A stretch of 64,000 bases of DNA from Methylophaga thiooxydans DMS010. Lineage in GTDB: Bacteria; Pseudomonadota; Gammaproteobacteria; Nitrosococcales; Methylophagaceae. The notes under the pieces were generated by a model. That model was not told the origin of the DNA and made no database searches. It saw only the letters and a list, made by a program, of their open reading frames with translations. This document shows positions 1 through 64,000 of this stretch, piece after piece. Positions within the stretch are counted from its first letter, which is position 1. Each line of letters opens with the position of its first letter. The stretch is taken from contig NZ_GG657892.1 of the NCBI RefSeq assembly GCF_000156355.1, forward strand, positions 123,704 to 187,703, in the 5' to 3' direction. A program made the translations under genes and the position numbers.

Positions 1-42
1 TTGTACACGAAATACGAAACGTTAATGGCAGTCGGTAAATAA
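1..42 (+). CDS. possible 3' end of an upstream gene (partial)
   Basis: The first 42 bases read as an open frame closed by TAA, giving the short C-terminus LYTKYETLMAVGK. A rho-independent terminator follows about 45 bases later, which fits the end of a plus-strand gene. Another frame is also open over most of this stretch, so the frame and even the existence of the gene are uncertain. No product can be assigned. Confidence 0.3.
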   Translation: MYTKYETLMAVGK

Positions 43-87
43 CACCTATTCACCGAGCATCAAAGCGCATGTTGATTTATTAAAAGG

Positions 88-110
88 AGCAGCTTTCGGG
101 CTGCTTTTTT
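88..110 (+). terminator. rho-independent terminator upstream of leuS
   Basis: AGCAGC (88-93) and GCTGCT (100-105) form a 6-bp stem around a TTTCGG loop, followed at once by a T run. It probably ends the gene entering from the left and insulates leuS. Confidence 0.8.
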
Positions 111-186
111 GTTTTTACTGAACAGTTTATTTTGAGCCAAAGCCGCGCTGAGGTATCCTTAGCGCTTTTAATATTACTGATTTTAA

Positions 187-2652
<2,466 letters not shown>

Positions 2653-2667
2653 ACAAAGGATAAAAAC

Positions 2668-3165
2668 ATGAGTCGCGTTGTGTCGAGAATTGCCTGGGGT
2701 GTTTTCCTGTTAATGCTGGCGGGTTGTGGTTTTCAACTGAGAGGCGAAGCCTCAGTACCGGAGTCACTAAAAACGCTGTATATCCAAGGCATTAATACAC
2801 AGCAGGATACGCTGGGTTTGCAACTGAAACGTGCTCTGGTTCGCAATGGCATTACGGTTGTTGATGACTATCAGGAAGGCGCTGCTATTTTCACCGTGCT
2901 TGAGAATCGTTATGACCGACGTGTGTTATCAGTCGCTTCTAATGCCACAGTACGCGAGTATGAACTGGATGCCTGGGTCACCTTTAAGGTCACTGATGAC
3001 AAAGGTAATGAGTTGAGTGATGTGCAACGGGTTGAAGCCAGCCGTGACTATCAGTTTGACCGCAATCAGATATTAGCGATGGATGAACAAGAGCGGGTAT
3101 TGCGTGAAGATCTGAACAAGCAAATGGTTCAAAGTATTCTCAGACGCTTGTCTGCAATCAAATAA
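2668..3165 (+). CDS. lptE: LPS-assembly lipoprotein LptE
   Basis: Outer-membrane lipoprotein that plugs the LptD barrel and helps deliver lipopolysaccharide to the cell surface. It has 165 residues. An N-terminal hydrophobic signal ends in the lipobox LAGC, followed by GFQLRG, a sequence typical of LptE. It sits between leuS and holA, the standard gammaproteobacterial arrangement, and an AAAGGA ribosome-binding site precedes the ATG. Divergence in this family is high, so the call rests on lipobox, size and synteny together. Confidence 0.93.
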   Translation: MSRVVSRIAWGVFLLMLAGCGFQLRGEASVPESLKTLYIQGINTQQDTLGLQLKRALVRNGITVVDDYQEGAAIFTVLENRYDRRVLSVASNATVREYELDAWVTFKVTDDKGNELSDVQRVEASRDYQFDRNQILAMDEQERVLREDLNKQMVQSILRRLSAIK

Positions 3166-3168
3166 GTA

Positions 3169-4188
3169 ATGCGGGTCAAAGCGGAACAGTTAGAAGCAAC
3201 GCTGCAACAATCCCTGCAAGCTGTTTACCTGATTTACGGTGATGAAGCGCTTTTGGTGGAAGAGGCTGCCGAAAAAGTTCGGCAACAAGTTCGTCAAGCT
3301 GGCGCCAATGATCGTGAAGTATGGCACGTTGAAAGTCGTTTTGACTGGTCTCAAATCAAATGGCACGAACAGACCCTATCGCTATTTGCCAGCCAGCGTT
3401 TAATAGAAATTCGCTTACCATCCGGTAGCCCGGGTAAAGACGGTGGGGAAGCATTAAGACGGTTTGTTGCTGAGCCACCTGCAGATACCACCTTACTGAT
3501 CATCAGCGGCAAAATTGATGCCCGATCGCAAAAAGCGAAATGGTTCACTGAGTTGGACAGGTTGGGCGCGACTATCCCGGTTTGGCCCATCGACATTGTT
3601 CAATTGCCTAGCTGGATCAATCAACGTATGCAGCAAAAAGGGCTCAAATCGAATAAGCAGTTTGCTTCACTTATTGCTGAGCGAGTAGAAGGGAATTTAT
3701 TTGCTGCCGCACAGGAAGTTGATAAGTTACAGCTATTAAGTACTGACGGCGAACTGACTGAATCACTTATCTTACAATCGGTGGCAGATAATGCCCGTTT
3801 TGAAGCGTTTGGTCTCATGGATACTGTGTTAATGGGGCAGAGCGCAAAAATCCCGCGTATAATTGAGCGATTACGAGCCGAAGGTGTTGATATTCTAGCG
3901 GTTTTTTCTGCGGTGGCTTGGTCGCTCAGACGCATGGTAGATATGTCAGAACAACTGCAACAGGGGGCACAGCTGGAGCGAGTATTTGCCTCACAAAAAC
4001 CGCCGGTATGGGATAAAAATAAATCCGTCATGCGTCAGGCTTTGCAACGTTATGACCAGCAGCACTGGCGACTTTGTCTACAGCAAATGGCTGAAATTGA
4101 TCAAGCAGCCAAAGGTATCGTGAAAACCTGCCCATGGCGCTTACTGGAGAAGCTGTGTTTGCAAGTCTCAGGTGTTAAAACGGCATGA
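3169..4188 (+). CDS. holA: DNA polymerase III subunit delta
   Basis: Clamp-loader subunit that opens the beta sliding clamp. It has 339 residues, the usual HolA length. The N-terminus ([20 protein letters not shown], then [13 protein letters not shown]) is the characteristic HolA opening, and the C-terminal part is alpha-helical as expected. It begins 3 bases after the lptE stop, so it is almost certainly co-transcribed and perhaps translationally coupled. Confidence 0.96.
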
Positions 4189-4217
4189 AACAAGATATAG
4201 ATGTAAGGAGTTCATTG

Positions 4218-5474
4218 TTGGACGTAAATGAGTATATGCAGACGCTCGGGCAGCATGCACGGCAGGCGAGTCGTGCGCTGGCTTGTGCCAGTACTGAAGT
4301 AAAAAATAAGGCACTATTGGCGATGGCGACTGAGATCCGTGCAGCAGCCGAAACCTTGAAACTGGAAAATGCACGCGATTTGGACGCAGGAAAAGCCAAA
4401 GGCTTGGAAGCGGCTTTATTAGATAGATTAACGCTTACCGATGATCGCCTTGAATCAATGGCGGTAGGCTTGGAGCAAATTGCTGCGTTACCTGATCCGG
4501 TGGGTGAAGTCAGCGATATGACTTATCGTCCTTCTGGTATCCAGCTTGGTCGCATGCGCGTGCCTCTAGGGGTTGTCGGTATTATTTACGAATCACGCCC
4601 TAATGTGACGGCAGATGCTGCAGCATTATGCTTAAAATCCGGCAATGCAACTATTTTACGTGGCGGCAGTGAAGCGATTCATTCTAACCAAGCGATTGCT
4701 GCCTGTATCCGTCGTGGTTTGGAACAAGCTGGTTTACCTGATACTGCTGTACAGGTGGTACAGACCACCGATCGTGCTGCCGTTGGTCAGTTAATCACCA
4801 TGCCAGAATATGTGGATGTGATTGTGCCACGTGGTGGTAAAGGCCTGATTGAGCGTATCAGTCAAGAAGCACGTGTACCGGTGATCAAACATCTTGATGG
4901 TATCTGTCATGTCTATATCGATCGTGATGCTGATTTAGCGATGGCGGAAGACATTGCAGTCAATGCAAAATGTCATCGTTATGGTGTGTGTAATGCGATG
5001 GAGACCCTATTGGTACACAGTGATGTTGCTGAGCAAATCTTGCCACGTTTGGCAGTACGTTATGCCGATGAACAGGTTGAGCTGAGAGGCTGCTCCCGCA
5101 CTCGCGCCATATTGGCTGATATCAATGCCGCGACCGATGACGATTGGGATACAGAATATTTAGCGCCCATTCTTTCTATCAAGGTTGTTGATGGTTTGGA
5201 TGCGGCAATGGAGCATATTCACCGTCATAGCTCCGGACATACCGAATCGATCGTGACAGAAAATTACCAACGGGCGCGTCGCTTCCTGGCTGAAGTGGAT
5301 TCCAGTTCAGTCATGGTAAACGCTTCAACGCGTTTTGCCGATGGCTTTGAATATGGCTTAGGCGCAGAAATTGGTATTTCGACTGATAAAATTCATGCGC
5401 GTGGTCCCGTAGGACTAGAAGGCTTAACCTCTCAAAAGTGGATCGTATTAGGTAGTGGTCAAATCAGAAAGTAA
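4218..5474 (+). CDS. proA: gamma-glutamyl phosphate reductase
   Basis: NADPH-dependent enzyme of proline biosynthesis that reduces gamma-glutamyl phosphate to glutamate semialdehyde. Family-typical blocks are present: [17 protein letters not shown], the KSGNA motif, and the catalytic cysteine in [17 protein letters not shown]. The open frame extends back to an ATG at 4185 that overlaps the holA stop but lacks a Shine-Dalgarno sequence. An AAGGAG at 4205-4210 lies seven bases before TTG 4218, giving 418 residues, close to the 417 of E. coli ProA. I therefore prefer the TTG start; the ATG is the alternative. Confidence 0.93.
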
Positions 5475-6117
5475 ACCGGCAATTGGTATCCTGGGTGGGA
5501 CGTTTGATCCCGTCCACTTTGGTCACTTAAGGACAGGGCTTGATGTTGTTGAGCAGTTGGGGCTAGCGCAGTTAAGACTGATGCCTTGTGCTATTCCGCC
5601 GCATCGTATCGAGCCTGTCGCATCAGCGTCAGAGCGACGTTTGATGTTGGAACTTGCGATTAAAAACCATCCCAAATTAGTGGTTGATGACAGAGAGCTA
5701 TCACGTGAAGGGCCGTCTTATACGGTGGATACCTTGCTTAGCTTGCGAGAAGATTACCCGGATAACCCATTGTTTGTCTTGATGGGAACCGATGCATTTT
5801 GCAGCTTGCCGACATGGTCGCGGTGGCAGCAGATCCTAGAGTTGGCGCATATCGTGGTAATGCAACGGGCAGACGAAACCCTACAGATGAGTACTGGGTT
5901 AGCAGATTGCTATCAGCAGCATCAGGCAAAAGCGGGCGATGAGTCTTTGGCTGCGGGTAAGATTTGGTCTATACCGGTGACGCAAATGGCGATTTCAGCA
6001 ACAATGATTCGTGATGCCTTGTTGCAACATAAAGATGTTCGCTATTTGTTGCCTGATGCAGTGATTGCGTTGATTGAACAACTTCATTTCTACCAGAAAG
6101 CAGATATTGATAACTGA
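5455..6117 (+). CDS. nadD: nicotinate-nucleotide adenylyltransferase
   Basis: Adenylates nicotinate mononucleotide in NAD biosynthesis. The N-terminal nucleotidyltransferase signature [11 protein letters not shown] is intact, and [11 protein letters not shown] near the C-terminus supplies the second nucleotide-binding motif. Length (220 residues) is normal. The GTG start overlaps the end of proA by 20 bases, indicating translational coupling. In E. coli nadD follows holA directly; here proA is inserted between them. Confidence 0.96.
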
Positions 6118-6947
6118 TGGAAAATCAGTTTTTTCTCTTATCTAAAATTATTTGGGGCTTATTGAGCCCGAGTAGCTTAATGATCTGGTTGTTGATTTTG
6201 GTCAGCTTGTTGCTGTGGCTCAACTATATCCAAGCCGCCAGACGCATTATCACGCTAATGAGTTTGGCTGGCTTTTCTATGCTGGCTTATCCCGTTAGCG
6301 ACTACTTAATGTACCCACTGGAAACCCGATTTGCCTTGCCGGAAGACTTACCCGATAACGTAGATGGCATTATCGTTTTAGGTGGCGCCGAAAAATTAAA
6401 ACTCTCAATGAGTTGGAAGCAAGCTGAAGTGGGTGAGGCTGCGGAACGTATTTTAAAAGCGGCTGAGTTAAGTCGACGCTACCCTGATGTGCCAGTGATA
6501 TATACCGGTGGCAGCAACTTAGTACAAATGCAAAACCTCGATACCCAAGGTAGCGTATCGCAAACTTTACTGACTCAGGCTGGCATTGATAAACAGCGAC
6601 TCATTATCGAGACGCAAGCCAGAAATACAGCCGAGAATTTTTTCTACATTAAGCCGCTGTTACCGAAGCAACAGGGCAACTATATTTTAGTGACATCAGC
6701 ATTCCATATACCTCGCTCGGTGGGTATCGCACGTAAGCTGGGAATTGATGTGATTCCTTATCCGGTTGATTACCGAAGTAGTCGCCCCGATGAGCGCTAT
6801 TGGGACTTTGATTTATTTGATCATCTACAGGTGTTGGAGCCTGCATGGCATGAATGGCTGGGACTGACAGCCTACTTTGTCACAGGAAAAACATCGGCAT
6901 GGCTGCCAAAACCAAAACAATCAGACATACAAACAGAGCAAGAATAA
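6117..6947 (+). CDS. YdcF/ElyC-type DUF218 membrane protein
   Basis: This 276-residue protein has two N-terminal membrane segments (about residues 8-32 and 38-58) and a DUF218 domain with the family motifs IIVLGGAEK, IYTGGS, ETQARNTAENF and LVTSAFHIPRS. ElyC/SanA-type relatives act in cell-envelope and peptidoglycan-precursor homeostasis. The biochemical activity of the family is not settled, so no reaction is claimed. Its ATG overlaps the nadD stop, placing it in the same operon. Confidence 0.88.
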   Translation: MENQFFLLSKIIWGLLSPSSLMIWLLILVSLLLWLNYIQAARRIITLMSLAGFSMLAYPVSDYLMYPLETRFALPEDLPDNVDGIIVLGGAEKLKLSMSWKQAEVGEAAERILKAAELSRRYPDVPVIYTGGSNLVQMQNLDTQGSVSQTLLTQAGIDKQRLIIETQARNTAENFFYIKPLLPKQQGNYILVTSAFHIPRSVGIARKLGIDVIPYPVDYRSSRPDERYWDFDLFDHLQVLEPAWHEWLGLTAYFVTGKTSAWLPKPKQSDIQTEQE

Positions 6948-7016
6948 TGTAGTAGGCAAAGACCTCTGCACAACCTTGCGTTACACTATAAATAACTACC
7001 TTGAACGGAGAGCCCA

Positions 7017-7373
7017 ATGCAGGCTGAAAAACTCAAATTATTGGTCATAGACGCACTTGAAGATATCAAGGCGGAAGACATTCAGATTTTGGATGTCACT
7101 GAAATGACAGATGTAACTGACATCATGATTATTGCAACAGGTAAATCCAGTCGCCAGGTCAAAGCGTTGGCAAATGAAGTCGTTATGCAGGCTAAAGCGG
7201 CCGGCATCCAACCGCTGGGCGTTGAAGGCGAAAGTGTTGGGGATTGGGCGCTGGTGGATCTAGGCGATGTGATAACCCACATTATGACGCCACAAACCCG
7301 CCTAACTTATAATCTGGAAAAACTGTGGAGTGTGCCCGAAACAAGCGAGCAGGTATCGGCAGACAAGGAATGA
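7017..7373 (+). CDS. rsfS: ribosomal silencing factor RsfS
   Basis: Binds ribosomal protein L14 on the large subunit and blocks 30S joining during starvation. It has 118 residues. The family core is clear: DVTEMTDVTDIMIIATGKSS, VEGESVGDWALVDLGDVI and HIMTP. The 69-base gap before it holds an AACGGAGAG ribosome-binding site. Its stop overlaps the start of rlmH, the conserved ybeB-ybeA pairing. Confidence 0.96.
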   Translation: MQAEKLKLLVIDALEDIKAEDIQILDVTEMTDVTDIMIIATGKSSRQVKALANEVVMQAKAAGIQPLGVEGESVGDWALVDLGDVITHIMTPQTRLTYNLEKLWSVPETSEQVSADKE

Positions 7374-7840
7374 AAATAAACCTTGTCGCCGTCGGCACTA
7401 AAATGCCGGCCTGGGTAACACAAGGCTTTGATGAATACAGTAAACGGCTGCCACGTGAATGCCAGTTGCAACTAGTGGAAATTCCTGCCGCAAAGCGGGG
7501 TAAAACAGCACAGCCCGAACAATGGAAAAAAGATGAAGCCAGTCGGATTCTGATGGCTATTCCTGATAACCATCATGTCGTGGCGTTAGAAGTCGATGGT
7601 AAAAACTGGAGTACAGAGCAACTTTCGGAGCAAATGCAAAACTGGCTCAGCGACGGTCGCGATGTGTCTTTAATGGTTGGCGGCCCGGACGGCCTCGATA
7701 ATAGCTGCCTGCAGCGTGCTAGTCAGAAATGGTCCTTGTCGGCATTGACCTTACCGCATCCGCTGGTGAGAATTGTGTTGGCGGAGCAGCTTTATCGTGC
7801 TTGGACGATTTTACAAAACCACCCATACCATCGCTCATGA
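7370..7840 (+). CDS. rlmH: 23S rRNA (pseudouridine1915-N3)-methyltransferase RlmH
   Basis: SPOUT-class methyltransferase acting on pseudouridine 1915 of 23S rRNA in the assembled ribosome. I start at ATG 7370, which overlaps the rsfS stop and gives 156 residues, the family size (MKINLVAVGTKMPAWV). The SAM-binding knot is visible as LMVGGPDGLD and the C-terminal LSALTLPHPLVRIVLAEQLYR plus HPYHR are diagnostic. A longer in-frame start lies inside rsfS and is not needed. Confidence 0.96.
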   Translation: MKINLVAVGTKMPAWVTQGFDEYSKRLPRECQLQLVEIPAAKRGKTAQPEQWKKDEASRILMAIPDNHHVVALEVDGKNWSTEQLSEQMQNWLSDGRDVSLMVGGPDGLDNSCLQRASQKWSLSALTLPHPLVRIVLAEQLYRAWTILQNHPYHRS

Positions 7841-8418
7841 TATTTCCTTCTATTTACCTTGCGTCTCGCTCGCCAAGACGCCGCGAACTTCTGCAGCAGA
7901 TAGCCGTCGATTTTGCGGTCATAAACCCCGATATTGATGAAACTTCACATGCCGGTGAACTCCCTCTAGATTACGTCAGACGAATAGCGATCGAAAAAGC
8001 ACAAGCCGGTAAAGCCTTGTTGCTGGAAGCCGATCTGAAACCCGTGTTGGCAGCTGATACTTCAGTTGTGCTGAATAATGCCATTTTTGGTAAACCGGTC
8101 GATGACGCTGATGCTCGTCGTATGTTAAAACAGTTATCAGGACAAACTCATCAAGTGCTGACAGCCGTTGCCTTGGCAACCAATCAGCAGACTTTGTGTC
8201 AGATATCAGCGAATTCAGTTCATTTTTGCGAATTGAGTGATGCGGATATCGATTGGTACCTGCAAACAGGTGAAGGTCAGGATAAAGCGGGTAGTTATGC
8301 CGTTCAGGGATTAGCCGCCTTATTTATCGAGTCGATACAAGGCAGTTATTCGGGAATTATGGGACTGCCCATCAGGGAAACAGGACAACTCTTAATGCAA
8401 ATGGAAAGCAACGCGTGA
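7837..8418 (+). CDS. Maf family nucleotide pyrophosphatase (YhdE type)
   Basis: Nucleoside triphosphate pyrophosphatase; YhdE-type members hydrolyse dTTP and UTP and also modified nucleotides. The ATG at 7837 overlaps the rlmH stop and yields 193 residues beginning MIFPSIYLASRSPRRRELL, the Maf signature. VLAADTSVVL and GKPVDDADARRML are the conserved phosphate and metal motifs, and QDKAGSYAVQG confirms the family. It is followed by rng, yhdP and tldD exactly as yhdE is in E. coli. Confidence 0.95.
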   Translation: MIFPSIYLASRSPRRRELLQQIAVDFAVINPDIDETSHAGELPLDYVRRIAIEKAQAGKALLLEADLKPVLAADTSVVLNNAIFGKPVDDADARRMLKQLSGQTHQVLTAVALATNQQTLCQISANSVHFCELSDADIDWYLQTGEGQDKAGSYAVQGLAALFIESIQGSYSGIMGLPIRETGQLLMQMESNA

Positions 8419-9887
8419 GCAGCGAAATATTAATCAACGTCACTCCAAGTGAAACCCGAGCCGCCGTGGTGGATAACGGTGTCTTACAGGAGGTTTTCAT
8501 TGAGCGAAACGAATACCGCGGCCTAGTTGGTAATATCTACAAAGGTAAGGTGTGCCGGGTTTTACCGGGTATGCAAGCGGCATTTGTTGAGATTGGTCTG
8601 GCCCGTGCGGCGTTTTTGCATGTCTCAGATATCTCGATTCCTAAAGGGCAAACCGGTGACTTAAAAGAAGCGCCAAATGTTGAACCCACCATTAGCAGCC
8701 TGCTTCGGGAAGGTCAGGAAATTTTGGTGCAGGTAATTAAAGACCCCATGGGCACCAAAGGGGCCAGACTCACCACACAATTATCAGTGTCGTCACGTTA
8801 TCTGGTCTATATGCCAGAGACAGAAGGCATTGGCGTTTCCCTTAAAATTGAAACCGAAGAAGAGCGTGACCGCTTGAAAAGTGCCTTGGTCAGTTTGCTA
8901 GAAGCGGGCACCGGTGGCTATATTCTGAGGACGGCGGCAGAAGGCGTTACCGAAGCGGAGCTAGAGGCCGATCTTAAGTTTTTGTATCGACTTTGGGCTA
9001 AGCTGCAAGAGCGCAACCAAGTGGTCAAATGCGGTGAACCCTTGCATGAAGATCTACCATTAGCGATGCGTGCATTACGTGATTTGTTCTCAGCAGATAT
9101 TGAGCGTATTCGTATTGATGCTGAAGACACCTTCGAGAAAGCGGTGCATTTTGCCGAAGGCTTCATGCCCGAGTGCGCCGCGCGCTTAGAGCATTATACC
9201 GGTGACTTACCGTTGTTTGATCTATTCGGCGTTGAAGATGAAATTCAAAAGGCCTTAGAGCGGAAAGTGCCATTGAAGTCGGGTGGTTATTTGATTTTCG
9301 ATCAGACTGAGGCCATGACCACGATCGATATCAATACAGGTGGCTTCGTTGGTCATAAAAACCTCGAAGAAACCATATTCAAAACCAATCTTGAAGCAGC
9401 ACACGCCATAGCTCGACAGCTCAGGGTTAGAAACCTTGGTGGCATTATTATTATCGACTTCATTGATATGGAAGAAATCGGTCATCGTGAGCAGGTCTTG
9501 CGGGCATTAGAAAAAGCGATGGTTTTCGACAGAGCTCGTCATAACATCAGTGCTGTATCAGAGTTGGGTCTGGTGGAAATGACGCGTAAACGAACACGGG
9601 AAAGTTTAGGTCATATCTTGTGCGAGCCTTGCCCATGTTGTGAAGGAAAAGGCTATACCAAAAATGTCGAAACCGTGTGCTACGAGATTTTCCGTGAAAT
9701 CATGCGTGAAGCGAAACAATATGAAACCAAACAATTTCTGATTTTAGCTTCGCAAGATATTATCGATAGACTGAATGATGAGGATTCGACCAAAGTGGCT
9801 GAGTTGGAGCAAATGATTGGTAAACCTATCTTGTTTCAATGCGAAATGCAGTATGGTCGCGAACAGTTTAACGTGGTGTTGATGTAG
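8415..9887 (+). CDS. rng: ribonuclease G
   Basis: Endoribonuclease of the RNase E/G family, involved in 16S rRNA 5' maturation and mRNA decay. It has 490 residues without the long disordered C-terminus of RNase E, which distinguishes it. An S1 domain is near the N-terminus (YRGLVGNIYKGKVCRVLPGM), the catalytic DNase I-like region contains TTIDINTGGFVG and the metal aspartates of IIIIDFIDM, and a Zn-link CPCC follows. The GTG start overlaps maf by four bases. Confidence 0.97.
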   Translation: MSSEILINVTPSETRAAVVDNGVLQEVFIERNEYRGLVGNIYKGKVCRVLPGMQAAFVEIGLARAAFLHVSDISIPKGQTGDLKEAPNVEPTISSLLREGQEILVQVIKDPMGTKGARLTTQLSVSSRYLVYMPETEGIGVSLKIETEEERDRLKSALVSLLEAGTGGYILRTAAEGVTEAELEADLKFLYRLWAKLQERNQVVKCGEPLHEDLPLAMRALRDLFSADIERIRIDAEDTFEKAVHFAEGFMPECAARLEHYTGDLPLFDLFGVEDEIQKALERKVPLKSGGYLIFDQTEAMTTIDINTGGFVGHKNLEETIFKTNLEAAHAIARQLRVRNLGGIIIIDFIDMEEIGHREQVLRALEKAMVFDRARHNISAVSELGLVEMTRKRTRESLGHILCEPCPCCEGKGYTKNVETVCYEIFREIMREAKQYETKQFLILASQDIIDRLNDEDSTKVAELEQMIGKPILFQCEMQYGREQFNVVLM

Positions 9888-9891
9888 CACG

Positions 9892-12800
9892 ATGTTATTA
9901 CGCAGCCTGCATATCGCCAGCCGACAGCTGTTTTATTTGATTGTTGTTGGCATTGTCCTCAGTCTGTTGGGGGTGATGGGGGCGGTATGGCTGTCAGATG
10001 AAGTGGCCAAACGTAAGGACGAAATTGCTGCCTGGGCTAGCGACAAAACGGGTTATCCCATTACCATTGAGTCGGCAGGGCTGTATTGGTTTGATTTGAT
10101 TCCCAAGCTGGAAGTACGTCAAGCCGTTTTATTGCAAAAGACCAGTAACACTGCTGTTGTTACCGCTGAACAGATCTATCTTAGCCTCGATATTCTTGCC
10201 AGTATTGAGCAGAGAGAGCCTGTGGTAGCTGATGCCAGTATCAACGGTGTCGACTTATCAGTTGCACGAGACAATGCAGGACAATTGCGATTAACCGGCT
10301 TGGAATCTGGCGAGCGTCGGGTATCAGCGACCACACTACCAGACGCCTTACGCTGGTTGAGTTGGCTCAAGCAACTGGAACTTGCAGATATCAGTATTGA
10401 TTATTCTGACCAGCAGCGTCCGACAATCGCTGGTCGTTATCACCTTCAACAGGCCAATGTTGCTTTCTCAGATAATTATTGGCAAACACAAGCTTCACTT
10501 CAATTACCAGCCCATCTTGGCAATACAGTTAACTTCAGCGGCACAGCAGAAATTCACTCTGATTACACCCTCAAGGCGTGGCAGGGCAAGCTATTGAGTG
10601 ATGATGTATCGCTTGCGCCAATACTTGCAGAGCAGTCTTTGAACGGTGCCTTGATTACGTCGGGCATAGCTTCACTTGTGATTCAAGCTGAGCAGAAGAC
10701 AACAGGCGAGCTTTCGGCCGACGTGAATCTGGCTGTAAACGACCTGATGCTCTTATCTGATAAAACAGATGAAAAACTTGAGGTGAATGGTTTACAAGGC
10801 CGATTAAAGTGGCAAACGCAGGGCCAAACATGGCAGTTACAAAGCGAAGGTTTACAACTACAAGTTGCCGATCACGCTTGGCCCTTAACCTCCTTTGAGG
10901 TGACTCAGTCAGCAGACAATGTGCTCAGAGCCCAGAGCAATTATTTACGTTTAAGTGACATTAGCAGCTTGGCATTGTTAATGGATAACATGCCAGCTCC
11001 GTTACTGACCACGCAACCTGCCGGCGATATTCATGATCTGTCGTTGAGTTATCAGCTCGAAACGGGGCTGCAATCAATACAGTTTAAAGCACAAGAGATT
11101 GTCATGTTGCCCTGGCAAAACTATCCCGGCGTGACTGGGCTCGGATTTGAACTGGACTGGCAGCCCGAACAGGCAGCATTAACGCTGACCAGTCATGACA
11201 CAACCCTTTATGCTGATAGCTGGTTAGAAGATGCGGTCTATTTCGATTCTCTGATTGGCAAGCTGAGTTGGCAGCAGCGAGACGGTAATTGGCATGCCGT
11301 AGCTGATGAACTTCAGGTTTGGAATGAAGATTTACATCTGCAGCTTGACGGCAGGATTAATCATCAAGACGGTATAAGCGATAGTGATCTGACACTTGAT
11401 ATGCAAGATGTCATCGTCAATCGATGGAAAAAGTATGTCCCACAAAAGGTCTTGCCAGACGATTTCAAACGCTGGGCAAATGAGGCTTTTAAAGATGGGG
11501 TGATACGCACAGGGCAAATGAAACTGAAAGGTGACCTCGAAGCTTTTCCATTTGATGCTGAATCGGAGCAAGGCACTTTTGACCTGGCGCTACAAGTAGA
11601 AAACGCCCAATTGCACTATGCGCCGGACTGGCCCGATATTAGCCAGGTGGATGCCGACATTAGTGTGCAAGGTGATAATCTCATTATCAAAAGTCAGTCT
11701 GGCCAAATTGCCGGTTTTGCTTTTGATAATGTCACCACTTCGATTTCAAACTGGATTCTTTCTAATCCTATTCTTCGTTTGAACGGCTTGATGAATGGCA
11801 CCACTCCACAAGCATTGCGCTTTTTACAAAACAGCCCGTTAAAGGACCGTTTTGGCAGTATTGCTGACTGGATCAAGGTTGAGGGCAATAGTGATATTCA
11901 ATTACAACTTATGGTGCCATTGATTAATACTGCTGCTACAGAAGCAGAAGGTCATGTGACGTTTGCTGAAAGTAAGCTCACTACCAGTGCAGTGCCGGCG
12001 CTCGAAATCAACAATATCAACGGTCAGCTCAAATTCAACAATGATGGCGTTACTGCCGAAAAGATTAACGCACGCGTGTTTGATGAACCAGTTGTAGCCA
12101 ACGTTGAACCCGAGCAAGGCCAAACCTTGATTAAGGTCAACGGTAAAACGGCCACAAGCAAACTAAATGAGGTTTGGCCTGGCTCCATCCCGACTTTTAT
12201 TTCGGGTGAGACGGATTACCTCACGACCATCCGAATTCGTGAGCCTGAAGAAGGCCTGTTTGATGTGGGCGTTGATATTCAGTCAGATCTTCAAGGTATC
12301 AGCATCGATGCACCTGAGCCGTTGACTAAAACTGCTGAACAAGCCAAAAAGTTACTGATATCTATTTCTGAAAATGCGACAGGGAAGATGGTCTATCGCG
12401 TTGATTTTGATAGTTGGTTAAATACGGCGTTGAGCATCAATGAATCAGGAATGAGTGGTCAGTTGATGTTAGGGGGCGAGCGAGCGCAGCATGCAAGCCA
12501 AGGGGTGACGATCGCAGGAAATTTGCCGGAGCTGGATTTAGATAAATGGTTGGCTTGGCAGGCTAATCGTTCACAAAAACAAACAGAGACGGCGATGACA
12601 ATTGACGGTCTTAATGTGTCGCTGGATAAAGTACACATCGGCCAGCAGACGATTAACGATGTAAACGTTGAGGCAACGCAAACGAGCGGACATTGGCAAC
12701 TTGTTTTGGACTCACCTCAAATCAAAGGTCAGATCGGTGTTCCGCAAGAGGTAACGGCAAGCCAACCACTTGATATTGATTTGGCGTACCTGAAATTAAA

Positions 12801-13686
12801 TTTGCCAGAAAATAAGCCCGAGCAGGGTACTAGTCTTACTTCACGCAATTTATGGCCGAGTATGCGTTTGGAGGTGACTGATCTTGAACTCGATGGTATG
12901 CGGCTTGGCCACCTTAGTCTGAGCGCAAAACAAACGCAGACTGATTGGCAATTAGAATCTGCAAGCTTGAAGTCAGATGTGATGAATGCGTCAGCCACGG
13001 GTTCTTGGTTAAAAACTGATACGGCAGATCGCAGTCAGTTTGATATTGTGGTGTCCAGTGATGATTTAAAAGCACTACTGGCCTATTACAACTACCAGCA
13101 AGTGGTTGAAGCACAGCAGGTTCAGTTGATTGCGAAGTTAAACTGGTCCGGCGATCCTGTGGCCTTTTCGCGACAAACGCTAAATGGCGAATTAGATTTA
13201 ACCGTAGGTCGGGGTAGTTTGATTGATGTTGAGCCAGGTGCTGCGGGTCGTATTTTTGGTTTACTCAGTATTGCGGCCATCCCACGCCGCTTGTCATTAG
13301 ACTTTAGTGATTTATTTGGCAAAGGCTTTGATTTTAGTGCAATTAACGGCACGTTTGATTTTGCCAATGGTATTGCCAGAACTGATAACCTTACTATGCA
13401 GGGCGACTCAGCAATCATTGAAGTGATGGGGCCGGTGGATATGATTAACAAAACCTATAATCAGGTTGTTAAAGTCACGCCCAAAGTATCTTCTACCTTG
13501 CCGTTAGCTGGCGCCGTAGCAGGTGGCCCTGTGGGCTTGGGGGTCGGCACCGCCATTTTAATTGTTGATAAATTAGCCGGCACCTTGTTTGATCGAGAAA
13601 TCGTTAACTTGATTTCTTATAGCTATCAGCTGACAGGGCCTTGGGATAATCCTAAATTGAATATTCTCAATCCAGCGACAAACTAG
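9892..13686 (+). CDS. yhdP: AsmA-like inner-membrane protein YhdP
   Basis: This 1264-residue protein has one N-terminal membrane anchor (about residues 10-35) and a long beta-rich periplasmic body of the AsmA/TIGR02099 type. YhdP, TamB and YdbH bridge the inner and outer membranes and carry phospholipids to the outer membrane. The conserved C-terminal block GRGSLIDVEPGAAGRIFGLL, then IPRRLSLDFSDLFGKGFDF, is typical of the family. It starts 4 bases after the rng stop, matching the rng-yhdP-tldD order of E. coli. Confidence 0.93.
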   Translation: MLLRSLHIASRQLFYLIVVGIVLSLLGVMGAVWLSDEVAKRKDEIAAWASDKTGYPITIESAGLYWFDLIPKLEVRQAVLLQKTSNTAVVTAEQIYLSLDILASIEQREPVVADASINGVDLSVARDNAGQLRLTGLESGERRVSATTLPDALRWLSWLKQLELADISIDYSDQQRPTIAGRYHLQQANVAFSDNYWQTQASLQLPAHLGNTVNFSGTAEIHSDYTLKAWQGKLLSDDVSLAPILAEQSLNGALITSGIASLVIQAEQKTTGELSADVNLAVNDLMLLSDKTDEKLEVNGLQGRLKWQTQGQTWQLQSEGLQLQVADHAWPLTSFEVTQSADNVLRAQSNYLRLSDISSLALLMDNMPAPLLTTQPAGDIHDLSLSYQLETGLQSIQFKAQEIVMLPWQNYPGVTGLGFELDWQPEQAALTLTSHDTTLYADSWLEDAVYFDSLIGKLSWQQRDGNWHAVADELQVWNEDLHLQLDGRINHQDGISDSDLTLDMQDVIVNRWKKYVPQKVLPDDFKRWANEAFKDGVIRTGQMKLKGDLEAFPFDAESEQGTFDLALQVENAQLHYAPDWPDISQVDADISVQGDNLIIKSQSGQIAGFAFDNVTTSISNWILSNPILRLNGLMNGTTPQALRFLQNSPLKDRFGSIADWIKVEGNSDIQLQLMVPLINTAATEAEGHVTFAESKLTTSAVPALEINNINGQLKFNNDGVTAEKINARVFDEPVVANVEPEQGQTLIKVNGKTATSKLNEVWPGSIPTFISGETDYLTTIRIREPEEGLFDVGVDIQSDLQGISIDAPEPLTKTAEQAKKLLISISENATGKMVYRVDFDSWLNTALSINESGMSGQLMLGGERAQHASQGVTIAGNLPELDLDKWLAWQANRSQKQTETAMTIDGLNVSLDKVHIGQQTINDVNVEATQTSGHWQLVLDSPQIKGQIGVPQEVTASQPLDIDLAYLKLNLPENKPEQGTSLTSRNLWPSMRLEVTDLELDGMRLGHLSLSAKQTQTDWQLESASLKSDVMNASATGSWLKTDTADRSQFDIVVSSDDLKALLAYYNYQQVVEAQQVQLIAKLNWSGDPVAFSRQTLNGELDLTVGRGSLIDVEPGAAGRIFGLLSIAAIPRRLSLDFSDLFGKGFDFSAINGTFDFANGIARTDNLTMQGDSAIIEVMGPVDMINKTYNQVVKVTPKVSSTLPLAGAVAGGPVGLGVGTAILIVDKLAGTLFDREIVNLISYSYQLTGPWDNPKLNILNPATN

Positions 13687-13730
13687 AATCTGTTATCATT
13701 ACCCCCCTTTGACGTAACAGAATTTTCTTG

Positions 13731-15173
13731 ATGAACGCATCAATCTCCGAACAAGTTCAACAACAGCTTTTAGCTCCAGCGGGCCTCAGTGATACTGACC
13801 TTGAGACGGCGCTATCAATGACCATGACGCGTGGCGTTGATTATGCCGATCTATATTTTCAACAGTCACGTCAGGAAAGCTGGGTTCTGGAAGATGGCAT
13901 CATTAAAGATGGTGGTTATCATTTAGAGCAAGGCGTAGGAGTTCGCGCCTGTAGTGGTGAAAAGACCGGGTTTGCCTACTCTGATGATTTAATCCTGCCT
14001 GCCTTACAGAAAGCAGCTAAAGCGGCACAAGCCATTTCGCATCAAGGTAAAGAGCAACAATGTGCGGTTTGGCAAAAAAATACCAGCCCTGTTTTGTACT
14101 CACATCACGATCCGATTCTCGTTTTAACTGTGGAAGAAAAACTCGCTTTATTACGTGAAGCGGATGCTGCAGCGAGAATTGCCGATCCGAGGGTAAAACA
14201 GGTAAATGTCAGTCTTGCCGGTGGAATCGATACCGTATTGATTGCCGCCAGTGACGGCACCTACGCCACTGATATCCGACCATTAGTCAGAATGAATGTG
14301 AGTGTTATCGTTGAGTCCAATGGGCGTCGTGAGCGAGGTAGCGCCGGTGGTGGTAGACGTATGGATTACCGCTATTTTCAGGATAATAACTTGGCTGTTA
14401 GCTATGCGCGTGAAGCAGTACGATTAGCATTGGTTAATCTTGAAGCTGTGGCAGCACCAGCAGGCACTATGCCCGTAGTATTAGGCAATGGTTGGCCCGG
14501 CGTATTGTTGCACGAAGCAGTTGGACATGGTCTTGAAGGTGACTTTAATCGCCGTGGTACCTCCACATTCTCTGGCATGATGGGGCAGCAGGTCGCGTCA
14601 CCGCTTTGTACCGTGGTTGATGATGGCACCCTGGAATTCAGACGTGGATCCTTAAATGTCGATGATGAAGGTGAAAAAGCACAATTCACAACACTCATCG
14701 AAAAAGGCAAGCTCACCGGCTATATGCAGGACAAGCATAATGCGCGTTTGATGGGGACCAAAAGCACGGGAAATGGTCGCCGAGAATCCTACGCGCACCT
14801 GCCGATGCCTAGAATGACGAACACTTACATGTTGCCAGGCGAGCATAAAGCAGAAGAAATTATTGCCTCGGTAGATAAAGGTATTTACGCCGTCAATTTT
14901 GGCGGTGGACAAGTGGATATTACTTCCGGGAAGTTTGTTTTCTCAACCAGCGAAGCCTACCTGATTGAGAACGGCAAAATCACCCAGCCAGTGAAAGGGG
15001 CAACACTTATCGGCAACGGTCCGGAAGTGATGCAACGTATTTCCATGGTGGCAGATGATTTGGAGCTCGACACAGGCGTTGGTAACTGCGGTAAAGAAGG
15101 CCAAAGTGTGCCTGTCGGCGTAGGCCAGCCAACCTTGAAAGTCGATGCATTAACCGTAGGCGGAACAGCGTAA
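13731..15173 (+). CDS. tldD: metalloprotease TldD
   Basis: Zinc protease subunit that with TldE (PmbA) degrades unfolded peptides and matures microcin B17 and CcdA in E. coli. It has 480 residues from ATG 13731; an in-frame TTG lies one codon upstream. The zinc motif [11 protein letters not shown] is intact, as is the glycine-rich [20 protein letters not shown] region. The tldE partner is not in this window. Confidence 0.96.
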
Positions 15174-15181
15174 CAAAGAAC

Positions 15182-16234
15182 ATGGCAAGACAACACAAAG
15201 CAGTCGCACTGATTTCAGGCGGCTTAGATTCAATGCTGGCAGTGCGCGTGCTACAGGAACAAGGTATCGAAGTTGAAGGGATTAACTTTTATACCGGTTT
15301 TTGTGTAGAAGGTCACACGCATGCTATTCGTAATCACGATAAAGATAAGCAAAAGCGTAATAACGCCTTATGGGTGGCTGAGCAACTCGACATCAAATTA
15401 CATATCGTGGATGTGATTGAGGAATACAAAGATGTATTGCTTAATCCCAAGCATGGTTATGGTGCCAATATGAACCCCTGTCTGGATTGCAAAATCTTTA
15501 TGGTTGGTAAGGCCGTTGAGTGGGTGAAAGAGCATCACCAGGACGGCTTTGACTTCATTGTTACAGGGGAAGTCATTGGTCAGCGACCTATGTCGCAGCG
15601 TAAAAAAACGATGCCGATTATTTCGGAAGAGTCGGGCGCTGATGACTTATTATTGCGACCTTTGTGTGCCAAGAACTTACCGGAAACATTGCCTGAGCGT
15701 GAAGGCTGGGTAGACCGCGAAAAGCTTTATGACTTTAGCGGCCGTAATCGCAAACCACAGATTGCATTAGCTAAATCATTTGGTTTGAATGACTTTGCGA
15801 CGCCAGCAGGTGGCTGCTGCTTCCTGACTGATAAAAACTACTCCGACAAGCTGGTTGATCTGTGGAAAGCTCGCAATAGTCGCGAATATGAAATGGACGA
15901 CATCATGCTACTCAAAGTAGGACGTCATATTCGACCTGACTCCGGCTTTAAATTGATCATTGCGCGTGATGCTGGTGAAAGTAAATTTCTAGAAGGCTAC
16001 CGTAAACAATTCCCTAGTATTTATGCGCTCAGCCATAGTGGTCCTATGGCGCTAGTCGACGGCAATTTCAATGAAGAACACTATGCGCTTGCGGCAGGCA
16101 TTGTTGCGCGCTTTGGTCAAGGTCGTAACGCTGATGAAGTGGAATTGGATATTAATATTCCAGAGCAGGGGCATCAACAAATTAAAACCACACCACTGGC
16201 AGCAGACGATGTATTACAGGAGTGGTATGTATGA
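15182..16234 (+). CDS. PP-loop ATPase related to MnmA/ThiI tRNA thiolases
   Basis: The ATP-pyrophosphatase loop SGGLDSMLAVRVL is at residues 12-24, and cysteine pairs (NPCLDC near residue 100, GGCC near 214) could serve in sulfur transfer or metal binding. Its 350 residues lack the THUMP and ferredoxin-like N-terminus of ThiI. It is often annotated as a thiouridylate methyltransferase-like protein. It overlaps the start of a TusA-like sulfur carrier, which suggests the pair delivers persulfide sulfur to an adenylated substrate, probably a tRNA base; the exact substrate is inferred and unknown. Confidence 0.75.
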   Translation: MARQHKAVALISGGLDSMLAVRVLQEQGIEVEGINFYTGFCVEGHTHAIRNHDKDKQKRNNALWVAEQLDIKLHIVDVIEEYKDVLLNPKHGYGANMNPCLDCKIFMVGKAVEWVKEHHQDGFDFIVTGEVIGQRPMSQRKKTMPIISEESGADDLLLRPLCAKNLPETLPEREGWVDREKLYDFSGRNRKPQIALAKSFGLNDFATPAGGCCFLTDKNYSDKLVDLWKARNSREYEMDDIMLLKVGRHIRPDSGFKLIIARDAGESKFLEGYRKQFPSIYALSHSGPMALVDGNFNEEHYALAAGIVARFGQGRNADEVELDINIPEQGHQQIKTTPLAADDVLQEWYV

Positions 16235-16458
16235 GTCATGAACAACTGGATGCACGCAGAATGTTATGCCCTATGCCTGTCATTAAAACTCAGAACAAAG
16301 TGGCAATGATGCATGCAGGTGATGTGATTGATGTAATTTGTACAGACCCCGGTGCATTGAATGATATTCCGGCATGGGCGAGAATCAACGGCCATGAGAT
16401 TATAAATACAGTCCAGACCGACGACGAAATCACCATTTCGGTTCGAGTTGGTGCATAG
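16231..16458 (+). CDS. TusA-like sulfur carrier protein
   Basis: This 75-residue protein carries the TusA signature LDARRMLCPMPVIKT, with the persulfide-bearing cysteine in CPMP. The ATG at 16231 overlaps the upstream stop and follows AGGAG with good spacing; a GTG three codons earlier is less likely. Relatives accept persulfide sulfur from a desulfurase or rhodanese and pass it to a thiolase. Coupling to the PP-loop gene suggests a dedicated donor. It could equally be a TusA paralogue with another partner. Confidence 0.87.
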   Translation: MSHEQLDARRMLCPMPVIKTQNKVAMMHAGDVIDVICTDPGALNDIPAWARINGHEIINTVQTDDEITISVRVGA

Positions 16459-16523
16459 CACTAGAGTGGTGCATTGAACAATATTGCTGCACTATAGTGG
16501 TGCTTCTGCACACTGAGGGTGCA
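16457..16523 (+). promoter_or_regulatory. three NtrC-type enhancer sites upstream of glnA
   Basis: Three 17-base elements of the GCAC-N7-GTGC type lie at 16457-16473 (AGCACTAGAGTGGTGCA), 16488-16504 (TGCACTATAGTGGTGCT) and 16507-16523 (TGCACACTGAGGGTGCA). The first two are close to the NtrC consensus and their centres are 31 bases apart, about three helical turns; the third is weaker. They sit 35-100 bases upstream of a sigma-54-type promoter, the classic enhancer arrangement for glnA, and NtrC itself is encoded downstream. Confidence 0.88.
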
Positions 16524-16556
16524 TCTAAACGCTTGATTTAGCTGTATTGTAAAAGT

Positions 16557-16572
16557 TGGCGTGATTTCTGCT
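16557..16572 (+). promoter_or_regulatory. sigma-54 promoter of glnA
   Basis: The sequence TGGCGTGATTTCTGCT has the invariant GG (16558-16559), ten intervening bases and GC (16570-16571) that define a -24/-12 promoter. Transcription would start near 16583, leaving a leader of about 50 bases before glnA. A match to NtrC control is provided by the adjacent enhancer sites. Confidence 0.82.
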
Positions 16573-16636
16573 GTAATATGTCGCGTGTTTTTTGTGCACT
16601 GAGTTAAGTGCAGTTTATATAAATTGGAGAAGTTAA

Positions 16637-18046
16637 ATGTCCGTTGAAAAAGTGCTTCAGATGATTAAAGACGAGGACGTCAAATTTGTTGACTTCCGTT
16701 TTACCGATTCGCGTGGTAAAGAACAACATGTTTCTTACCCTGCACATTCCATTGATGAAGATAGCTTCACCGAAGGCGCTATGTTTGATGGTTCATCTGT
16801 TGCAGGCTGGAAAGGTATCAACGAATCAGACATGATTTTGATGCCAGACCCTGAGACTGCTGTTCTGGATCCGTTCATGGATGACACAACAATGATCATC
16901 ACATGCGACGTTGTTGAGCCAGCAACAATGCAAGGTTACGAACGTGACCCACGTTCTGTTGCACACCGTGCTGAAGCTTACATGAAATCAACTGGTGTGG
17001 CTGATACTGCGTTCTTTGGTCCTGAAAACGAATTTTTCGTTTTGGATGATGTTCGTTGGGGCAGCAATATCTCAGGTTCTTTCTATAAAGTTGATTCTGA
17101 TGAATCTTCTTGGAATACAGAAAAAGTCTTCCCAGATGGCAACAAAGGCCACCGCCCGGGTGTGAAAGGTGGTTACTTCCCAGTGCCTCCGGTTGACTCT
17201 TTGCAAGATGTTCGTAGTGCAATGTGTCTGACGCTAGAAGAAATGGGTCAGGTAACAGAGGTACATCACCATGAAGTTGCAACCATGGGGCAGTGTGAAA
17301 TTGGCTCTAAATTCAACACATTGGTGAAGAAAGCGGACGAAGTTCAACAGCTGAAATACGTTATTCATAACGTTGCTCATGCGTACGGTAAAACTGCGAC
17401 GTTTATGCCTAAACCTTTGGTAGGTGATAACGGTAACGGTATGCACGTTCACATGTCATTGTCTAAAGATGGCGAAAACTTGTTTTCTGGTAACAAATAC
17501 GGCGGTTTGTCTGAAACAGCGTTGTTCTACATCGGTGGTGTTATCAAGCATGCGCAAGCATTAAACGCATTCACTAACTCATCAACAAACAGTTACAAGC
17601 GTTTGGTTCCAGGCTTTGAAGCGCCAATTATGTTGGCTTATTCAGCGCGTAACCGTAGTGCTTCTATCCGTATTCCTTTTGTTAACAATCCAAAAGGTCG
17701 TCGTATCGAAGTGCGTTTCCCTGATTCAACAGCGAACCCATATTTGGCGTTCTCTGCATTGTTGATGGCTGGCCTTGATGGTATTAAAAACAAAATCCAT
17801 CCTGGTGATGCAATGGATAAAGACCTGTATGATTTGCCTGCTGAAGAAGCGAAATCAATCCCACAGGTTTGTCATTCATTAGATCAAGCTTTGGATGCAT
17901 TGGATAACGATCGCGAATTCCTAACAGCCGGTGGTGTCTTTACTGATGACATGATTGATGGTTTCATCGAGTTGAAGATGGAAGAAGTCACACGTCTGCG
18001 TATGGAAACACATCCAGCAGAATTCGACCTGTATTACAGCGTCTAA
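16637..18046 (+). CDS. glnA: glutamine synthetase, type I
   Basis: Makes glutamine from glutamate, ammonia and ATP as a dodecamer. It has 469 residues, the standard GSI-beta length. The motifs [18 protein letters not shown], the metal-binding FGPENEFFV, the ATP-binding [16 protein letters not shown] and the glutamate-binding NRSASIRIP are intact. Tyr398 within KDLYDLP is the adenylylation site, so activity is likely controlled by GlnE as well as by NtrC at the promoter. GGAGA precedes the ATG. Confidence 0.99.
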
Positions 18047-18074
18047 TTCGACAAGTTTGTGATAGGAAAACAAA

Positions 18075-18100
18075 AAGGCGCCCTACGGGGCGCTTTTTTT
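18075..18100 (+). terminator. rho-independent terminator of glnA
   Basis: GCGCCC (18078-18083) and GGGCGC (18088-18093) form a GC-rich stem with a TACG loop. The stem extends through A-T pairs into a run of seven Ts, 30 bases after the glnA stop. Confidence 0.92.
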
Positions 18101-18146
18101 ATGGCTGAGAGTTGCGCATAGGGAGTGACTGGCCTATGCTTCATCT

Positions 18147-18701
18147 ATGAAGTTTATATGCTTGCTTTTACTTGCTTTTCTGCTTCCAGCTTATGCGGAG
18201 ATATATCGCTGGGTGGATTCTGATGGCAATGTGGTTTATTCCGATGAGCCACATGCTGATGCAGAAACGGTGGATCTCCCAGCTTCAACGGTATATACAC
18301 CAGTCGAGGAAACAGATAGCCTGAAACTTTCCCCTGACGAAGAAAACACGACAGAGCTTAATTCACCGGAAATACCGAGCTATCAATTGAGGATTATTAC
18401 ACCGGCTGATGATGAGAGTATTTGGGTTAACAATGGTAACGTCTCTGTGACAATGATTGTCGAACCTGAGCTCGACACTGAACGTGGTGACCAGATCCTT
18501 GTCGAGCTGGATGGCACGCAAGTTGGACCGGCTCAGTCTGAGACAAGTTTTCAGTTTAATAACCTCAGCCGAGGTACACATACTCTATCTGCAATGGTTG
18601 TTGATAGTACAGGTACAGTCTTAACGAACAGTAGCTCAGTGACCTTTCACCTACATCGCACTTCCATCCTGAACAAGAAACAAGCCAACCCTGCTCCTTA
18701 A
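18147..18701 (+). CDS. DUF4124 periplasmic protein
   Basis: This 184-residue protein has a signal peptide (MKFICLLLLAFLLPAYA) followed by the DUF4124 motif EIYRWVDSDGNVVYSDEP. The C-terminal half resembles an immunoglobulin-like beta domain (GDQILVELDGTQVGP). A DUF4124 gene commonly lies between glnA and ntrB in gammaproteobacteria, but no function is established. Its own promoter is not obvious. Confidence 0.85.
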   Translation: MKFICLLLLAFLLPAYAEIYRWVDSDGNVVYSDEPHADAETVDLPASTVYTPVEETDSLKLSPDEENTTELNSPEIPSYQLRIITPADDESIWVNNGNVSVTMIVEPELDTERGDQILVELDGTQVGPAQSETSFQFNNLSRGTHTLSAMVVDSTGTVLTNSSSVTFHLHRTSILNKKQANPAP

Positions 18702-18711
18702 ATTCAAGTGA

Positions 18712-18728
18712 TGCACTAAACTGGTGCG
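18712..18728 (+). promoter_or_regulatory. NtrC-type site upstream of glnL-glnG
   Basis: TGCACTAAACTGGTGCG matches the NtrC operator, as do the glnA enhancers. It lies about 160 bases before glnL, with no clear GG-N10-GC promoter nearby, so it could autoregulate the two-component genes as a repressor or activator site. Confidence 0.75.
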
Positions 18729-18884
18729 CATACTTGTCTTATGGATGCTATATTGAGCGCTGAGCAGGGCAAATACGGATTGTTTGATTTCTTTTAAGCA
18801 CTGTCTTTGCCTACCAATCAATAGCTTACCGGCGAATAGTCACAAAACGCGCATTTCTGGAGCGTTTTTTGCTAACTGCTGAGC

Positions 18885-19958
18885 ATGTATATGAGTATCA
18901 ACACAATGAATCAGGATGCCATTGCCAGCAATGATGTGTTAGGAAACCTGACCACAGCAGTTCTGGTTTTAGATACATCCTTGCGTGTTTGTTATATCAA
19001 CACCGCGACCGAAATCTTGTTTGAAATCAGCCAGCGCCAGGCTGAACATATTCCTCTACAAAATTTGTTACCCGGTGAAAGTCGGCTGTTCAGCTCTTTA
19101 AAGCGTGTGGTTACGACAGGGCAAGCTTTGATTGAACGAGAAGTGCATTTGTTTCTACCGGCAAGTGGCGAGATTCTGGTCGATTGCTCAATGAAAGTGC
19201 TGGATATCGATCAGGCTTATGTGATTTTAGAGTTGTCACAACTTGACTATCAGCAACGCATCAATCGTGACGAAAACCTGCATACGCAGCAGCAGGTAGT
19301 ACGAGGTCTAGCTCATGAAATTAAGAACCCGTTAGGTGGCTTACGCGGTGCGGCACAGCTATTAGAAAGACAGCTTGATTCAGAAGACTTGAAAGAATAC
19401 ACCCGGATCATTATCACCGAAGCAGATAGGCTACAGAATCTGATGAATAGGATGTTGGGGCCCAACCAACATCCTGAGAAGAAAGACACTAATATTCATG
19501 AAGTACTGCAACATGTCCGGCAGTTGGTTGATATTGAGGTTGATGAAAGGTTGAAGTTTAAGATTGATTATGACCCGAGCATCCCAGAGTTGTATGCCGA
19601 TTTTGATCAACTGATACAGATTTTTCTTAATATCGTGCGTAATGCTGTACAAGCAATGCACGGGGTCGGTTTGATTACCTTGCGCACACGGATTCAACGC
19701 AATCTGACAATAGAGCAACACTATTACCGTCTGGGATTGTTAGTCGAAATTGAAGATAACGGTCCAGGTATACCAAAAACATTACAAGATAGTCTGTTTT
19801 ATCCACTGGTCACAGGACGTGCTGATGGTACTGGGCTTGGGCTTTACCTGGTGCAAAACCTGGTTCAGCGCAACGATGGCACAGTGACCTGTAATAGCCA
19901 GCCGGGACAGACGATTTTTTCCGTAACATTTCCTTTGGAGTTAGGACGTGAACGCTAG
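18885..19958 (+). CDS. glnL: nitrogen regulation sensor kinase NtrB
   Basis: Cytosolic histidine kinase/phosphatase that, with PII, sets the phosphorylation state of NtrC. It has 357 residues: a PAS domain (residues 20-130), HisKA with His144 in AHEIKNPLGG, and a HATPase domain with NIVRNAVQAM (N box), EDNGPGIP and TGLGLYLVQ. There are no membrane segments, as expected. Several nearby ATGs (18885, 18891, 18906) leave the exact start open. It overlaps glnG by 11 bases. Confidence 0.95.
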   Translation: MYMSINTMNQDAIASNDVLGNLTTAVLVLDTSLRVCYINTATEILFEISQRQAEHIPLQNLLPGESRLFSSLKRVVTTGQALIEREVHLFLPASGEILVDCSMKVLDIDQAYVILELSQLDYQQRINRDENLHTQQQVVRGLAHEIKNPLGGLRGAAQLLERQLDSEDLKEYTRIIITEADRLQNLMNRMLGPNQHPEKKDTNIHEVLQHVRQLVDIEVDERLKFKIDYDPSIPELYADFDQLIQIFLNIVRNAVQAMHGVGLITLRTRIQRNLTIEQHYYRLGLLVEIEDNGPGIPKTLQDSLFYPLVTGRADGTGLGLYLVQNLVQRNDGTVTCNSQPGQTIFSVTFPLELGRER

Positions 19959-21354
19959 CAAAGCGATAGCTTGGATTGTCGATGATGATAGATCCATCAG
20001 ATGGGTATTACAAAAAGCATTGGAAGCTGTAGACATTACCGTCAGGGCTTTTGAAACAGCCGATGTAGTACTACACGAATTGAAACAAGGGCGTGAAGAT
20101 GCGCCTGATGTGTTGATTAGTGATATCAGAATGCCTGGTATTGATGGCTTACAGTTGTTATCGGAAATTAAGGAGCGTTATCCGGGACTACCCGTGATCA
20201 TCATGACGGCTTATTCCGATCTCGATAGCGCCGTCTCGGTCTATGAAGGTGGTGCATTTGAATACCTGCCCAAACCATTTGATGTTGATGAAGCCGTAGA
20301 GCTGGTTCAACGCGCCATTACTCATAGCCGGGAGCAGGAAAGAGGACCGGCGGAAGATATTAACCTAGGGTCAGAAATTGTCGGTGAAGCGCCGGCAATG
20401 CAGGAAGTATTTAGAGCGATTGGCAGATTGGCACGTTCCAATATTACCGTTCTGATAAATGGTGAGTCTGGCACGGGTAAAGAGCTCGTCGCCCAAGCGT
20501 TACATAGACACAGCCCAAGGCGGCAAGAGCCTTTTATCGCATTAAACATGGCCGCTATTCCAAAAGAATTATTGGAATCAGAGCTTTTTGGGCATGAAAA
20601 AGGCGCTTTTACCGGTGCCCATGTGCAGCGTAAAGGTCGTTTTGAACAAGCAAATGGCGGTACCTTATTTTTAGATGAGATCGGCGATATGCCGATTGAA
20701 TTACAGACACGTTTATTACGTGTGTTATCTGACGGTGAGTTTTTCCGTGTAGGCGGACATAGTGGTGTCAAAGCCGATGTTCGTATCGTTGCCGCTACTC
20801 ACCAAAACCTTGAAAAACTGGTTGAACGTGGCGATTTCCGTGAAGATTTATTCCATCGCTTAAATGTTATCCGTATTCACATCCCGTCACTGCGTGAACG
20901 TAGAGAAGATATTCCAGCCTTGGTTGGGTACTTTTTAAATAAGGCGGCCAAAGAATTAAACATGTCGACCAAGACAGTTTCACCTGAGGTCGATATGTAT
21001 CTGTCACAAATGCCGTGGCCGGGTAATGTGCGTCAATTAGAAAACACCTGTCGTTGGCTAACCGTGATGTCGCCAGGGCAAGTAGTGCAAATGGATGACC
21101 TACCGGTCGAGTTATCGGCAGACAATGCTGAAGGCAGCGCTATGCAAGGTAGCGACTGGCAACAGTTATTTCGTCAGTGGGCGGCAAGCAAAGCATTGTC
21201 AGGACAGGAAGGTGTGTTAGCTGATGTCGTGCCATTGATAGAGCAGCTGTTGATGGAGGTGGCACTGGAAAAAACAGCCGGTAAGCGCCAAGAAGCAGCC
21301 AAGCTTTTAGGGTGGGGTAGAAACACGCTGACACGTAAATTGAAAGAGAGTTAG
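19948..21354 (+). CDS. glnG: nitrogen response regulator NtrC
   Basis: Sigma-54-dependent activator of glnA and other nitrogen genes. It has 468 residues. The receiver domain carries the phospho-acceptor Asp59 in VLISDIRMPG. The AAA+ domain has Walker A GESGTGKE (from residue 172), the sigma-54 contact loop GAFTGA (219-224) and GGTLFLDEIGDMP. A Fis-type helix-turn-helix closes the protein (KRQEAAKLLGWGRNTLTRKL). The GTG start overlaps glnL. This gene matches the NtrC sites seen upstream of glnA. Confidence 0.97.
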   Translation: MNASKAIAWIVDDDRSIRWVLQKALEAVDITVRAFETADVVLHELKQGREDAPDVLISDIRMPGIDGLQLLSEIKERYPGLPVIIMTAYSDLDSAVSVYEGGAFEYLPKPFDVDEAVELVQRAITHSREQERGPAEDINLGSEIVGEAPAMQEVFRAIGRLARSNITVLINGESGTGKELVAQALHRHSPRRQEPFIALNMAAIPKELLESELFGHEKGAFTGAHVQRKGRFEQANGGTLFLDEIGDMPIELQTRLLRVLSDGEFFRVGGHSGVKADVRIVAATHQNLEKLVERGDFREDLFHRLNVIRIHIPSLRERREDIPALVGYFLNKAAKELNMSTKTVSPEVDMYLSQMPWPGNVRQLENTCRWLTVMSPGQVVQMDDLPVELSADNAEGSAMQGSDWQQLFRQWAASKALSGQEGVLADVVPLIEQLLMEVALEKTAGKRQEAAKLLGWGRNTLTRKLKES

Positions 21355-21407
21355 ATTATCACTTGCATGCCCCTAGGTGGCTATGTATAATGCACAGCTT
21401 AATCAGG

Positions 21408-23022
<1,615 letters not shown>

Positions 23023-23039
<17 letters not shown>

Positions 23040-23253
23040 GATCTTTTCTTGCATCCCGTAATGCCATTACTCGAACCAAATCAAGCAATATTTCACGTTT
23101 GTATCTTTTCTTTATTTTTTCAGTAGTAATAGGCCAGTCGTGTTTCGATAATTTGTATGAAAGAGAATTACTATCCAGCCATGAGATAAACTTTCTTTTT
23201 TCATAGCACGCAACGCAGTCACATAATTTTTGTGATGGCTCCAACCTACTCAT
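23023..23253 (-). CDS. small hypothetical protein next to the recombinase
   Basis: This 76-residue basic protein (MSRLEPSQKLCDCVACYEKR) has a CDCVAC cysteine cluster near the N-terminus that might bind a metal. It overlaps the recombinase start downstream and the next small ORF upstream by four bases, so the three look like one transcription unit. No family is recognised. A recombination directionality factor is one possibility from position and size, but nothing in the sequence proves it. Confidence 0.55.
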
Positions 23254-23471
23254 GAGTTCACTCCGAATCGTGAACTGATGAATAGCCGAGTTCCAACTGC
23301 ATAAGGTTTAGTGTTGATGGATGGTGGCGGCCATATTAGAGAGGGGATTAGATAGTTTTCCCCATGGCTTAGAGATACTTCAACATCAGTAATATACTGA
23401 TTAAGTAATAGAGGCTCTTCATTAGTATAGAGAGCGTTGATGCTTTTAACCGTGATAATAAGTGAATACAT
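23250..23471 (-). CDS. small hypothetical protein, first gene of the recombinase unit
   Basis: The start at 23471 (MYSLIITVKSINALYTNEE) follows a strong AAGGAG with correct spacing, which supports a real gene of 73 residues. The nine codons upstream in the open frame have no such signal. Its stop overlaps the start of the following small gene, and the recombinase follows that. No domain is recognised. Confidence 0.6.
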   Translation of the reverse strand: MYSLIITVKSINALYTNEEPLLLNQYITDVEVSLSHGENYLIPSLIWPPPSINTKPYAVGTRLFISSRFGVNS

Positions 23472-23527
23472 GTGTTCTCCTTTTATTCTCTGGAACAAGA
23501 ATAAAATTACATGCTTCTCACATTGAA

Positions 23528-23547
23528 TTTGTGACCAAAATCACAAA
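23528..23547. promoter_or_regulatory. CRP-like palindrome upstream of the recombinase unit
   Basis: TTTGTGACCAAAATCACAAA is a perfect palindrome of 7-bp arms and has the CRP/Vfr core TGTGA-N6-TCACA. It lies 57 bases upstream of the first start codon of the minus-strand recombinase unit, in an AT-rich promoter-like stretch. A CRP-family host regulator could therefore control excision functions; binding is not shown. Confidence 0.6.
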
Positions 23548-23710
23548 TCGTAAAATCCAAATAGCGACTTAAAATTTGATATAAAAAATGCTCTAAAATT
23601 TATATACGAAATTTTAATTTCAATAAAATCAATTAAATATAATTTTTTATCTGAAACAAGGGAAAGTCAATTTTGCGCAAAATATGCGATGACTTTCTTG
23701 TGTCCGGGGC

Positions 23711-23745
23711 GTCACTTCGCTTGGAAAAACACAAAGCGAAGCGAC
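23711..23745. other. inverted repeat downstream of the tyrosine recombinase
   Basis: Arms GTCACTTCGCTT (23711-23722) and AAGCGAAGCGAC (23734-23745) pair over 12 positions with one mismatch around an 11-base loop. It lies 30 bases past the stop codon of the minus-strand recombinase gene. It may act as a terminator or mRNA-end structure, or as a recombinase binding site. The T-rich stretch expected of a rho-independent terminator is weak in the relevant direction. Confidence 0.5.
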
Positions 23746-23774
23746 TGTTTTTCAGTCCCGAATTTTCATAAAAG

Positions 23775-24734
23775 TTACGCAGTAGAACCACCGATCTTGG
23801 CTTTGGTGTTAGCTGGAACACGTCCTTTGTCAGGTTTTCTGCCATAGTTGCTAATAAGTACTTGTTTGAAATCAGCATTTTTTACTGTTCTGATACGAAC
23901 ATTATTCATGGTGGCTCTTGAAGGGCAGGGTAGCATCCGACCTTTGCCACTTCGACTGTCCCCGTATCCATTAATGGAGTCGACACTTTGATGGCCTAGT
24001 ATTGCTGCACTATAAATGCGGCCATGACTGCTACTTTTGAGATCACTACCCAGTTGATGCCGAAAGGATTTAAAAGTAATGTGTTTTTTCCGCCTTGGGA
24101 AAAGCTTTTTATTTAGCCCATCCAATCGTTTTTGTAACATGCCAACAGCATTCATTTCTGTTTGGTGAGGCTTAAGCTTATCGAGCTCCTTTTTCATCTG
24201 TTTTAAGGCAACAGAGAAAACCTTGAAGACTTCATCATCCAAATAAAGATGTCTATCCATGCCTCTTTTACCATCTTCAGTTTGCTTCGATCCTTCTATG
24301 TAGATGCCATTATCAGGGAGAAGTTGAATCGACATCATTTCAGAGGGACGACACCCTGTAATGCGTACCACGGCGATGGCTCCGGCTAGGCTTAAGTCAG
24401 GCACTCTTTTAGACATGCAGCCCTTCAGTAAGGCGTTACAGTCATCATTGGAGACTTTTTTTATAGAGGAACCAGGTTTTTTATAAAGGGCGCCGTCAGG
24501 AAATTTTGTCGCCTTGATGAACTTAGCTTCATCGATAATGCCTCGCTCAAGGTAATAAACCTCAAGTGCTCTTCTTTTTTTATTCCATGAGCCATAACCC
24601 GGTGGGTTATCGTCAAGAGCATGATCGATTAATGCTTTATGGAGTTCTTGGACATGTGGGTTGGTTGTGCCAAGTCGACTCTTAATAAAATTCTTAGCTT
24701 GAGATAGATAGGCTTCTCTCGTTTTCTCTTCCAT
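23775..24734 (-). CDS. tyrosine recombinase/integrase
   Basis: This 319-residue protein has an N-terminal helical SAM-like DNA-binding part and a C-terminal catalytic domain. The first arginine is in VVRITGCRPSEM. The second block reads TFKSFRHQLGSDL, where the usual H-x-x-R has lysine at the histidine position. The third is AILGHQSVDSINGYGD, with the tyrosine nucleophile. The substitution is tolerated in some family members. It sits back-to-back with a serine recombinase module, so the region may be two nested elements or one element with two recombinases. Confidence 0.82.
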   Translation of the reverse strand: MEEKTREAYLSQAKNFIKSRLGTTNPHVQELHKALIDHALDDNPPGYGSWNKKRRALEVYYLERGIIDEAKFIKATKFPDGALYKKPGSSIKKVSNDDCNALLKGCMSKRVPDLSLAGAIAVVRITGCRPSEMMSIQLLPDNGIYIEGSKQTEDGKRGMDRHLYLDDEVFKVFSVALKQMKKELDKLKPHQTEMNAVGMLQKRLDGLNKKLFPRRKKHITFKSFRHQLGSDLKSSSHGRIYSAAILGHQSVDSINGYGDSRSGKGRMLPCPSRATMNNVRIRTVKNADFKQVLISNYGRKPDKGRVPANTKAKIGGSTA

Positions 24735-24881
24735 AGTGGATACCTTGTATTAGTGAACTTGGTATCTAGATTAGCCTTAATGCAAAGATGGCTTTGTCGT
24801 TTATGTCACAGTTTCAATAGCCAGTTGCCTATAAATTAAAGTGAACTATCAATGACACTCGTCATCTTCATTTAACCTACT

Positions 24882-25062
24882 GATGCCTTCCATGTACAGC
24901 TGACTTCAGGGCTCACCAGTATCCGTTGCCAGCAACGTTACTGGCGGAGGATAAACCCTCTCGCCCTACATACTTCCCCGTTTTTATGAGCGTTAATGCT
25001 ACAAATATTTATCGGGGAAGTATGTAATCAGGAAGTCAGCAATAGCTCATGGTAGAGGCATC
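24882..25062. other. structured intergenic element with nested inverted repeats
   Basis: The 439-base gap between the recombinase and ATPase genes holds a compact structure. Outer imperfect arms at 24882-24907 and 25032-25062 share GATGCC and GCTGACTTC in opposite orientation. Inside are a hairpin at 24916-24944 (CCAGTA/TACTGG and CGTTG/CAACG), a hairpin at 24943-24965 (GGCG and GAGG arms) and a perfect 13-bp inverted repeat ACATACTTCCCCG (24968-24980) with its complement at 25013-25025. No ORF of note overlaps it. It could be an attachment or recombinase-binding site, a transfer or replication origin, or a structured RNA. Confidence 0.65.
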
Positions 25063-25173
25063 TTCATTAGAACACGTAAGCAGGTACGTTAATGTGTCAT
25101 CAGTGAAATCTATCGACTTTAAGTTAACGTCATGTAGATCACTGATATAAGCTATTTGCATTAGGTAGACGCC

Positions 25174-26277
25174 CTAACTAATGTTCGCCAGAAAACCAAT
25201 GCCAGCATTTTGATGTTGCTCATCTTTTTGTATACAAACATCTTCAGGCCGAACAACGATAGGCCTAGGCTCTGAAAAGCATCTGGAGGCAGCAGTGGCC
25301 AATGCATGTAGGAGTTCATGCTTCATTTGCCTTGGCGCTAAAGATGCAAACGCATTAATTATCAAGTCATCCAATTCTTTGGCAAAGTGCTTGCCCCAAG
25401 GATGGCTATCAATCAATTCCTGATAAATAGCTTTGACAACCTCTCTGGATTGAGCGGCACTAGGAGCTTGAACTCTTATCTCAATCATTCGTGAACGAAT
25501 CGGGGGAGGAATATGGTCAGGCTCATTAGCGGTTGCTACCCATATCACATTGCTGAGATTCATTGGGATGTCTAAATATTCATCTTTATAGCTTCTGGCT
25601 GTGTGAGTTTCGAGCAAACCATACAATGGGCCCAATGGATCAAATCGTGAAGCTGCAATCACCTTGTCGACTTCATCTAACATAATGATGGGGTTGGCAT
25701 AACGACTTCTTCTGATGCTTTCGCTAATAAACCCAGGACTACTATCACTCCATGAGCAGTTGCCACCGTTGAGGATAAATCCTGAACTAATTGTCGAAAA
25801 GTCCAGCGAGAAAAAGTCAGTGCTAAGCACTTTCGCAAGCTCTGACATAAACCGTGTTTTACCAATCCCGGGCGGACCCGTTAGCAATACTGGGGGCAAG
25901 CAAATGATTTCAGGTGATTCCAACCTAAATAGATGCAAATGGCGCTTGCATAAGTCGATAACGTCTTTGAAGTTAGCAAACTGACCTTCTAACGCATCTA
26001 GCTTCGAAAGTAAGCTATCTTCAATTGTGGCAAACCCCTTCCAGCTGGATTCTTTATACAGTGCTTTCAGAATGTCTTTTCTGCTTGAGCGAAACTCGCT
26101 TTTGATAGCACTCAATACATCATCATGTTTGAAAATATAGACACCTGTACCCGTTGGCGGTAAGTCATCAATATCCTCGGACTCGTAGAGGTCTGGATCA
26201 GAATAATCAAATGGGTCGGTAAAAGCGGGTTTCACCAGGTTTTCGTCGATAAGGTCTCTTAGTGATTTTTTAGTCAT
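25174..26277 (-). CDS. Lon-like AAA+ ATPase without protease domain
   Basis: I start at ATG 26277 (MTKKSLRDLIDENLVKPAF), which follows GGAG; the longer frame runs into the neighbouring gene. The 367 residues contain Walker A TGPPGIGKTR, Walker B IIMLDEVDK, sensor 1 and an arginine finger in VIWVATANEPDHIPPPIRSR, resembling the AAA+ module of Lon. The Ser-Lys protease domain is absent. In mobile elements such stand-alone ATPases may remodel replication or recombination complexes; no specific role is known here. Confidence 0.82.
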   Translation of the reverse strand: MTKKSLRDLIDENLVKPAFTDPFDYSDPDLYESEDIDDLPPTGTGVYIFKHDDVLSAIKSEFRSSRKDILKALYKESSWKGFATIEDSLLSKLDALEGQFANFKDVIDLCKRHLHLFRLESPEIICLPPVLLTGPPGIGKTRFMSELAKVLSTDFFSLDFSTISSGFILNGGNCSWSDSSPGFISESIRRSRYANPIIMLDEVDKVIAASRFDPLGPLYGLLETHTARSYKDEYLDIPMNLSNVIWVATANEPDHIPPPIRSRMIEIRVQAPSAAQSREVVKAIYQELIDSHPWGKHFAKELDDLIINAFASLAPRQMKHELLHALATAASRCFSEPRPIVVRPEDVCIQKDEQHQNAGIGFLANIS

Positions 26278-26339
26278 GTGAACTCCAAAGCTGAATAAAT
26301 TCTCCCTCCATCCACCCGGATAAAGGGAGGTACTGCCAT

Positions 26340-26795
26340 TTACTTCAGTTTCGAGAGCTTCTTTGCCCATTTTTCACGGATGTCGTAGATGTCTGCAGTC
26401 CAGCCTTTAGGGCCTGGACGTTGTCCCATTTTTCCTTCATCCCACATCTTTTCCACAATTTCTGCTTCATACTGCTTACGACGAAGGAATGGTCTGAGTT
26501 TCTTAATGGCAGATAGAGCGTGTGTAATGTCGTAAACCAATGCATAGGATTGCCGGTTACTGGTGCTATCTCTTTTTAATTTGGCAATGAAACTGGACTC
26601 ACCAAGGATGGTTTGTACCTCTTCAAGCACTTCACGATTGTTTTGTACTACCGAAAGCTTCAGGCGATGACAAACTCCCTCACGACCTTTGTACTTTTGT
26701 TTTGCAATGCCAATACACCCGTCGCCATCAACAAAGCCAGCGGCCCAAGCGAGAGATAAAAGCACATTTAAGTTAAAAGTATTTTCAGAGTTCAT
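26340..26795 (-). CDS. LAGLIDADG-family homing-endonuclease-like protein
   Basis: This 151-residue protein has one LAGLIDADG-type motif, LAWAAGFVDGDGCIGI, at about residues 15-30, with the acidic residues kept. Single-motif proteins act as homodimers, so it could be an active free-standing homing endonuclease or a domesticated DNA-binding relative. AAGGA precedes the start. No intron or intein host gene is evident nearby. It lies 20 bases downstream of a 17-bp palindrome that may be its operator. Confidence 0.83.
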   Translation of the reverse strand: MNSENTFNLNVLLSLAWAAGFVDGDGCIGIAKQKYKGREGVCHRLKLSVVQNNREVLEEVQTILGESSFIAKLKRDSTSNRQSYALVYDITHALSAIKKLRPFLRRKQYEAEIVEKMWDEGKMGQRPGPKGWTADIYDIREKWAKKLSKLK

Positions 26796-26814
26796 AGTGA
26801 TTCCTTTTTATTAT

Positions 26815-26831
26815 GTTACACAAAGTGTAAC
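26815..26831. promoter_or_regulatory. palindromic operator candidate, copy 1
   Basis: GTTACACAAAGTGTAAC is a perfect palindrome of 7-bp arms with a 3-base centre, 20 bases upstream of the LAGLIDADG gene start. A near-identical copy lies at 26901-26917, which suggests a shared regulator, most simply the XRE protein encoded alongside. Confidence 0.65.
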
Positions 26832-26900
26832 TGTTAAGCCAAAAAAATACCAACAGACCTTTGGGGCGTGTTGGATCAATATTGATTTGGTGAGTATGTT

Positions 26901-26917
26901 GTTACACTATGTGTATC
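26901..26917. promoter_or_regulatory. palindromic operator candidate, copy 2
   Basis: GTTACACTATGTGTATC repeats the upstream palindrome with three changes, one in an arm and two in the centre. It overlaps the last codons and stop of the XRE gene, so it is both coding and potentially regulatory. Spacing between the two copies is 86 bases, about eight helical turns. Confidence 0.55.
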
Positions 26918-27126
26918 TCATTGTCAACTGTTTTATATTTTATGTTGCTCTTTAAACAAAAAAGCTCAATGAGTCCTTCAGGCATTTTTCTATTATTTTC
27001 AAGGCCTTGTTTTATTTCCCAACTAACCCAAGTCCGCTTGCTTACATGTACCACTTTTGCCGCATCTTCCTGTGTTAGGCCAAGTGCATTCCGCAATTTT
27101 TTCAACTCTTCTGGTGTGACGGGCAT
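26902..27126 (-). CDS. XRE-family helix-turn-helix regulator
   Basis: The 74-residue protein is mostly one helix-turn-helix domain: LKKLRNALGLTQEDAAKVVHVSKRTWVSWE is the classic Cro/C1 arrangement, with a family-typical conserved tryptophan pair. Size and position at the head of the ATPase and LAGLIDADG genes suggest the local repressor of the element. Two matching palindromes downstream are candidate operators. Confidence 0.85.
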   Translation of the reverse strand: MPVTPEELKKLRNALGLTQEDAAKVVHVSKRTWVSWEIKQGLENNRKMPEGLIELFCLKSNIKYKTVDNEIHIV

Positions 27127-27537
27127 ATCAATAATCTACTAATTAATTAAAATGTAATAGACTAGCATGAACCTCAATATCGGCTGAGAAATGAGTGATA
27201 CATAGTCTATTTTTAAATTTATAGCTGCCTCACTTGCTTCCATTGGATTAGTCGCTGTTTTTGGTGCTAGCCTCACTGATCGGCCTGAGTTAAAAAGAGG
27301 TCTATCAATCCTTTGATACGTTCTCAGACTGTTTTTAATTGAGGGGACTATAGGCTTATGATGCCTGATTGCTGCCATTACCCGCATGACAACTCACTCA
27401 ATCGCACTTCTGGAAAAATGAAGATGGCTTGGTGCTTATCAGCCAGTATTCAAATCATAAACCTTTCTATGCTTGAGATGTAAAAACAAAGGTATCGAAG
27501 TCTTGTCACTCTCCCATCAAGGCCTAAATGTACTATT
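27127..27537. other. intergenic region, no gene supported
   Basis: This 411-base stretch separates the XRE gene from the transporter. An 82-codon minus-strand open frame exists (27139-27387) but has no recognisable domain and no good ribosome-binding site, so I do not call it. It may mark the edge of the recombinase module. I see no repeat or tRNA fragment in it. Confidence 0.5.
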
Positions 27538-28425
27538 TCATGAGGTGGTATCTGAATTAACTTCAGACGGCGATGTGTAAGTGGTTGGAGAAGCCAATGT
27601 ATGAATCAATATACCAAGTATGATCAGCGTACCTGCAGATACCTCCGAAGTGCTTATAGACTCTGCTGAGACAAACACTCCCCATAAGATCACTATTATT
27701 ACCGAAAACAACCCAGTCATATGTGAGACTAATTTATTCTCGGTGAATAACCATAGGCAATAAAACATGCCAGTAGAGAAAGTGCCGGTGACGATTGCAT
27801 AAATAATTCCATCAATATTGAACACTACATATGAAGACTTAATAACAATAGAAAAGAATAAGATAAGACCGACAATGGCTGACATCATAAACATCCGCCT
27901 AAGCCACTGATATGACAGTTTAATCTGAGACTTATCAGGAGAAAATAATGCAAATGAGACACCTGAAAATATTATTAGCAGTAATGAGGAGTGATTATAG
28001 TTAGTAATAGATGGGAGCTCAAAAAACATACCAGCACCAATACTGATAATGATTATCGAAAATATTGAAGACAAATTAGTCATTATGTTTTTTGGAGAAA
28101 TATTGAAAAGAACTCTGAACACAATCGATGAGCCGTAAAGTAGGAGGGATGAGATAACTAAACCCAAATCAGGTAATGCGATTGAGAGTGTAAAGATTGA
28201 AGAAACAAATAACAGGCTGGTTGTTAACAGGCTGAAGTTATTACGGTAGGCAAATTGAGTTACTGCATTTGGAAGAACAGTCAAGACTATAAAAGCTGCT
28301 GTCGCTACTTTCATAAAACTAAATAAACACGGATCCATCTCGCCTGTTTGAAGTGCTAACTTAGTTAAAATTAAATTACTGGAATAGGTCAATATTAGAA
28401 ATATAAAGGTGCTAACAGTAGTCAT
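27538..28425 (-). CDS. EamA/DMT-superfamily transporter
   Basis: This 295-residue protein has about ten hydrophobic segments with short loops, the plan of drug/metabolite transporters of the EamA type. The opening resembles the family (TYSSNLILTKLALQTGEMDP) and a second repeat starts mid-protein. The substrate cannot be read from sequence. It is transcribed divergently from an ECF sigma factor with a 77-base AT-rich gap containing repeated TATATA, which likely houses both promoters. Confidence 0.72.
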   Translation of the reverse strand: MTTVSTFIFLILTYSSNLILTKLALQTGEMDPCLFSFMKVATAAFIVLTVLPNAVTQFAYRNNFSLLTTSLLFVSSIFTLSIALPDLGLVISSLLLYGSSIVFRVLFNISPKNIMTNLSSIFSIIIISIGAGMFFELPSITNYNHSSLLLIIFSGVSFALFSPDKSQIKLSYQWLRRMFMMSAIVGLILFFSIVIKSSYVVFNIDGIIYAIVTGTFSTGMFYCLWLFTENKLVSHMTGLFSVIIVILWGVFVSAESISTSEVSAGTLIILGILIHTLASPTTYTSPSEVNSDTTS

Positions 28426-28502
28426 TGTTTTATTTTCTATTTATATATGTATATAATCATATTGTATATATAAAGTGCTGGATAGTAAACTTCTGACTGA
28501 AT

Positions 28503-29051
28503 ATGGGTATAGATATTTTATTGAATAAAAATGAGGGTAAAAGCCGTGATACTTTATTGGATGTTGAGGCGTTAGTAGATAAGTATCACTCCTCATTGGT
28601 AAACAAAGCTAGGTCAATGGTTGGGGGGGGCTATGCTGAAGAAATTGTTCAAGATACATGGTTAACATTCATTGAGTTGAAGAGAGCAGGCTGCCAGATC
28701 CATTCCCAAAAAGCATGGTTAAATAAGGCTGTTATTAATAAGTCAATAAACATCATTAAGAGGGAAAGTAAGCTCATCAGCATGAATGAAGATGACCTCA
28801 TGGCCTTAGAGCAACCACACAATGTAATCATGTGTGCTCAACCTGAAGATAATTGTGAGTTATTTGATAAAATTAAACAGTTAGAAAGCAACTGGATGAG
28901 GCTGACAGAAAACCAAAAAAAAGCCTGCGAGTATAAATTTATTTATGGATACTCTAACCTTGAAATTTCTGAGCTCATGAGTATCAGCATAGTTAATAGC
29001 AGGGTTATTTTGAGCAGAGCTAAAAAGCGATTATTTCAGAAATCAATTTAA
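28503..29051 (+). CDS. ECF-type RNA polymerase sigma factor
   Basis: It has 182 residues with region 2 (AEEIVQDTWLTFIELKR) and region 4 (LTENQKKACEYKFIYGYSNLEISELM, then a recognition helix) of an extracytoplasmic-function sigma factor. No anti-sigma factor gene follows; it converges on the SulP gene, overlapping its 3' end by nine bases. The divergent transporter gene may be its target. A run of seven Gs at 28622-28628 lies in the coding region and could be prone to slippage. Confidence 0.85.
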   Translation: MGIDILLNKNEGKSRDTLLDVEALVDKYHSSLVNKARSMVGGGYAEEIVQDTWLTFIELKRAGCQIHSQKAWLNKAVINKSINIIKRESKLISMNEDDLMALEQPHNVIMCAQPEDNCELFDKIKQLESNWMRLTENQKKACEYKFIYGYSNLEISELMSISIVNSRVILSRAKKRLFQKSI

Positions 29052-30785
29052 AGTTTTTGTAACATTTGTTACAGCTTCATTAGTTTGAAAAAATACACGC
29101 CCAGGCAATAAGTCATTAAAAAAATCCATTTTTTTGAGCTTGTCAAATACAGGGCCTCTTACTTCAGAGAGGTGAATTATTGTGCCTGTTAGTCTAAGTC
29201 CAGCAATCATTTCTTTGAATGTGCTAACTGCAGTTGTATCAACATAGCTAACAGAAGAAAAAATCAGAACAATAGTTTTAGCATCGTAATTCTTTTGTTC
29301 CTTTTCAATGAATTCGGCAATGTAATTGATATTGGCAAATGTTATGTTCTCATCAATTCTTATCAATAAGAGATGTTTCCAAGTCTCAACATTATGGCGA
29401 TTGATATTTCTATAATGATTGGTATTTTTGATTCTACCGACGACAGCTAGGTGAGGTTTACCTGCTCGTTTAAGGTAGTTAAAAACAGTGGCGACTACGC
29501 CCAGTATAATTCCTTCTTCAATTCCTAAGGCCAGCACTCCGATAAACGTTATCGCCTGACTAAAACCATCTGCTTTATCTTGATGCCATATTTGAAAAAT
29601 ACTTTTTAGTTTTACTAGAGGGGTTACTGCAACGATTATTATGGCTGCAAGTGCTGCTGTAGGTATATATTCTAGTGTATGAGTAAGACTGTGAAGAACT
29701 ACAGCAATGAGTGTTACGGCAATAAGCATCGCGATTTGAGTTTGTGCACCTGCAGAGTAGTTCACCATGGTTCTGCTAAAGCCTCCAGCAACCGGCATTC
29801 CTCCAGATATGGATGAGGCGAGGTTTGCAGTCCCAAGTGCTACAAGCTCTTGGTTAGGAGATATTTTCTCTCCTCTAGCGGAAGCCATAACTTTTGCGAT
29901 TGCTACGCTTTCTACATAAGCTATTAGGCTAATGAAGATTGCGCTTGGTAATAGTACTAGTGCATGCTCGGTAGATATTTCTAAAAAGCTAAAACTAACC
30001 TCGGGCATTCCCTGAGGGATAGAGCCCACAATATCCACGCCTTGTGTATTTTGAAGAGAGTATAGGGTAACCAATAGTGTCCCGGAAATGACTGACAGGA
30101 GTGGGGCTGACTTTGTTAGGGCTGTACGCAGACTTTTTTTGAGGTTGAAGTAAATTAGAAGCTTACTAAGTGGTGTTCCCATGATGATGAGCAGAGAGAA
30201 GGCCAGTAGGCCTAAGCCCATTTCATGGACGTTAATGTTAGTAGGTATCTGTGTTACGCAGTTTTCAATGGTGTTGCATGGCTGTACATGCAGACCAATC
30301 ATATGCGGGATCTGACTAATAAGAATTATTACCGCTGCGCCAGAAGTGAAGCCTGATAAGACTGGTTGGCTTATATAGTGTACGAGATTTCCCATATTCA
30401 AAAGTGACATCAAGCATAAAATCAACCCACCTTCCAGAGCTAAAATCATGGCATTTTGAATAGGAGTGCCATATTCCATAATTTCAGGGGATGACAGTGC
30501 ACTTGCAACCATAATAGCCGCAATCGATACGGGCCCGACGGACAGTACTCTACTCGTCCCAAAAAGAACATATGCTATTGCTGGAAGCAGGCTAGTATAA
30601 ATGCCCACCTGAACAGGAAGTCCGGCTAGGAGTGCATATGCCATGCCTTGCGGAATTAAGAGTATCGCAGTAATTATCCCGGCAAAAACATCACTATGGA
30701 ACAATTCCCAACGATATGTTTTTAGCGAAGTTGCTAGCGGTATTTTTACTGCTAACTTTCTAAATAGTGATGCCGGCATATACAT
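29043..30785 (-). CDS. SulP-family anion permease with STAS domain
   Basis: Inner-membrane transporter of the SLC26/SulP family, commonly for sulfate, bicarbonate or other anions. It has 580 residues: the N-terminal signature DVFAGIITAILLIPQGMAYALLAGLP, about 12-14 membrane segments, then a cytosolic STAS domain (roughly 455-575). Its place at the end of a sulfide-oxidation operon suggests sulfate or sulfite movement. Direction of transport is inferred. A strong hairpin sits between it and the upstream sulfide reductase gene. Confidence 0.87.
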   Translation of the reverse strand: MYMPASLFRKLAVKIPLATSLKTYRWELFHSDVFAGIITAILLIPQGMAYALLAGLPVQVGIYTSLLPAIAYVLFGTSRVLSVGPVSIAAIMVASALSSPEIMEYGTPIQNAMILALEGGLILCLMSLLNMGNLVHYISQPVLSGFTSGAAVIILISQIPHMIGLHVQPCNTIENCVTQIPTNINVHEMGLGLLAFSLLIIMGTPLSKLLIYFNLKKSLRTALTKSAPLLSVISGTLLVTLYSLQNTQGVDIVGSIPQGMPEVSFSFLEISTEHALVLLPSAIFISLIAYVESVAIAKVMASARGEKISPNQELVALGTANLASSISGGMPVAGGFSRTMVNYSAGAQTQIAMLIAVTLIAVVLHSLTHTLEYIPTAALAAIIIVAVTPLVKLKSIFQIWHQDKADGFSQAITFIGVLALGIEEGIILGVVATVFNYLKRAGKPHLAVVGRIKNTNHYRNINRHNVETWKHLLLIRIDENITFANINYIAEFIEKEQKNYDAKTIVLIFSSVSYVDTTAVSTFKEMIAGLRLTGTIIHLSEVRGPVFDKLKKMDFFNDLLPGRVFFQTNEAVTNVTKTLN

Positions 30786-30818
30786 AACTTATAAGTGATT
30801 AAATTGATTTTATTTTCA

Positions 30819-30842
30819 CTCCTGGCAGTAGGTTGCCAGGAG
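30819..30842 (-). other. hairpin between sulfide reductase and SulP genes
   Basis: CTCCTGGCA (30819-30827) and TGCCAGGAG (30834-30842) form a perfect 9-bp stem with a 6-base loop. In the direction of transcription it is followed by TGAAAATAAAA rather than a T run, so it is more likely an mRNA stabiliser, processing site or partial attenuator than a full terminator. Confidence 0.55.
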
Positions 30843-30890
30843 GTATTTATTATATATTTGAATTTAATATATGTATATATTTGATCATAA

Positions 30891-32138
30891 TTAAGGAGTC
30901 AGAAACTTATCGGCATATTTTGCTTTGCTAGGAAGATCAACTCTTCTACCTTTGAGCATGATCCTCCAGTACAGCCACGGAAGGCCATAACGTTTTACAA
31001 GCCACCATACATATCGATTTTTCCTTGGGTTTAATAGTGGAAATGATGGTGTAACTTCACCGCCATATGAAAATTCTGCGAGTATGACCGTGGAAAGCGA
31101 AGTGGTCAGAGGGCAAGAGCCATAGCCCGTATACTTAGCACTCAGCTGGTGCTTTCCGACTAGGTTGAGAATATTGTCCACGACCACTGGCACTTGTTTT
31201 CTGACGGCTGCAGCTGTTTTGGCATTAGTGGTACCAATCACATCACCTAGACCAAATACATTCTTATATTGGGTATGTTGCAAGGTTTCTGGGTTCACAT
31301 CGAGCCAGCCCGCCTCATTGCTCAATGGACACTCTTTGATAAAGTCCGGCGCACTCTGCGGTGGCGTGACATGAATCATATCGAAGTATTTTTCGACAAG
31401 TTCTGTGTTACCGGATGAGTTCTTGACCTCAAATGTGGCCTTTTTAGCTGGACCGTCTATTTCGACCAGATTGGTTGTGAAATGGGTTTTGATGCCATAG
31501 CCGGCAACTACTTTTTCAAGCGCTTTGGCAAAAAAAGGCACGCCGAACATGCCGGGGCCTGCATTAAAAAATTCAACGTTTATTTTGTCCAGGTTGCCAT
31601 TTTTTCTGAAATGATCGGCAGCTAAGTACATTGCTTTCTGGGGGGCGCCAGCACATTTTATCGGCATTGGAGGCTGTGTGAATAAGGCATTACCAGAAGT
31701 GATCTTCTGAATTGTTTGCCAGGTGTAATCGACATGCTCAGGAGAGTAGTTACAACAGACATTGTTTTGACCTAACGTTTCTTTAAGGCCTTTTATTTTT
31801 TCATAATCAACCTGTAAGCCGGGACATACGATCATGTAATCATATGTATAGTTTGTATTGGACTTTACACTGACACTGTTCTTTTCAGGACTAAATGTTG
31901 TTACATAATCTTTTATCCAACGGACGGATGCCGGTAACAGGCTGGATTGATTCTTAACAGCGTCCTTAAACTTAAATACACCGCCCCCAATAAGCGTAAA
32001 AGCAGGTTGGTAATAATGTAACTCCGAAGGTTCTATAATTGCTACAGTGAGTGATGGCTGTTGTTTAGTAATATCGTTAGCTACAGCGGTTCCAGCCGCC
32101 CCTGCACCAACAATCACAACATTGAAATGGTTATCCAT
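30891..32138 (-). CDS. sulfide:quinone oxidoreductase, SQOR-like
   Basis: Membrane-associated FAD enzyme that oxidises sulfide and passes electrons to quinone. I start at ATG 32138 (MDNHFNVVIVGAGAAGTA), preceded by GGAGAG, giving 415 residues. The Rossmann FAD motif GAGAAG is at the N-terminus. KCAGAPQKAMYL and YTGYGSCPLTTS carry the catalytic-type cysteines, and the C-terminus (SLSTVILAEFSY...WLYWRIMLKGR) resembles mitochondrial SQOR rather than flavocytochrome c. It overlaps the persulfide dioxygenase gene by eight bases, so the two are probably coupled in function. Confidence 0.88.
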   Translation of the reverse strand: MDNHFNVVIVGAGAAGTAVANDITKQQPSLTVAIIEPSELHYYQPAFTLIGGGVFKFKDAVKNQSSLLPASVRWIKDYVTTFSPEKNSVSVKSNTNYTYDYMIVCPGLQVDYEKIKGLKETLGQNNVCCNYSPEHVDYTWQTIQKITSGNALFTQPPMPIKCAGAPQKAMYLAADHFRKNGNLDKINVEFFNAGPGMFGVPFFAKALEKVVAGYGIKTHFTTNLVEIDGPAKKATFEVKNSSGNTELVEKYFDMIHVTPPQSAPDFIKECPLSNEAGWLDVNPETLQHTQYKNVFGLGDVIGTTNAKTAAAVRKQVPVVVDNILNLVGKHQLSAKYTGYGSCPLTTSLSTVILAEFSYGGEVTPSFPLLNPRKNRYVWWLVKRYGLPWLYWRIMLKGRRVDLPSKAKYADKFLTP

Positions 32139-33246
32139 AATACTCTCCATTGTTTTCATATATATTTTTGTACTTTTCCCATTCTTGGTATCCACCGATC
32201 ATTGACATTACATTTTTAAATCCCATGCTATTCAGGCTGTCTGCAGCCAGCGCTGAGCGATTACCTGAGCGACAAAATAAAATTATTTGTGTATCTGGAT
32301 TTGTAATTTTTTCTATATCATTGATCTTGAACTCGAGGACACCTCTAGGTATTTTCAATGCTTCATCAATTTCCCCATCGGCATATTCGTTTTCTTCACG
32401 TAAATCAATAAGGCAAACATCACTTTTACTCATTAGCGTGCGAACTTCTTGGACAGTTATCTCAGTGACTCTGGGTTTTACCTTAGCTACTAGCTGGGCT
32501 GGACTAAAAGTATATGGTGCAGGAAAAGTTGCAAGGTCTGATGATTGAGTGGCTTCTTCTTCCTCTATACCACAATATATATTGGCAGGAACTGCAACAT
32601 CGATGAGCCTAGGTTTCGGTAAATTAAGGTTGTCCATGATTTCGATGAAATCAGTTCGTCTTTTCCCCGCTAAGCGAGGGTTGCTAAGCTTTTCCTGACC
32701 GATAGAGCTTACTCTAAAACCTTTGTAATCATGACCGGGGTAGACTAGAGTTTCATCGGGAAGATTGAATAGGATGTTAGTAATGCTGTCATATAAAATG
32801 CCAGCATCACCACCTTGGAAATCTGTTCGCCCACAGCCATTGATTAGTAAACTGTCACCAGTAAAGACTCGATCTCTCCACAAGAATGAAACGCTGCCTT
32901 TTGTATGACCAGGCGTCGCTCTTGCAATAACTGTTTCCTCATCACCTAAGTGAAATTTGTCCCAATCAGAGATTTTAATATCTGCGCTTTGGGGGTCACA
33001 TTGCTGACTAACAGCTGTTTTAGAATGGAGCTCCCGTCGGAGCAGTCCACTTGCTGTAATGTGATCTGCATGAACATGCGTTTCAAGAGAGTATTTCAAT
33101 ACTAGACCGAACTCTTTCAACAACGCTTTGTATGTTTCTATTTCTGTATCTACAGGATCAATTAAGAGGGCTTCTGATGAAGTGGCATCTGCTATTAAAT
33201 AAGTGAGCGTACTGCTTTCCGCATCAAAAAGTTGTTTAAATAACAT
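32131..33246 (-). CDS. persulfide dioxygenase-rhodanese fusion (ETHE1 type)
   Basis: The N-terminal 240 residues form a metallo-beta-lactamase-fold ETHE1 persulfide dioxygenase. The iron ligands are in THVHADH (His57, His59, Asp61, His62), TPGHTKG, GDSLLINGCGRTDF and YPGHDYKG. The C-terminal part (about 265-365) is a rhodanese domain with the active cysteine in LFCRSGNRS. The fusion would oxidise glutathione persulfide to sulfite and move sulfane sulfur to thiosulfate or a thiol. It sits directly upstream of SQR, which makes its substrate. Confidence 0.92.
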   Translation of the reverse strand: MLFKQLFDAESSTLTYLIADATSSEALLIDPVDTEIETYKALLKEFGLVLKYSLETHVHADHITASGLLRRELHSKTAVSQQCDPQSADIKISDWDKFHLGDEETVIARATPGHTKGSVSFLWRDRVFTGDSLLINGCGRTDFQGGDAGILYDSITNILFNLPDETLVYPGHDYKGFRVSSIGQEKLSNPRLAGKRRTDFIEIMDNLNLPKPRLIDVAVPANIYCGIEEEEATQSSDLATFPAPYTFSPAQLVAKVKPRVTEITVQEVRTLMSKSDVCLIDLREENEYADGEIDEALKIPRGVLEFKINDIEKITNPDTQIILFCRSGNRSALAADSLNSMGFKNVMSMIGGYQEWEKYKNIYENNGEYYG

Positions 33247-33277
33247 TTCAGATTCCTAATGAGATTTATTCAAATTA

Positions 33278-33772
33278 TTAGTTTGTTATCAGAGCTTTCA
33301 TTTCTTGAAAGTCCCATTCTCTAGGTCCGACTGCTTCATAGATGAGCTGACCTTCGGGATTAACTAAATATGTCATTGGCAAAGCTTTGACATTCCAGCC
33401 TTTAAGGCTAGTATCGGGGTCACTTACAACTGGAAATGTAATGCCAAAGTGTGTAATGAACTCTGCAGCCTCTGTTGTATATGGGCCTGCATGAATGCCT
33501 ATAATTTCGAAACGTTCTCTATCTGTTTGCTCATATAGCCGTTGCATATCAGGAAACTCTTTTATGCATGGAGAACACCAATGTGCCCAGAAATTCACCA
33601 ATACATACTTCCCTTTAAAATCATCAAGGCCTAATGATTCTCCCTGAGGAGTTTGAAGTTGAAATTGTTCTGCAGGTGTTTGTGGTGTAATTGGAAGCAT
33701 TAACTCCTTTGCAGTGACAGGCACAGAAAAGAGGAAAAGCAAAATTGTTGTGAATAAGTAGTTTCTACGCAT
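33278..33772 (-). CDS. TlpA/ResA-like periplasmic thioredoxin
   Basis: Its 164 residues start with a signal peptide (cleavage near residue 21) and contain the redox motif WCSPC (Cys66, Cys69) in YVLVNFWAHWCSPCIKEFP. Proteins of this type reduce disulfides in the periplasm, often during cytochrome c or copper-centre maturation. Lying between the SCO-MauG gene and the sulfide genes, it could keep the SCO cysteines or haem-site cysteines reduced. Operon membership is clear from the short gaps. Confidence 0.88.
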   Translation of the reverse strand: MRRNYLFTTILLFLFSVPVTAKELMLPITPQTPAEQFQLQTPQGESLGLDDFKGKYVLVNFWAHWCSPCIKEFPDMQRLYEQTDRERFEIIGIHAGPYTTEAAEFITHFGITFPVVSDPDTSLKGWNVKALPMTYLVNPEGQLIYEAVGPREWDFQEMKALITN

Positions 33773-33787
33773 TGAAATAGTCTCCGA

Positions 33788-35797
33788 TTAGTTGTTTGAG
33801 TGATCACCAATAGGTGTGGCAAAAGAATCGGATATAATTTCAGTCACATTATCTCCATTTAAAGCTTTCAAAAACTCTACGAGATCATCCATTTCATTCT
33901 TAGTTAGATTCAATGGATTAATCAGTGGTGACTGAGTTTCATTTTCAATTCCGCCGTTATTGTAAAATTCAACCACACTCTCTAAATTAGGCATTGAACC
34001 ATCATGCATATAGGGTGCTGTTAAGGCGACATTTCTCAATGAAGGAGTACGATATTTCCAACGATCTGCCGGATCTTGCGTGACTTCATAGTGACCCAGA
34101 TCACCTTCTTTTTTGCTACCAACTGACTTAATAATGTCATTTTTAACATCCAAATAACGACCAGGCGCCACTTGAACGCGTTGTGTTTCGGGATCTTTTT
34201 TCATCGCTCTTTCCCAACCGATGCCTGTGTTATGCAGACTGTTATCGGTAAAGAGAGCATGTTTTTCGGTGACGCTATGACACGCGATGCATTGTGCTTT
34301 GCCGGCAAACAGATCAAACCCTCGAATCGCCGATGGCGGCATCGCATCCTTTTCCTTACCGTAATACCAGCGATCGAAAGGTGAATTAGCTGAGTTTAAT
34401 GTTCTCTCATACGATGCAATCGCTTTAGGAATGGTTTCAAAACTGGCTTGTTGCCCATCAAATGCCGCTTCAAATAATCCGACATAATCTTCTAGATTGC
34501 GTAGTTTTTCGATCACCACTCCAAATGAGGGGTTGGCCATTTCATTTCGCGCCAGCATGGGCTGCCAGGCTTGATGTTCAAGCGATGTTTCACGACCATC
34601 ATGAAATAACTTTTTGAAATAAGCCGTGTTATAGATAGTGGGTGCATTTCGCTTTACTGAGCGGCCTTCAAAACCTACCGCAGTCAATATTTCATGATTG
34701 GTAAAGCCTTGCTCCGGAACATGACAAATTGCACAGGAAATCGTGTTATTAAGTGACAAGCGTCGGTCAAAGAATAACTTTTTACCCAGTTTGATTTTGG
34801 CTTCGGTCAACGGGTTATCTGCCGGTACCGGCACTTCAGGTAAACCCAGAGGTGGGTTTTCTACAAATTTGAGTAGGTCGGTTTCTTTACCTTGACGGTT
34901 TTGAATGCTCAGCGAATTAGTAATGTAGTTTTTACTTTCATAACCCGCTTTGGAGTCCCCAGCACCAATACGAATATTTTGCAGGTGCTGGTTTTCAGCG
35001 TTACTTTCATCGACACCGTATTCCATCATCAAGGTTTTAAGATCATTAATGATGATGTCTGGGTGGAGAAATGACACGCTGTAAATATTGCGTATTTTCA
35101 GATCCGGATCGATTAAAAATACTCGTAAGATGTGTGAGAAATTACCGTCATCGTCACTGGCGTCATCTGACTTGGGAATCACTGATTGACCATAGTCATC
35201 CAAAATCGGGAACAACTCTTCTTCAGAGTGTGTGGTGAGGTATTTCCAGTCTACGGTGTCAGTTTCTGGCTCATGATGCATTTGGTGATCACCATGCTGC
35301 ATATCATGACCTTCATGACCCGAAGAATGGTCCATATCCATATGTTGATCATGTAATCCACTCTCAAGCTTTTTTAAGTGCTCAGGAGTATCATACGTCG
35401 GGTCAAAACTCATGCTCAGCATTTGTAAGTTTTGAGCGACAGTAGGGTCTTGCTTGGCAAGCTCCTTAATTCGGCTGAAAACGACATGGGTCAATGGGCA
35501 GCCATTTAAATCGTCACAGCGGGTATACATAAAGTTCAGTAGCGTGTATCTGCCTCTGAACATTTCGTGGTAAGACACGGTTTCGTTATTGGTATCAATG
35601 ACTTTTGCATTTTTGGCATAGCCCAGTACAGGTAGCTTATAGCTACCTGCACTGGGTGCCTCAAAGTCTAACTCACCATAACCGGGTGCAGGCAATATGG
35701 TCTGTGGGCCTGCAGCCCCATCGAATGATAAAACATTGGTGGATAATAATAAGAAGCTGAAAGATATTATTAACGACGTCTTGTTTAGATGTTTCAT
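33788..35797 (-). CDS. SCO1/SenC-MauG di-haem peroxidase fusion
   Basis: One 669-residue periplasmic protein (signal peptide to about residue 24) joins two maturation modules. Residues 30-270 are SCO-like, with Cys94 and Cys100 (TRCDDLNGC, spacing Cx5C rather than the usual Cx3C), His222, and a His/Met-rich insert at about 149-175 suited to copper. Residues 325-650 are a MauG/cytochrome c peroxidase domain with haem motifs CAICH (355-359) and CIACH (503-507). Methanethiol oxidase clusters usually encode these as separate genes. Adjacent mtoX implies a role in copper loading or maturation of MtoX. Confidence 0.9.
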   Translation of the reverse strand: MKHLNKTSLIISFSFLLLSTNVLSFDGAAGPQTILPAPGYGELDFEAPSAGSYKLPVLGYAKNAKVIDTNNETVSYHEMFRGRYTLLNFMYTRCDDLNGCPLTHVVFSRIKELAKQDPTVAQNLQMLSMSFDPTYDTPEHLKKLESGLHDQHMDMDHSSGHEGHDMQHGDHQMHHEPETDTVDWKYLTTHSEEELFPILDDYGQSVIPKSDDASDDDGNFSHILRVFLIDPDLKIRNIYSVSFLHPDIIINDLKTLMMEYGVDESNAENQHLQNIRIGAGDSKAGYESKNYITNSLSIQNRQGKETDLLKFVENPPLGLPEVPVPADNPLTEAKIKLGKKLFFDRRLSLNNTISCAICHVPEQGFTNHEILTAVGFEGRSVKRNAPTIYNTAYFKKLFHDGRETSLEHQAWQPMLARNEMANPSFGVVIEKLRNLEDYVGLFEAAFDGQQASFETIPKAIASYERTLNSANSPFDRWYYGKEKDAMPPSAIRGFDLFAGKAQCIACHSVTEKHALFTDNSLHNTGIGWERAMKKDPETQRVQVAPGRYLDVKNDIIKSVGSKKEGDLGHYEVTQDPADRWKYRTPSLRNVALTAPYMHDGSMPNLESVVEFYNNGGIENETQSPLINPLNLTKNEMDDLVEFLKALNGDNVTEIISDSFATPIGDHSNN

Positions 35798-35821
35798 GGT
35801 GAATTATCCTTACCTACACTG

Positions 35822-37219
35822 TTACTTATTGTTAACTGCTAGATTTTCGGCGGCGTTATTCTCAGTTTTTGCTTGTTTACCATAGAGAGAATAGGCTCCG
35901 AAACGCATTTGGTGAGCTCTGCCAAGCTTTTCTTTAGTGAAATCAAGCGTGAATTGCTCTTCCATATTTTCACCATCCCAGTGATACAGTCTCAAAAACT
36001 GTTCATTGTCCTCACCTTTTTTATCCCAGTTAGCAAGTAATGAAGTTGTATAGTACAGACGCTTATTGTCCCAACTTGATGAGACCATATTGACCTGTCT
36101 ACCGATGTACTCTTCGTGTACAAGTTTAGGGTTGTATGGATCTGTGATGTCATAACCACGAGTTTTACCGTCTGTCATGGTATTAACCCAGATCATTGTG
36201 TCATCACTACTAATAGAGAAGTCGACTGGTAATGGCATATCAGCAGGATCACCTACAGTTCCAACCATAGATGCTTTCCAGCCACCTTTACCATCTTCTT
36301 CGATCAACCAGATTTCTGATGTAAGAGCCGTAGTTGTAAAGCAGTAATTGTGCTCTGGATCCCATGCACATCTGATTTCAAGTGGAGCGCCTGGTACATC
36401 AAGAACTTGCTTAGGTTGGCGTGTGTGTAAGTCCCAAACCACCATAGTGTTACCGAAGCGTTTCATGGCTTCTTCATCCTGAAGCATCTGACCAAAGTCC
36501 ATCATATAGTTAGACCAACCGGTAAATGATGAAGTTAACATCATGTTTCGACGAGGTAAGACTTGGATGTCATAGCCATAACCATCTGCATACTGGCCTG
36601 TTTTTTCAGCACCTTGCAGGTTGTCATCGGTAGGAATCCAATAGGTATCGACGTATTCGCCTTCATTGGTGTATTCAACCAATGCGGTACGACCACCATG
36701 GTCTTGATTATTCGATAAAGCGGTCCAAATCATACGACCAGGTAAAGCATAAGGGGTATGAGGACCAACTACGCCGCCAGTTGTACTTACGAAATCATCA
36801 ATAACCTTTGTTAGCTTAGGCTTTGCAGGATCTGAATGAACATCAAAAATGAAGATCTTGCTGGTATCCAAACCACCAGCCCACAGGTATTTACGATCAT
36901 CAGTGAATCCCGAATGGTGGGCTTCATTTCTACCACCAACTGAGGTGACATGACGCACTTTGCCGTAATCTTTAGCTTCTGGATTTACCGAAACAGTAAC
37001 CAGTTTATCTTGACCATCACCTAAGCCTTCAACACCCAGAGTCCAGACGTAGACAAAGTCTTCTTGGCCAGAAATTTTGGCCATATAAGGCGACATACAG
37101 GTTTCATCAGCCTGAACTGTCGCGGGCATACTCATCAACATACCCGCACCAAAAGCGATTGGCGCGAGTAACGTTAAAGTGGGTTTCAATTTATCCTTAA
37201 AATTTTTAAACAATTTCAT
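35822..37219 (-). CDS. mtoX: methanethiol oxidase (selenium-binding protein 56 family)
   Basis: Periplasmic copper enzyme that oxidises methanethiol to formaldehyde, hydrogen sulfide and hydrogen peroxide, a step in dimethylsulfide degradation. It has 465 residues with a signal peptide (about residues 1-37, cleavage after VQA) as in bacterial MtoX. The SBP56 body includes CMSPYMAKISGQEDFVYVWT, HHSGFTDDRKYLWAGGLDTS and RAHQMRFGAYSLYGKQ. GTAGGAGAG precedes the ATG. The following SCO-MauG gene is the known companion. Plant and animal SBP56 proteins lack this operon context, so the assignment is strong. Confidence 0.93.
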   Translation of the reverse strand: MKLFKNFKDKLKPTLTLLAPIAFGAGMLMSMPATVQADETCMSPYMAKISGQEDFVYVWTLGVEGLGDGQDKLVTVSVNPEAKDYGKVRHVTSVGGRNEAHHSGFTDDRKYLWAGGLDTSKIFIFDVHSDPAKPKLTKVIDDFVSTTGGVVGPHTPYALPGRMIWTALSNNQDHGGRTALVEYTNEGEYVDTYWIPTDDNLQGAEKTGQYADGYGYDIQVLPRRNMMLTSSFTGWSNYMMDFGQMLQDEEAMKRFGNTMVVWDLHTRQPKQVLDVPGAPLEIRCAWDPEHNYCFTTTALTSEIWLIEEDGKGGWKASMVGTVGDPADMPLPVDFSISSDDTMIWVNTMTDGKTRGYDITDPYNPKLVHEEYIGRQVNMVSSSWDNKRLYYTTSLLANWDKKGEDNEQFLRLYHWDGENMEEQFTLDFTKEKLGRAHQMRFGAYSLYGKQAKTENNAAENLAVNNK

Positions 37220-37442
37220 TTTTCTCTCCTACATTTCAATTTTCATATTTGCGGTTTTGTATAGCTACATAACCAGTTTTATTCAAATTGTTAGCTTTCT
37301 GTTATTCATCTACGCTCAGTAAACGAAGCTAACGCTTTTGAACCTTTCCGGTTTTGATCTTTGTACGATGAATAACCTCCCTTATATTTGAACAGTTAAT
37401 ATAGTTATAGGTAAAAAGTATAAAAAAAGCAACACTGATGTA

Positions 37443-37467
37443 AACCATACCTTCTACAAGGTAGGTT
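37443..37467. promoter_or_regulatory. hairpin/operator midway between mtoX and lysR
   Basis: In the 472-base divergent gap, TACCTT (37448-37453) and AAGGTA (37458-37463) are perfect arms around CTAC, extended by AACC/GGTT with one bulged base. It lies about 225 bases from each start codon. LysR-type regulators bind such interrupted dyads, so it may be the operator of the neighbouring LysR gene; alternatively it is a transcript end structure. The rest of the gap is AT-rich, with no gene. Confidence 0.5.
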
Positions 37468-37691
37468 GTCTATATATAACTAAACCAGATTTAAATATTA
37501 TTGTTTTTCTCTTTAATTCGTTTAGTTACTGATTTTAAAGCTTTTAAGTATTGCTTTGAGATGCTTGTTGATTAGTTTAAGTAATAAGTATATAAGTATT
37601 AATACTAAGAATGTCTTGTGCTATTACAACTTGTTCTACCTTGAGTCTAATGTGGATGCACAAAATAGGCTTAGGTTAAAAGGAAGTCAGT

Positions 37692-38666
37692 ATGAAATTA
37701 CAACAAATAAAATACCTTGTTGGGATTGTTACTAATGATCTGAACGTTTCTAAAACGGCTGATAAATTTTTTACATCTCAGCCGGGTGTAAGTAGACAGA
37801 TAAAGCTGCTTGAAGAGGAATTAAACGTAGATATTTTTGAGCGAAACGGAAGGCTTCTGACTGGCTTGACGCCTGTTGGTAACGCGATATTAGAGATGGC
37901 TTCTGAAGTGCTGGATCGTGTGAATAATATTAAATCAGTAGCTAAGGAGTTTTCTGAGGAGATAAGTGGCAAGCTCACAATAGCAACTACGCATACGCAA
38001 GCTAGGTATGTCTTACCAAGAACAATTATTCATTTCACCAATATGCATGAGTCAGTTGGGTTCCAATTAAAACAGGGCAACCCACATCAAGCATTTGAAA
38101 TGGTATCAAAAGGTATGGTTGATTTCGCCATTGCTTCGGAAGCTATGGATGACTTTTCTAACTTAATTACATTTCCTTGTTACTCATGGAATAGGTTGGT
38201 GCTTGTAAAGCGTGACCATCCCTTAGCCTCTGGTGCACCTATATCTATAGAGCAACTCTCGAAATATCCTCTAGTGACATATGAAAATGGTTTTACTGGT
38301 AGGTACCAACTGAATAATGCCTTTCAAAAAGCAGGGTTGGAGCCCAATATCATGTTGACTGCATCCGATGCAGACATCATCAAAGCCTACGTGAAAATGG
38401 ATTTAGGTGTAGGTGTTATTGCTAGTGTTGCTTATGACCCAGATGATGATTGCGACTTAGTATCTATTAATGTCAGAGAGTTGTTCGATGACTGTGTTGC
38501 AAAAATTGCAATCAGAAAAGGGGTATCTCTAAGAAGTTATATGTATGACTTTATCGAGCTATTTTCACCACATTTGTCCCGAGACATTGTTGAAAGAACA
38601 CTGGCGAAACCTAGTAGTGAAGAAGTGTTTTCGATTATGGATAAACTAGACATCCCACACTATTGA
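37692..38666 (+). CDS. CysB-like LysR-family regulator (mtoX side)
   Basis: A 324-residue LysR transcription factor with an N-terminal winged helix (KLQQIKYLVGIVTNDLNVSKTADKFFTSQPGVSRQIKLLEEEL) and a ligand domain beginning LTIATTHTQARYVLP, the CysB/Cbl signature for sulfur control. It is divergent from mtoX, the usual place for a regulator of the neighbouring operon. AAAAGGAAG precedes the ATG. A close paralogue is encoded at 44877-45797. Confidence 0.92.
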   Translation: MKLQQIKYLVGIVTNDLNVSKTADKFFTSQPGVSRQIKLLEEELNVDIFERNGRLLTGLTPVGNAILEMASEVLDRVNNIKSVAKEFSEEISGKLTIATTHTQARYVLPRTIIHFTNMHESVGFQLKQGNPHQAFEMVSKGMVDFAIASEAMDDFSNLITFPCYSWNRLVLVKRDHPLASGAPISIEQLSKYPLVTYENGFTGRYQLNNAFQKAGLEPNIMLTASDADIIKAYVKMDLGVGVIASVAYDPDDDCDLVSINVRELFDDCVAKIAIRKGVSLRSYMYDFIELFSPHLSRDIVERTLAKPSSEEVFSIMDKLDIPHY

Positions 38667-38885
38667 ATATGATTTCTGTTAGAAACCGCGCATGTTGATA
38701 TTGACTTACACATCCCTAGGAAATTTAGTTCGAGTCGCAGATTTTTTGTATGCAGATAAGATCTAAGATGCTGGTCCTTATATAATTATTTAGTATTACT
38801 ATATTTTAATTGTGAATATATACTAAATTCTGTGATGCATATTCGGTGCATTGCTAATAATAATTTATAGAATGGAGAGGACAAC

Positions 38886-39434
38886 ATGGCACAAACAGAC
38901 GTAAAAGCCGCTGTAATGAAAACAATTTCTGCAATACAAGCCAATCCAAAAGCATCAAAAGTATTTTTTAAGGCTGACACTGAGTGGGTTGAGGATGTTC
39001 GTTGTTTAGGTAAAGTCAGAGACTTTACACCTTTAATTATTGATGAGCCTCCTGAACTTGGTGGTCAAAATGCAGGGCCCCACCCTGTGGAGTTATTGTT
39101 AGTTGCCCTCGGAACATGTCAAGAAATTATGTATTCAGCTTATGCATCAGTGATGGGAATTAAATTAGACAGCGTACAAGTATCTTTAAAGGGCGACATA
39201 GATTTAAAGGGGCTGTTTGGACTGGATGAAAATGTACCCGCAGGATATACACACATCAAATTTGAGGCCAATTTAGTTAGTGATGCCGATGACGAGGCCC
39301 TGAAATCATTAATTGAAACGGTTGAAAGCCATTGCCCTGTAATGGACTCCTTATTGAGAGAAATATCTATCAGTGGTACTGCAAAAGTAAACGGTAAAGA
39401 GCTGTACCGGTCTGAAGTGGGTATTGCTGTGTAA
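38886..39434 (+). CDS. OsmC/Ohr-family protein
   Basis: A 182-residue protein of the OsmC fold. Two conserved cysteines are visible in LLVALGTCQEIMY and VESHCPVMDSLL, which act as a peroxidatic pair in Ohr/OsmC hydroperoxide reductases. GGAGAGG precedes the start. In this cluster it might deal with hydrogen peroxide or reactive sulfur made during methanethiol oxidation, but that is inference. It is likely co-transcribed with the following lipoamide dehydrogenase. Confidence 0.85.
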   Translation: MAQTDVKAAVMKTISAIQANPKASKVFFKADTEWVEDVRCLGKVRDFTPLIIDEPPELGGQNAGPHPVELLLVALGTCQEIMYSAYASVMGIKLDSVQVSLKGDIDLKGLFGLDENVPAGYTHIKFEANLVSDADDEALKSLIETVESHCPVMDSLLREISISGTAKVNGKELYRSEVGIAV

Positions 39435-39520
39435 GCAAGTTCAGTTGGAACTGTATAGCTGGAATATTGACGATTGTTCCAGCTATACAGCTCCGAATTA
39501 CAATCTGTAGGGAATGAACA

Positions 39521-41230
39521 ATGTCCATTGAGATTAAGTTAGATAGTGTGGGAGGAAAAGAGGATGCTTCTTACGAAATTATAGAGATCTATGTAAAAGA
39601 AGGTGATTACATTCGTGTAAACGATGTTCTGATGGTTGTCGAGGGAGATAAGGCTACGATTGAGATAACGTCAGAATATGAAGGAGTTATCAAGCAACTA
39701 TCAATCGCATTGGGACAAATTATTTCAGAAGGGGAAAGTTACATTCACATAGAGCCAGTTAGTAATGTGGTAAGTGACGAGCCCCGTATGCTAGATGAAA
39801 AAACATCTAAATATGATCTGGCAGTAATTGGTGCTGGACCAGGAGGTTACACGGCCGCATTCCGAGCCGCGGATTTGGGGATGAAGGTCGCGCTCATAGA
39901 ACGGTACTCATCACTGGGCGGGGTATGTTTGAATGTTGGCTGTATTCCATCAAAGTCATTGTTACATATTGCAAAAATTATTAATGAAGCAGAAGAGGTT
40001 CATCAGTTTGGAGTGGAATTTAGCAAACCCCAATTGAACATTGAAAAAATTAGGAAATGGAAGGACCGTACCTTATCTGAGTTGACTGATGGGGTGACGG
40101 AGTTAGCCCGTTTAAGAAAAGTTGATGTGTTTCATGGTACTGCAGAGTTTTTGAATTCAAAGCAATTGTTGATAACTGAGCACGGCTCTCCTCATCAAGA
40201 GAGCACTCTAGATTTTGAGCATGCAATTATTGCCGCGGGATCACGAGCCAATAAAATTAGCCATTTACCTGATGACCCCAGAATAATTGACTCTGCTAAT
40301 GCTTTATCCCTTGAACATATCCCAGATCGTTTACTGATTATTGGTGCAGGCATTATCGGTTTAGAAATGGCTGCTGTATATGATGCATTGGGAAGCAAAG
40401 TCACTGTTGCTGCCAAGTACGATCAGTTAATACCTGAGTGTGATGGCGATATAGTTAAACCCTTATACGACCGCATAGCGGAAAGATACAATGTTTATTT
40501 AGAGACAATGGTTTCCAAGGTTGTCGCTGATGATGCCGAGTTAACAGTCCATTTCGAAGGTAATAGTGAAGTGCCAACAGTTCAGGCTTTTGATTCGATA
40601 TTAGTTTCCATTGGAAGACACCCTAATGGACATGTTTTAAGTGCTGATTTAGCTGGTGTATATGTAGATGAGGCTGGATATATACCCGTTGATAGCTATC
40701 AAAGAACAAATGTTAACAACATTTTCGCAATAGGAGATATTGCGGGCAAACCCATGTTGGCGCACAAAGCCATACATGAAGGCAAAGTTGCCGCTGAGGT
40801 AATCGCTGGACTCCATAGTCGTTTTGATGCAACGGTTGTGCCTTCCGTAGCATACACAGATCCCGAAGTTTCTTGGATAGGGCTTACAGAGAAGCAAGCA
40901 AGGAGTAGAGGGGTTAAGTACGGTATTGGTGTATTCCCATGGTCTGCTAGTGGGCGAGCTTTAAGTTTAGGGCGCGGAGAAGGTAAGACAAAAATATTGT
41001 TTGATCTTGTGACAGATCAAATTCTTGGTGCTGGGATTGTTGGCGCACATGCAGGTGACTTAATCGCGGAGATAGGCTTAGCCATTGAAAACAATATTAA
41101 AGCTCATGCAATTAGCTCGACTATTCATCCTCATCCAACACTATCAGAAACGGTAGCATTTGCTACAGAAGTCTTTGAATCTACGATCACAGATCTTTAT
41201 CTTGGTACAAGTTTAGCGCTCAATAGGTGA
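39521..41230 (+). CDS. dihydrolipoyl dehydrogenase with N-terminal lipoyl domain
   Basis: Of 569 residues, the first 80 form a lipoyl domain with the modified lysine at residue 44 (VEGDKATIEI). The rest is a full flavin disulfide reductase: FAD motif GAGPGG (104-109), redox pair Cys136/Cys141 in GGVCLNVGCIPSK, NAD motif GAGIIGLEMA and the C-terminal His-Glu catalytic pair in HPHPTLSE. Such fusions occur in some pyruvate dehydrogenase clusters, but no E1 or E2 gene is nearby. An orphan enzyme in a sulfur cluster may act on a free lipoyl carrier or sulfur species. Confidence 0.9.
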   Translation: MSIEIKLDSVGGKEDASYEIIEIYVKEGDYIRVNDVLMVVEGDKATIEITSEYEGVIKQLSIALGQIISEGESYIHIEPVSNVVSDEPRMLDEKTSKYDLAVIGAGPGGYTAAFRAADLGMKVALIERYSSLGGVCLNVGCIPSKSLLHIAKIINEAEEVHQFGVEFSKPQLNIEKIRKWKDRTLSELTDGVTELARLRKVDVFHGTAEFLNSKQLLITEHGSPHQESTLDFEHAIIAAGSRANKISHLPDDPRIIDSANALSLEHIPDRLLIIGAGIIGLEMAAVYDALGSKVTVAAKYDQLIPECDGDIVKPLYDRIAERYNVYLETMVSKVVADDAELTVHFEGNSEVPTVQAFDSILVSIGRHPNGHVLSADLAGVYVDEAGYIPVDSYQRTNVNNIFAIGDIAGKPMLAHKAIHEGKVAAEVIAGLHSRFDATVVPSVAYTDPEVSWIGLTEKQARSRGVKYGIGVFPWSASGRALSLGRGEGKTKILFDLVTDQILGAGIVGAHAGDLIAEIGLAIENNIKAHAISSTIHPHPTLSETVAFATEVFESTITDLYLGTSLALNR

Positions 41231-41249
41231 GAACCGTTCCATTGATATT

Positions 41250-42137
41250 ATGAGAAATTTAATCACTTTTTTTATACTCAACCTTCTGTGTCAAAGTCTA
41301 ACTGTAAACGCTGATGAGTTAACCGTTACATTACTGGGGACAGGTACTCCCATTCCAAGCATTGAAAGGTTTGGGTCTTCAACGCTGATTGAGCATAAGG
41401 GGAAATACTTTCTGTTTGATGTCGGCAGAGGAGCAACGATCAGGCTTTCTCAGATAGGAATGTACCCATCCGATATAGACAATATTTTCCTGACACACCT
41501 TCATTCAGATCACATAACAGGTTTTGATGATTTTTGGATAACCGGAGGAATTTGGCAACGAGCCAACACGCTCAATGTCTATGGGCCTGATGGAACCAAG
41601 TCATTTGTGGAGCATACTCAAGGGGCATTCAGTCTTGATGCTTTTTATAGAGAAAAGCAGTCATCTTTAAACCTAAAGGGGCTTGAGGTTAATGTTACCG
41701 AAATAAAAGAAGGCCTGATTTACGATGAAGATGGTTTGAAAGTTTCAGCATTCAGGGTGGACCATGGTGCAGTAGAGCATGCATATGGCTACAGGATCGA
41801 CTCAGACAGACATTCCGTATTGATTTCAGGAGATACAACATACTCAGAGAATTTAATAGCTAATTCTCAAGAGCTTGATTTATTGATTCATGAAGTTTCG
41901 GTAATCGAACCAAAGCTTCTCCAGTCCAACCCTAAATTGAAAAGTATTTCGAAATACCATACTTCACTCCAACAGTTACATAAATTAGTGGAAAAAGTTA
42001 AACCTCAAAAAACCGTATTAAATCACCTGCTTCTGATTGGATCAGACGAAACGGAATTATCCCACCTGTTAGAAACCAAATTCCAAGATAAAAATATTGA
42101 TGTTGGCCATGATCTCATGACTATTCATTTGCGTTAG
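41250..42137 (+). CDS. periplasmic MBL-fold hydrolase (RNase Z/arylsulfatase-like)
   Basis: A 295-residue protein with a signal peptide (cleavage near residue 21, VNA-DE) and a metallo-beta-lactamase fold: LLGTGTPIPSIERFGSSTLI, metal ligands LTHLHSDHITG, GDTTYSENL and a late NHLLLIG histidine. The family includes RNase Z, but the export signal argues for a periplasmic small-molecule substrate, as in alkyl- or aryl-sulfatases. The reaction is unknown. It starts 19 bases after the dehydrogenase. Confidence 0.8.
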   Translation: MRNLITFFILNLLCQSLTVNADELTVTLLGTGTPIPSIERFGSSTLIEHKGKYFLFDVGRGATIRLSQIGMYPSDIDNIFLTHLHSDHITGFDDFWITGGIWQRANTLNVYGPDGTKSFVEHTQGAFSLDAFYREKQSSLNLKGLEVNVTEIKEGLIYDEDGLKVSAFRVDHGAVEHAYGYRIDSDRHSVLISGDTTYSENLIANSQELDLLIHEVSVIEPKLLQSNPKLKSISKYHTSLQQLHKLVEKVKPQKTVLNHLLLIGSDETELSHLLETKFQDKNIDVGHDLMTIHLR

Positions 42138-42341
42138 ATCTAATAACTGGAATGAAACTTCAAGTTTTATACGTAATAAAGCTTAAGAAACTGATCATTT
42201 CTCAAGCCCATAAAATCTTGTCATAAGAGAGTGAATTTCTAGAAGTAAATGTTCTTTCATTTCTTTGGAATACCCCTATAACCTTAGGTTGAGGCTATAA
42301 GAGCTTCCAAAAAAATATTCTTATAGAGAGAAGGTGAAAGA

Positions 42342-43550
42342 ATGAAATTTAGAAACAAAATAACTAAAATTGCGTTTGCGTTAATGACCTTGTCAGCTGC
42401 TACAAGTCAAGCTGCAACTATCGGTGATGACTTCAACTTGAAGACATCTCCTGCTTCTGCTGCCATGGGGGGCGTTGGCTACATTAGCCCACAAGATGCA
42501 GTAGCATCCGTTTATGGAAACCCAGCATCTTTAACTCAACTTGAAGGTAATACTGATTTCACATTCGGGGCGACATACCTAAATGTTAGAAATAAGGGAG
42601 GGAGCAATGGTACGGGTTTAGGACCAGCCTGGAGTGGTGACATAGAAATGGAAGATTATATTCTCCCTAGTATTGCGTTTAGGCAACGGGTAAATGAGAA
42701 AATGATTTTAGGGGGCGGGGTTCAGGTTATTTCAGGCCTAGGATCAGACTACAGAACGACAAATGTGCTTCAGCCAACAGTTACCTATCTTAACTTCGGA
42801 GCGAATGTCGCTGCCGGCTATCAACTTACCCCTAAAACTAGTATTGGAGCAACAGTTACGGCTTCTTATGCATTACTTGAGCTGGGACTTGTTTCGAATA
42901 CAGCTATGGAAGAGGCGTTAGGCTTTCGAGCGGGGCTAGGAGTTATTCATGATTTCGGTTTAGTAAAAGCTGGACTCAATTATAACAGTGAACTAGCAAT
43001 GAAGTTCGATAATGTGGTCAGAACGTCTCCAGGTGTTATGTCCGATGTGGATATGGAGCAGCCTCAAGAACTCATACTAGGGGTCTCATCTACGCCAGAG
43101 CTTTGGTCTGACCTTTTGTTAGAAGCTAACCTGATCTACAAAAATTGGGACAATGCAGATTTGCACAAAGATATATGGAAAGATACATACACATTGCAGT
43201 TAGGTGGACAGTATTCCGTAAATAGCAAATTCAAGCTAAGAGCTGGTTATAGTTATACGACTGATCTGCTGAAAGAGAATGGGTTGGGAAATTCTATTGG
43301 AGGAGTTTCATCCCTTGAAGCAGGTGGTGGGACTGTTCCGATTGATGCAACAGTAATTCAGTTTGTGCAAGCACTAGCAGACCCTTTCTGGAATCATAGT
43401 GCCACACTGGGACTAGGTTATGAGCTTACTGATTCGATGGGGCTTGATGTTCATGCGGGATATTCTTGGGGAAGAGATCAAACGATCGGTGCTAATAATA
43501 TCGAAGTCGGTGTAATTAGTCTGGGTGCCGGACTGACTTGGAACTTCTAA
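42342..43550 (+). CDS. FadL-type outer-membrane transporter
   Basis: A 402-residue beta-barrel with a signal peptide (cleavage near residue 24) and the FadL N-terminal block ASAAMGGVGYISPQDAVASV followed by YGNPASLTQL. The chain ends in phenylalanine after alternating residues, as outer-membrane barrels do. FadL proteins admit long-chain fatty acids or small hydrophobics. Here it could pass dimethylsulfide or another hydrophobic sulfur compound, which is inference from the neighbourhood. A GAGAGAAGG ribosome-binding site is present. Confidence 0.88.
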   Translation: MKFRNKITKIAFALMTLSAATSQAATIGDDFNLKTSPASAAMGGVGYISPQDAVASVYGNPASLTQLEGNTDFTFGATYLNVRNKGGSNGTGLGPAWSGDIEMEDYILPSIAFRQRVNEKMILGGGVQVISGLGSDYRTTNVLQPTVTYLNFGANVAAGYQLTPKTSIGATVTASYALLELGLVSNTAMEEALGFRAGLGVIHDFGLVKAGLNYNSELAMKFDNVVRTSPGVMSDVDMEQPQELILGVSSTPELWSDLLLEANLIYKNWDNADLHKDIWKDTYTLQLGGQYSVNSKFKLRAGYSYTTDLLKENGLGNSIGGVSSLEAGGGTVPIDATVIQFVQALADPFWNHSATLGLGYELTDSMGLDVHAGYSWGRDQTIGANNIEVGVISLGAGLTWNF

Positions 43551-43582
43551 TTATGTCTTTGGGCTAAGCCTAACAATCAAAA

Positions 43583-43610
43583 AAGGCACTGTGTTTAGTC
43601 ACAGTGCCTT
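43583..43610. terminator. bidirectional-type terminator after the FadL gene
   Basis: AAGGCACTGTG (43583-43593) and CACAGTGCCTT (43600-43610) form a perfect 11-bp stem with loop TTTAGT. A run of As to the left makes it a strong minus-strand terminator and it has a weaker TTATTGT tail on the plus strand. It probably ends the OsmC-to-FadL unit and separates the MFS gene. Confidence 0.82.
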
Positions 43611-43621
43611 ATTGTATATAT

Positions 43622-44896
43622 ATGAAAATAAGGTCACTATTCACTATAAGACACATGACGCAGCCTATGTCATCCGTGTTTGAGTTTACCTTATTATTGA
43701 TTCAAGTTTTTCTTGTTGGCATGTTGGTGGGAGGGCTTAGAGTGATACTTCCCGCTATAGCCGAGTCTGAGTACAAACTATTTTTAAGCTCCCCCATTCT
43801 TATTTCCACTATTGTGCTTGCGTTTGGTTTTGGAAAGGCTGTTTTTAATTTGGTGGCAGGCTTTCTCACTACTTCATTCAGCTATAAAAGAATATTAATA
43901 TATGGTTGGTTAGTTGGCATTCCTGTGCCATTTATCATTGCCTACTCCAGCTCATGGGTAGGGGTTAGTGTTGCTTTGACATTGTTAGGTGTAAATCAAG
44001 GGCTTAACTGGTCTATTACTCAAGCCGCCAAAGTCCAGATCATAAAGAAAGAGCACAGAGGTCATGCCATGGGCATGAATGAGTTTTTTGGTTATGTGGG
44101 TGTTGCGTTTGCAGGGGTTATCACTGCTAATTTAGTGGAGTCATTCACATCAAAAAACGTCTTGATGACATTTAGTCTGGTCATCATTTTCTTGGGATTA
44201 TTATGCACTATTAAAATGCATGAGAAGTTCGATTCTAGCGGGAGCTTGAGTAAAGAGGCTGCCATAAAATCTATGGGGCATAGTCTGTCTTCTATAGGCC
44301 ATAAATTTTTGGTTGTCTCTTGGCAAAATAAACGATTAATGGCTTTGTGTCAGGCTGGTTTTGTGGAAAAATTTATTGATGCACTGGTCTGGTTGTTTTT
44401 CCCCATATATTTCTTATATGAAGGTCTGTCTATTGTAGAAGTTAGCTGGGTTGTGAGTTGCTATAGTTTTGCGTGGGGGGGATTGCAGTTTGTAACGGGC
44501 AGGTTATCAGACGTATTCGGTAGAGTTCCACTCATCACAGCGGGTATGCTCATAAGCGGTGTAGGCATTTTACTTATTCTTGTTTATTCAGGATTGATTT
44601 GGTGGGGGTGTTGTTCTCTTATCACCGGGCTTGGTATGGCATTGTTGTATCCAAATCTAAGTGCAGCAGTTGCAGATGAAGTACACCTTGTAGATACATC
44701 CATAACTCTGGGGATATATAGGTTTTGGCGAGACTTAGGCTATGCCGGTGCTACTTTGGCATTTGCTGTCGCCTCTTATCTCAACCCAAGCATCACAATG
44801 AAGTTTATTATCGTTTCATTATGTATGTTGGGGTCAACGGTTTTGCTAATCAAAAATATGCGAAGTGAGTCAAAAACTAGCGCTCGATCCTTTTAA
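43622..44896 (+). CDS. MFS transporter
   Basis: A major-facilitator protein of about 420 residues with twelve hydrophobic segments and MFS loop motifs such as GRLSDVFGRVPLI between segments 8 and 9. The open frame begins at 43604 inside the terminator stem, so the true start is later; ATG 43622 and ATG 43655 are both possible and neither has a clear ribosome-binding site. The substrate is unknown. It converges on, and overlaps by 20 bases, the second LysR gene. Confidence 0.83.
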   Translation: MKIRSLFTIRHMTQPMSSVFEFTLLLIQVFLVGMLVGGLRVILPAIAESEYKLFLSSPILISTIVLAFGFGKAVFNLVAGFLTTSFSYKRILIYGWLVGIPVPFIIAYSSSWVGVSVALTLLGVNQGLNWSITQAAKVQIIKKEHRGHAMGMNEFFGYVGVAFAGVITANLVESFTSKNVLMTFSLVIIFLGLLCTIKMHEKFDSSGSLSKEAAIKSMGHSLSSIGHKFLVVSWQNKRLMALCQAGFVEKFIDALVWLFFPIYFLYEGLSIVEVSWVVSCYSFAWGGLQFVTGRLSDVFGRVPLITAGMLISGVGILLILVYSGLIWWGCCSLITGLGMALLYPNLSAAVADEVHLVDTSITLGIYRFWRDLGYAGATLAFAVASYLNPSITMKFIIVSLCMLGSTVLLIKNMRSESKTSARSF

Positions 44897-45797
44897 GAAT
44901 TGACTCTTTTGTCAGGTGGGGGGCAAAGCATTCGATAAAAGCAAAAGCATATTTTCTTAAATAGCTTCCTTTTCGAAAGGCTAATTGGGTTGTGCTTGGT
45001 TTGAAAAGGTGGCTGGCATCAATGCCTTTCAGTGATTTGTCTTGCTCAGAGTCAAATGCCATGCTGGCGATAATTCCTATACCCAATCCAATGCTGGCAT
45101 ATTTTTTTATGACATCAGCATCTGTAGCAGTGAAGATAACATTCGGTTTCAATCCTCGATCATGAAATGATTGGTCCTGTTGGGCTCGGCCAGTAAAGTC
45201 CATCATATAAGTCAAGATTGGGTAGCGAGCAACAGCTTCTAAAGTTAGAATTTTTTCGGACAGTAGGGGATGTTTATCTGGAACAACAATAGTTCTATTC
45301 CAGTCATAACAAGGGAATGTGTGTAGCGCAGGATTCTGAACAAGTGCTTCGGTGGCTATAGCAAGATCAATTTCCCCGGCCGCCGCTAGTTCTGATACCT
45401 CTCTCGGTGTGCCCTGAAGCATGTTCAAGTGCACGTTTGGATAACGCTCAGAAAAAGCTTTTATCGAGTTAGGTAGAGCATAGAGCGCTTGAGTATGCGT
45501 AGTGCCTATAGAGAGCGTACCATGCTCATCATCATGATTTTCATCTGCTAAGCTTTGGATGTTACCCACATCTTGTAATACTCGTTCAGCAATTTCTAGT
45601 ACTGTTTCACCCATCGGTGTGATAGCCACTAAACGTTTTCCACGACGTTCGAAAACTTTTAACCTTAACTCTTCTTCTAGTAGTTGTAGTTGACTACTTA
45701 CACTAGGTTGAGATGTCTTAAGTACTTTTGCGGCTTCTGAGATACTCAAGTTTTGTCTAACAATTTCACGGATGTATCTTAGCTGATGAAGTTGCAT
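44877..45797 (-). CDS. CysB-like LysR-family regulator (second paralogue)
   Basis: A 306-residue LysR protein with the winged helix (LHQLRYIREIVRQNLSISEAAKVLKTSQPSVSSQLQLLEEEL) and the CysB-type ligand region LSIGTTHTQALYALP plus TFPCYDWNRTIVVPDKHPL. These segments align closely with the regulator at 37692-38666 (THTQARYVLP, TFPCYSWNRLVLV). CysB proteins sense O-acetylserine or sulfur anions. It lies at the far edge of the OsmC-to-MFS group, which the two paralogues bracket. Confidence 0.92.
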   Translation of the reverse strand: MQLHQLRYIREIVRQNLSISEAAKVLKTSQPSVSSQLQLLEEELRLKVFERRGKRLVAITPMGETVLEIAERVLQDVGNIQSLADENHDDEHGTLSIGTTHTQALYALPNSIKAFSERYPNVHLNMLQGTPREVSELAAAGEIDLAIATEALVQNPALHTFPCYDWNRTIVVPDKHPLLSEKILTLEAVARYPILTYMMDFTGRAQQDQSFHDRGLKPNVIFTATDADVIKKYASIGLGIGIIASMAFDSEQDKSLKGIDASHLFKPSTTQLAFRKGSYLRKYAFAFIECFAPHLTKESILKRIER

Positions 45798-46110
45798 CTA
45801 TTCTTCTTATAGTATTAATTAATAAAGATATATTGATAATATTCGTATAACTAATATTTGGCAATAACTAATGATCATCATCATTGCAGAATATTATGTG
45901 ATATTTTTGGTATCTGTGTTGTTTACATCTCTTATGCACATGTGTGAGAAACCTGGTTGATGGCTAGTGAGTTATCAATGCTGCTCACCACATCTATGCT
46001 TTCAAGGAGGCTTATACTAGAGGTTATTGAGGTTAGTTTGTCTAGCCATGGAAAAAAATTTACTATTTAAAAACTCTTTTCTCAGAAGCACAAAAATTAG
46101 GGGTAATTTT

Positions 46111-46671
46111 ATGGCTCTCGGTACGCGAGGCATGCTAATAGGGATCGCAGAGGATTTGTTGCGGACTAAAGGATACGCTGCTTTTAGTTATGCTGATTTG
46201 GCTAAAGTGGTTGGAATAAAGAAGGCCAGCATTCACCATCACTTTCCTACGAAAGAAGATTTGGGTGTTACTATCGCGAGCGAGTCTATTGCTCGGCTTC
46301 AAGAGAAACTCGCTCATATTGCAAGTCAATATAGTGACGTATTGTCTCGTATAGAAGCTTATTTTGATATTTTTAAAACTAGTGGTGATAAAGGCTTGTT
46401 GCCTTTATGTGGAGCACTAGCTGCTGAGATGACTGTTCTTCCACCTAGACTGCAAGAAAAAACACAGCAATTCTTTGACCTGCAGCTCAAGTGGTTGGGA
46501 AAAATTCTCGATGAAGGTAAATCTAGAGGTGAAGTTGCAAGCAACTCTGATTCTAGGAAAATGGCATTCTTATTACTGAGTGTTTTGGAAGGGGCAAGCT
46601 TTATAAACTGGGTGCTGCCTGAAAACGGAGTTATTGATAAGAAAATAATAAGACTCATTATTAGTGAGTAA
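46111..46671 (+). CDS. TetR-family regulator
   Basis: From ATG 46111 (MALGTRGMLIGIAEDLLRTKG), preceded by AGGGG with good spacing, the protein has 186 residues. The helix-turn-helix YAAFSYADLAKVVGIKKASIHHHFPTKEDL is a textbook TetR domain, and the C-terminus includes a WVLPENGV ligand-domain tail. An upstream in-frame extension to 46027 has no support. The target is unknown; it faces no obvious operon, with a gene-free gap following. Confidence 0.9.
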   Translation: MALGTRGMLIGIAEDLLRTKGYAAFSYADLAKVVGIKKASIHHHFPTKEDLGVTIASESIARLQEKLAHIASQYSDVLSRIEAYFDIFKTSGDKGLLPLCGALAAEMTVLPPRLQEKTQQFFDLQLKWLGKILDEGKSRGEVASNSDSRKMAFLLLSVLEGASFINWVLPENGVIDKKIIRLIISE

Positions 46672-47133
46672 AATTGTATTCATAGCACTATTCGATACCG
46701 GCTCAACTACTAAGTACCATAATTTCTAGCAAGCAATTACCTTTCATGGACAGCTGCCGCAAGTTCAAGACAGTCTTTAGAAGCGGAATGCTGACTATTT
46801 TCAGTGTTAATTATATTCTCAAAAAGTTAGCGTCTTCATTGTACTAATATTGTCTATCAACTAAACACCAGTGATACTTTGTTCAAAAAATAAAATCACC
46901 AGTCTAATTCACCAACTCTTTCTGGCGAATAAAGAATCTCTTCAAGAATTAACGTTTAATCTGGAGTTATTTTTACAAGGCTTTTGGTCCGAAAGTGTCT
47001 TCACTGGCAATTGCAATTATCAATAATTACTCTGAGCCCATCAGCTGTGAACTCAGAGATTCATGAGACTGCTCGACTGCTTTTGCTGGTCTTGTTCTTG
47101 GTGTCATGGAGTCTTCAAGATGATATGTACGAT
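46672..47133. other. intergenic region, no gene supported
   Basis: About 460 bases between the TetR gene and the end of the metal-efflux operon. An open frame at 46984-47205 runs into the efflux gene on the other strand and shows no domain, so it is not called. No repeat, tRNA or convincing terminator was seen. This may be the junction between the sulfur module and the efflux operon. Confidence 0.5.
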
Positions 47134-50100
47134 TCACAAGCTCTTCCAGAAAGGCCCTCTGCGCTTTTCGCTGTGGCCGTGAAACAGCAGGTACAGGGCG
47201 GGTAATACGACCAACGTCAGCAAGGTTGATGAGACGATTCCACCAACCACAACTGTTGCCAGAGGTCTTTGGACTTCCGCACCGGTGCCGGTATTCAGTG
47301 CCATGGGTATAAAGCCGAGACTGGCAACCAATGCGGTCATTAATACTGGTCGCAGACGCTGCATAGCACCATTTCTTATAGCGATGAGTAGGATTTCCCC
47401 CTTATCACGAAGTTGCCTGATGAATGAGAGCATCACAATGCCATTCAAAACGGCGATTCCTGACAAGGCAATAAAACCAACAGCAGCTGAGATAGACAAT
47501 GGTATATCTCTCAGTATCAGTGCCAATATGCCTCCTGTCAGGGCCAGTGGAATACCCGTAAATACTAATAAGGCATCCTTGACAGATTTAAAGGCGCTGA
47601 TCAATAAGCCCAGAATCAGCAGCAAAGTGATTGGTACCACAATAGCCAGTCGTTTGGTGGCAGACTGAAGTTGCTCAAATGTGCCGCCATAATCGACCCA
47701 ATAGCCTGAAGGTATGTCGAGTTGTTGATTGATTACTTTCTGAACGTCAGTGATAAATGAGCCCAGATCACGCTCTACAACATTGGCAGAAACCAACACA
47801 TGACGCTTACCACTCTCACGGTTGATCTGGTTTGGACCAATATGGGTTTTAATCTCGGCAATCTCACCCAGTGGAACATATGAGAGATCGGGGTCGTCAC
47901 TGTGAGTCAGAGCAACAGGTAATTTCGACAAGTAGTCTATGTTCTGCCGCTTGTCGTCCGTCAGTCTGACGACGAGTTTAAAACGTCTGTCACCTTCATA
48001 AATCAGTCCAACGTCTTGTCCGCCAATAGCTGTCTGAACCGTTTGTTGCATATCACTAACGTTGAGCCCCAACAAAGCAAGGTGGAAGCGATCCGGCTCA
48101 ATCGATAACATGGGAAGCCCATTGATTTGTTCCATACGGACATCAGCGGCGCCATCAATACCTGAAATGAGTTCAATGGCCGATTCTCCCACTGTGTTGA
48201 GCTGTTCTAGATTATCTCCATAGATTCTGACAGCAACATCTGCCCGAACACCTGCGATTAGCTCGTTGAAACGCATTTCGATAGGTTGTGTGAACTCGTA
48301 CTTATTACCGGGGACAGCTTCAACTGCTTCGCGAAGCTCGGCTAGAAACTCAACCTTGGTCTGTGTTGGGTCTGTCCACTCAGATCGTGGTTTAACAATA
48401 AGGTAGGTGTCTGCCACACTTGGTGGCATGGGATCCGTCGCGATGTCTGGCGTGCCGATTTTAGCGAATACCCGTTCGACTTGATCAAACTCCCGAATCA
48501 CTGACTCTAATTGATTTTGCATACCTACTGCTTGTTCAAGACCAGTACCGCTGATACGCAGTGCATGCAACGCCACATCACCTTCATCCAGTTTGGGGAG
48601 AAACTCGGTTCCCATCCGTGTTGACAGGCTTCCAACCCACACCACAAAAATAAAGGCTGCCAGACTGACAAGCAGAGGTAGTTTCATAGCAATACCGAGA
48701 AAGGGTTTGTAGAGCAGCCTCGCACCGCGCATCAGCATGTTTTCTTTGTGATTGATGTTACCTCGTACAAAAATAGCCACGGCAGCAGGAACAAAGGTAA
48801 CTGCCAGTACTAGCGCACCTGTAAGTGCAGCAACGACGGTAAAGGCCATTGGTTCGAACATTTTGGCTTCCACTCCGCCGAGGGCAAAGAGTGGCAAATA
48901 CACCAGCATGATGATAAGTACACCAAATACTGCCGGATTGAATACTTCCCGTGTACTATCGGCAACTTCCTCTAACCGTTCTTGTAGTGTGAGCAGACGT
49001 CCCAAGCGATCTTGTGCGATGCCGAGCCGCCGCAGGGCATTTTCAACCACGATGACAGCCCCATCGACAATCAGGCCAAAGTCTATTGCGCCCAGACTCA
49101 TCAGGTTGCCGGATACCCGGTTACTGACCATGCCTGTCACGGCAAACAGCATACTGAGTGGAATGATAAGGGCCGTGATAAACGCTGCGCGAAAATTACC
49201 CAGTAAGGTAAACAGCACAACGATGACCAGCACTGCGCCTTCCATTAAGTTCTTTTGTATTGTGGCAATGGTATCTTCGACCAGCGTGGTACGGGTATAC
49301 ACTGCCTCTGCTTTGACGCCATCCGGCAAGCTACGGTTAACGGCAATGAGTTTCTCGGCTACAGCTTTAGCAACGATGCGACTATTTTCGCCAATCAACA
49401 TAAGCGCCGTACCCAGAACGGTTTCTTTACCGTTTTGCGTGGCTGCACCTGTACGCAATTGTTTGCCTAGCAATACTTCGGCAACGTCTCCAATGGTGAT
49501 TGGCATATCATCACGTTTGGTAATAACGACATTTGCAATATCTTCCAGTGTTTGTAACTGTCCTGGTGAGCGAACCAGCCATTGTTCGCCATTAGGTTCG
49601 ATATAGCCGGCACCGACATTTTGATTATTATTCTGCAAAGCCTCTGCAACATCTGCCAGCGTCAGCTTGTAGGCAATCAATTTCGCTGGATCGGGCGCAA
49701 CCTGATATTCACGCTCAAAACCACCCACACTGTTAACCTCCGTCACGCCAGGCACCTTGACCAGCTGCGGACGAATGATCCAGTCCTGAATTGTTCTCAG
49801 ATCTTCTGCTGTATAGGGTTGACCATTTTCATTGACGGCGTCTTCTTCAGCACTGATGGCATAGGTGAATATTTCACCCAGTCCACTGGCCACCGGCCCG
49901 AGCTGTGGCTCCACCCCTTGCGGTAATTCAGTGCGAATAGATAACAGACGTTCACTGATTTGCTGGCGTGCAAGGTAAATATCTTTATCATCCTCAAACA
50001 CTACCGTAACTTGAGAGAGACCATAGCGTGAAATAGAGCGGGTGTATTTCAGATCCGGCAAACCTGCCATTGCAGTTTCAACCAGATAGGTGACTCTTTG

Positions 50101-50286
50101 TTCTGATTCCAGTGGTGAATAGCCAGGCACTTCAGTATTGATTTGTACCTGTTTATTGGTAATGTCCGGAACGGCATCAATGGGAAGTTTGTAGGCATTG
50201 TAAACGCCCAGACACGCAATGAGCAGAGTCAGGAACATTACTAACCAGCGCTGGTGTATCGCAAAGCGAATTATGCTATCAATCAT
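47134..50286 (-). CDS. HME-RND metal efflux pump, CzcA type
   Basis: Inner-membrane proton-driven pump of 1050 residues, about the size of CzcA, with twelve predicted membrane helices and large periplasmic loops. The transmembrane-4 motif AIDFGLIVDGAVIVVEN matches the DFG...DGA...VEN pattern of the cobalt/zinc/cadmium (HME1) subgroup rather than the copper/silver (CusA) pattern. It would pair with the membrane-fusion and outer-membrane genes upstream to export divalent metals from the cell. Metal specificity is inferred from that motif. Confidence 0.92.
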   Translation of the reverse strand: MIDSIIRFAIHQRWLVMFLTLLIACLGVYNAYKLPIDAVPDITNKQVQINTEVPGYSPLESEQRVTYLVETAMAGLPDLKYTRSISRYGLSQVTVVFEDDKDIYLARQQISERLLSIRTELPQGVEPQLGPVASGLGEIFTYAISAEEDAVNENGQPYTAEDLRTIQDWIIRPQLVKVPGVTEVNSVGGFEREYQVAPDPAKLIAYKLTLADVAEALQNNNQNVGAGYIEPNGEQWLVRSPGQLQTLEDIANVVITKRDDMPITIGDVAEVLLGKQLRTGAATQNGKETVLGTALMLIGENSRIVAKAVAEKLIAVNRSLPDGVKAEAVYTRTTLVEDTIATIQKNLMEGAVLVIVVLFTLLGNFRAAFITALIIPLSMLFAVTGMVSNRVSGNLMSLGAIDFGLIVDGAVIVVENALRRLGIAQDRLGRLLTLQERLEEVADSTREVFNPAVFGVLIIMLVYLPLFALGGVEAKMFEPMAFTVVAALTGALVLAVTFVPAAVAIFVRGNINHKENMLMRGARLLYKPFLGIAMKLPLLVSLAAFIFVVWVGSLSTRMGTEFLPKLDEGDVALHALRISGTGLEQAVGMQNQLESVIREFDQVERVFAKIGTPDIATDPMPPSVADTYLIVKPRSEWTDPTQTKVEFLAELREAVEAVPGNKYEFTQPIEMRFNELIAGVRADVAVRIYGDNLEQLNTVGESAIELISGIDGAADVRMEQINGLPMLSIEPDRFHLALLGLNVSDMQQTVQTAIGGQDVGLIYEGDRRFKLVVRLTDDKRQNIDYLSKLPVALTHSDDPDLSYVPLGEIAEIKTHIGPNQINRESGKRHVLVSANVVERDLGSFITDVQKVINQQLDIPSGYWVDYGGTFEQLQSATKRLAIVVPITLLLILGLLISAFKSVKDALLVFTGIPLALTGGILALILRDIPLSISAAVGFIALSGIAVLNGIVMLSFIRQLRDKGEILLIAIRNGAMQRLRPVLMTALVASLGFIPMALNTGTGAEVQRPLATVVVGGIVSSTLLTLVVLPALYLLFHGHSEKRRGPFWKSL

Positions 50287-50295
50287 GCTTTGCTC

Positions 50296-51522
50296 CTAGT
50301 GGTCGTGGCTGGCGCCATCTTTCAAGACTTCAGCCTTGAGAAGATAGCTATTATTAGTGACATATTCGGTACCTGGTTCGAGTCCACCCGTGACTTCGAC
50401 ATAGTCATTGTCTTGGCGACCGAGCTGTACCATTCTGACTTCAAAGACATTATCGAAACGGCCAAATACAACAGGCATGTCACGGAATGTTTGCAAAGCT
50501 GAGCGTTTGACAGCCAGCGGTACCTCGACGCGTTCAATAATGACCTCAGCCATCACATGCATGCCGGGTCGCCACTCCCCATTGGGGTTAGCAATCGTCG
50601 CTCTGGCGCGAGCAATATGTCCCCCTGTCATTTGCGGAGACAGGTAGTCCAGTTTGCTTTCCACCGAATGCTCGCCATGCAAATCACTGATTATGACAGG
50701 CATGCCTTTGCTAATGGCCTCAATGTCTTTTGGAAACATCGACATTTCGACCCAGACACTAGATAAGTCACTGACTTCGATCAAAGTACCCATATTAGTG
50801 TGATCGCCCCGTTTTACCGGACGCAGTGTAATCTCGCCCGATGCCGGACTGTTCACTGTATAGGTTTGTAGGTTTTTCTGGTTAAGCACAGTCAATAAAC
50901 GTTGGCCTTTTTTAACCTTGTCGCCTGTTTCGACATCAACAGACTGAACAATGCCTGAGTAGGGTGCGTGAACATGAAACACCTGATCTTCTGCTTTAGT
51001 GACAATGCCGTAGACGGTGTTAGTGACCGTGACCGTTTTTGCACTAGCAATTTCGGTTTCTACTTCAGACATTTCGAGCAAGCGTGGTGGAATTTCAGCA
51101 CGACCTTCAAAGCTTTCAAAGTGCCAGTGATAATTGTTTCCTTTGTAATTGGCGTTGACTTCCACTTCGAAAGAATGCGGTTCGACAATCTCAGCATCAC
51201 CCAGTAAATAGTTTGCCTCTGAACTGAAATCAATCAGGTCTTGTTGGCCGCCAGTGCGATTAAGGTTCACCGTCATCGCTATTTCGTCCGGCTTTATAGC
51301 CGTGCCATTTGGTGAGTAGAGATAGATGCGCATTTCAGGAGGAATACCGGATTCAAAAATCGTGATTTCCAGATTTAAATCATCACTTTCAAGAAATCTA
51401 CCTCCGTGAGGACCTTCAGCCGGTTCTTGATGTTTTGTATCGTCATGGCCGTGTCCATGACCACCAGCTGCAAAAAGTGGCGCATGAAAGAGTAACGCCA
51501 AAATAAATAGGTAAGACTTCAT
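50296..51522 (-). CDS. HME-RND membrane-fusion protein, CzcB type
   Basis: A 408-residue periplasmic adaptor with a signal peptide and a histidine-rich N-terminus (GGHGHGHDDTKHQ) that can bind metal ions. The barrel-sandwich/lipoyl region (HAPYSGIVQSVDVETGDKVKKGQRLLTV) and beta-barrel domain are typical of CzcB/CusB proteins. It links the inner-membrane pump to the outer-membrane channel. The gap to the pump gene is ten bases, and to the channel gene three bases. Confidence 0.92.
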   Translation of the reverse strand: MKSYLFILALLFHAPLFAAGGHGHGHDDTKHQEPAEGPHGGRFLESDDLNLEITIFESGIPPEMRIYLYSPNGTAIKPDEIAMTVNLNRTGGQQDLIDFSSEANYLLGDAEIVEPHSFEVEVNANYKGNNYHWHFESFEGRAEIPPRLLEMSEVETEIASAKTVTVTNTVYGIVTKAEDQVFHVHAPYSGIVQSVDVETGDKVKKGQRLLTVLNQKNLQTYTVNSPASGEITLRPVKRGDHTNMGTLIEVSDLSSVWVEMSMFPKDIEAISKGMPVIISDLHGEHSVESKLDYLSPQMTGGHIARARATIANPNGEWRPGMHVMAEVIIERVEVPLAVKRSALQTFRDMPVVFGRFDNVFEVRMVQLGRQDNDYVEVTGGLEPGTEYVTNNSYLLKAEVLKDGASHDH

Positions 51523-51525
51523 GAG

Positions 51526-52788
51526 TTATTCCTTAAAAGCAGTCTGCGGATCAAGGTTGCTTCCGCTCAAGCGTTCTAATTCGAGATATTGGAGGTGTAC
51601 AGCATGTTGTGCTTCGATGCGGTCACGTTCAATGCTGAACAATTCATCCTGTGCATCGACCCATTGCAAAACACTGTATAGACCGAGCTGATAGCCGCGT
51701 TTTACTTCCGCCAACAAAGAGTTCGCTACTGGTCTTAAGTTTGTATCAACCAGTTGCAGTTGGTGTAGGTTGTTCAACATTGCTGAATGAAGCCGTCCAA
51801 GTGCGATCTCCAGATGCGTTTTCAGAAGGTCCTGATTGAAAAGACTTTCCTCATACACAGCTTGTGCAGTGGCGATGTTGCCCTGATTCCTATCCTGCCA
51901 TTGCAGCGGCATGGAAAAACTGAACACAAAGGCATTGTCATCATTGTCTTCTAGTCGTCTAACCCCTGCACCAACAGTCACGTTGGCCTGACTTTCTGCC
52001 TTGGCCAAAGCCAGCTGGGCTTCACCAATTCGCGCTTGAGTAGCACTGAGTAAGTAGTCTGGGGTCGACTCTATAGCTTGATTTAGGACAGCCATGTCGG
52101 GCGCAGTTGGTGTTTGACTTAAATCACCTGCAACCTCGCTGAAATTAGCGCTTTCTGTCCAATTAGCAGCCAGAATATTCAGCGAATTAGCATGCTGAGC
52201 CTTGAGTTGTGACTGTTTAGCCTGTGATTTAGCCAAACGTAGTTGCATGCGCATGACATCGGCCTTGCCAACGACACCAGCATTGGCTCGACGCTCAATG
52301 ACTTTTAGTGCATCTTGTTCAGCTTCAATTCTTTGGCTGTTCCAACTTATAAGATGCTGAAACCGCAGTATCTGGTAATAATCACGCAGCATGCTGGTAA
52401 TCACATCCAATCGTTTGACTTCGTATTCACGCTGTATCGCAAGTGATTTACGGTCAACAACATCAACGCGGTTATCCCGCTTATGACCCAATTCGATGAC
52501 CTGACTTAATGATAAAGTCAGCTCAGGACCGGTCAGAAACTGACTGTCGCCCGTTCCGAATGCATTTTCAAGATCGACGTGTAAGGTCGGATTAGGTTTC
52601 AGTCCGGCCTGAAGAGCTTCACCTTCAAGGGCACGAACATGGTAAGGGTAGAGTTGTAGCGCAGGATTTGCTGCAAGAGTGCGACTCACTGCCGTTGATA
52701 AATCAATGGCAATAGTAAGACTAGGCGATATTGATAATAATAACGCCGTAACAACAAGCACACGCCGATTCAATAGTAGTATTTTCAT
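51526..52788 (-). CDS. TolC-family outer-membrane channel, CzcC type
   Basis: A 420-residue outer-membrane efflux protein with a signal peptide and long alpha-helical coiled segments (EALQAGLKPNPTLHVDLENAFG, then repeated heptads). CzcC-type proteins form the exit channel of the tripartite pump. It heads the C-B-A order seen in czc operons. Confidence 0.9.
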   Translation of the reverse strand: MKILLLNRRVLVVTALLLSISPSLTIAIDLSTAVSRTLAANPALQLYPYHVRALEGEALQAGLKPNPTLHVDLENAFGTGDSQFLTGPELTLSLSQVIELGHKRDNRVDVVDRKSLAIQREYEVKRLDVITSMLRDYYQILRFQHLISWNSQRIEAEQDALKVIERRANAGVVGKADVMRMQLRLAKSQAKQSQLKAQHANSLNILAANWTESANFSEVAGDLSQTPTAPDMAVLNQAIESTPDYLLSATQARIGEAQLALAKAESQANVTVGAGVRRLEDNDDNAFVFSFSMPLQWQDRNQGNIATAQAVYEESLFNQDLLKTHLEIALGRLHSAMLNNLHQLQLVDTNLRPVANSLLAEVKRGYQLGLYSVLQWVDAQDELFSIERDRIEAQHAVHLQYLELERLSGSNLDPQTAFKE

Positions 52789-52849
52789 AATCCATTCCCA
52801 TAACGAAACTTACGCAAAGAGCGTAATAACGGTGACTAACAGAGAAAGA

Positions 52850-53170
52850 TTAAGCGTTGGGTGGTGGAATTGGCGGGGAATAGGTACGACAAATTAGCTG
52901 TGATGAATAATCACAACTAGCAAGGCTGACTGAGCGTGAGATTGAGAATGATTTGACCTCAACTAAATCGCCAACGACATGTAAATTGAAGTGATGAGCA
53001 TGCTCATCCTCAATATCATGGCTCTCATGCTGGTGTTCGTCAGCATGAAGCTGATGCGAAATATGAGTCTTTTCCAGTTGATGTTCACCAAGATGCAAGA
53101 ATGCTGTTGCACTAGCCGAAAAGACCATGCAGATAATGAGCACTAAAGATGTAAGGTGATGTTTAACCAA
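52850..53170 (-). CDS. small His-rich periplasmic protein, CzcI-like
   Basis: A 106-residue exported protein: signal peptide to about residue 23, then a histidine/glutamate-rich stretch (HQLHADEHQHESHDIEDEHAHH), a cysteine-containing segment and a proline-rich tail (SPPIPPPNA). Small His-rich proteins at the head of czc operons (CzcI type) are thought to modulate metal response. Similarity to CzcI is by size, position and composition only. Confidence 0.7.
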   Translation of the reverse strand: MVKHHLTSLVLIICMVFSASATAFLHLGEHQLEKTHISHQLHADEHQHESHDIEDEHAHHFNLHVVGDLVEVKSFSISRSVSLASCDYSSQLICRTYSPPIPPPNA

Positions 53171-53251
53171 GAATACGAACCTGTTTTTTGAGCATCGATA
53201 GTAGCCAGAAGAAGGAAAATATTCAACTCATATTTTAAGAGCAACAATCTC

Positions 53252-53374
53252 TTATCGATTTTGTAGGAAAAAATACTCAACAAGCCAAATCACGACCATG
53301 ATCGCTACAGCCACCCATAAAATCACTGGATAATTTTGCCATTTGCTAATAATGAAACCGCTGAGCAATAGCAT
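53252..53374 (-). CDS. possible small membrane peptide
   Basis: A 40-residue stretch (MLLLSGFIISKWQNYPVILW) predicts one or two membrane helices. The open frame continues upstream to 53554, but that part crosses a strong terminator and is unlikely to be translated. There is no clear ribosome-binding site at the inner ATG. It may be a small membrane protein or chance. Confidence 0.3.
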   Translation of the reverse strand: MLLLSGFIISKWQNYPVILWVAVAIMVVIWLVEYFFLQNR

Positions 53375-53492
53375 ATTAAGGCAGATAGCAAGTGAGGGGA
53401 CGAGAGCGTTTGCATTGAGATTACGTGGAAACTGGGTAGCACCCCCCTTATTTAAAAGTGTTTCTGGTTGGCGTTCTTCACAACACCTAAAG

Positions 53493-53518
53493 CAAAAAAG
53501 CCCGCAATAACGCGGGCT
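53493..53518 (-). terminator. rho-independent terminator after the Rnk-like gene
   Basis: On the minus strand AGCCCGC and GCGGGCT (53499-53505 and 53512-53518) form a 7-bp stem, followed by TTTTTT. It ends the Rnk-like gene upstream. It also shows that the long open frame across it is not a gene in full. Confidence 0.9.
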
Positions 53519-53556
53519 ATGTTTGTCTAAGGCGTTATTAGAGATATTCAACATTA

Positions 53557-53970
53557 TTAACGATTGTAATGCCTCTCTCTTTCTGGCTGATAAAGAATAT
53601 TTTCCAATCGAGCTTTAATGTTTCTACCATCTCTGCCAGGCCAGTAAAATTCTTCTCCTTGCTTGATGCCCAATAGTGCGGTTCCTATTGGCGATAAAAT
53701 GGAAAGTGTGGAGCCATCTTTCTTCATACCGTACGGATATACCAATGTCATATACACCGGGAAATCTGATTTAGTTACCCATAACTCGACTGTTGAGTTC
53801 ATAGAGACAATATCATCAGGTAGTTGGAATGAGTCAATAATTTTGGCTCTTTCAAGCTCATCTTCCAGTGATAAACGCACTGGTGAATGTTTGTTCCAGA
53901 GTGTATTAATCAGGTCCTCCAATCTTATCAAATCAAGAGACGCAACATAAATATCAGGCTGATGAATCAT
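53557..53970 (-). CDS. Rnk/GreA C-terminal-like transcription factor
   Basis: From MIHQPDIYVASLDLIRLEDL the protein has 137 residues: a short helical N-terminus and the GreA/GreB-type C-terminal domain (VELWVTKSDFPVYMTLVYPY, SPIGTALLGIKQGEEFYWP). Rnk, a nucleoside-diphosphate kinase regulator, has this form and binds RNA polymerase but lacks the long coiled coil of GreA. The open frame extends 34 codons upstream without support. Confidence 0.85.
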   Translation of the reverse strand: MIHQPDIYVASLDLIRLEDLINTLWNKHSPVRLSLEDELERAKIIDSFQLPDDIVSMNSTVELWVTKSDFPVYMTLVYPYGMKKDGSTLSILSPIGTALLGIKQGEEFYWPGRDGRNIKARLENILYQPERERHYNR

Positions 53971-54184
53971 TTCAAAGACCTCAAATATAAGATTCAAGGC
54001 CTGAACACTGGCTTGAGCTGTGTTCCGGCATTTATAAATAGGAAAAGGGCTCGGATGAGCCTCAAAGATCATGACACATCAGCAAGAAATTAGTAATAGA
54101 CACTTGACATTAATCTGCATTATTTATGAATAGCTATCGATTATCTAGACACTCATCAGCCGTTCGTAAAATCAGCTTTCAAAT

Positions 54185-54577
54185 TCTACAGACAACAGCT
54201 GAATATTAAGACTATGCCGTCGTTTTGAGTCGCGGAACAACTCGATGACATCAAAGATGTCGTTCATTGTTTCCTGTTATGTCGAATAGAGGTTTGCGTT
54301 TAATCCGCTCACGCTTGAGTAATCAGAAAAAGCTCTCTGCCATAGCGTTGTCATGACAGTTACCTCGACGGCTCATGCTGACTTCTAGGCCATGCGCACT
54401 CAAAATACACTTTATTCTCGACAAGTGTATTGTCTGCCCTGATCTGAGTGTACTGTGATGGAAGCAACCAAGGTTGGCCTCCAAACCGCCATCAGTAAAA
54501 TATTCAACACCAACTCTTTTGCGATGCGGAACGGAATCGATCAGCTCGCGACTCTCTTGGACTACAAATCAACCACA
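54185..54577 (-). pseudogene. IS3-family transposase (OrfB) remnant
   Basis: Translation of the minus strand gives recognisable pieces of an IS3 integrase-type transposase: VVDL*SKRVAS, NILLMAVWRP, VHSDQGRQYT, SAHGLEVSMSRRGNCHDNAM, AESFF*LLKRERIKRK, and NDIFDVIELFRDSKRRHSLN. These include the second catalytic aspartate (SDQG) and the NCHDNAMAESFF glutamate region. The frame is broken by several stops and frameshifts, so it cannot be active. It shows that this accessory region has been visited by insertion sequences. Confidence 0.9.
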
Positions 54578-54684
54578 AGTTAATTGTTTGAAAATTTGAC
54601 CTCCAAAAAATCAACACAGGCGGCTGATAAATTATTTCCCCCCCATCAGAAGAGTTAGTTGCAAGTTATCATTCCCGTTCTTGT

Positions 54685-55296
54685 TCAGTAATTGTGTGAC
54701 TGAGTGTCTGTAATCAACTTCCACATCTCAATGAGATGCCTAACATCACAGGCTGCACGATGACGAGCACAGTCTAGATCCTTCCAAGCCTGTGCTGAAT
54801 ATTGATTCAAAATGGATGACAATTTCTCGTCTGTATGCGGGCTAGCCGTCATGATTTGGGTTAATGATGGCTCATGAGTGACGTTGAGTTTATGGTTGAA
54901 GAGCATCCATGCATCACTGATTTTGAACGTCGGTGAGACGCCACTTGCCTCAAAAAGTTTTTGACACCATTTCCAGTCATATTCTTGTACATCGCTGTAG
55001 ACGACTTTACCTGCTAGTCGTTCATTCATGAGTTGAGTAATGTCGAGTGGTGAAAGGCCTGATGCTCTCAACTCAGATTGTGTGATTTTGTGCAATGACT
55101 CAGCAAAGCTATCCCAATCAGACCAATGACTGACTGTAGACGGATCAATGAGGTAACTTTCAACCGTACCGTCGTCAAGGCTTAATGCTACCTCAATCGG
55201 ATAACTATCAAGGCCCAAGCTGGATGCTTCAAAGTCGATAAAACAGGGAAAAGTTTCCGTAGCCACAATACCCTCAACGCCTTTCAAAAAATTCAA
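54685..55296 (-). CDS. DnaQ-like DEDDh 3'-5' exonuclease
   Basis: A 203-residue protein with exonuclease motif I FIDFEASSLG (Asp21, Glu23), a motif II aspartate region, and motif III HRAACD, the H-x4-D of the DEDDh class. The fold is that of DnaQ epsilon or RNase T. No polymerase or other domain is attached. It may act in DNA repair, RNA trimming or defence; the context is a degraded accessory region. The first in-frame ATG is used. Confidence 0.78.
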   Translation of the reverse strand: MNFLKGVEGIVATETFPCFIDFEASSLGLDSYPIEVALSLDDGTVESYLIDPSTVSHWSDWDSFAESLHKITQSELRASGLSPLDITQLMNERLAGKVVYSDVQEYDWKWCQKLFEASGVSPTFKISDAWMLFNHKLNVTHEPSLTQIMTASPHTDEKLSSILNQYSAQAWKDLDCARHRAACDVRHLIEMWKLITDTQSHNY

Positions 55297-55522
55297 AGCC
55301 TAGTATGCATAGCTCATAAAATCCATGTTTAAACGATTTTTTGCGCACAATTTCATGTTTCCAAAACGGGGTAAAAAAGTGTTTTAAAAAGGATGTTTAG
55401 TGAAAACAATAATTTACAGTCTTGGTGAATTTTGTATTATGTTAACCCTATGAAATTACTTGAAAAAATAAAGATAAGTGTGCCATTAATCTATTAGGGA
55501 TTTAGTGAGGTGAGTGCGCATA

Positions 55523-55760
55523 ATGAAGATAACCATGGTTGTTCAAGTCAAAGAAAAGTTTGGGGGCTTACGCTTTTATCCAAACCTTAGCACAGAAGAA
55601 ATGGGTGAGTAGATTGAGCAAGTTGAAGAGTACTCATTGCGTATTTGTGAGGACTGTGACCGAAGAACAATATTTATCAGTGTATGGCAGGTATTTAATA
55701 ATGTGTGGTGAAGAGCATCAAGTTAGAGAGCTGCCTTACAAAAAAGTCGACGTCGAGTGA
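55523..55760 (+). pseudogene. broken small gene of the KEKFGGLRFY/CExC type
   Basis: From ATG 55523 the frame reads MKITMVVQVKEKFGGLRFYP and on to a TAG at 55610. The same frame then continues IEQVEEYSLRICEDCDRR. A shift is needed to reach YGRYLIMCGEEHQVRELPYKK. Together these match the plan of a small protein family of unknown function that I know from phage and accessory DNA, with KEKFGGLRFY, a CExC knuckle and a C-terminal C..H pair. One stop and one frameshift make it a likely pseudogene; a sequencing error is the alternative. Confidence 0.6.
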
Positions 55761-55867
55761 AGAGGTTGAGAGAAGACAGTTCAGTTTCACTACCTGTCAC
55801 CGTTCGACACGATTGGTATCTGAATGATAGGTACATAAATTTTTTTGAGATGGAGAGGGAAATAATA

Positions 55868-56179
55868 ATGGATATTTCACTACCACCGGCACACGTAACG
55901 ATGTCCGATTGGAACATTGTGGTTATCGTTCACAAAGGCAATACGATAGAGAAATTTCTCGGGTATAGCGTCAATGACCAGCACTACCGTATCAGTAGCC
56001 AGATACATGAGTATGACCCGGAAAAGAAAAGAGGGCTGACTGACTCGGGCTCAATTTATGAGTTTATCGAGGAGCCTGGACAGTTACACCCAAAGGCTCA
56101 AGTGGTCTTTGATAAGCTGAATGCTTGGGAAGAGGTCGACGTCACACTCAAGTTTGCAGTAAGCCAGACTGAAACGTGA
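55868..56179 (+). CDS. hypothetical protein
   Basis: A 103-residue protein starting MDISLPPAHVTMSDWNIVVI, with GGAGAGGG eight bases upstream. The predicted structure is mixed beta and alpha, with no membrane segment. No family is recognised. It follows the broken small gene and precedes the metallophosphoesterase by about 90 bases on the same strand. The open frame extends upstream to 55757 but this start has the better signal. Confidence 0.6.
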   Translation: MDISLPPAHVTMSDWNIVVIVHKGNTIEKFLGYSVNDQHYRISSQIHEYDPEKKRGLTDSGSIYEFIEEPGQLHPKAQVVFDKLNAWEEVDVTLKFAVSQTET

Positions 56180-56272
56180 TTTATATGAGATGGTTTTGAC
56201 GCGTTGTTATGAGCATAAAAAACACGAGGGTTTTGTAATGTTTCAAACGCCAAGTAATGATCAGGAAGCTAG

Positions 56273-57031
56273 ATGAAATTTCAGCTTTACTCCGACATAC
56301 ACATAGAAACACGCGGCTATTTTTCTATACCCAAACTGGATTCAGATTTGATTATCTTGGCCGGTGATATTGATGTCGGTTTAGAAGGTTTGATGTGGGC
56401 ACAAGAACTGACTTGGCTTCACAAGAAGCCTGTCATATATATTGCTGGGAATCATGAGTATTTCCGACATGACTACACAATGCTGACACAGCAAATGAGG
56501 GATTATGCGGCGCAGTATGATCGGTTAATTTTTCTTGAAAAAGACGAGGTCATACTTGGATGTGTGCGCTTTCTTGGTACCACATTATGGACCAATTATT
56601 TCCATGAACTGGGAATAATTGAGCGAGATAAAAATATCTCGATATTGGATAATGCGCTTAATGACCACAAGCTTATCAGGGATGGAGCTGAGCCATTTTC
56701 TGCACGAAAAGCCTATGAGGAGAACATTCGCTCAACTTACTGGCTGAGAGAGCAGCTTATGACACCTTTTGATGGTAAAACTGTTGTCATCACACATCAC
56801 GCTCCTTCATTTGAATGTAATCACAAAGAGTTTGGAATGAACCTTTATACGCCGGGCTTTGTATCTAACCTTGATGAGCTAGTCGCTTTGGCAGATGTAT
56901 GGTGTTATGGCCACACGCACTCAAATCTTGATGTAAATATTGGTGGGTGTCGATTGCTTTCAAATCAAGCTGGTTACAAGAATGAAAAAATACCAGAACC
57001 TTTTCAATTAGAACTAATCATTACAAATTAA
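56273..57031 (+). CDS. calcineurin-like metallophosphoesterase
   Basis: A 252-residue cytosolic phosphoesterase. All five metal motifs are present in order: D-x-H in YSDIHIE (Asp8, His10), GD in LAGDIDV, GNHE in IYIAGNHEYF, H in VVITHHAPS and GHTH in CYGHTHSN. Such enzymes cleave phosphodiesters in nucleotides, nucleic acids or signalling molecules; the substrate cannot be read. A weak AGGAAG precedes the start. It sits in accessory DNA near a STAND-like gene. Confidence 0.85.
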   Translation: MKFQLYSDIHIETRGYFSIPKLDSDLIILAGDIDVGLEGLMWAQELTWLHKKPVIYIAGNHEYFRHDYTMLTQQMRDYAAQYDRLIFLEKDEVILGCVRFLGTTLWTNYFHELGIIERDKNISILDNALNDHKLIRDGAEPFSARKAYEENIRSTYWLREQLMTPFDGKTVVITHHAPSFECNHKEFGMNLYTPGFVSNLDELVALADVWCYGHTHSNLDVNIGGCRLLSNQAGYKNEKIPEPFQLELIITN

Positions 57032-57252
57032 TTGAGTCTTAACAATCACCTTTAATCCACCATACAGTTTTGAATTGTTGCGGTTGGCTGAGAGCTATTC
57101 TTGCTGTTTCCAGTTTGATATTGCAAGTTAAGTTAGTACTTAGTCCTCTCGGTGAAAATTATCTTTGAGTTGCAACTCATTTAAAGTAACTCAGCCCATG
57201 AGTTGGGTCTCTAAAAGCCGGTTAGATCATTCTGGAGTGAGTGTGCTTGGAA

Positions 57253-57347
57253 AATGCCCCCAAAATTACGCAGCCAATGATGTAATAGACGAAAAAGTAG
57301 GGTGTATAGGTTAATTAAGCGTAAAAACGGGGGCATTTAAGTGAGGG
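57253..57347. repeat. 95-bp direct repeat, copy 1, heading a tandem array
   Basis: This 95-base unit is repeated at 57524-57618 with one difference (T versus G). It begins with TGCCCCCAAAATTACG and ends in a GCGTAAAAACGGGGGCA element, so each copy has outward GC-rich ends of opposite orientation. After it, 31-base units starting GCGTAAAAGTGGGGGCATTT repeat at 57350, 57381 and (truncated) 57412. Confidence 0.9.
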
Positions 57348-57523
57348 AGGCGTAAAAGTGGGGGCATTTAAGTGAGGGAGGCGTAAAAGTGGGGGCATTT
57401 AAGTAAGGGAGGCGTAAAAGTGGGGGCAATTATCGGCGGAAAACGTAAAAAAGGGTTAAATGCTCTGGATGAAGTCCCCAAAATTACGAAGATAAGTCGT
57501 AAAAAAGCGGGGAATTTGAGTTG

Positions 57524-57618
57524 AATGCCCCCAAAATTACGCAGCCAATGATGTAATAGACGAAAAAGTAGGGTGTATAGGTTAAGTAAGCGTAAAAACG
57601 GGGGCATTTAAGTGAGGG
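57524..57618. repeat. 95-bp direct repeat, copy 2, heading a tandem array
   Basis: Near-identical to the copy at 57253-57347. It is followed by further units of about 31 bases at 57622 and 57653, ending near 57679. Between the two copies lie weaker versions of the same boxes in both orientations (for example TCCCCAAAATTACG at 57475-57488). The TGCCCCC...GGGGGCA ends and multiple short repeats recall the multi-site ends of IS21-like transposons, but no transposase is present. Confidence 0.9.
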
Positions 57619-57736
57619 GGTGCGTAAAAGCGGGGGCATTTAAGTGGGGGTGGCGTAAAAGTGGGGGCATGTAATTAGGAGCCCCACCATCATGCAGTTA
57701 ATTACTTAATGATTATGAACCACATTTTATACTGAG

Positions 57737-57774
57737 CCAGAAAAGTGTGTCTAGAAAAGTCAGGCCTTACCAGT
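57737..57774. repeat. direct repeat bracketing a small gene, copy 1
   Basis: The block running CCAGAAAAGTG, then CTAGAAAA, then TCAGGC and TTACCAGT recurs at 58419-58455 with small differences. The two copies lie 680 bases apart and enclose the small ORF and the epimerase fragment. This could be a duplicated target or the edge of a lost element. Confidence 0.6.
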
Positions 57775-58077
57775 TTGAGAAGACGTAAAAAATTCCCAAA
57801 AGGATTAGATGAAATTGAGCAGAGGTTGTTCCGTATTCAAAGAGTAAGAATAACGAAAGACAGGCCAACAGAAGAAGAGTATTTTGAATGGCTCTTCCAA
57901 GAGCATATTAGCTGTGTTCGAGACTTAAAACGCAGACTCACTAGGGAGTTAAGGGAGTGTTATACCTCCCTTCCTAGAAGACGTAGTCACCAAGCTGCAT
58001 ATGAGTTACTGAATAATCTCTATAAAGATTTATCTCGTGATTTAGCACGAGATCGGTTTGATGCGTTGAGGAAATAA
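57745..58077 (+). CDS. hypothetical protein, basic
   Basis: A 110-residue open frame starting at GTG, very rich in arginine, lysine and glutamate (RRRKKFPKGLDEIEQRLFRI, LKRRLTRELRECY), predicted to be helical. It may bind nucleic acid. There is no obvious ribosome-binding site and the start overlaps a direct repeat, so it could be the surviving tail of a longer gene. No family is recognised. Confidence 0.45.
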   Translation: MCLEKSGLTSLRRRKKFPKGLDEIEQRLFRIQRVRITKDRPTEEEYFEWLFQEHISCVRDLKRRLTRELRECYTSLPRRRSHQAAYELLNNLYKDLSRDLARDRFDALRK

Positions 58078-58211
58078 TCTAGGCATGTAACCATTATCGA
58101 GAGCAGCAGGGTACAGCCAGTATCTGTTTTTACTGAGGTATAGTGACAAGTGCTGGTTAAAAATATGGAATCACGAATCAAGGAAGAAACGTTTGAAAGT
58201 ATAAAAATAAT

Positions 58212-58455
58212 AAGGTACTAGTTACCGGGCATTCTGGGCTAATTGGTAGACAGATTACATCAACTTTAACTAAGTATGGGGATCAATTTAGAGAACTTGA
58301 TATAGCTGATAGAATCGGCGACATATGCAATATCTCAGATGTTAAAAATGCAATTGAAGACTGTACTGGTGTGAGTCACCTTACTGCGGTATCCAGAGTG
58401 GTATGAGGCGAGCAGAATCCAGAAAAGTGGCTAGAAAAAATCAGGCTTTACCAGT
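58212..58455 (+). pseudogene. NAD-dependent epimerase/dehydratase fragment
   Basis: The frame from 58212 reads KVLVTGHSGLIGRQI, LDIADRIGDICNISDVKNAI and GVSHLTAVSRVV, then TGA where the family has a tryptophan, then GEQNPEKW. This is the N-terminal Rossmann region of a sugar-nucleotide epimerase; only about 75 codons remain and there is no usable start codon. It is therefore a truncated pseudogene. The surrounding 58078-58619 holds no other gene. Confidence 0.82.
58419..58455. repeat. direct repeat bracketing a small gene, copy 2
   Basis: Second copy of the block at 57737-57774, ending in TTTACCAGT. It overlaps the last readable codons of the epimerase fragment. Confidence 0.6.
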
Positions 58456-58619
58456 CAGGTCATCGATAGAGATAACAAATGGAAAATTAAGTTAGGTACC
58501 AGGGCATATAGTCTTCATATAAATTGATTAACAAATAATCAGCCCTATCTTTCTTAAAAAGCATATTTTTGAAGGCTAAACTGCTACCTTAGCAATACCA
58601 TAATAAGGACATTAAATAG

Positions 58620-61600
58620 ATGAAAGACGAACTTTCTAACCAGTCATTAAGTTACCCTTGTGAATTCTCTTGTTTCTCTCCGAATATTTCTGGGAGCACT
58701 GTTACACGAGATACCATGATTAATACTATTGAATTGGCATATAGCAATGGTGAAAAGGCAATACTCATTTCTGGTGATGAAGGCATGGGGAAAACAGTAC
58801 TTCTCTCCCAGTTTCTTGAGAAAAACAAGAGCAAGAGTTTCTCACTTTTCTTAGATGTCACAAATAAACAATCGTACTTTGAGCAAAACTTAGTCCGTGA
58901 TATATACAGACAAGTACATTTCAAACTCAACGGCAAAGACTGTCATAACTTTGAAACGATAAATCAGGCAGATCTGATCTCTCTTTTCTATTCATTACAA
59001 GTGGCATTACAAAAATATCAAACAGAAGCATTTTTCATTGTAGATGGGTTGGATGATATTCCTCCTGAGGATGATTACATCGTTGAAAGTTTGATGTCAG
59101 TAATGCCTTTGAGTGATAAAAATATAAAATTTTTATTCTCTACGAAATCGAAGTCTCTTGAAAAATATCTCTCAAATGTGAATTTCAAGACAGTAGAAAT
59201 GATGCTGTATTCGCATCCGGAGGCTATGTCTGCGCTTCCAAAGCTATCAGCAACTGAAGTTGAAGAAGTACTGAGCGTTTACAGAGGTATCCCTGAAAGG
59301 ATTGAACAGGTCAGAAGATTAATCGAGAGTGGATTAACGGTCGAAGACGTTATAACTATTCATAGTGAAAGTAACGAGAGTCTTCTGAAGGCTGAATGGC
59401 AGTCTATAGGTGAGCTCGACCAGATTAAATCTGAAATATTGCCGTTAATTGCATTCAGTGAATGCTCACTATCATTAAGTGATCTGTCTGAAATAACAGG
59501 ACTTGAATCAGAAAAAATTATAGCAACCTTACAATCCATCACTTTTTTAGATTCTAGTAGTCCGGTAATTAAGTTCTTCTCTAATGCTATGAGAGACTTT
59601 GTAAGGAAACAGTTATCTAATGAAAAATCACAATCATTGAGAAAAATCATTGCCTATTGGTCAGCTCATCCAAATGATGCAAGTGCGATTACAGAAATAA
59701 CATCTCATAGTCACATTTTAGGTGACTACAGTTCGGTTGTAGAGCAATTATCAAACAGTAATATTCTGACAATTTTTAATGAAACAAATAGCGTAAACGG
59801 AGTTAGCAGACAAGTGAAGCATGGGCTCAACGCCGCTTCTGAGCTAAATTCTGAACTTGATGTTTTCCGGTTTGCACATGTCCACTCCTTCATGACAGGT
59901 ATGAAAACGTCGAGATTACTCGAGAGCGAACTACTGTGTCATTTAAATCAGAACGATTATGAGTCTGCACTCGGTCTGGCAATTGCTTCACGAGTCCTAG
60001 AAGAACGTCTGCATTTATTAGCAACAATAGCAACACACCAGAAACAAAAAAAGGACAGTGTTGACGAAGGTCTTAAAAAAAGGATTATGGAGGACTTCTC
60101 AAATATTAATTCAGAGTATCTGGGGGTTGATAGAACAATTGAGCTTGCTTCACGCTTATTTACGGCATTTCCAGAAGAGGCATTATCTTTGATAAATGGT
60201 GTCGATTCATTAGAACGAGGAGGTGGAAATAAAGCTGACTACGCATTTTTTAGATTTTCTTTGGAAGCTTTAAAAAATGCGTCTGGTGACGTTGATAAAA
60301 TCATACAAGGGATTGAAATTAAGGAGGATAAGAAGCGAAATGCGTTGAATATACTTGGGCTGTTCAAAAAGGGAACTCCTCCGGAGAAAATAATTTCTTC
60401 TCTCTCAGGGTTTGATAAGCCAGGCGATGCCATCTATGTGTTAAGAAGTTGGATCAATGCATTTCCAGAAAGTGATGGGATATACCTTTTGGTTAAAAAA
60501 TTAATTTCCCTAGTTATTTCGACTACAGACTATCATGCCAATGCATCTCTCTACGCGGATATTAGTACATCACTTAATCACATGAGAAAGCCTCAAGGGG
60601 TTGAAATACTGAATAAAATATCTCCAAGACTCGATGACCTAAAGTCGTTTGGACCTACTGTAGATTATGTGAGACTCCAGTGTAACATCTTAAAATTCGA
60701 GATAAAGCATGGTTTGTTAAAAAATAGAGACATAGAATTATATAAATTTATTTCAGAATGTATTGAGGATGCATCTATCAAGTTATCTTCTCTGACCTTG
60801 CTTTATGTTCAGTTTAACGAGTTACAAGAAAAGACAAATATCAACCTGAATACTGTTAAAGACCTTAAAGAAAATGTTTTTGAGCAAATAATTGGTAACA
60901 CTGCAGATCAATATACTGCTCTAAAAGATGCTCTGCTAAACGAGTTGCAGGTGTCTTATGACAATGCAATTTCTTGGGCAAAAAGACTAAACAATCAAAG
61001 AGCCATTGATAAGGCCATTGCAATGGTCATACATGAGGCTTGTGATTTGGAGGTTGAGCTTCAAATCAGCAAAGTTGAACAGCACATCAGAAATATAAAA
61101 GACAAAGATTACAAAGCCGATACTACTATACATTTGTTTGAACACCTTTCTGAGAGTGGTATTCAAATATCAAAAGCTGATTTTCATAGATTAGTTAAGT
61201 TAAGAAATAGAATCAAAGATCATCTATCTAATACCCAGATTAATTCTTGTTTGCTCGAAATTATGAAAAAAAGTTCTCTTCAACTCGCTGAGAAAAGAGC
61301 AACAATTATTACCTCACTGGAGGAGTCTTGGGATGGACTAGATGGTAACTGGCAAAAAATCGATGTCGCTTTTGATATTCACAACAAACTATTTAAGACG
61401 GAGCCTGAGGTTGCACTTTCTTATAAAGATAGAGCTATTGACTTAAGAACTTCAGAGAACGCTGTATCAGCTTCGGAAATGTATGCGCGTGCCTACTCTA
61501 TAGACCTTGCAATTCGTTCTTTATTTCAGCTATGTAAGTTCAACCTTCAATCTAATAAAGACTTAACGAACATAGTTGAACTCATATCAACTGTCCCAGG

Positions 61601-63524
61601 AAAAAATGTTCGTATTAGATTATTTTCAAGGCTGGCTTCTGCACTTCAACTTACAGATCACTTGAATGAGTTCCAACGGATTGTAGAGAGTTTTCTGCTT
61701 CCAGAAATTGATTCATTAGGCGATGGATATAGTCATGAGCTTTCTGTTGCTATTGTACTTTGCGGCCCCATTTTATTCTCATACAGTCAGGAAATATTTA
61801 CTAGAAAGTTGGATTACATCGCTCAAGATGTAGACCGCTATGACAAGGCTCTCTATCACACTCATAAGTACCTGATTACTAAAAACCTGATTCATGATCC
61901 ATATGAGCCCGTTAAGAAAAACAAATTTAAGTTATCGGCAGTAGATCTTGAGAAACATTTATTTGTTGTGAAGAAAATTCGAAAAGATACAATGGTTTAC
62001 GGTGTCTTGTGGGCAATTGTGAAAAGGATCTCGCTTGGCAAAAAAAACAATGAATTTAGCAAGCCTCAGTTATCAAATTTTGCTAGTGAACTAGATAACA
62101 TAATTGGTAGTGCGTTCATGAAAGATGGAGACATCCAACATGAGGGATACAAGATATGTTGTGAGGCGCTTAGACTTAGTATCCTTGGCGAAAAATCTAA
62201 AGTGATCTGGGGTAGGTTAACTGAGAGAGCTCGCCGAATACCTATTCACTCGGATAAAGTAATTGTACTTGGTGAAATCATCGAATTTATGCCGAGCTCT
62301 ATGGCAGACTTCAAAAAATCCCTGCTTGATGAGGCCGTAACAGTGGTTTACGGAGTAGTGAGCAACTTGGAGCAAATATCTAGGTTCGAATATTTAGCAC
62401 AGCAGGGCCAAGATTTAGATAAGTCCAGAGTGAAAAGATTCATCAAAGATGCTGTATTGTTATCTACATCAGAGGATACAAATGATTTTCATGAAAAAAG
62501 GTTAAGTCTAATTGACTCTGTTGACTCCATGGATAAGGAGTTTGCGAGTGGTTTATCAGCATTATTTGACGATGATCCAGCAAGAAAGAAAATCATTGAA
62601 AAGAATATTCAGCAAAAACAAAAAGAGAGGGAAACAAAAGATCAGTTTAGTATTTCAAGTGATGAAATCATAAAACATTCAACTTCTAGTAAATACCCCT
62701 CTCATATATGGGGGTTACTAGGGAAGATGAATGCGGCTAATCACATACCTGATAAAAAAGCTGATTACATCAAATATATCTACAGCATCTCTGATTACAA
62801 GCCTGTCGATGCATACCCTATGCTGAGTTATTACATCAATGCACTCAGCTTTACCACCTCAAACAAGCAGATGGTATCTTCAACATTTAGGCCAATTTTT
62901 GATGTGATTATTCAAGATAATCAATTATTCGCATCACTATTTGAAACACAAGCTAATATCCCGGCCAAACAGAGTCAAACTCAGTCACAAATTGTTTTCA
63001 GCCCAAATCAGTCTGAAGCTGTACTCGACTTTTTCTCTCAGTGGATCTCTAAAGATGAGAAAGAGGAGATACTAATTGTAGATCCATACTTCACCCATGA
63101 AGATCTTGACTTCGTCGGCACAGTCATAAGAAAAGATCCGAACTTCATGATACGCATCCTGACTAGTTACGCAAATATAAAGAAAATGACTAACAATACG
63201 GATGATGATGTGGCGGAGGTTATCAGAAAGTATTGGAATGAAAACATTATTTCTGACGTGATTCCTGACATAGACGTAACTTTCTGTGGACTCTCTAGTA
63301 TTGGAAACATCATGCCGATTCATGACAGGTGGTGGCTAGCAAGCACAAGTGGACTTCGATTAGGTGGTTCAATCAATGGGGTTATGGGTAAAAGAATCTC
63401 TGAAATTTCAGAAATGCAACATGATGAGGTCCTGAATGTCGAGGAAAAAATAAAAGGGTATGTTAATGCTACCCAGAGAATGCACAATGATGAAAGACTG
63501 AAGTATATGAGGGTTTCGATTTAG
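58620..63524 (+). CDS. giant STAND/NACHT-like NTPase with C-terminal PLD-like domain
   Basis: A 1634-residue protein with an unusual layout. Residues 20-270 form a P-loop NTPase: Walker A GDEGMGKT (52-59) and Walker B FFIVDGLDD (138-146), the D-G-L-D form common in STAND/NACHT ATPases, then a probable winged helix. Residues about 350-1440 are a long helical solenoid without clear repeats. Residues about 1465-1600 resemble a phospholipase D-like domain: IVDPYF (1487-1491 region), then IHDRWWL with His1568 and LRLGGSINGVMGKR. The HDR form replaces HKD lysine by arginine, so catalysis is uncertain. By analogy with Avs-type proteins, sensing would be by the solenoid and an effector at the other end. 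The start follows AAGGA. Confidence 0.78.
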   Translation: MKDELSNQSLSYPCEFSCFSPNISGSTVTRDTMINTIELAYSNGEKAILISGDEGMGKTVLLSQFLEKNKSKSFSLFLDVTNKQSYFEQNLVRDIYRQVHFKLNGKDCHNFETINQADLISLFYSLQVALQKYQTEAFFIVDGLDDIPPEDDYIVESLMSVMPLSDKNIKFLFSTKSKSLEKYLSNVNFKTVEMMLYSHPEAMSALPKLSATEVEEVLSVYRGIPERIEQVRRLIESGLTVEDVITIHSESNESLLKAEWQSIGELDQIKSEILPLIAFSECSLSLSDLSEITGLESEKIIATLQSITFLDSSSPVIKFFSNAMRDFVRKQLSNEKSQSLRKIIAYWSAHPNDASAITEITSHSHILGDYSSVVEQLSNSNILTIFNETNSVNGVSRQVKHGLNAASELNSELDVFRFAHVHSFMTGMKTSRLLESELLCHLNQNDYESALGLAIASRVLEERLHLLATIATHQKQKKDSVDEGLKKRIMEDFSNINSEYLGVDRTIELASRLFTAFPEEALSLINGVDSLERGGGNKADYAFFRFSLEALKNASGDVDKIIQGIEIKEDKKRNALNILGLFKKGTPPEKIISSLSGFDKPGDAIYVLRSWINAFPESDGIYLLVKKLISLVISTTDYHANASLYADISTSLNHMRKPQGVEILNKISPRLDDLKSFGPTVDYVRLQCNILKFEIKHGLLKNRDIELYKFISECIEDASIKLSSLTLLYVQFNELQEKTNINLNTVKDLKENVFEQIIGNTADQYTALKDALLNELQVSYDNAISWAKRLNNQRAIDKAIAMVIHEACDLEVELQISKVEQHIRNIKDKDYKADTTIHLFEHLSESGIQISKADFHRLVKLRNRIKDHLSNTQINSCLLEIMKKSSLQLAEKRATIITSLEESWDGLDGNWQKIDVAFDIHNKLFKTEPEVALSYKDRAIDLRTSENAVSASEMYARAYSIDLAIRSLFQLCKFNLQSNKDLTNIVELISTVPGKNVRIRLFSRLASALQLTDHLNEFQRIVESFLLPEIDSLGDGYSHELSVAIVLCGPILFSYSQEIFTRKLDYIAQDVDRYDKALYHTHKYLITKNLIHDPYEPVKKNKFKLSAVDLEKHLFVVKKIRKDTMVYGVLWAIVKRISLGKKNNEFSKPQLSNFASELDNIIGSAFMKDGDIQHEGYKICCEALRLSILGEKSKVIWGRLTERARRIPIHSDKVIVLGEIIEFMPSSMADFKKSLLDEAVTVVYGVVSNLEQISRFEYLAQQGQDLDKSRVKRFIKDAVLLSTSEDTNDFHEKRLSLIDSVDSMDKEFASGLSALFDDDPARKKIIEKNIQQKQKERETKDQFSISSDEIIKHSTSSKYPSHIWGLLGKMNAANHIPDKKADYIKYIYSISDYKPVDAYPMLSYYINALSFTTSNKQMVSSTFRPIFDVIIQDNQLFASLFETQANIPAKQSQTQSQIVFSPNQSEAVLDFFSQWISKDEKEEILIVDPYFTHEDLDFVGTVIRKDPNFMIRILTSYANIKKMTNNTDDDVAEVIRKYWNENIISDVIPDIDVTFCGLSSIGNIMPIHDRWWLASTSGLRLGGSINGVMGKRISEISEMQHDEVLNVEEKIKGYVNATQRMHNDERLKYMRVSI

Positions 63525-63653
63525 ACTTTAGTTTGCTTTAATTTCTTACAATAAACTTCTGCTAATTAACATGCCGAGAACAAAGTTCACCATGAGCTTT
63601 AAATAAACGCACTCAGACTACTTATAGTCTTTATGGTAAGGCTGCCATTCGTT

Positions 63654-63674
63654 AGGGCGTGGCGCTCTTTTTTT
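63654..63674 (+). terminator. rho-independent terminator after the STAND-like gene
   Basis: AGGGCG (63654-63659) and CGCTCT (63663-63668) pair with one G-T wobble around a 3-base loop and run into seven Ts. An additional small hairpin AGACTA/TAGTCT lies at 63615-63630. The large gene is therefore likely a separate transcript from the next gene. Confidence 0.7.
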
Positions 63675-63803
63675 GCGTTGCCTAGCTTTGAAAAATTACT
63701 CGAGTATCCTAACTTTCGTTATACCCACAAAACTTATACGTTCGAGTGAAATTTGCTAATATGCGGCTATTGATACGGATGAAAATTGAATTTTAGGGAT
63801 GAA

Positions 63804-64000
63804 ATGATAGTCGAGTACATCGAAAGTTTATTGTTAGGAACAACTGCAAGCTCTGTTTCCGAAATAGTTTGCATATCAATTTTCATATTTTTAGCTATAG
63901 GTCTAATTTCGCTAAGGCTTGGTACTGGACGCAACTTTGTTGCCTACACACCGGCACTACTAACCACCTTAGGTATTTTTGGAACATTTGTTGGCATTGT
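63804..64000 (+). CDS. ZorA/MotA-like membrane protein (partial, runs off the window)
   Basis: The frame from ATG 63804 (MIVEYIESLLLGTTASSVSE), preceded by TAGGGATGA, is open to the window edge for 65 codons. A membrane helix (about residues 19-38) is followed by NFVAYTPALLTTLGIFGTFVGI, the conserved opening of the MotA/TolQ/ExbB-type channel found in ZorA of Zorya antiphage systems and in related uncharacterised proteins. The distinguishing long cytosolic tail lies outside the window, so Zorya membership is likely but unproven. Confidence 0.65.
   Translation, partial: MIVEYIESLLLGTTASSVSEIVCISIFIFLAIGLISLRLGTGRNFVAYTPALLTTLGIFGTFVGI

Follow-up and report, generated by a model that had tools for sequence, protein, structure and literature searches.

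A covarying stem-loop element beside a MobK-related recombinase gene, a candidate transfer origin of an integrative island in Methylophaga thiooxydans DMS010

Introduction

The structured element at 24870-25070 of the analyzed stretch of Methylophaga thiooxydans DMS010 DNA (64,000 nucleotides, here called the window) is probably the transfer origin (oriT) of an integrative mobilizable element, and the protein encoded at 23775-24734 is probably its relaxase, of the MobK kind; the assignment is drawn from sequence comparison. Of the functions offered in the initial annotation (attP with arm sites, transfer origin, replication origin, structured RNA), transfer origin is the best supported: on islands and on small plasmids, the same fold accompanies proteins related to a tyrosine-recombinase-type relaxase. 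The observations are the fold, its covariation, its association with one protein clade, the kinship of that clade to MobK and the borders of the island.

Structure of the element

The coordinates of the element and of its surroundings are given in Table 1. The nested inverted repeats are real and lie far beyond chance. The folding energy was -81.6 kcal/mol (z -7.9) for the plus strand and -88.5 kcal/mol (z -7.5) for the minus strand, and none of 200 dinucleotide shuffles was as good in either case. The minus strand gives the best reading of the structure: an outer stem (P1), the long P2 hairpin, whose arms are CATACTTCC/GGAAGTATG, and two small hairpins closed off together. In P1, GATGCCT pairs with AGGCATC (7 bp) and GCTGACTTC with GAAGTCAGC (9 bp); P2 is formed by TACATACTTCCCCG and CGGGGAAGTATGTA. 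The covariance model described below matches the window at 24897-24981 with 70.3 bits.

Table 1. Features of the element and of the neighboring part of the island (window positions).
Feature	Position	Strand	Evidence or remark
attL, last 14 bp of tRNA-Met	21471-21484	+	Exact repeat at contig 191901-191914 (attR, beyond the window)
Serine recombinase adjoining tRNA-Met, proposed island integrase	21441-23054	-	Pfam Resolvase, Recombinase, Zn_ribbon_recom
sm72, small conserved protein beside the putative relaxase gene in the island family	23250-23498	-	BLASTP
Tyrosine-recombinase-type protein, proposed relaxase of the MobK kind	23775-24734 (stop 23775, start 24734)	-	hhalign, family HMM, alignment
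Whole structured element, candidate oriT (possibly also encoding RNA)	24870-25070	-	Fold z-scores; relatives with equal architecture
P1 outer-stem arm: GATGCCT 24882-24888 and GCTGACTTC 24899-24907	24882-24907	-	
P3 closing helix, 24963-24966 with 24909-24912, enclosing hairpins A and B	24909-24966	-	Covariance-model match
Hairpin B	24915-24946	-	Inside P3
Hairpin A, loop TTTAT	24947-24960	-	Inside P3
P2 long hairpin, 14-bp arms 24967-24980 / 25013-25026, 32-nt loop with GCATTAACG (minus strand)	24967-25026	-	
P1 outer-stem arm: GAAGTCAGC 25032-25040 and AGGCATC 25056-25062	25032-25062	-	
AAA ATPase gene, recurrent neighbor in the island family	25174-26370	-	Pfam AAA, 3.8e-17
LAGLIDADG endonuclease gene, usually paired with the AAA gene	26340-26795	-	Pfam LAGLIDADG_1, 3.6e-9

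Every part of the nested arms that had been described between the recombinase and ATPase genes is present, the two small hairpins included. The perfect inverted repeat has the 32-base spacer reported for it, and its arms are 14 bp long, not 13 bp. The neighbors are of the kinds given in the initial annotation; the minus strand carries both the tyrosine-recombinase-like gene and the AAA ATPase gene. The statement that no gene explains the structure holds for the gap 24735-25173, in which there was neither an ORF of at least 80 aa nor an Rfam family above its gathering score (searched at gathering and relaxed thresholds). No further copy of the element reached significance within its own genome, and no DNA similarity to it was found in the plasmid, phage and E. 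coli collections.

Relatives of the fold and covariation

A DNA search of related genomes gave short matches in three genomes of a neighboring genus, and further loci (denoted L) were picked through relatives of both neighboring proteins. Seven copies share one anatomy, namely P2 with CATACTTCC/GGAAGTATG arms and a variable loop, followed by P3 closing hairpins A and B; the loop of hairpin A is TTTAT in most copies. A covariance model of the second half added one good copy and two weak ones. Diverged copies, missed by every sequence search, lie upstream of other recombinase relatives, as in L142 (CCCCCATACTTAC-TCGA-GTAAGTATGGGGG, then GGTGTT...AACACC). The P1 outer stem pairs with differing sequence in L146, L147 and L142, being entirely different in L147 (AAAGACAGC/GCTGTCTTT) and L142 (GGATACCC/GGGTATCC), and could not be seen in all copies.

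A mechanical scan of the sense strand for the CATACTT hairpin, covering at most 7 kb of upstream sequence at each of 17 recombinase relatives, returned 15 raw matches, with 0.74 expected from the background rate on unrelated loci. Twelve of these, in 12 island loci, were accepted as the element and about three are chance-like. In the 12 loci the CATACTT/AAGTATG arms of P2 are conserved on the same strand as the recombinase relative. The arms are imperfect or altered in L143, L144 and L151, L145 has no convincing CATACTT hairpin, and L137 was too short for the scan. At the more distant protein relatives L225, L226 and L228 the hairpin is absent.

The covariation analysis that had been proposed for homologous regions came out in favor of the structure. 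Across 15 copies, both sides change at all 18 pairs of P2 and P3 (12 of 12 and 6 of 6, respectively), and 247 of 270 cells are paired, which none of 5,000 re-dealings of the 3' letters reached. For the pair counts the arms were placed by hand, because MAFFT misaligned one divergent copy and the P2 loop, which is variable; given this manual placement and the relatedness of the copies, the covariation is strong but does not amount to a calibrated probability. Lack of arm conservation among homologous elements had been named as the outcome that would speak against the structure; conservation was seen for the long arms as well as for the fold, and the outermost GATGCC arms are no general feature of the copies.

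A degenerate copy of the candidate oriT was seen at L188:9400-9620 (genome G042) beside an integrase remnant, adjacent to an apparent recA-alaS-lysC locus, and is seemingly what is left of a decayed island.

The fold on small plasmids

In the protein search of plasmids, the closest relatives of the 23775-24734 protein came from plasmids with sizes of about 2.3 to 3.7 kb, among them pIGRK (mobK). Four plasmids of 3.1-3.7 kb have an architecture equal to that of the element upstream of their recombinase relative. On pPS1M3, CCATACTTACATATT...AATATGTAAGTATGG and then GGGGTGTT...AGAACCCC precede the relaxase-like gene; pPDDCC3357-6 has CCATACTTGA/TCAAGTATGG, then GGTGT...ACACC; and in pW11NP1 and a 3.7-kb Klebsiella plasmid the hairpins are of the CATTATC and CATTATT types, after which comes GGTGTT...AACACC or GGGTT...AACCC.

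Among more distant relatives, the proteins of L204 (Agarilytica plasmid pSU3), L227 and L229 are longer (about 540-770 aa) and resemble MobK in their C-terminal part, and on pSU3 a TraD/TraG-type coupling protein gene follows directly. Judged by sequence, these proteins are candidate relaxases of whole conjugative elements.

The adjoining recombinase

Kinship of the 23775-24734 protein to the proven relaxase MobK exceeds the general similarity among tyrosine recombinases. The family HMM gave pIGRK MobK 96 bits and the elements' own integrases 11.5 bits or less, the reverse test with an HMM of those integrases gave MobK 0.8 bits, and the hhalign profile comparison with MobK gave 99% (E 2e-18). 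By profile the protein groups with MobK and not with integrases. In an alignment of 15 sequences R129, K150, R225, H248 and Y257 are invariant and H226 is nearly so, which gives the family the catalytic pentad RK(H/Y)RH and the nucleophile tyrosine. Position R-3 (the box II histidine) is Y in most relatives and in MobK, and K in the window protein and in L143. About 95 N-terminal residues, to which no Pfam family matches, precede the catalytic part. The single-sequence AlphaFold model of the recombinase had a pLDDT of 36.7, too low for conclusions on its structure. No relatives of the recombinase were found in viral contigs.

Island borders and gene content

The island measures 46.7 kb. Its borders are the two copies of the 14-bp att repeat, which matches the 3' end of tRNA-Met; synteny with relatives breaks off at 21484 and is restored past the distal copy. 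The island thus forms a delimited unit that has att repeats and an integrase of its own, as expected of an integrative mobilizable element. The recombinase adjoining the structure is not the island's integrase, a role for which it is not needed because a serine recombinase and the att borders lie at tRNA-Met. Neither T4SS nor HUH relaxase domains were found among the ORFs scanned, which come from the part of the island inside the window.

Islands of the family elsewhere have a separate integrase at a tRNA gene and a small conserved ORF between integrase and recombinase; in some, an excisionase-like ORF (phrog_13517) is located there. In the window the serine recombinase at tRNA-Met occupies the place of the relatives' integrase. 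The relatives have integrases of the tyrosine type at various tRNA genes, and the proposed integrase of the window island is a serine recombinase located at the 3' end of a tRNA gene; this suggests an exchange of the integration module. The protein sm72 shows 41% identity over 59 aa to L136:7257-7475 (BLASTP) and recurs in L138, L139, L143-L146 and L149.

Relatives of the AAA ATPase are encoded near the putative relaxase gene in L140, L141, L144, L146 and L150. The AAA and LAGLIDADG genes (25174-26795) overlap, and the pair recurs in at least four other loci (L144, L152, L153 and L154) and also at loci without a visible CATACTT hairpin; the two look like a separate two-gene module. A wide contig scan with the AAA protein returned mostly Lon-like proteins and was uninformative. 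The island also contains, at 58620-63524, a gene for a 1634-aa NB-ARC/NACHT-like ATPase, possibly an antiphage STAND protein.

Comparison with known systems

MobK of the Klebsiella pneumoniae plasmid pIGRK is a proven tyrosine-recombinase-type relaxase, which nicks its oriT in vitro and requires Y179; the minimal oriT, mapped by deletion, comprises 186 bp just upstream of mobK (PMC8152469). The two systems share a relaxase of this type with RK(H/Y)RH and Y residues, a multi-hairpin oriT or candidate oriT upstream, and an occurrence of the family on plasmids of 2-4 kb. MobK, at 242 aa, has no N-terminal domain and lacks the roughly 95 additional N-terminal residues of the 319-aa window protein, and the pIGRK oriT has AGCGA repeats and no CATACTT hairpin, whereas the window element has the hairpin and no AGCGA. 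Ten of the 15 copies contain the motif (13 occurrences in sense and 1 in antisense orientation), and it is regarded as a feature of pIGRK rather than a defining trait of such oriTs.

SGI1-type islands, compared by way of the published descriptions, are chromosomal mobilizable islands, as the window island would be, with int, a separate tyrosine-recombinase-type relaxase and a stem-loop oriT upstream of it (PMC6414798, PMC9299015, PMC8409611). Their oriT lies upstream of mpsA and has three stem-loops that are strictly conserved despite sequence divergence (PMC8409611). MpsA of SGI1 needs a separate MpsB, whereas the window protein has its N-terminal region in a single chain; SGI1, which is dependent on IncC plasmids, is inserted at trmE, whereas the window island is inserted at tRNA-Met. 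TcpM of pCW3, as far as it is described in the papers on those two systems (PMC8152469, PMC9299015), is also a tyrosine-recombinase-like relaxase with an adjacent oriT; unlike the window island, pCW3 is a conjugative plasmid of a Firmicute (Clostridium perfringens).

Proposed function

Like an oriT, the element is a cis element with conserved stem-loops upstream of a relaxase-like gene. Only mobilization suits tiny plasmids as well as single-copy islands, and this, with the precedent of the SGI1-type islands, is why 24870-25070 is read as a putative oriT. The coupling protein gene on pSU3, and an att-bounded island in whose scanned cargo ORFs no T4SS domain was seen, also count in favor. From the comparison we infer recognition and binding of the element, nicking at a nic site, a helper and transfer. 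The island would excise via its own integrase, the relaxase would recognize the CATACTT hairpin and the adjacent junction, its tyrosine would nick one strand, and the nicked strand would pass through the conjugation channel of a helper element. The acting form of the fold may be DNA, extruded or single-stranded, or RNA, or both of these. Counted against an oriT are the window copy without AGCGA, L225, L226 and L228 without the hairpin, and the roughly 95 extra N-terminal residues; a branched conserved fold also suits RNA.

Alternative functions

The structure could instead be mainly a small RNA for mobilization, similar to the sgm-sRNA of SGI1, with a DNA oriT beside or inside it; by this analogy SGI1, whose transfer requires an RNA encoded between oriT and mpsA, would be the model (PMC9299015). 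The fold is branched, covarying and on the sense strand, with a recurrent TTTAT loop, and the minus strand folds better. Set against this are the lack of an Rfam match, the SGI1 stem-loop cluster, which is the oriT and lies outside the functional sRNA core (PMC9299015), and the comparable pIGRK region, which is an oriT by deletion mapping (PMC8152469). We consider a mainly RNA function unlikely; a structured RNA alongside the oriT is possible.

That the element serves the adjacent tyrosine recombinase, acting ordinarily, as a recombination site (attP or multimer resolution) is very improbable. The protein retains the catalytic residues of tyrosine recombinases, and the P2-loop core GCATTAACG recurs among copies, with a similar core repeated in genomes G006 and G017. 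The core is absent, however, from copies with short hairpins, the protein clusters with MobK and not with integrases, multimer resolution is unnecessary for single-copy islands, and the att sites lie elsewhere, one by tRNA-Met, where a different integrase is encoded, and one at 191.9 kb. The attP proposal of the initial annotation was accordingly dropped: the borders are at 21471-21484 and contig 191901-191914, not within 24870-25070, which places the attachment site at the tRNA-Met 3' end, 3.4 kb away.

The cassette-like GCATTAACG sites in G006 and G017 were considered as an integron attC-like array and rejected, there being no recombinase relative and no attC core pair. The 16-mer TTGTCGCATTAACGTA, similar to the P2-loop core of several copies, forms spaced minus-strand repeats at L187:9806 and 10275 (G006) and at L186:8125, 11788 and 12289 (G017), which adjoin glnD, lie near AAA/LAGLIDADG genes and may be an attachment or protein-binding site of another element. 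A retron was also rejected, as no reverse transcriptase was present among the neighboring genes scanned.

A replication origin is unlikely because the plasmids that bear the fold carry unrelated Rep proteins (RepL, Rep_trans and another). The position between two co-directional genes in the window would fit a leader or other regulatory RNA acting on the recombinase mRNA, or a terminator belonging to the ATPase gene, but either is hardly credible. At other loci a distance of 1.4 to 5.1 kb separates the element from the gene, and the intervening genes are in part on the opposite strand (L136, L138, L146), so that it is no simple leader; moreover, L138, L139 and the plasmid copies have no AAA gene upstream.

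Significance

To our knowledge, only three tyrosine-recombinase-type relaxases have been studied so far, and they were described as mutually unrelated. An environmental island family and several cryptic plasmids, all typed as "non-mobilizable", are now placed with MobK. The putative transfer origin of these elements gains a recognizable covarying fold, which can serve as a model in searches for hidden oriTs, and proteins annotated as "integrase" on such plasmids become testable candidate relaxases. It is conceivable, if rather doubtful, that a structured RNA encoded at the oriT is part of the transfer complex of all tyrosine-recombinase-type relaxases, on 3-kb plasmids as well as on chromosomal islands, and the sgm-sRNA of SGI1 would then, by analogy, be one case; the question of RNA in the transfer complex is made directly testable.
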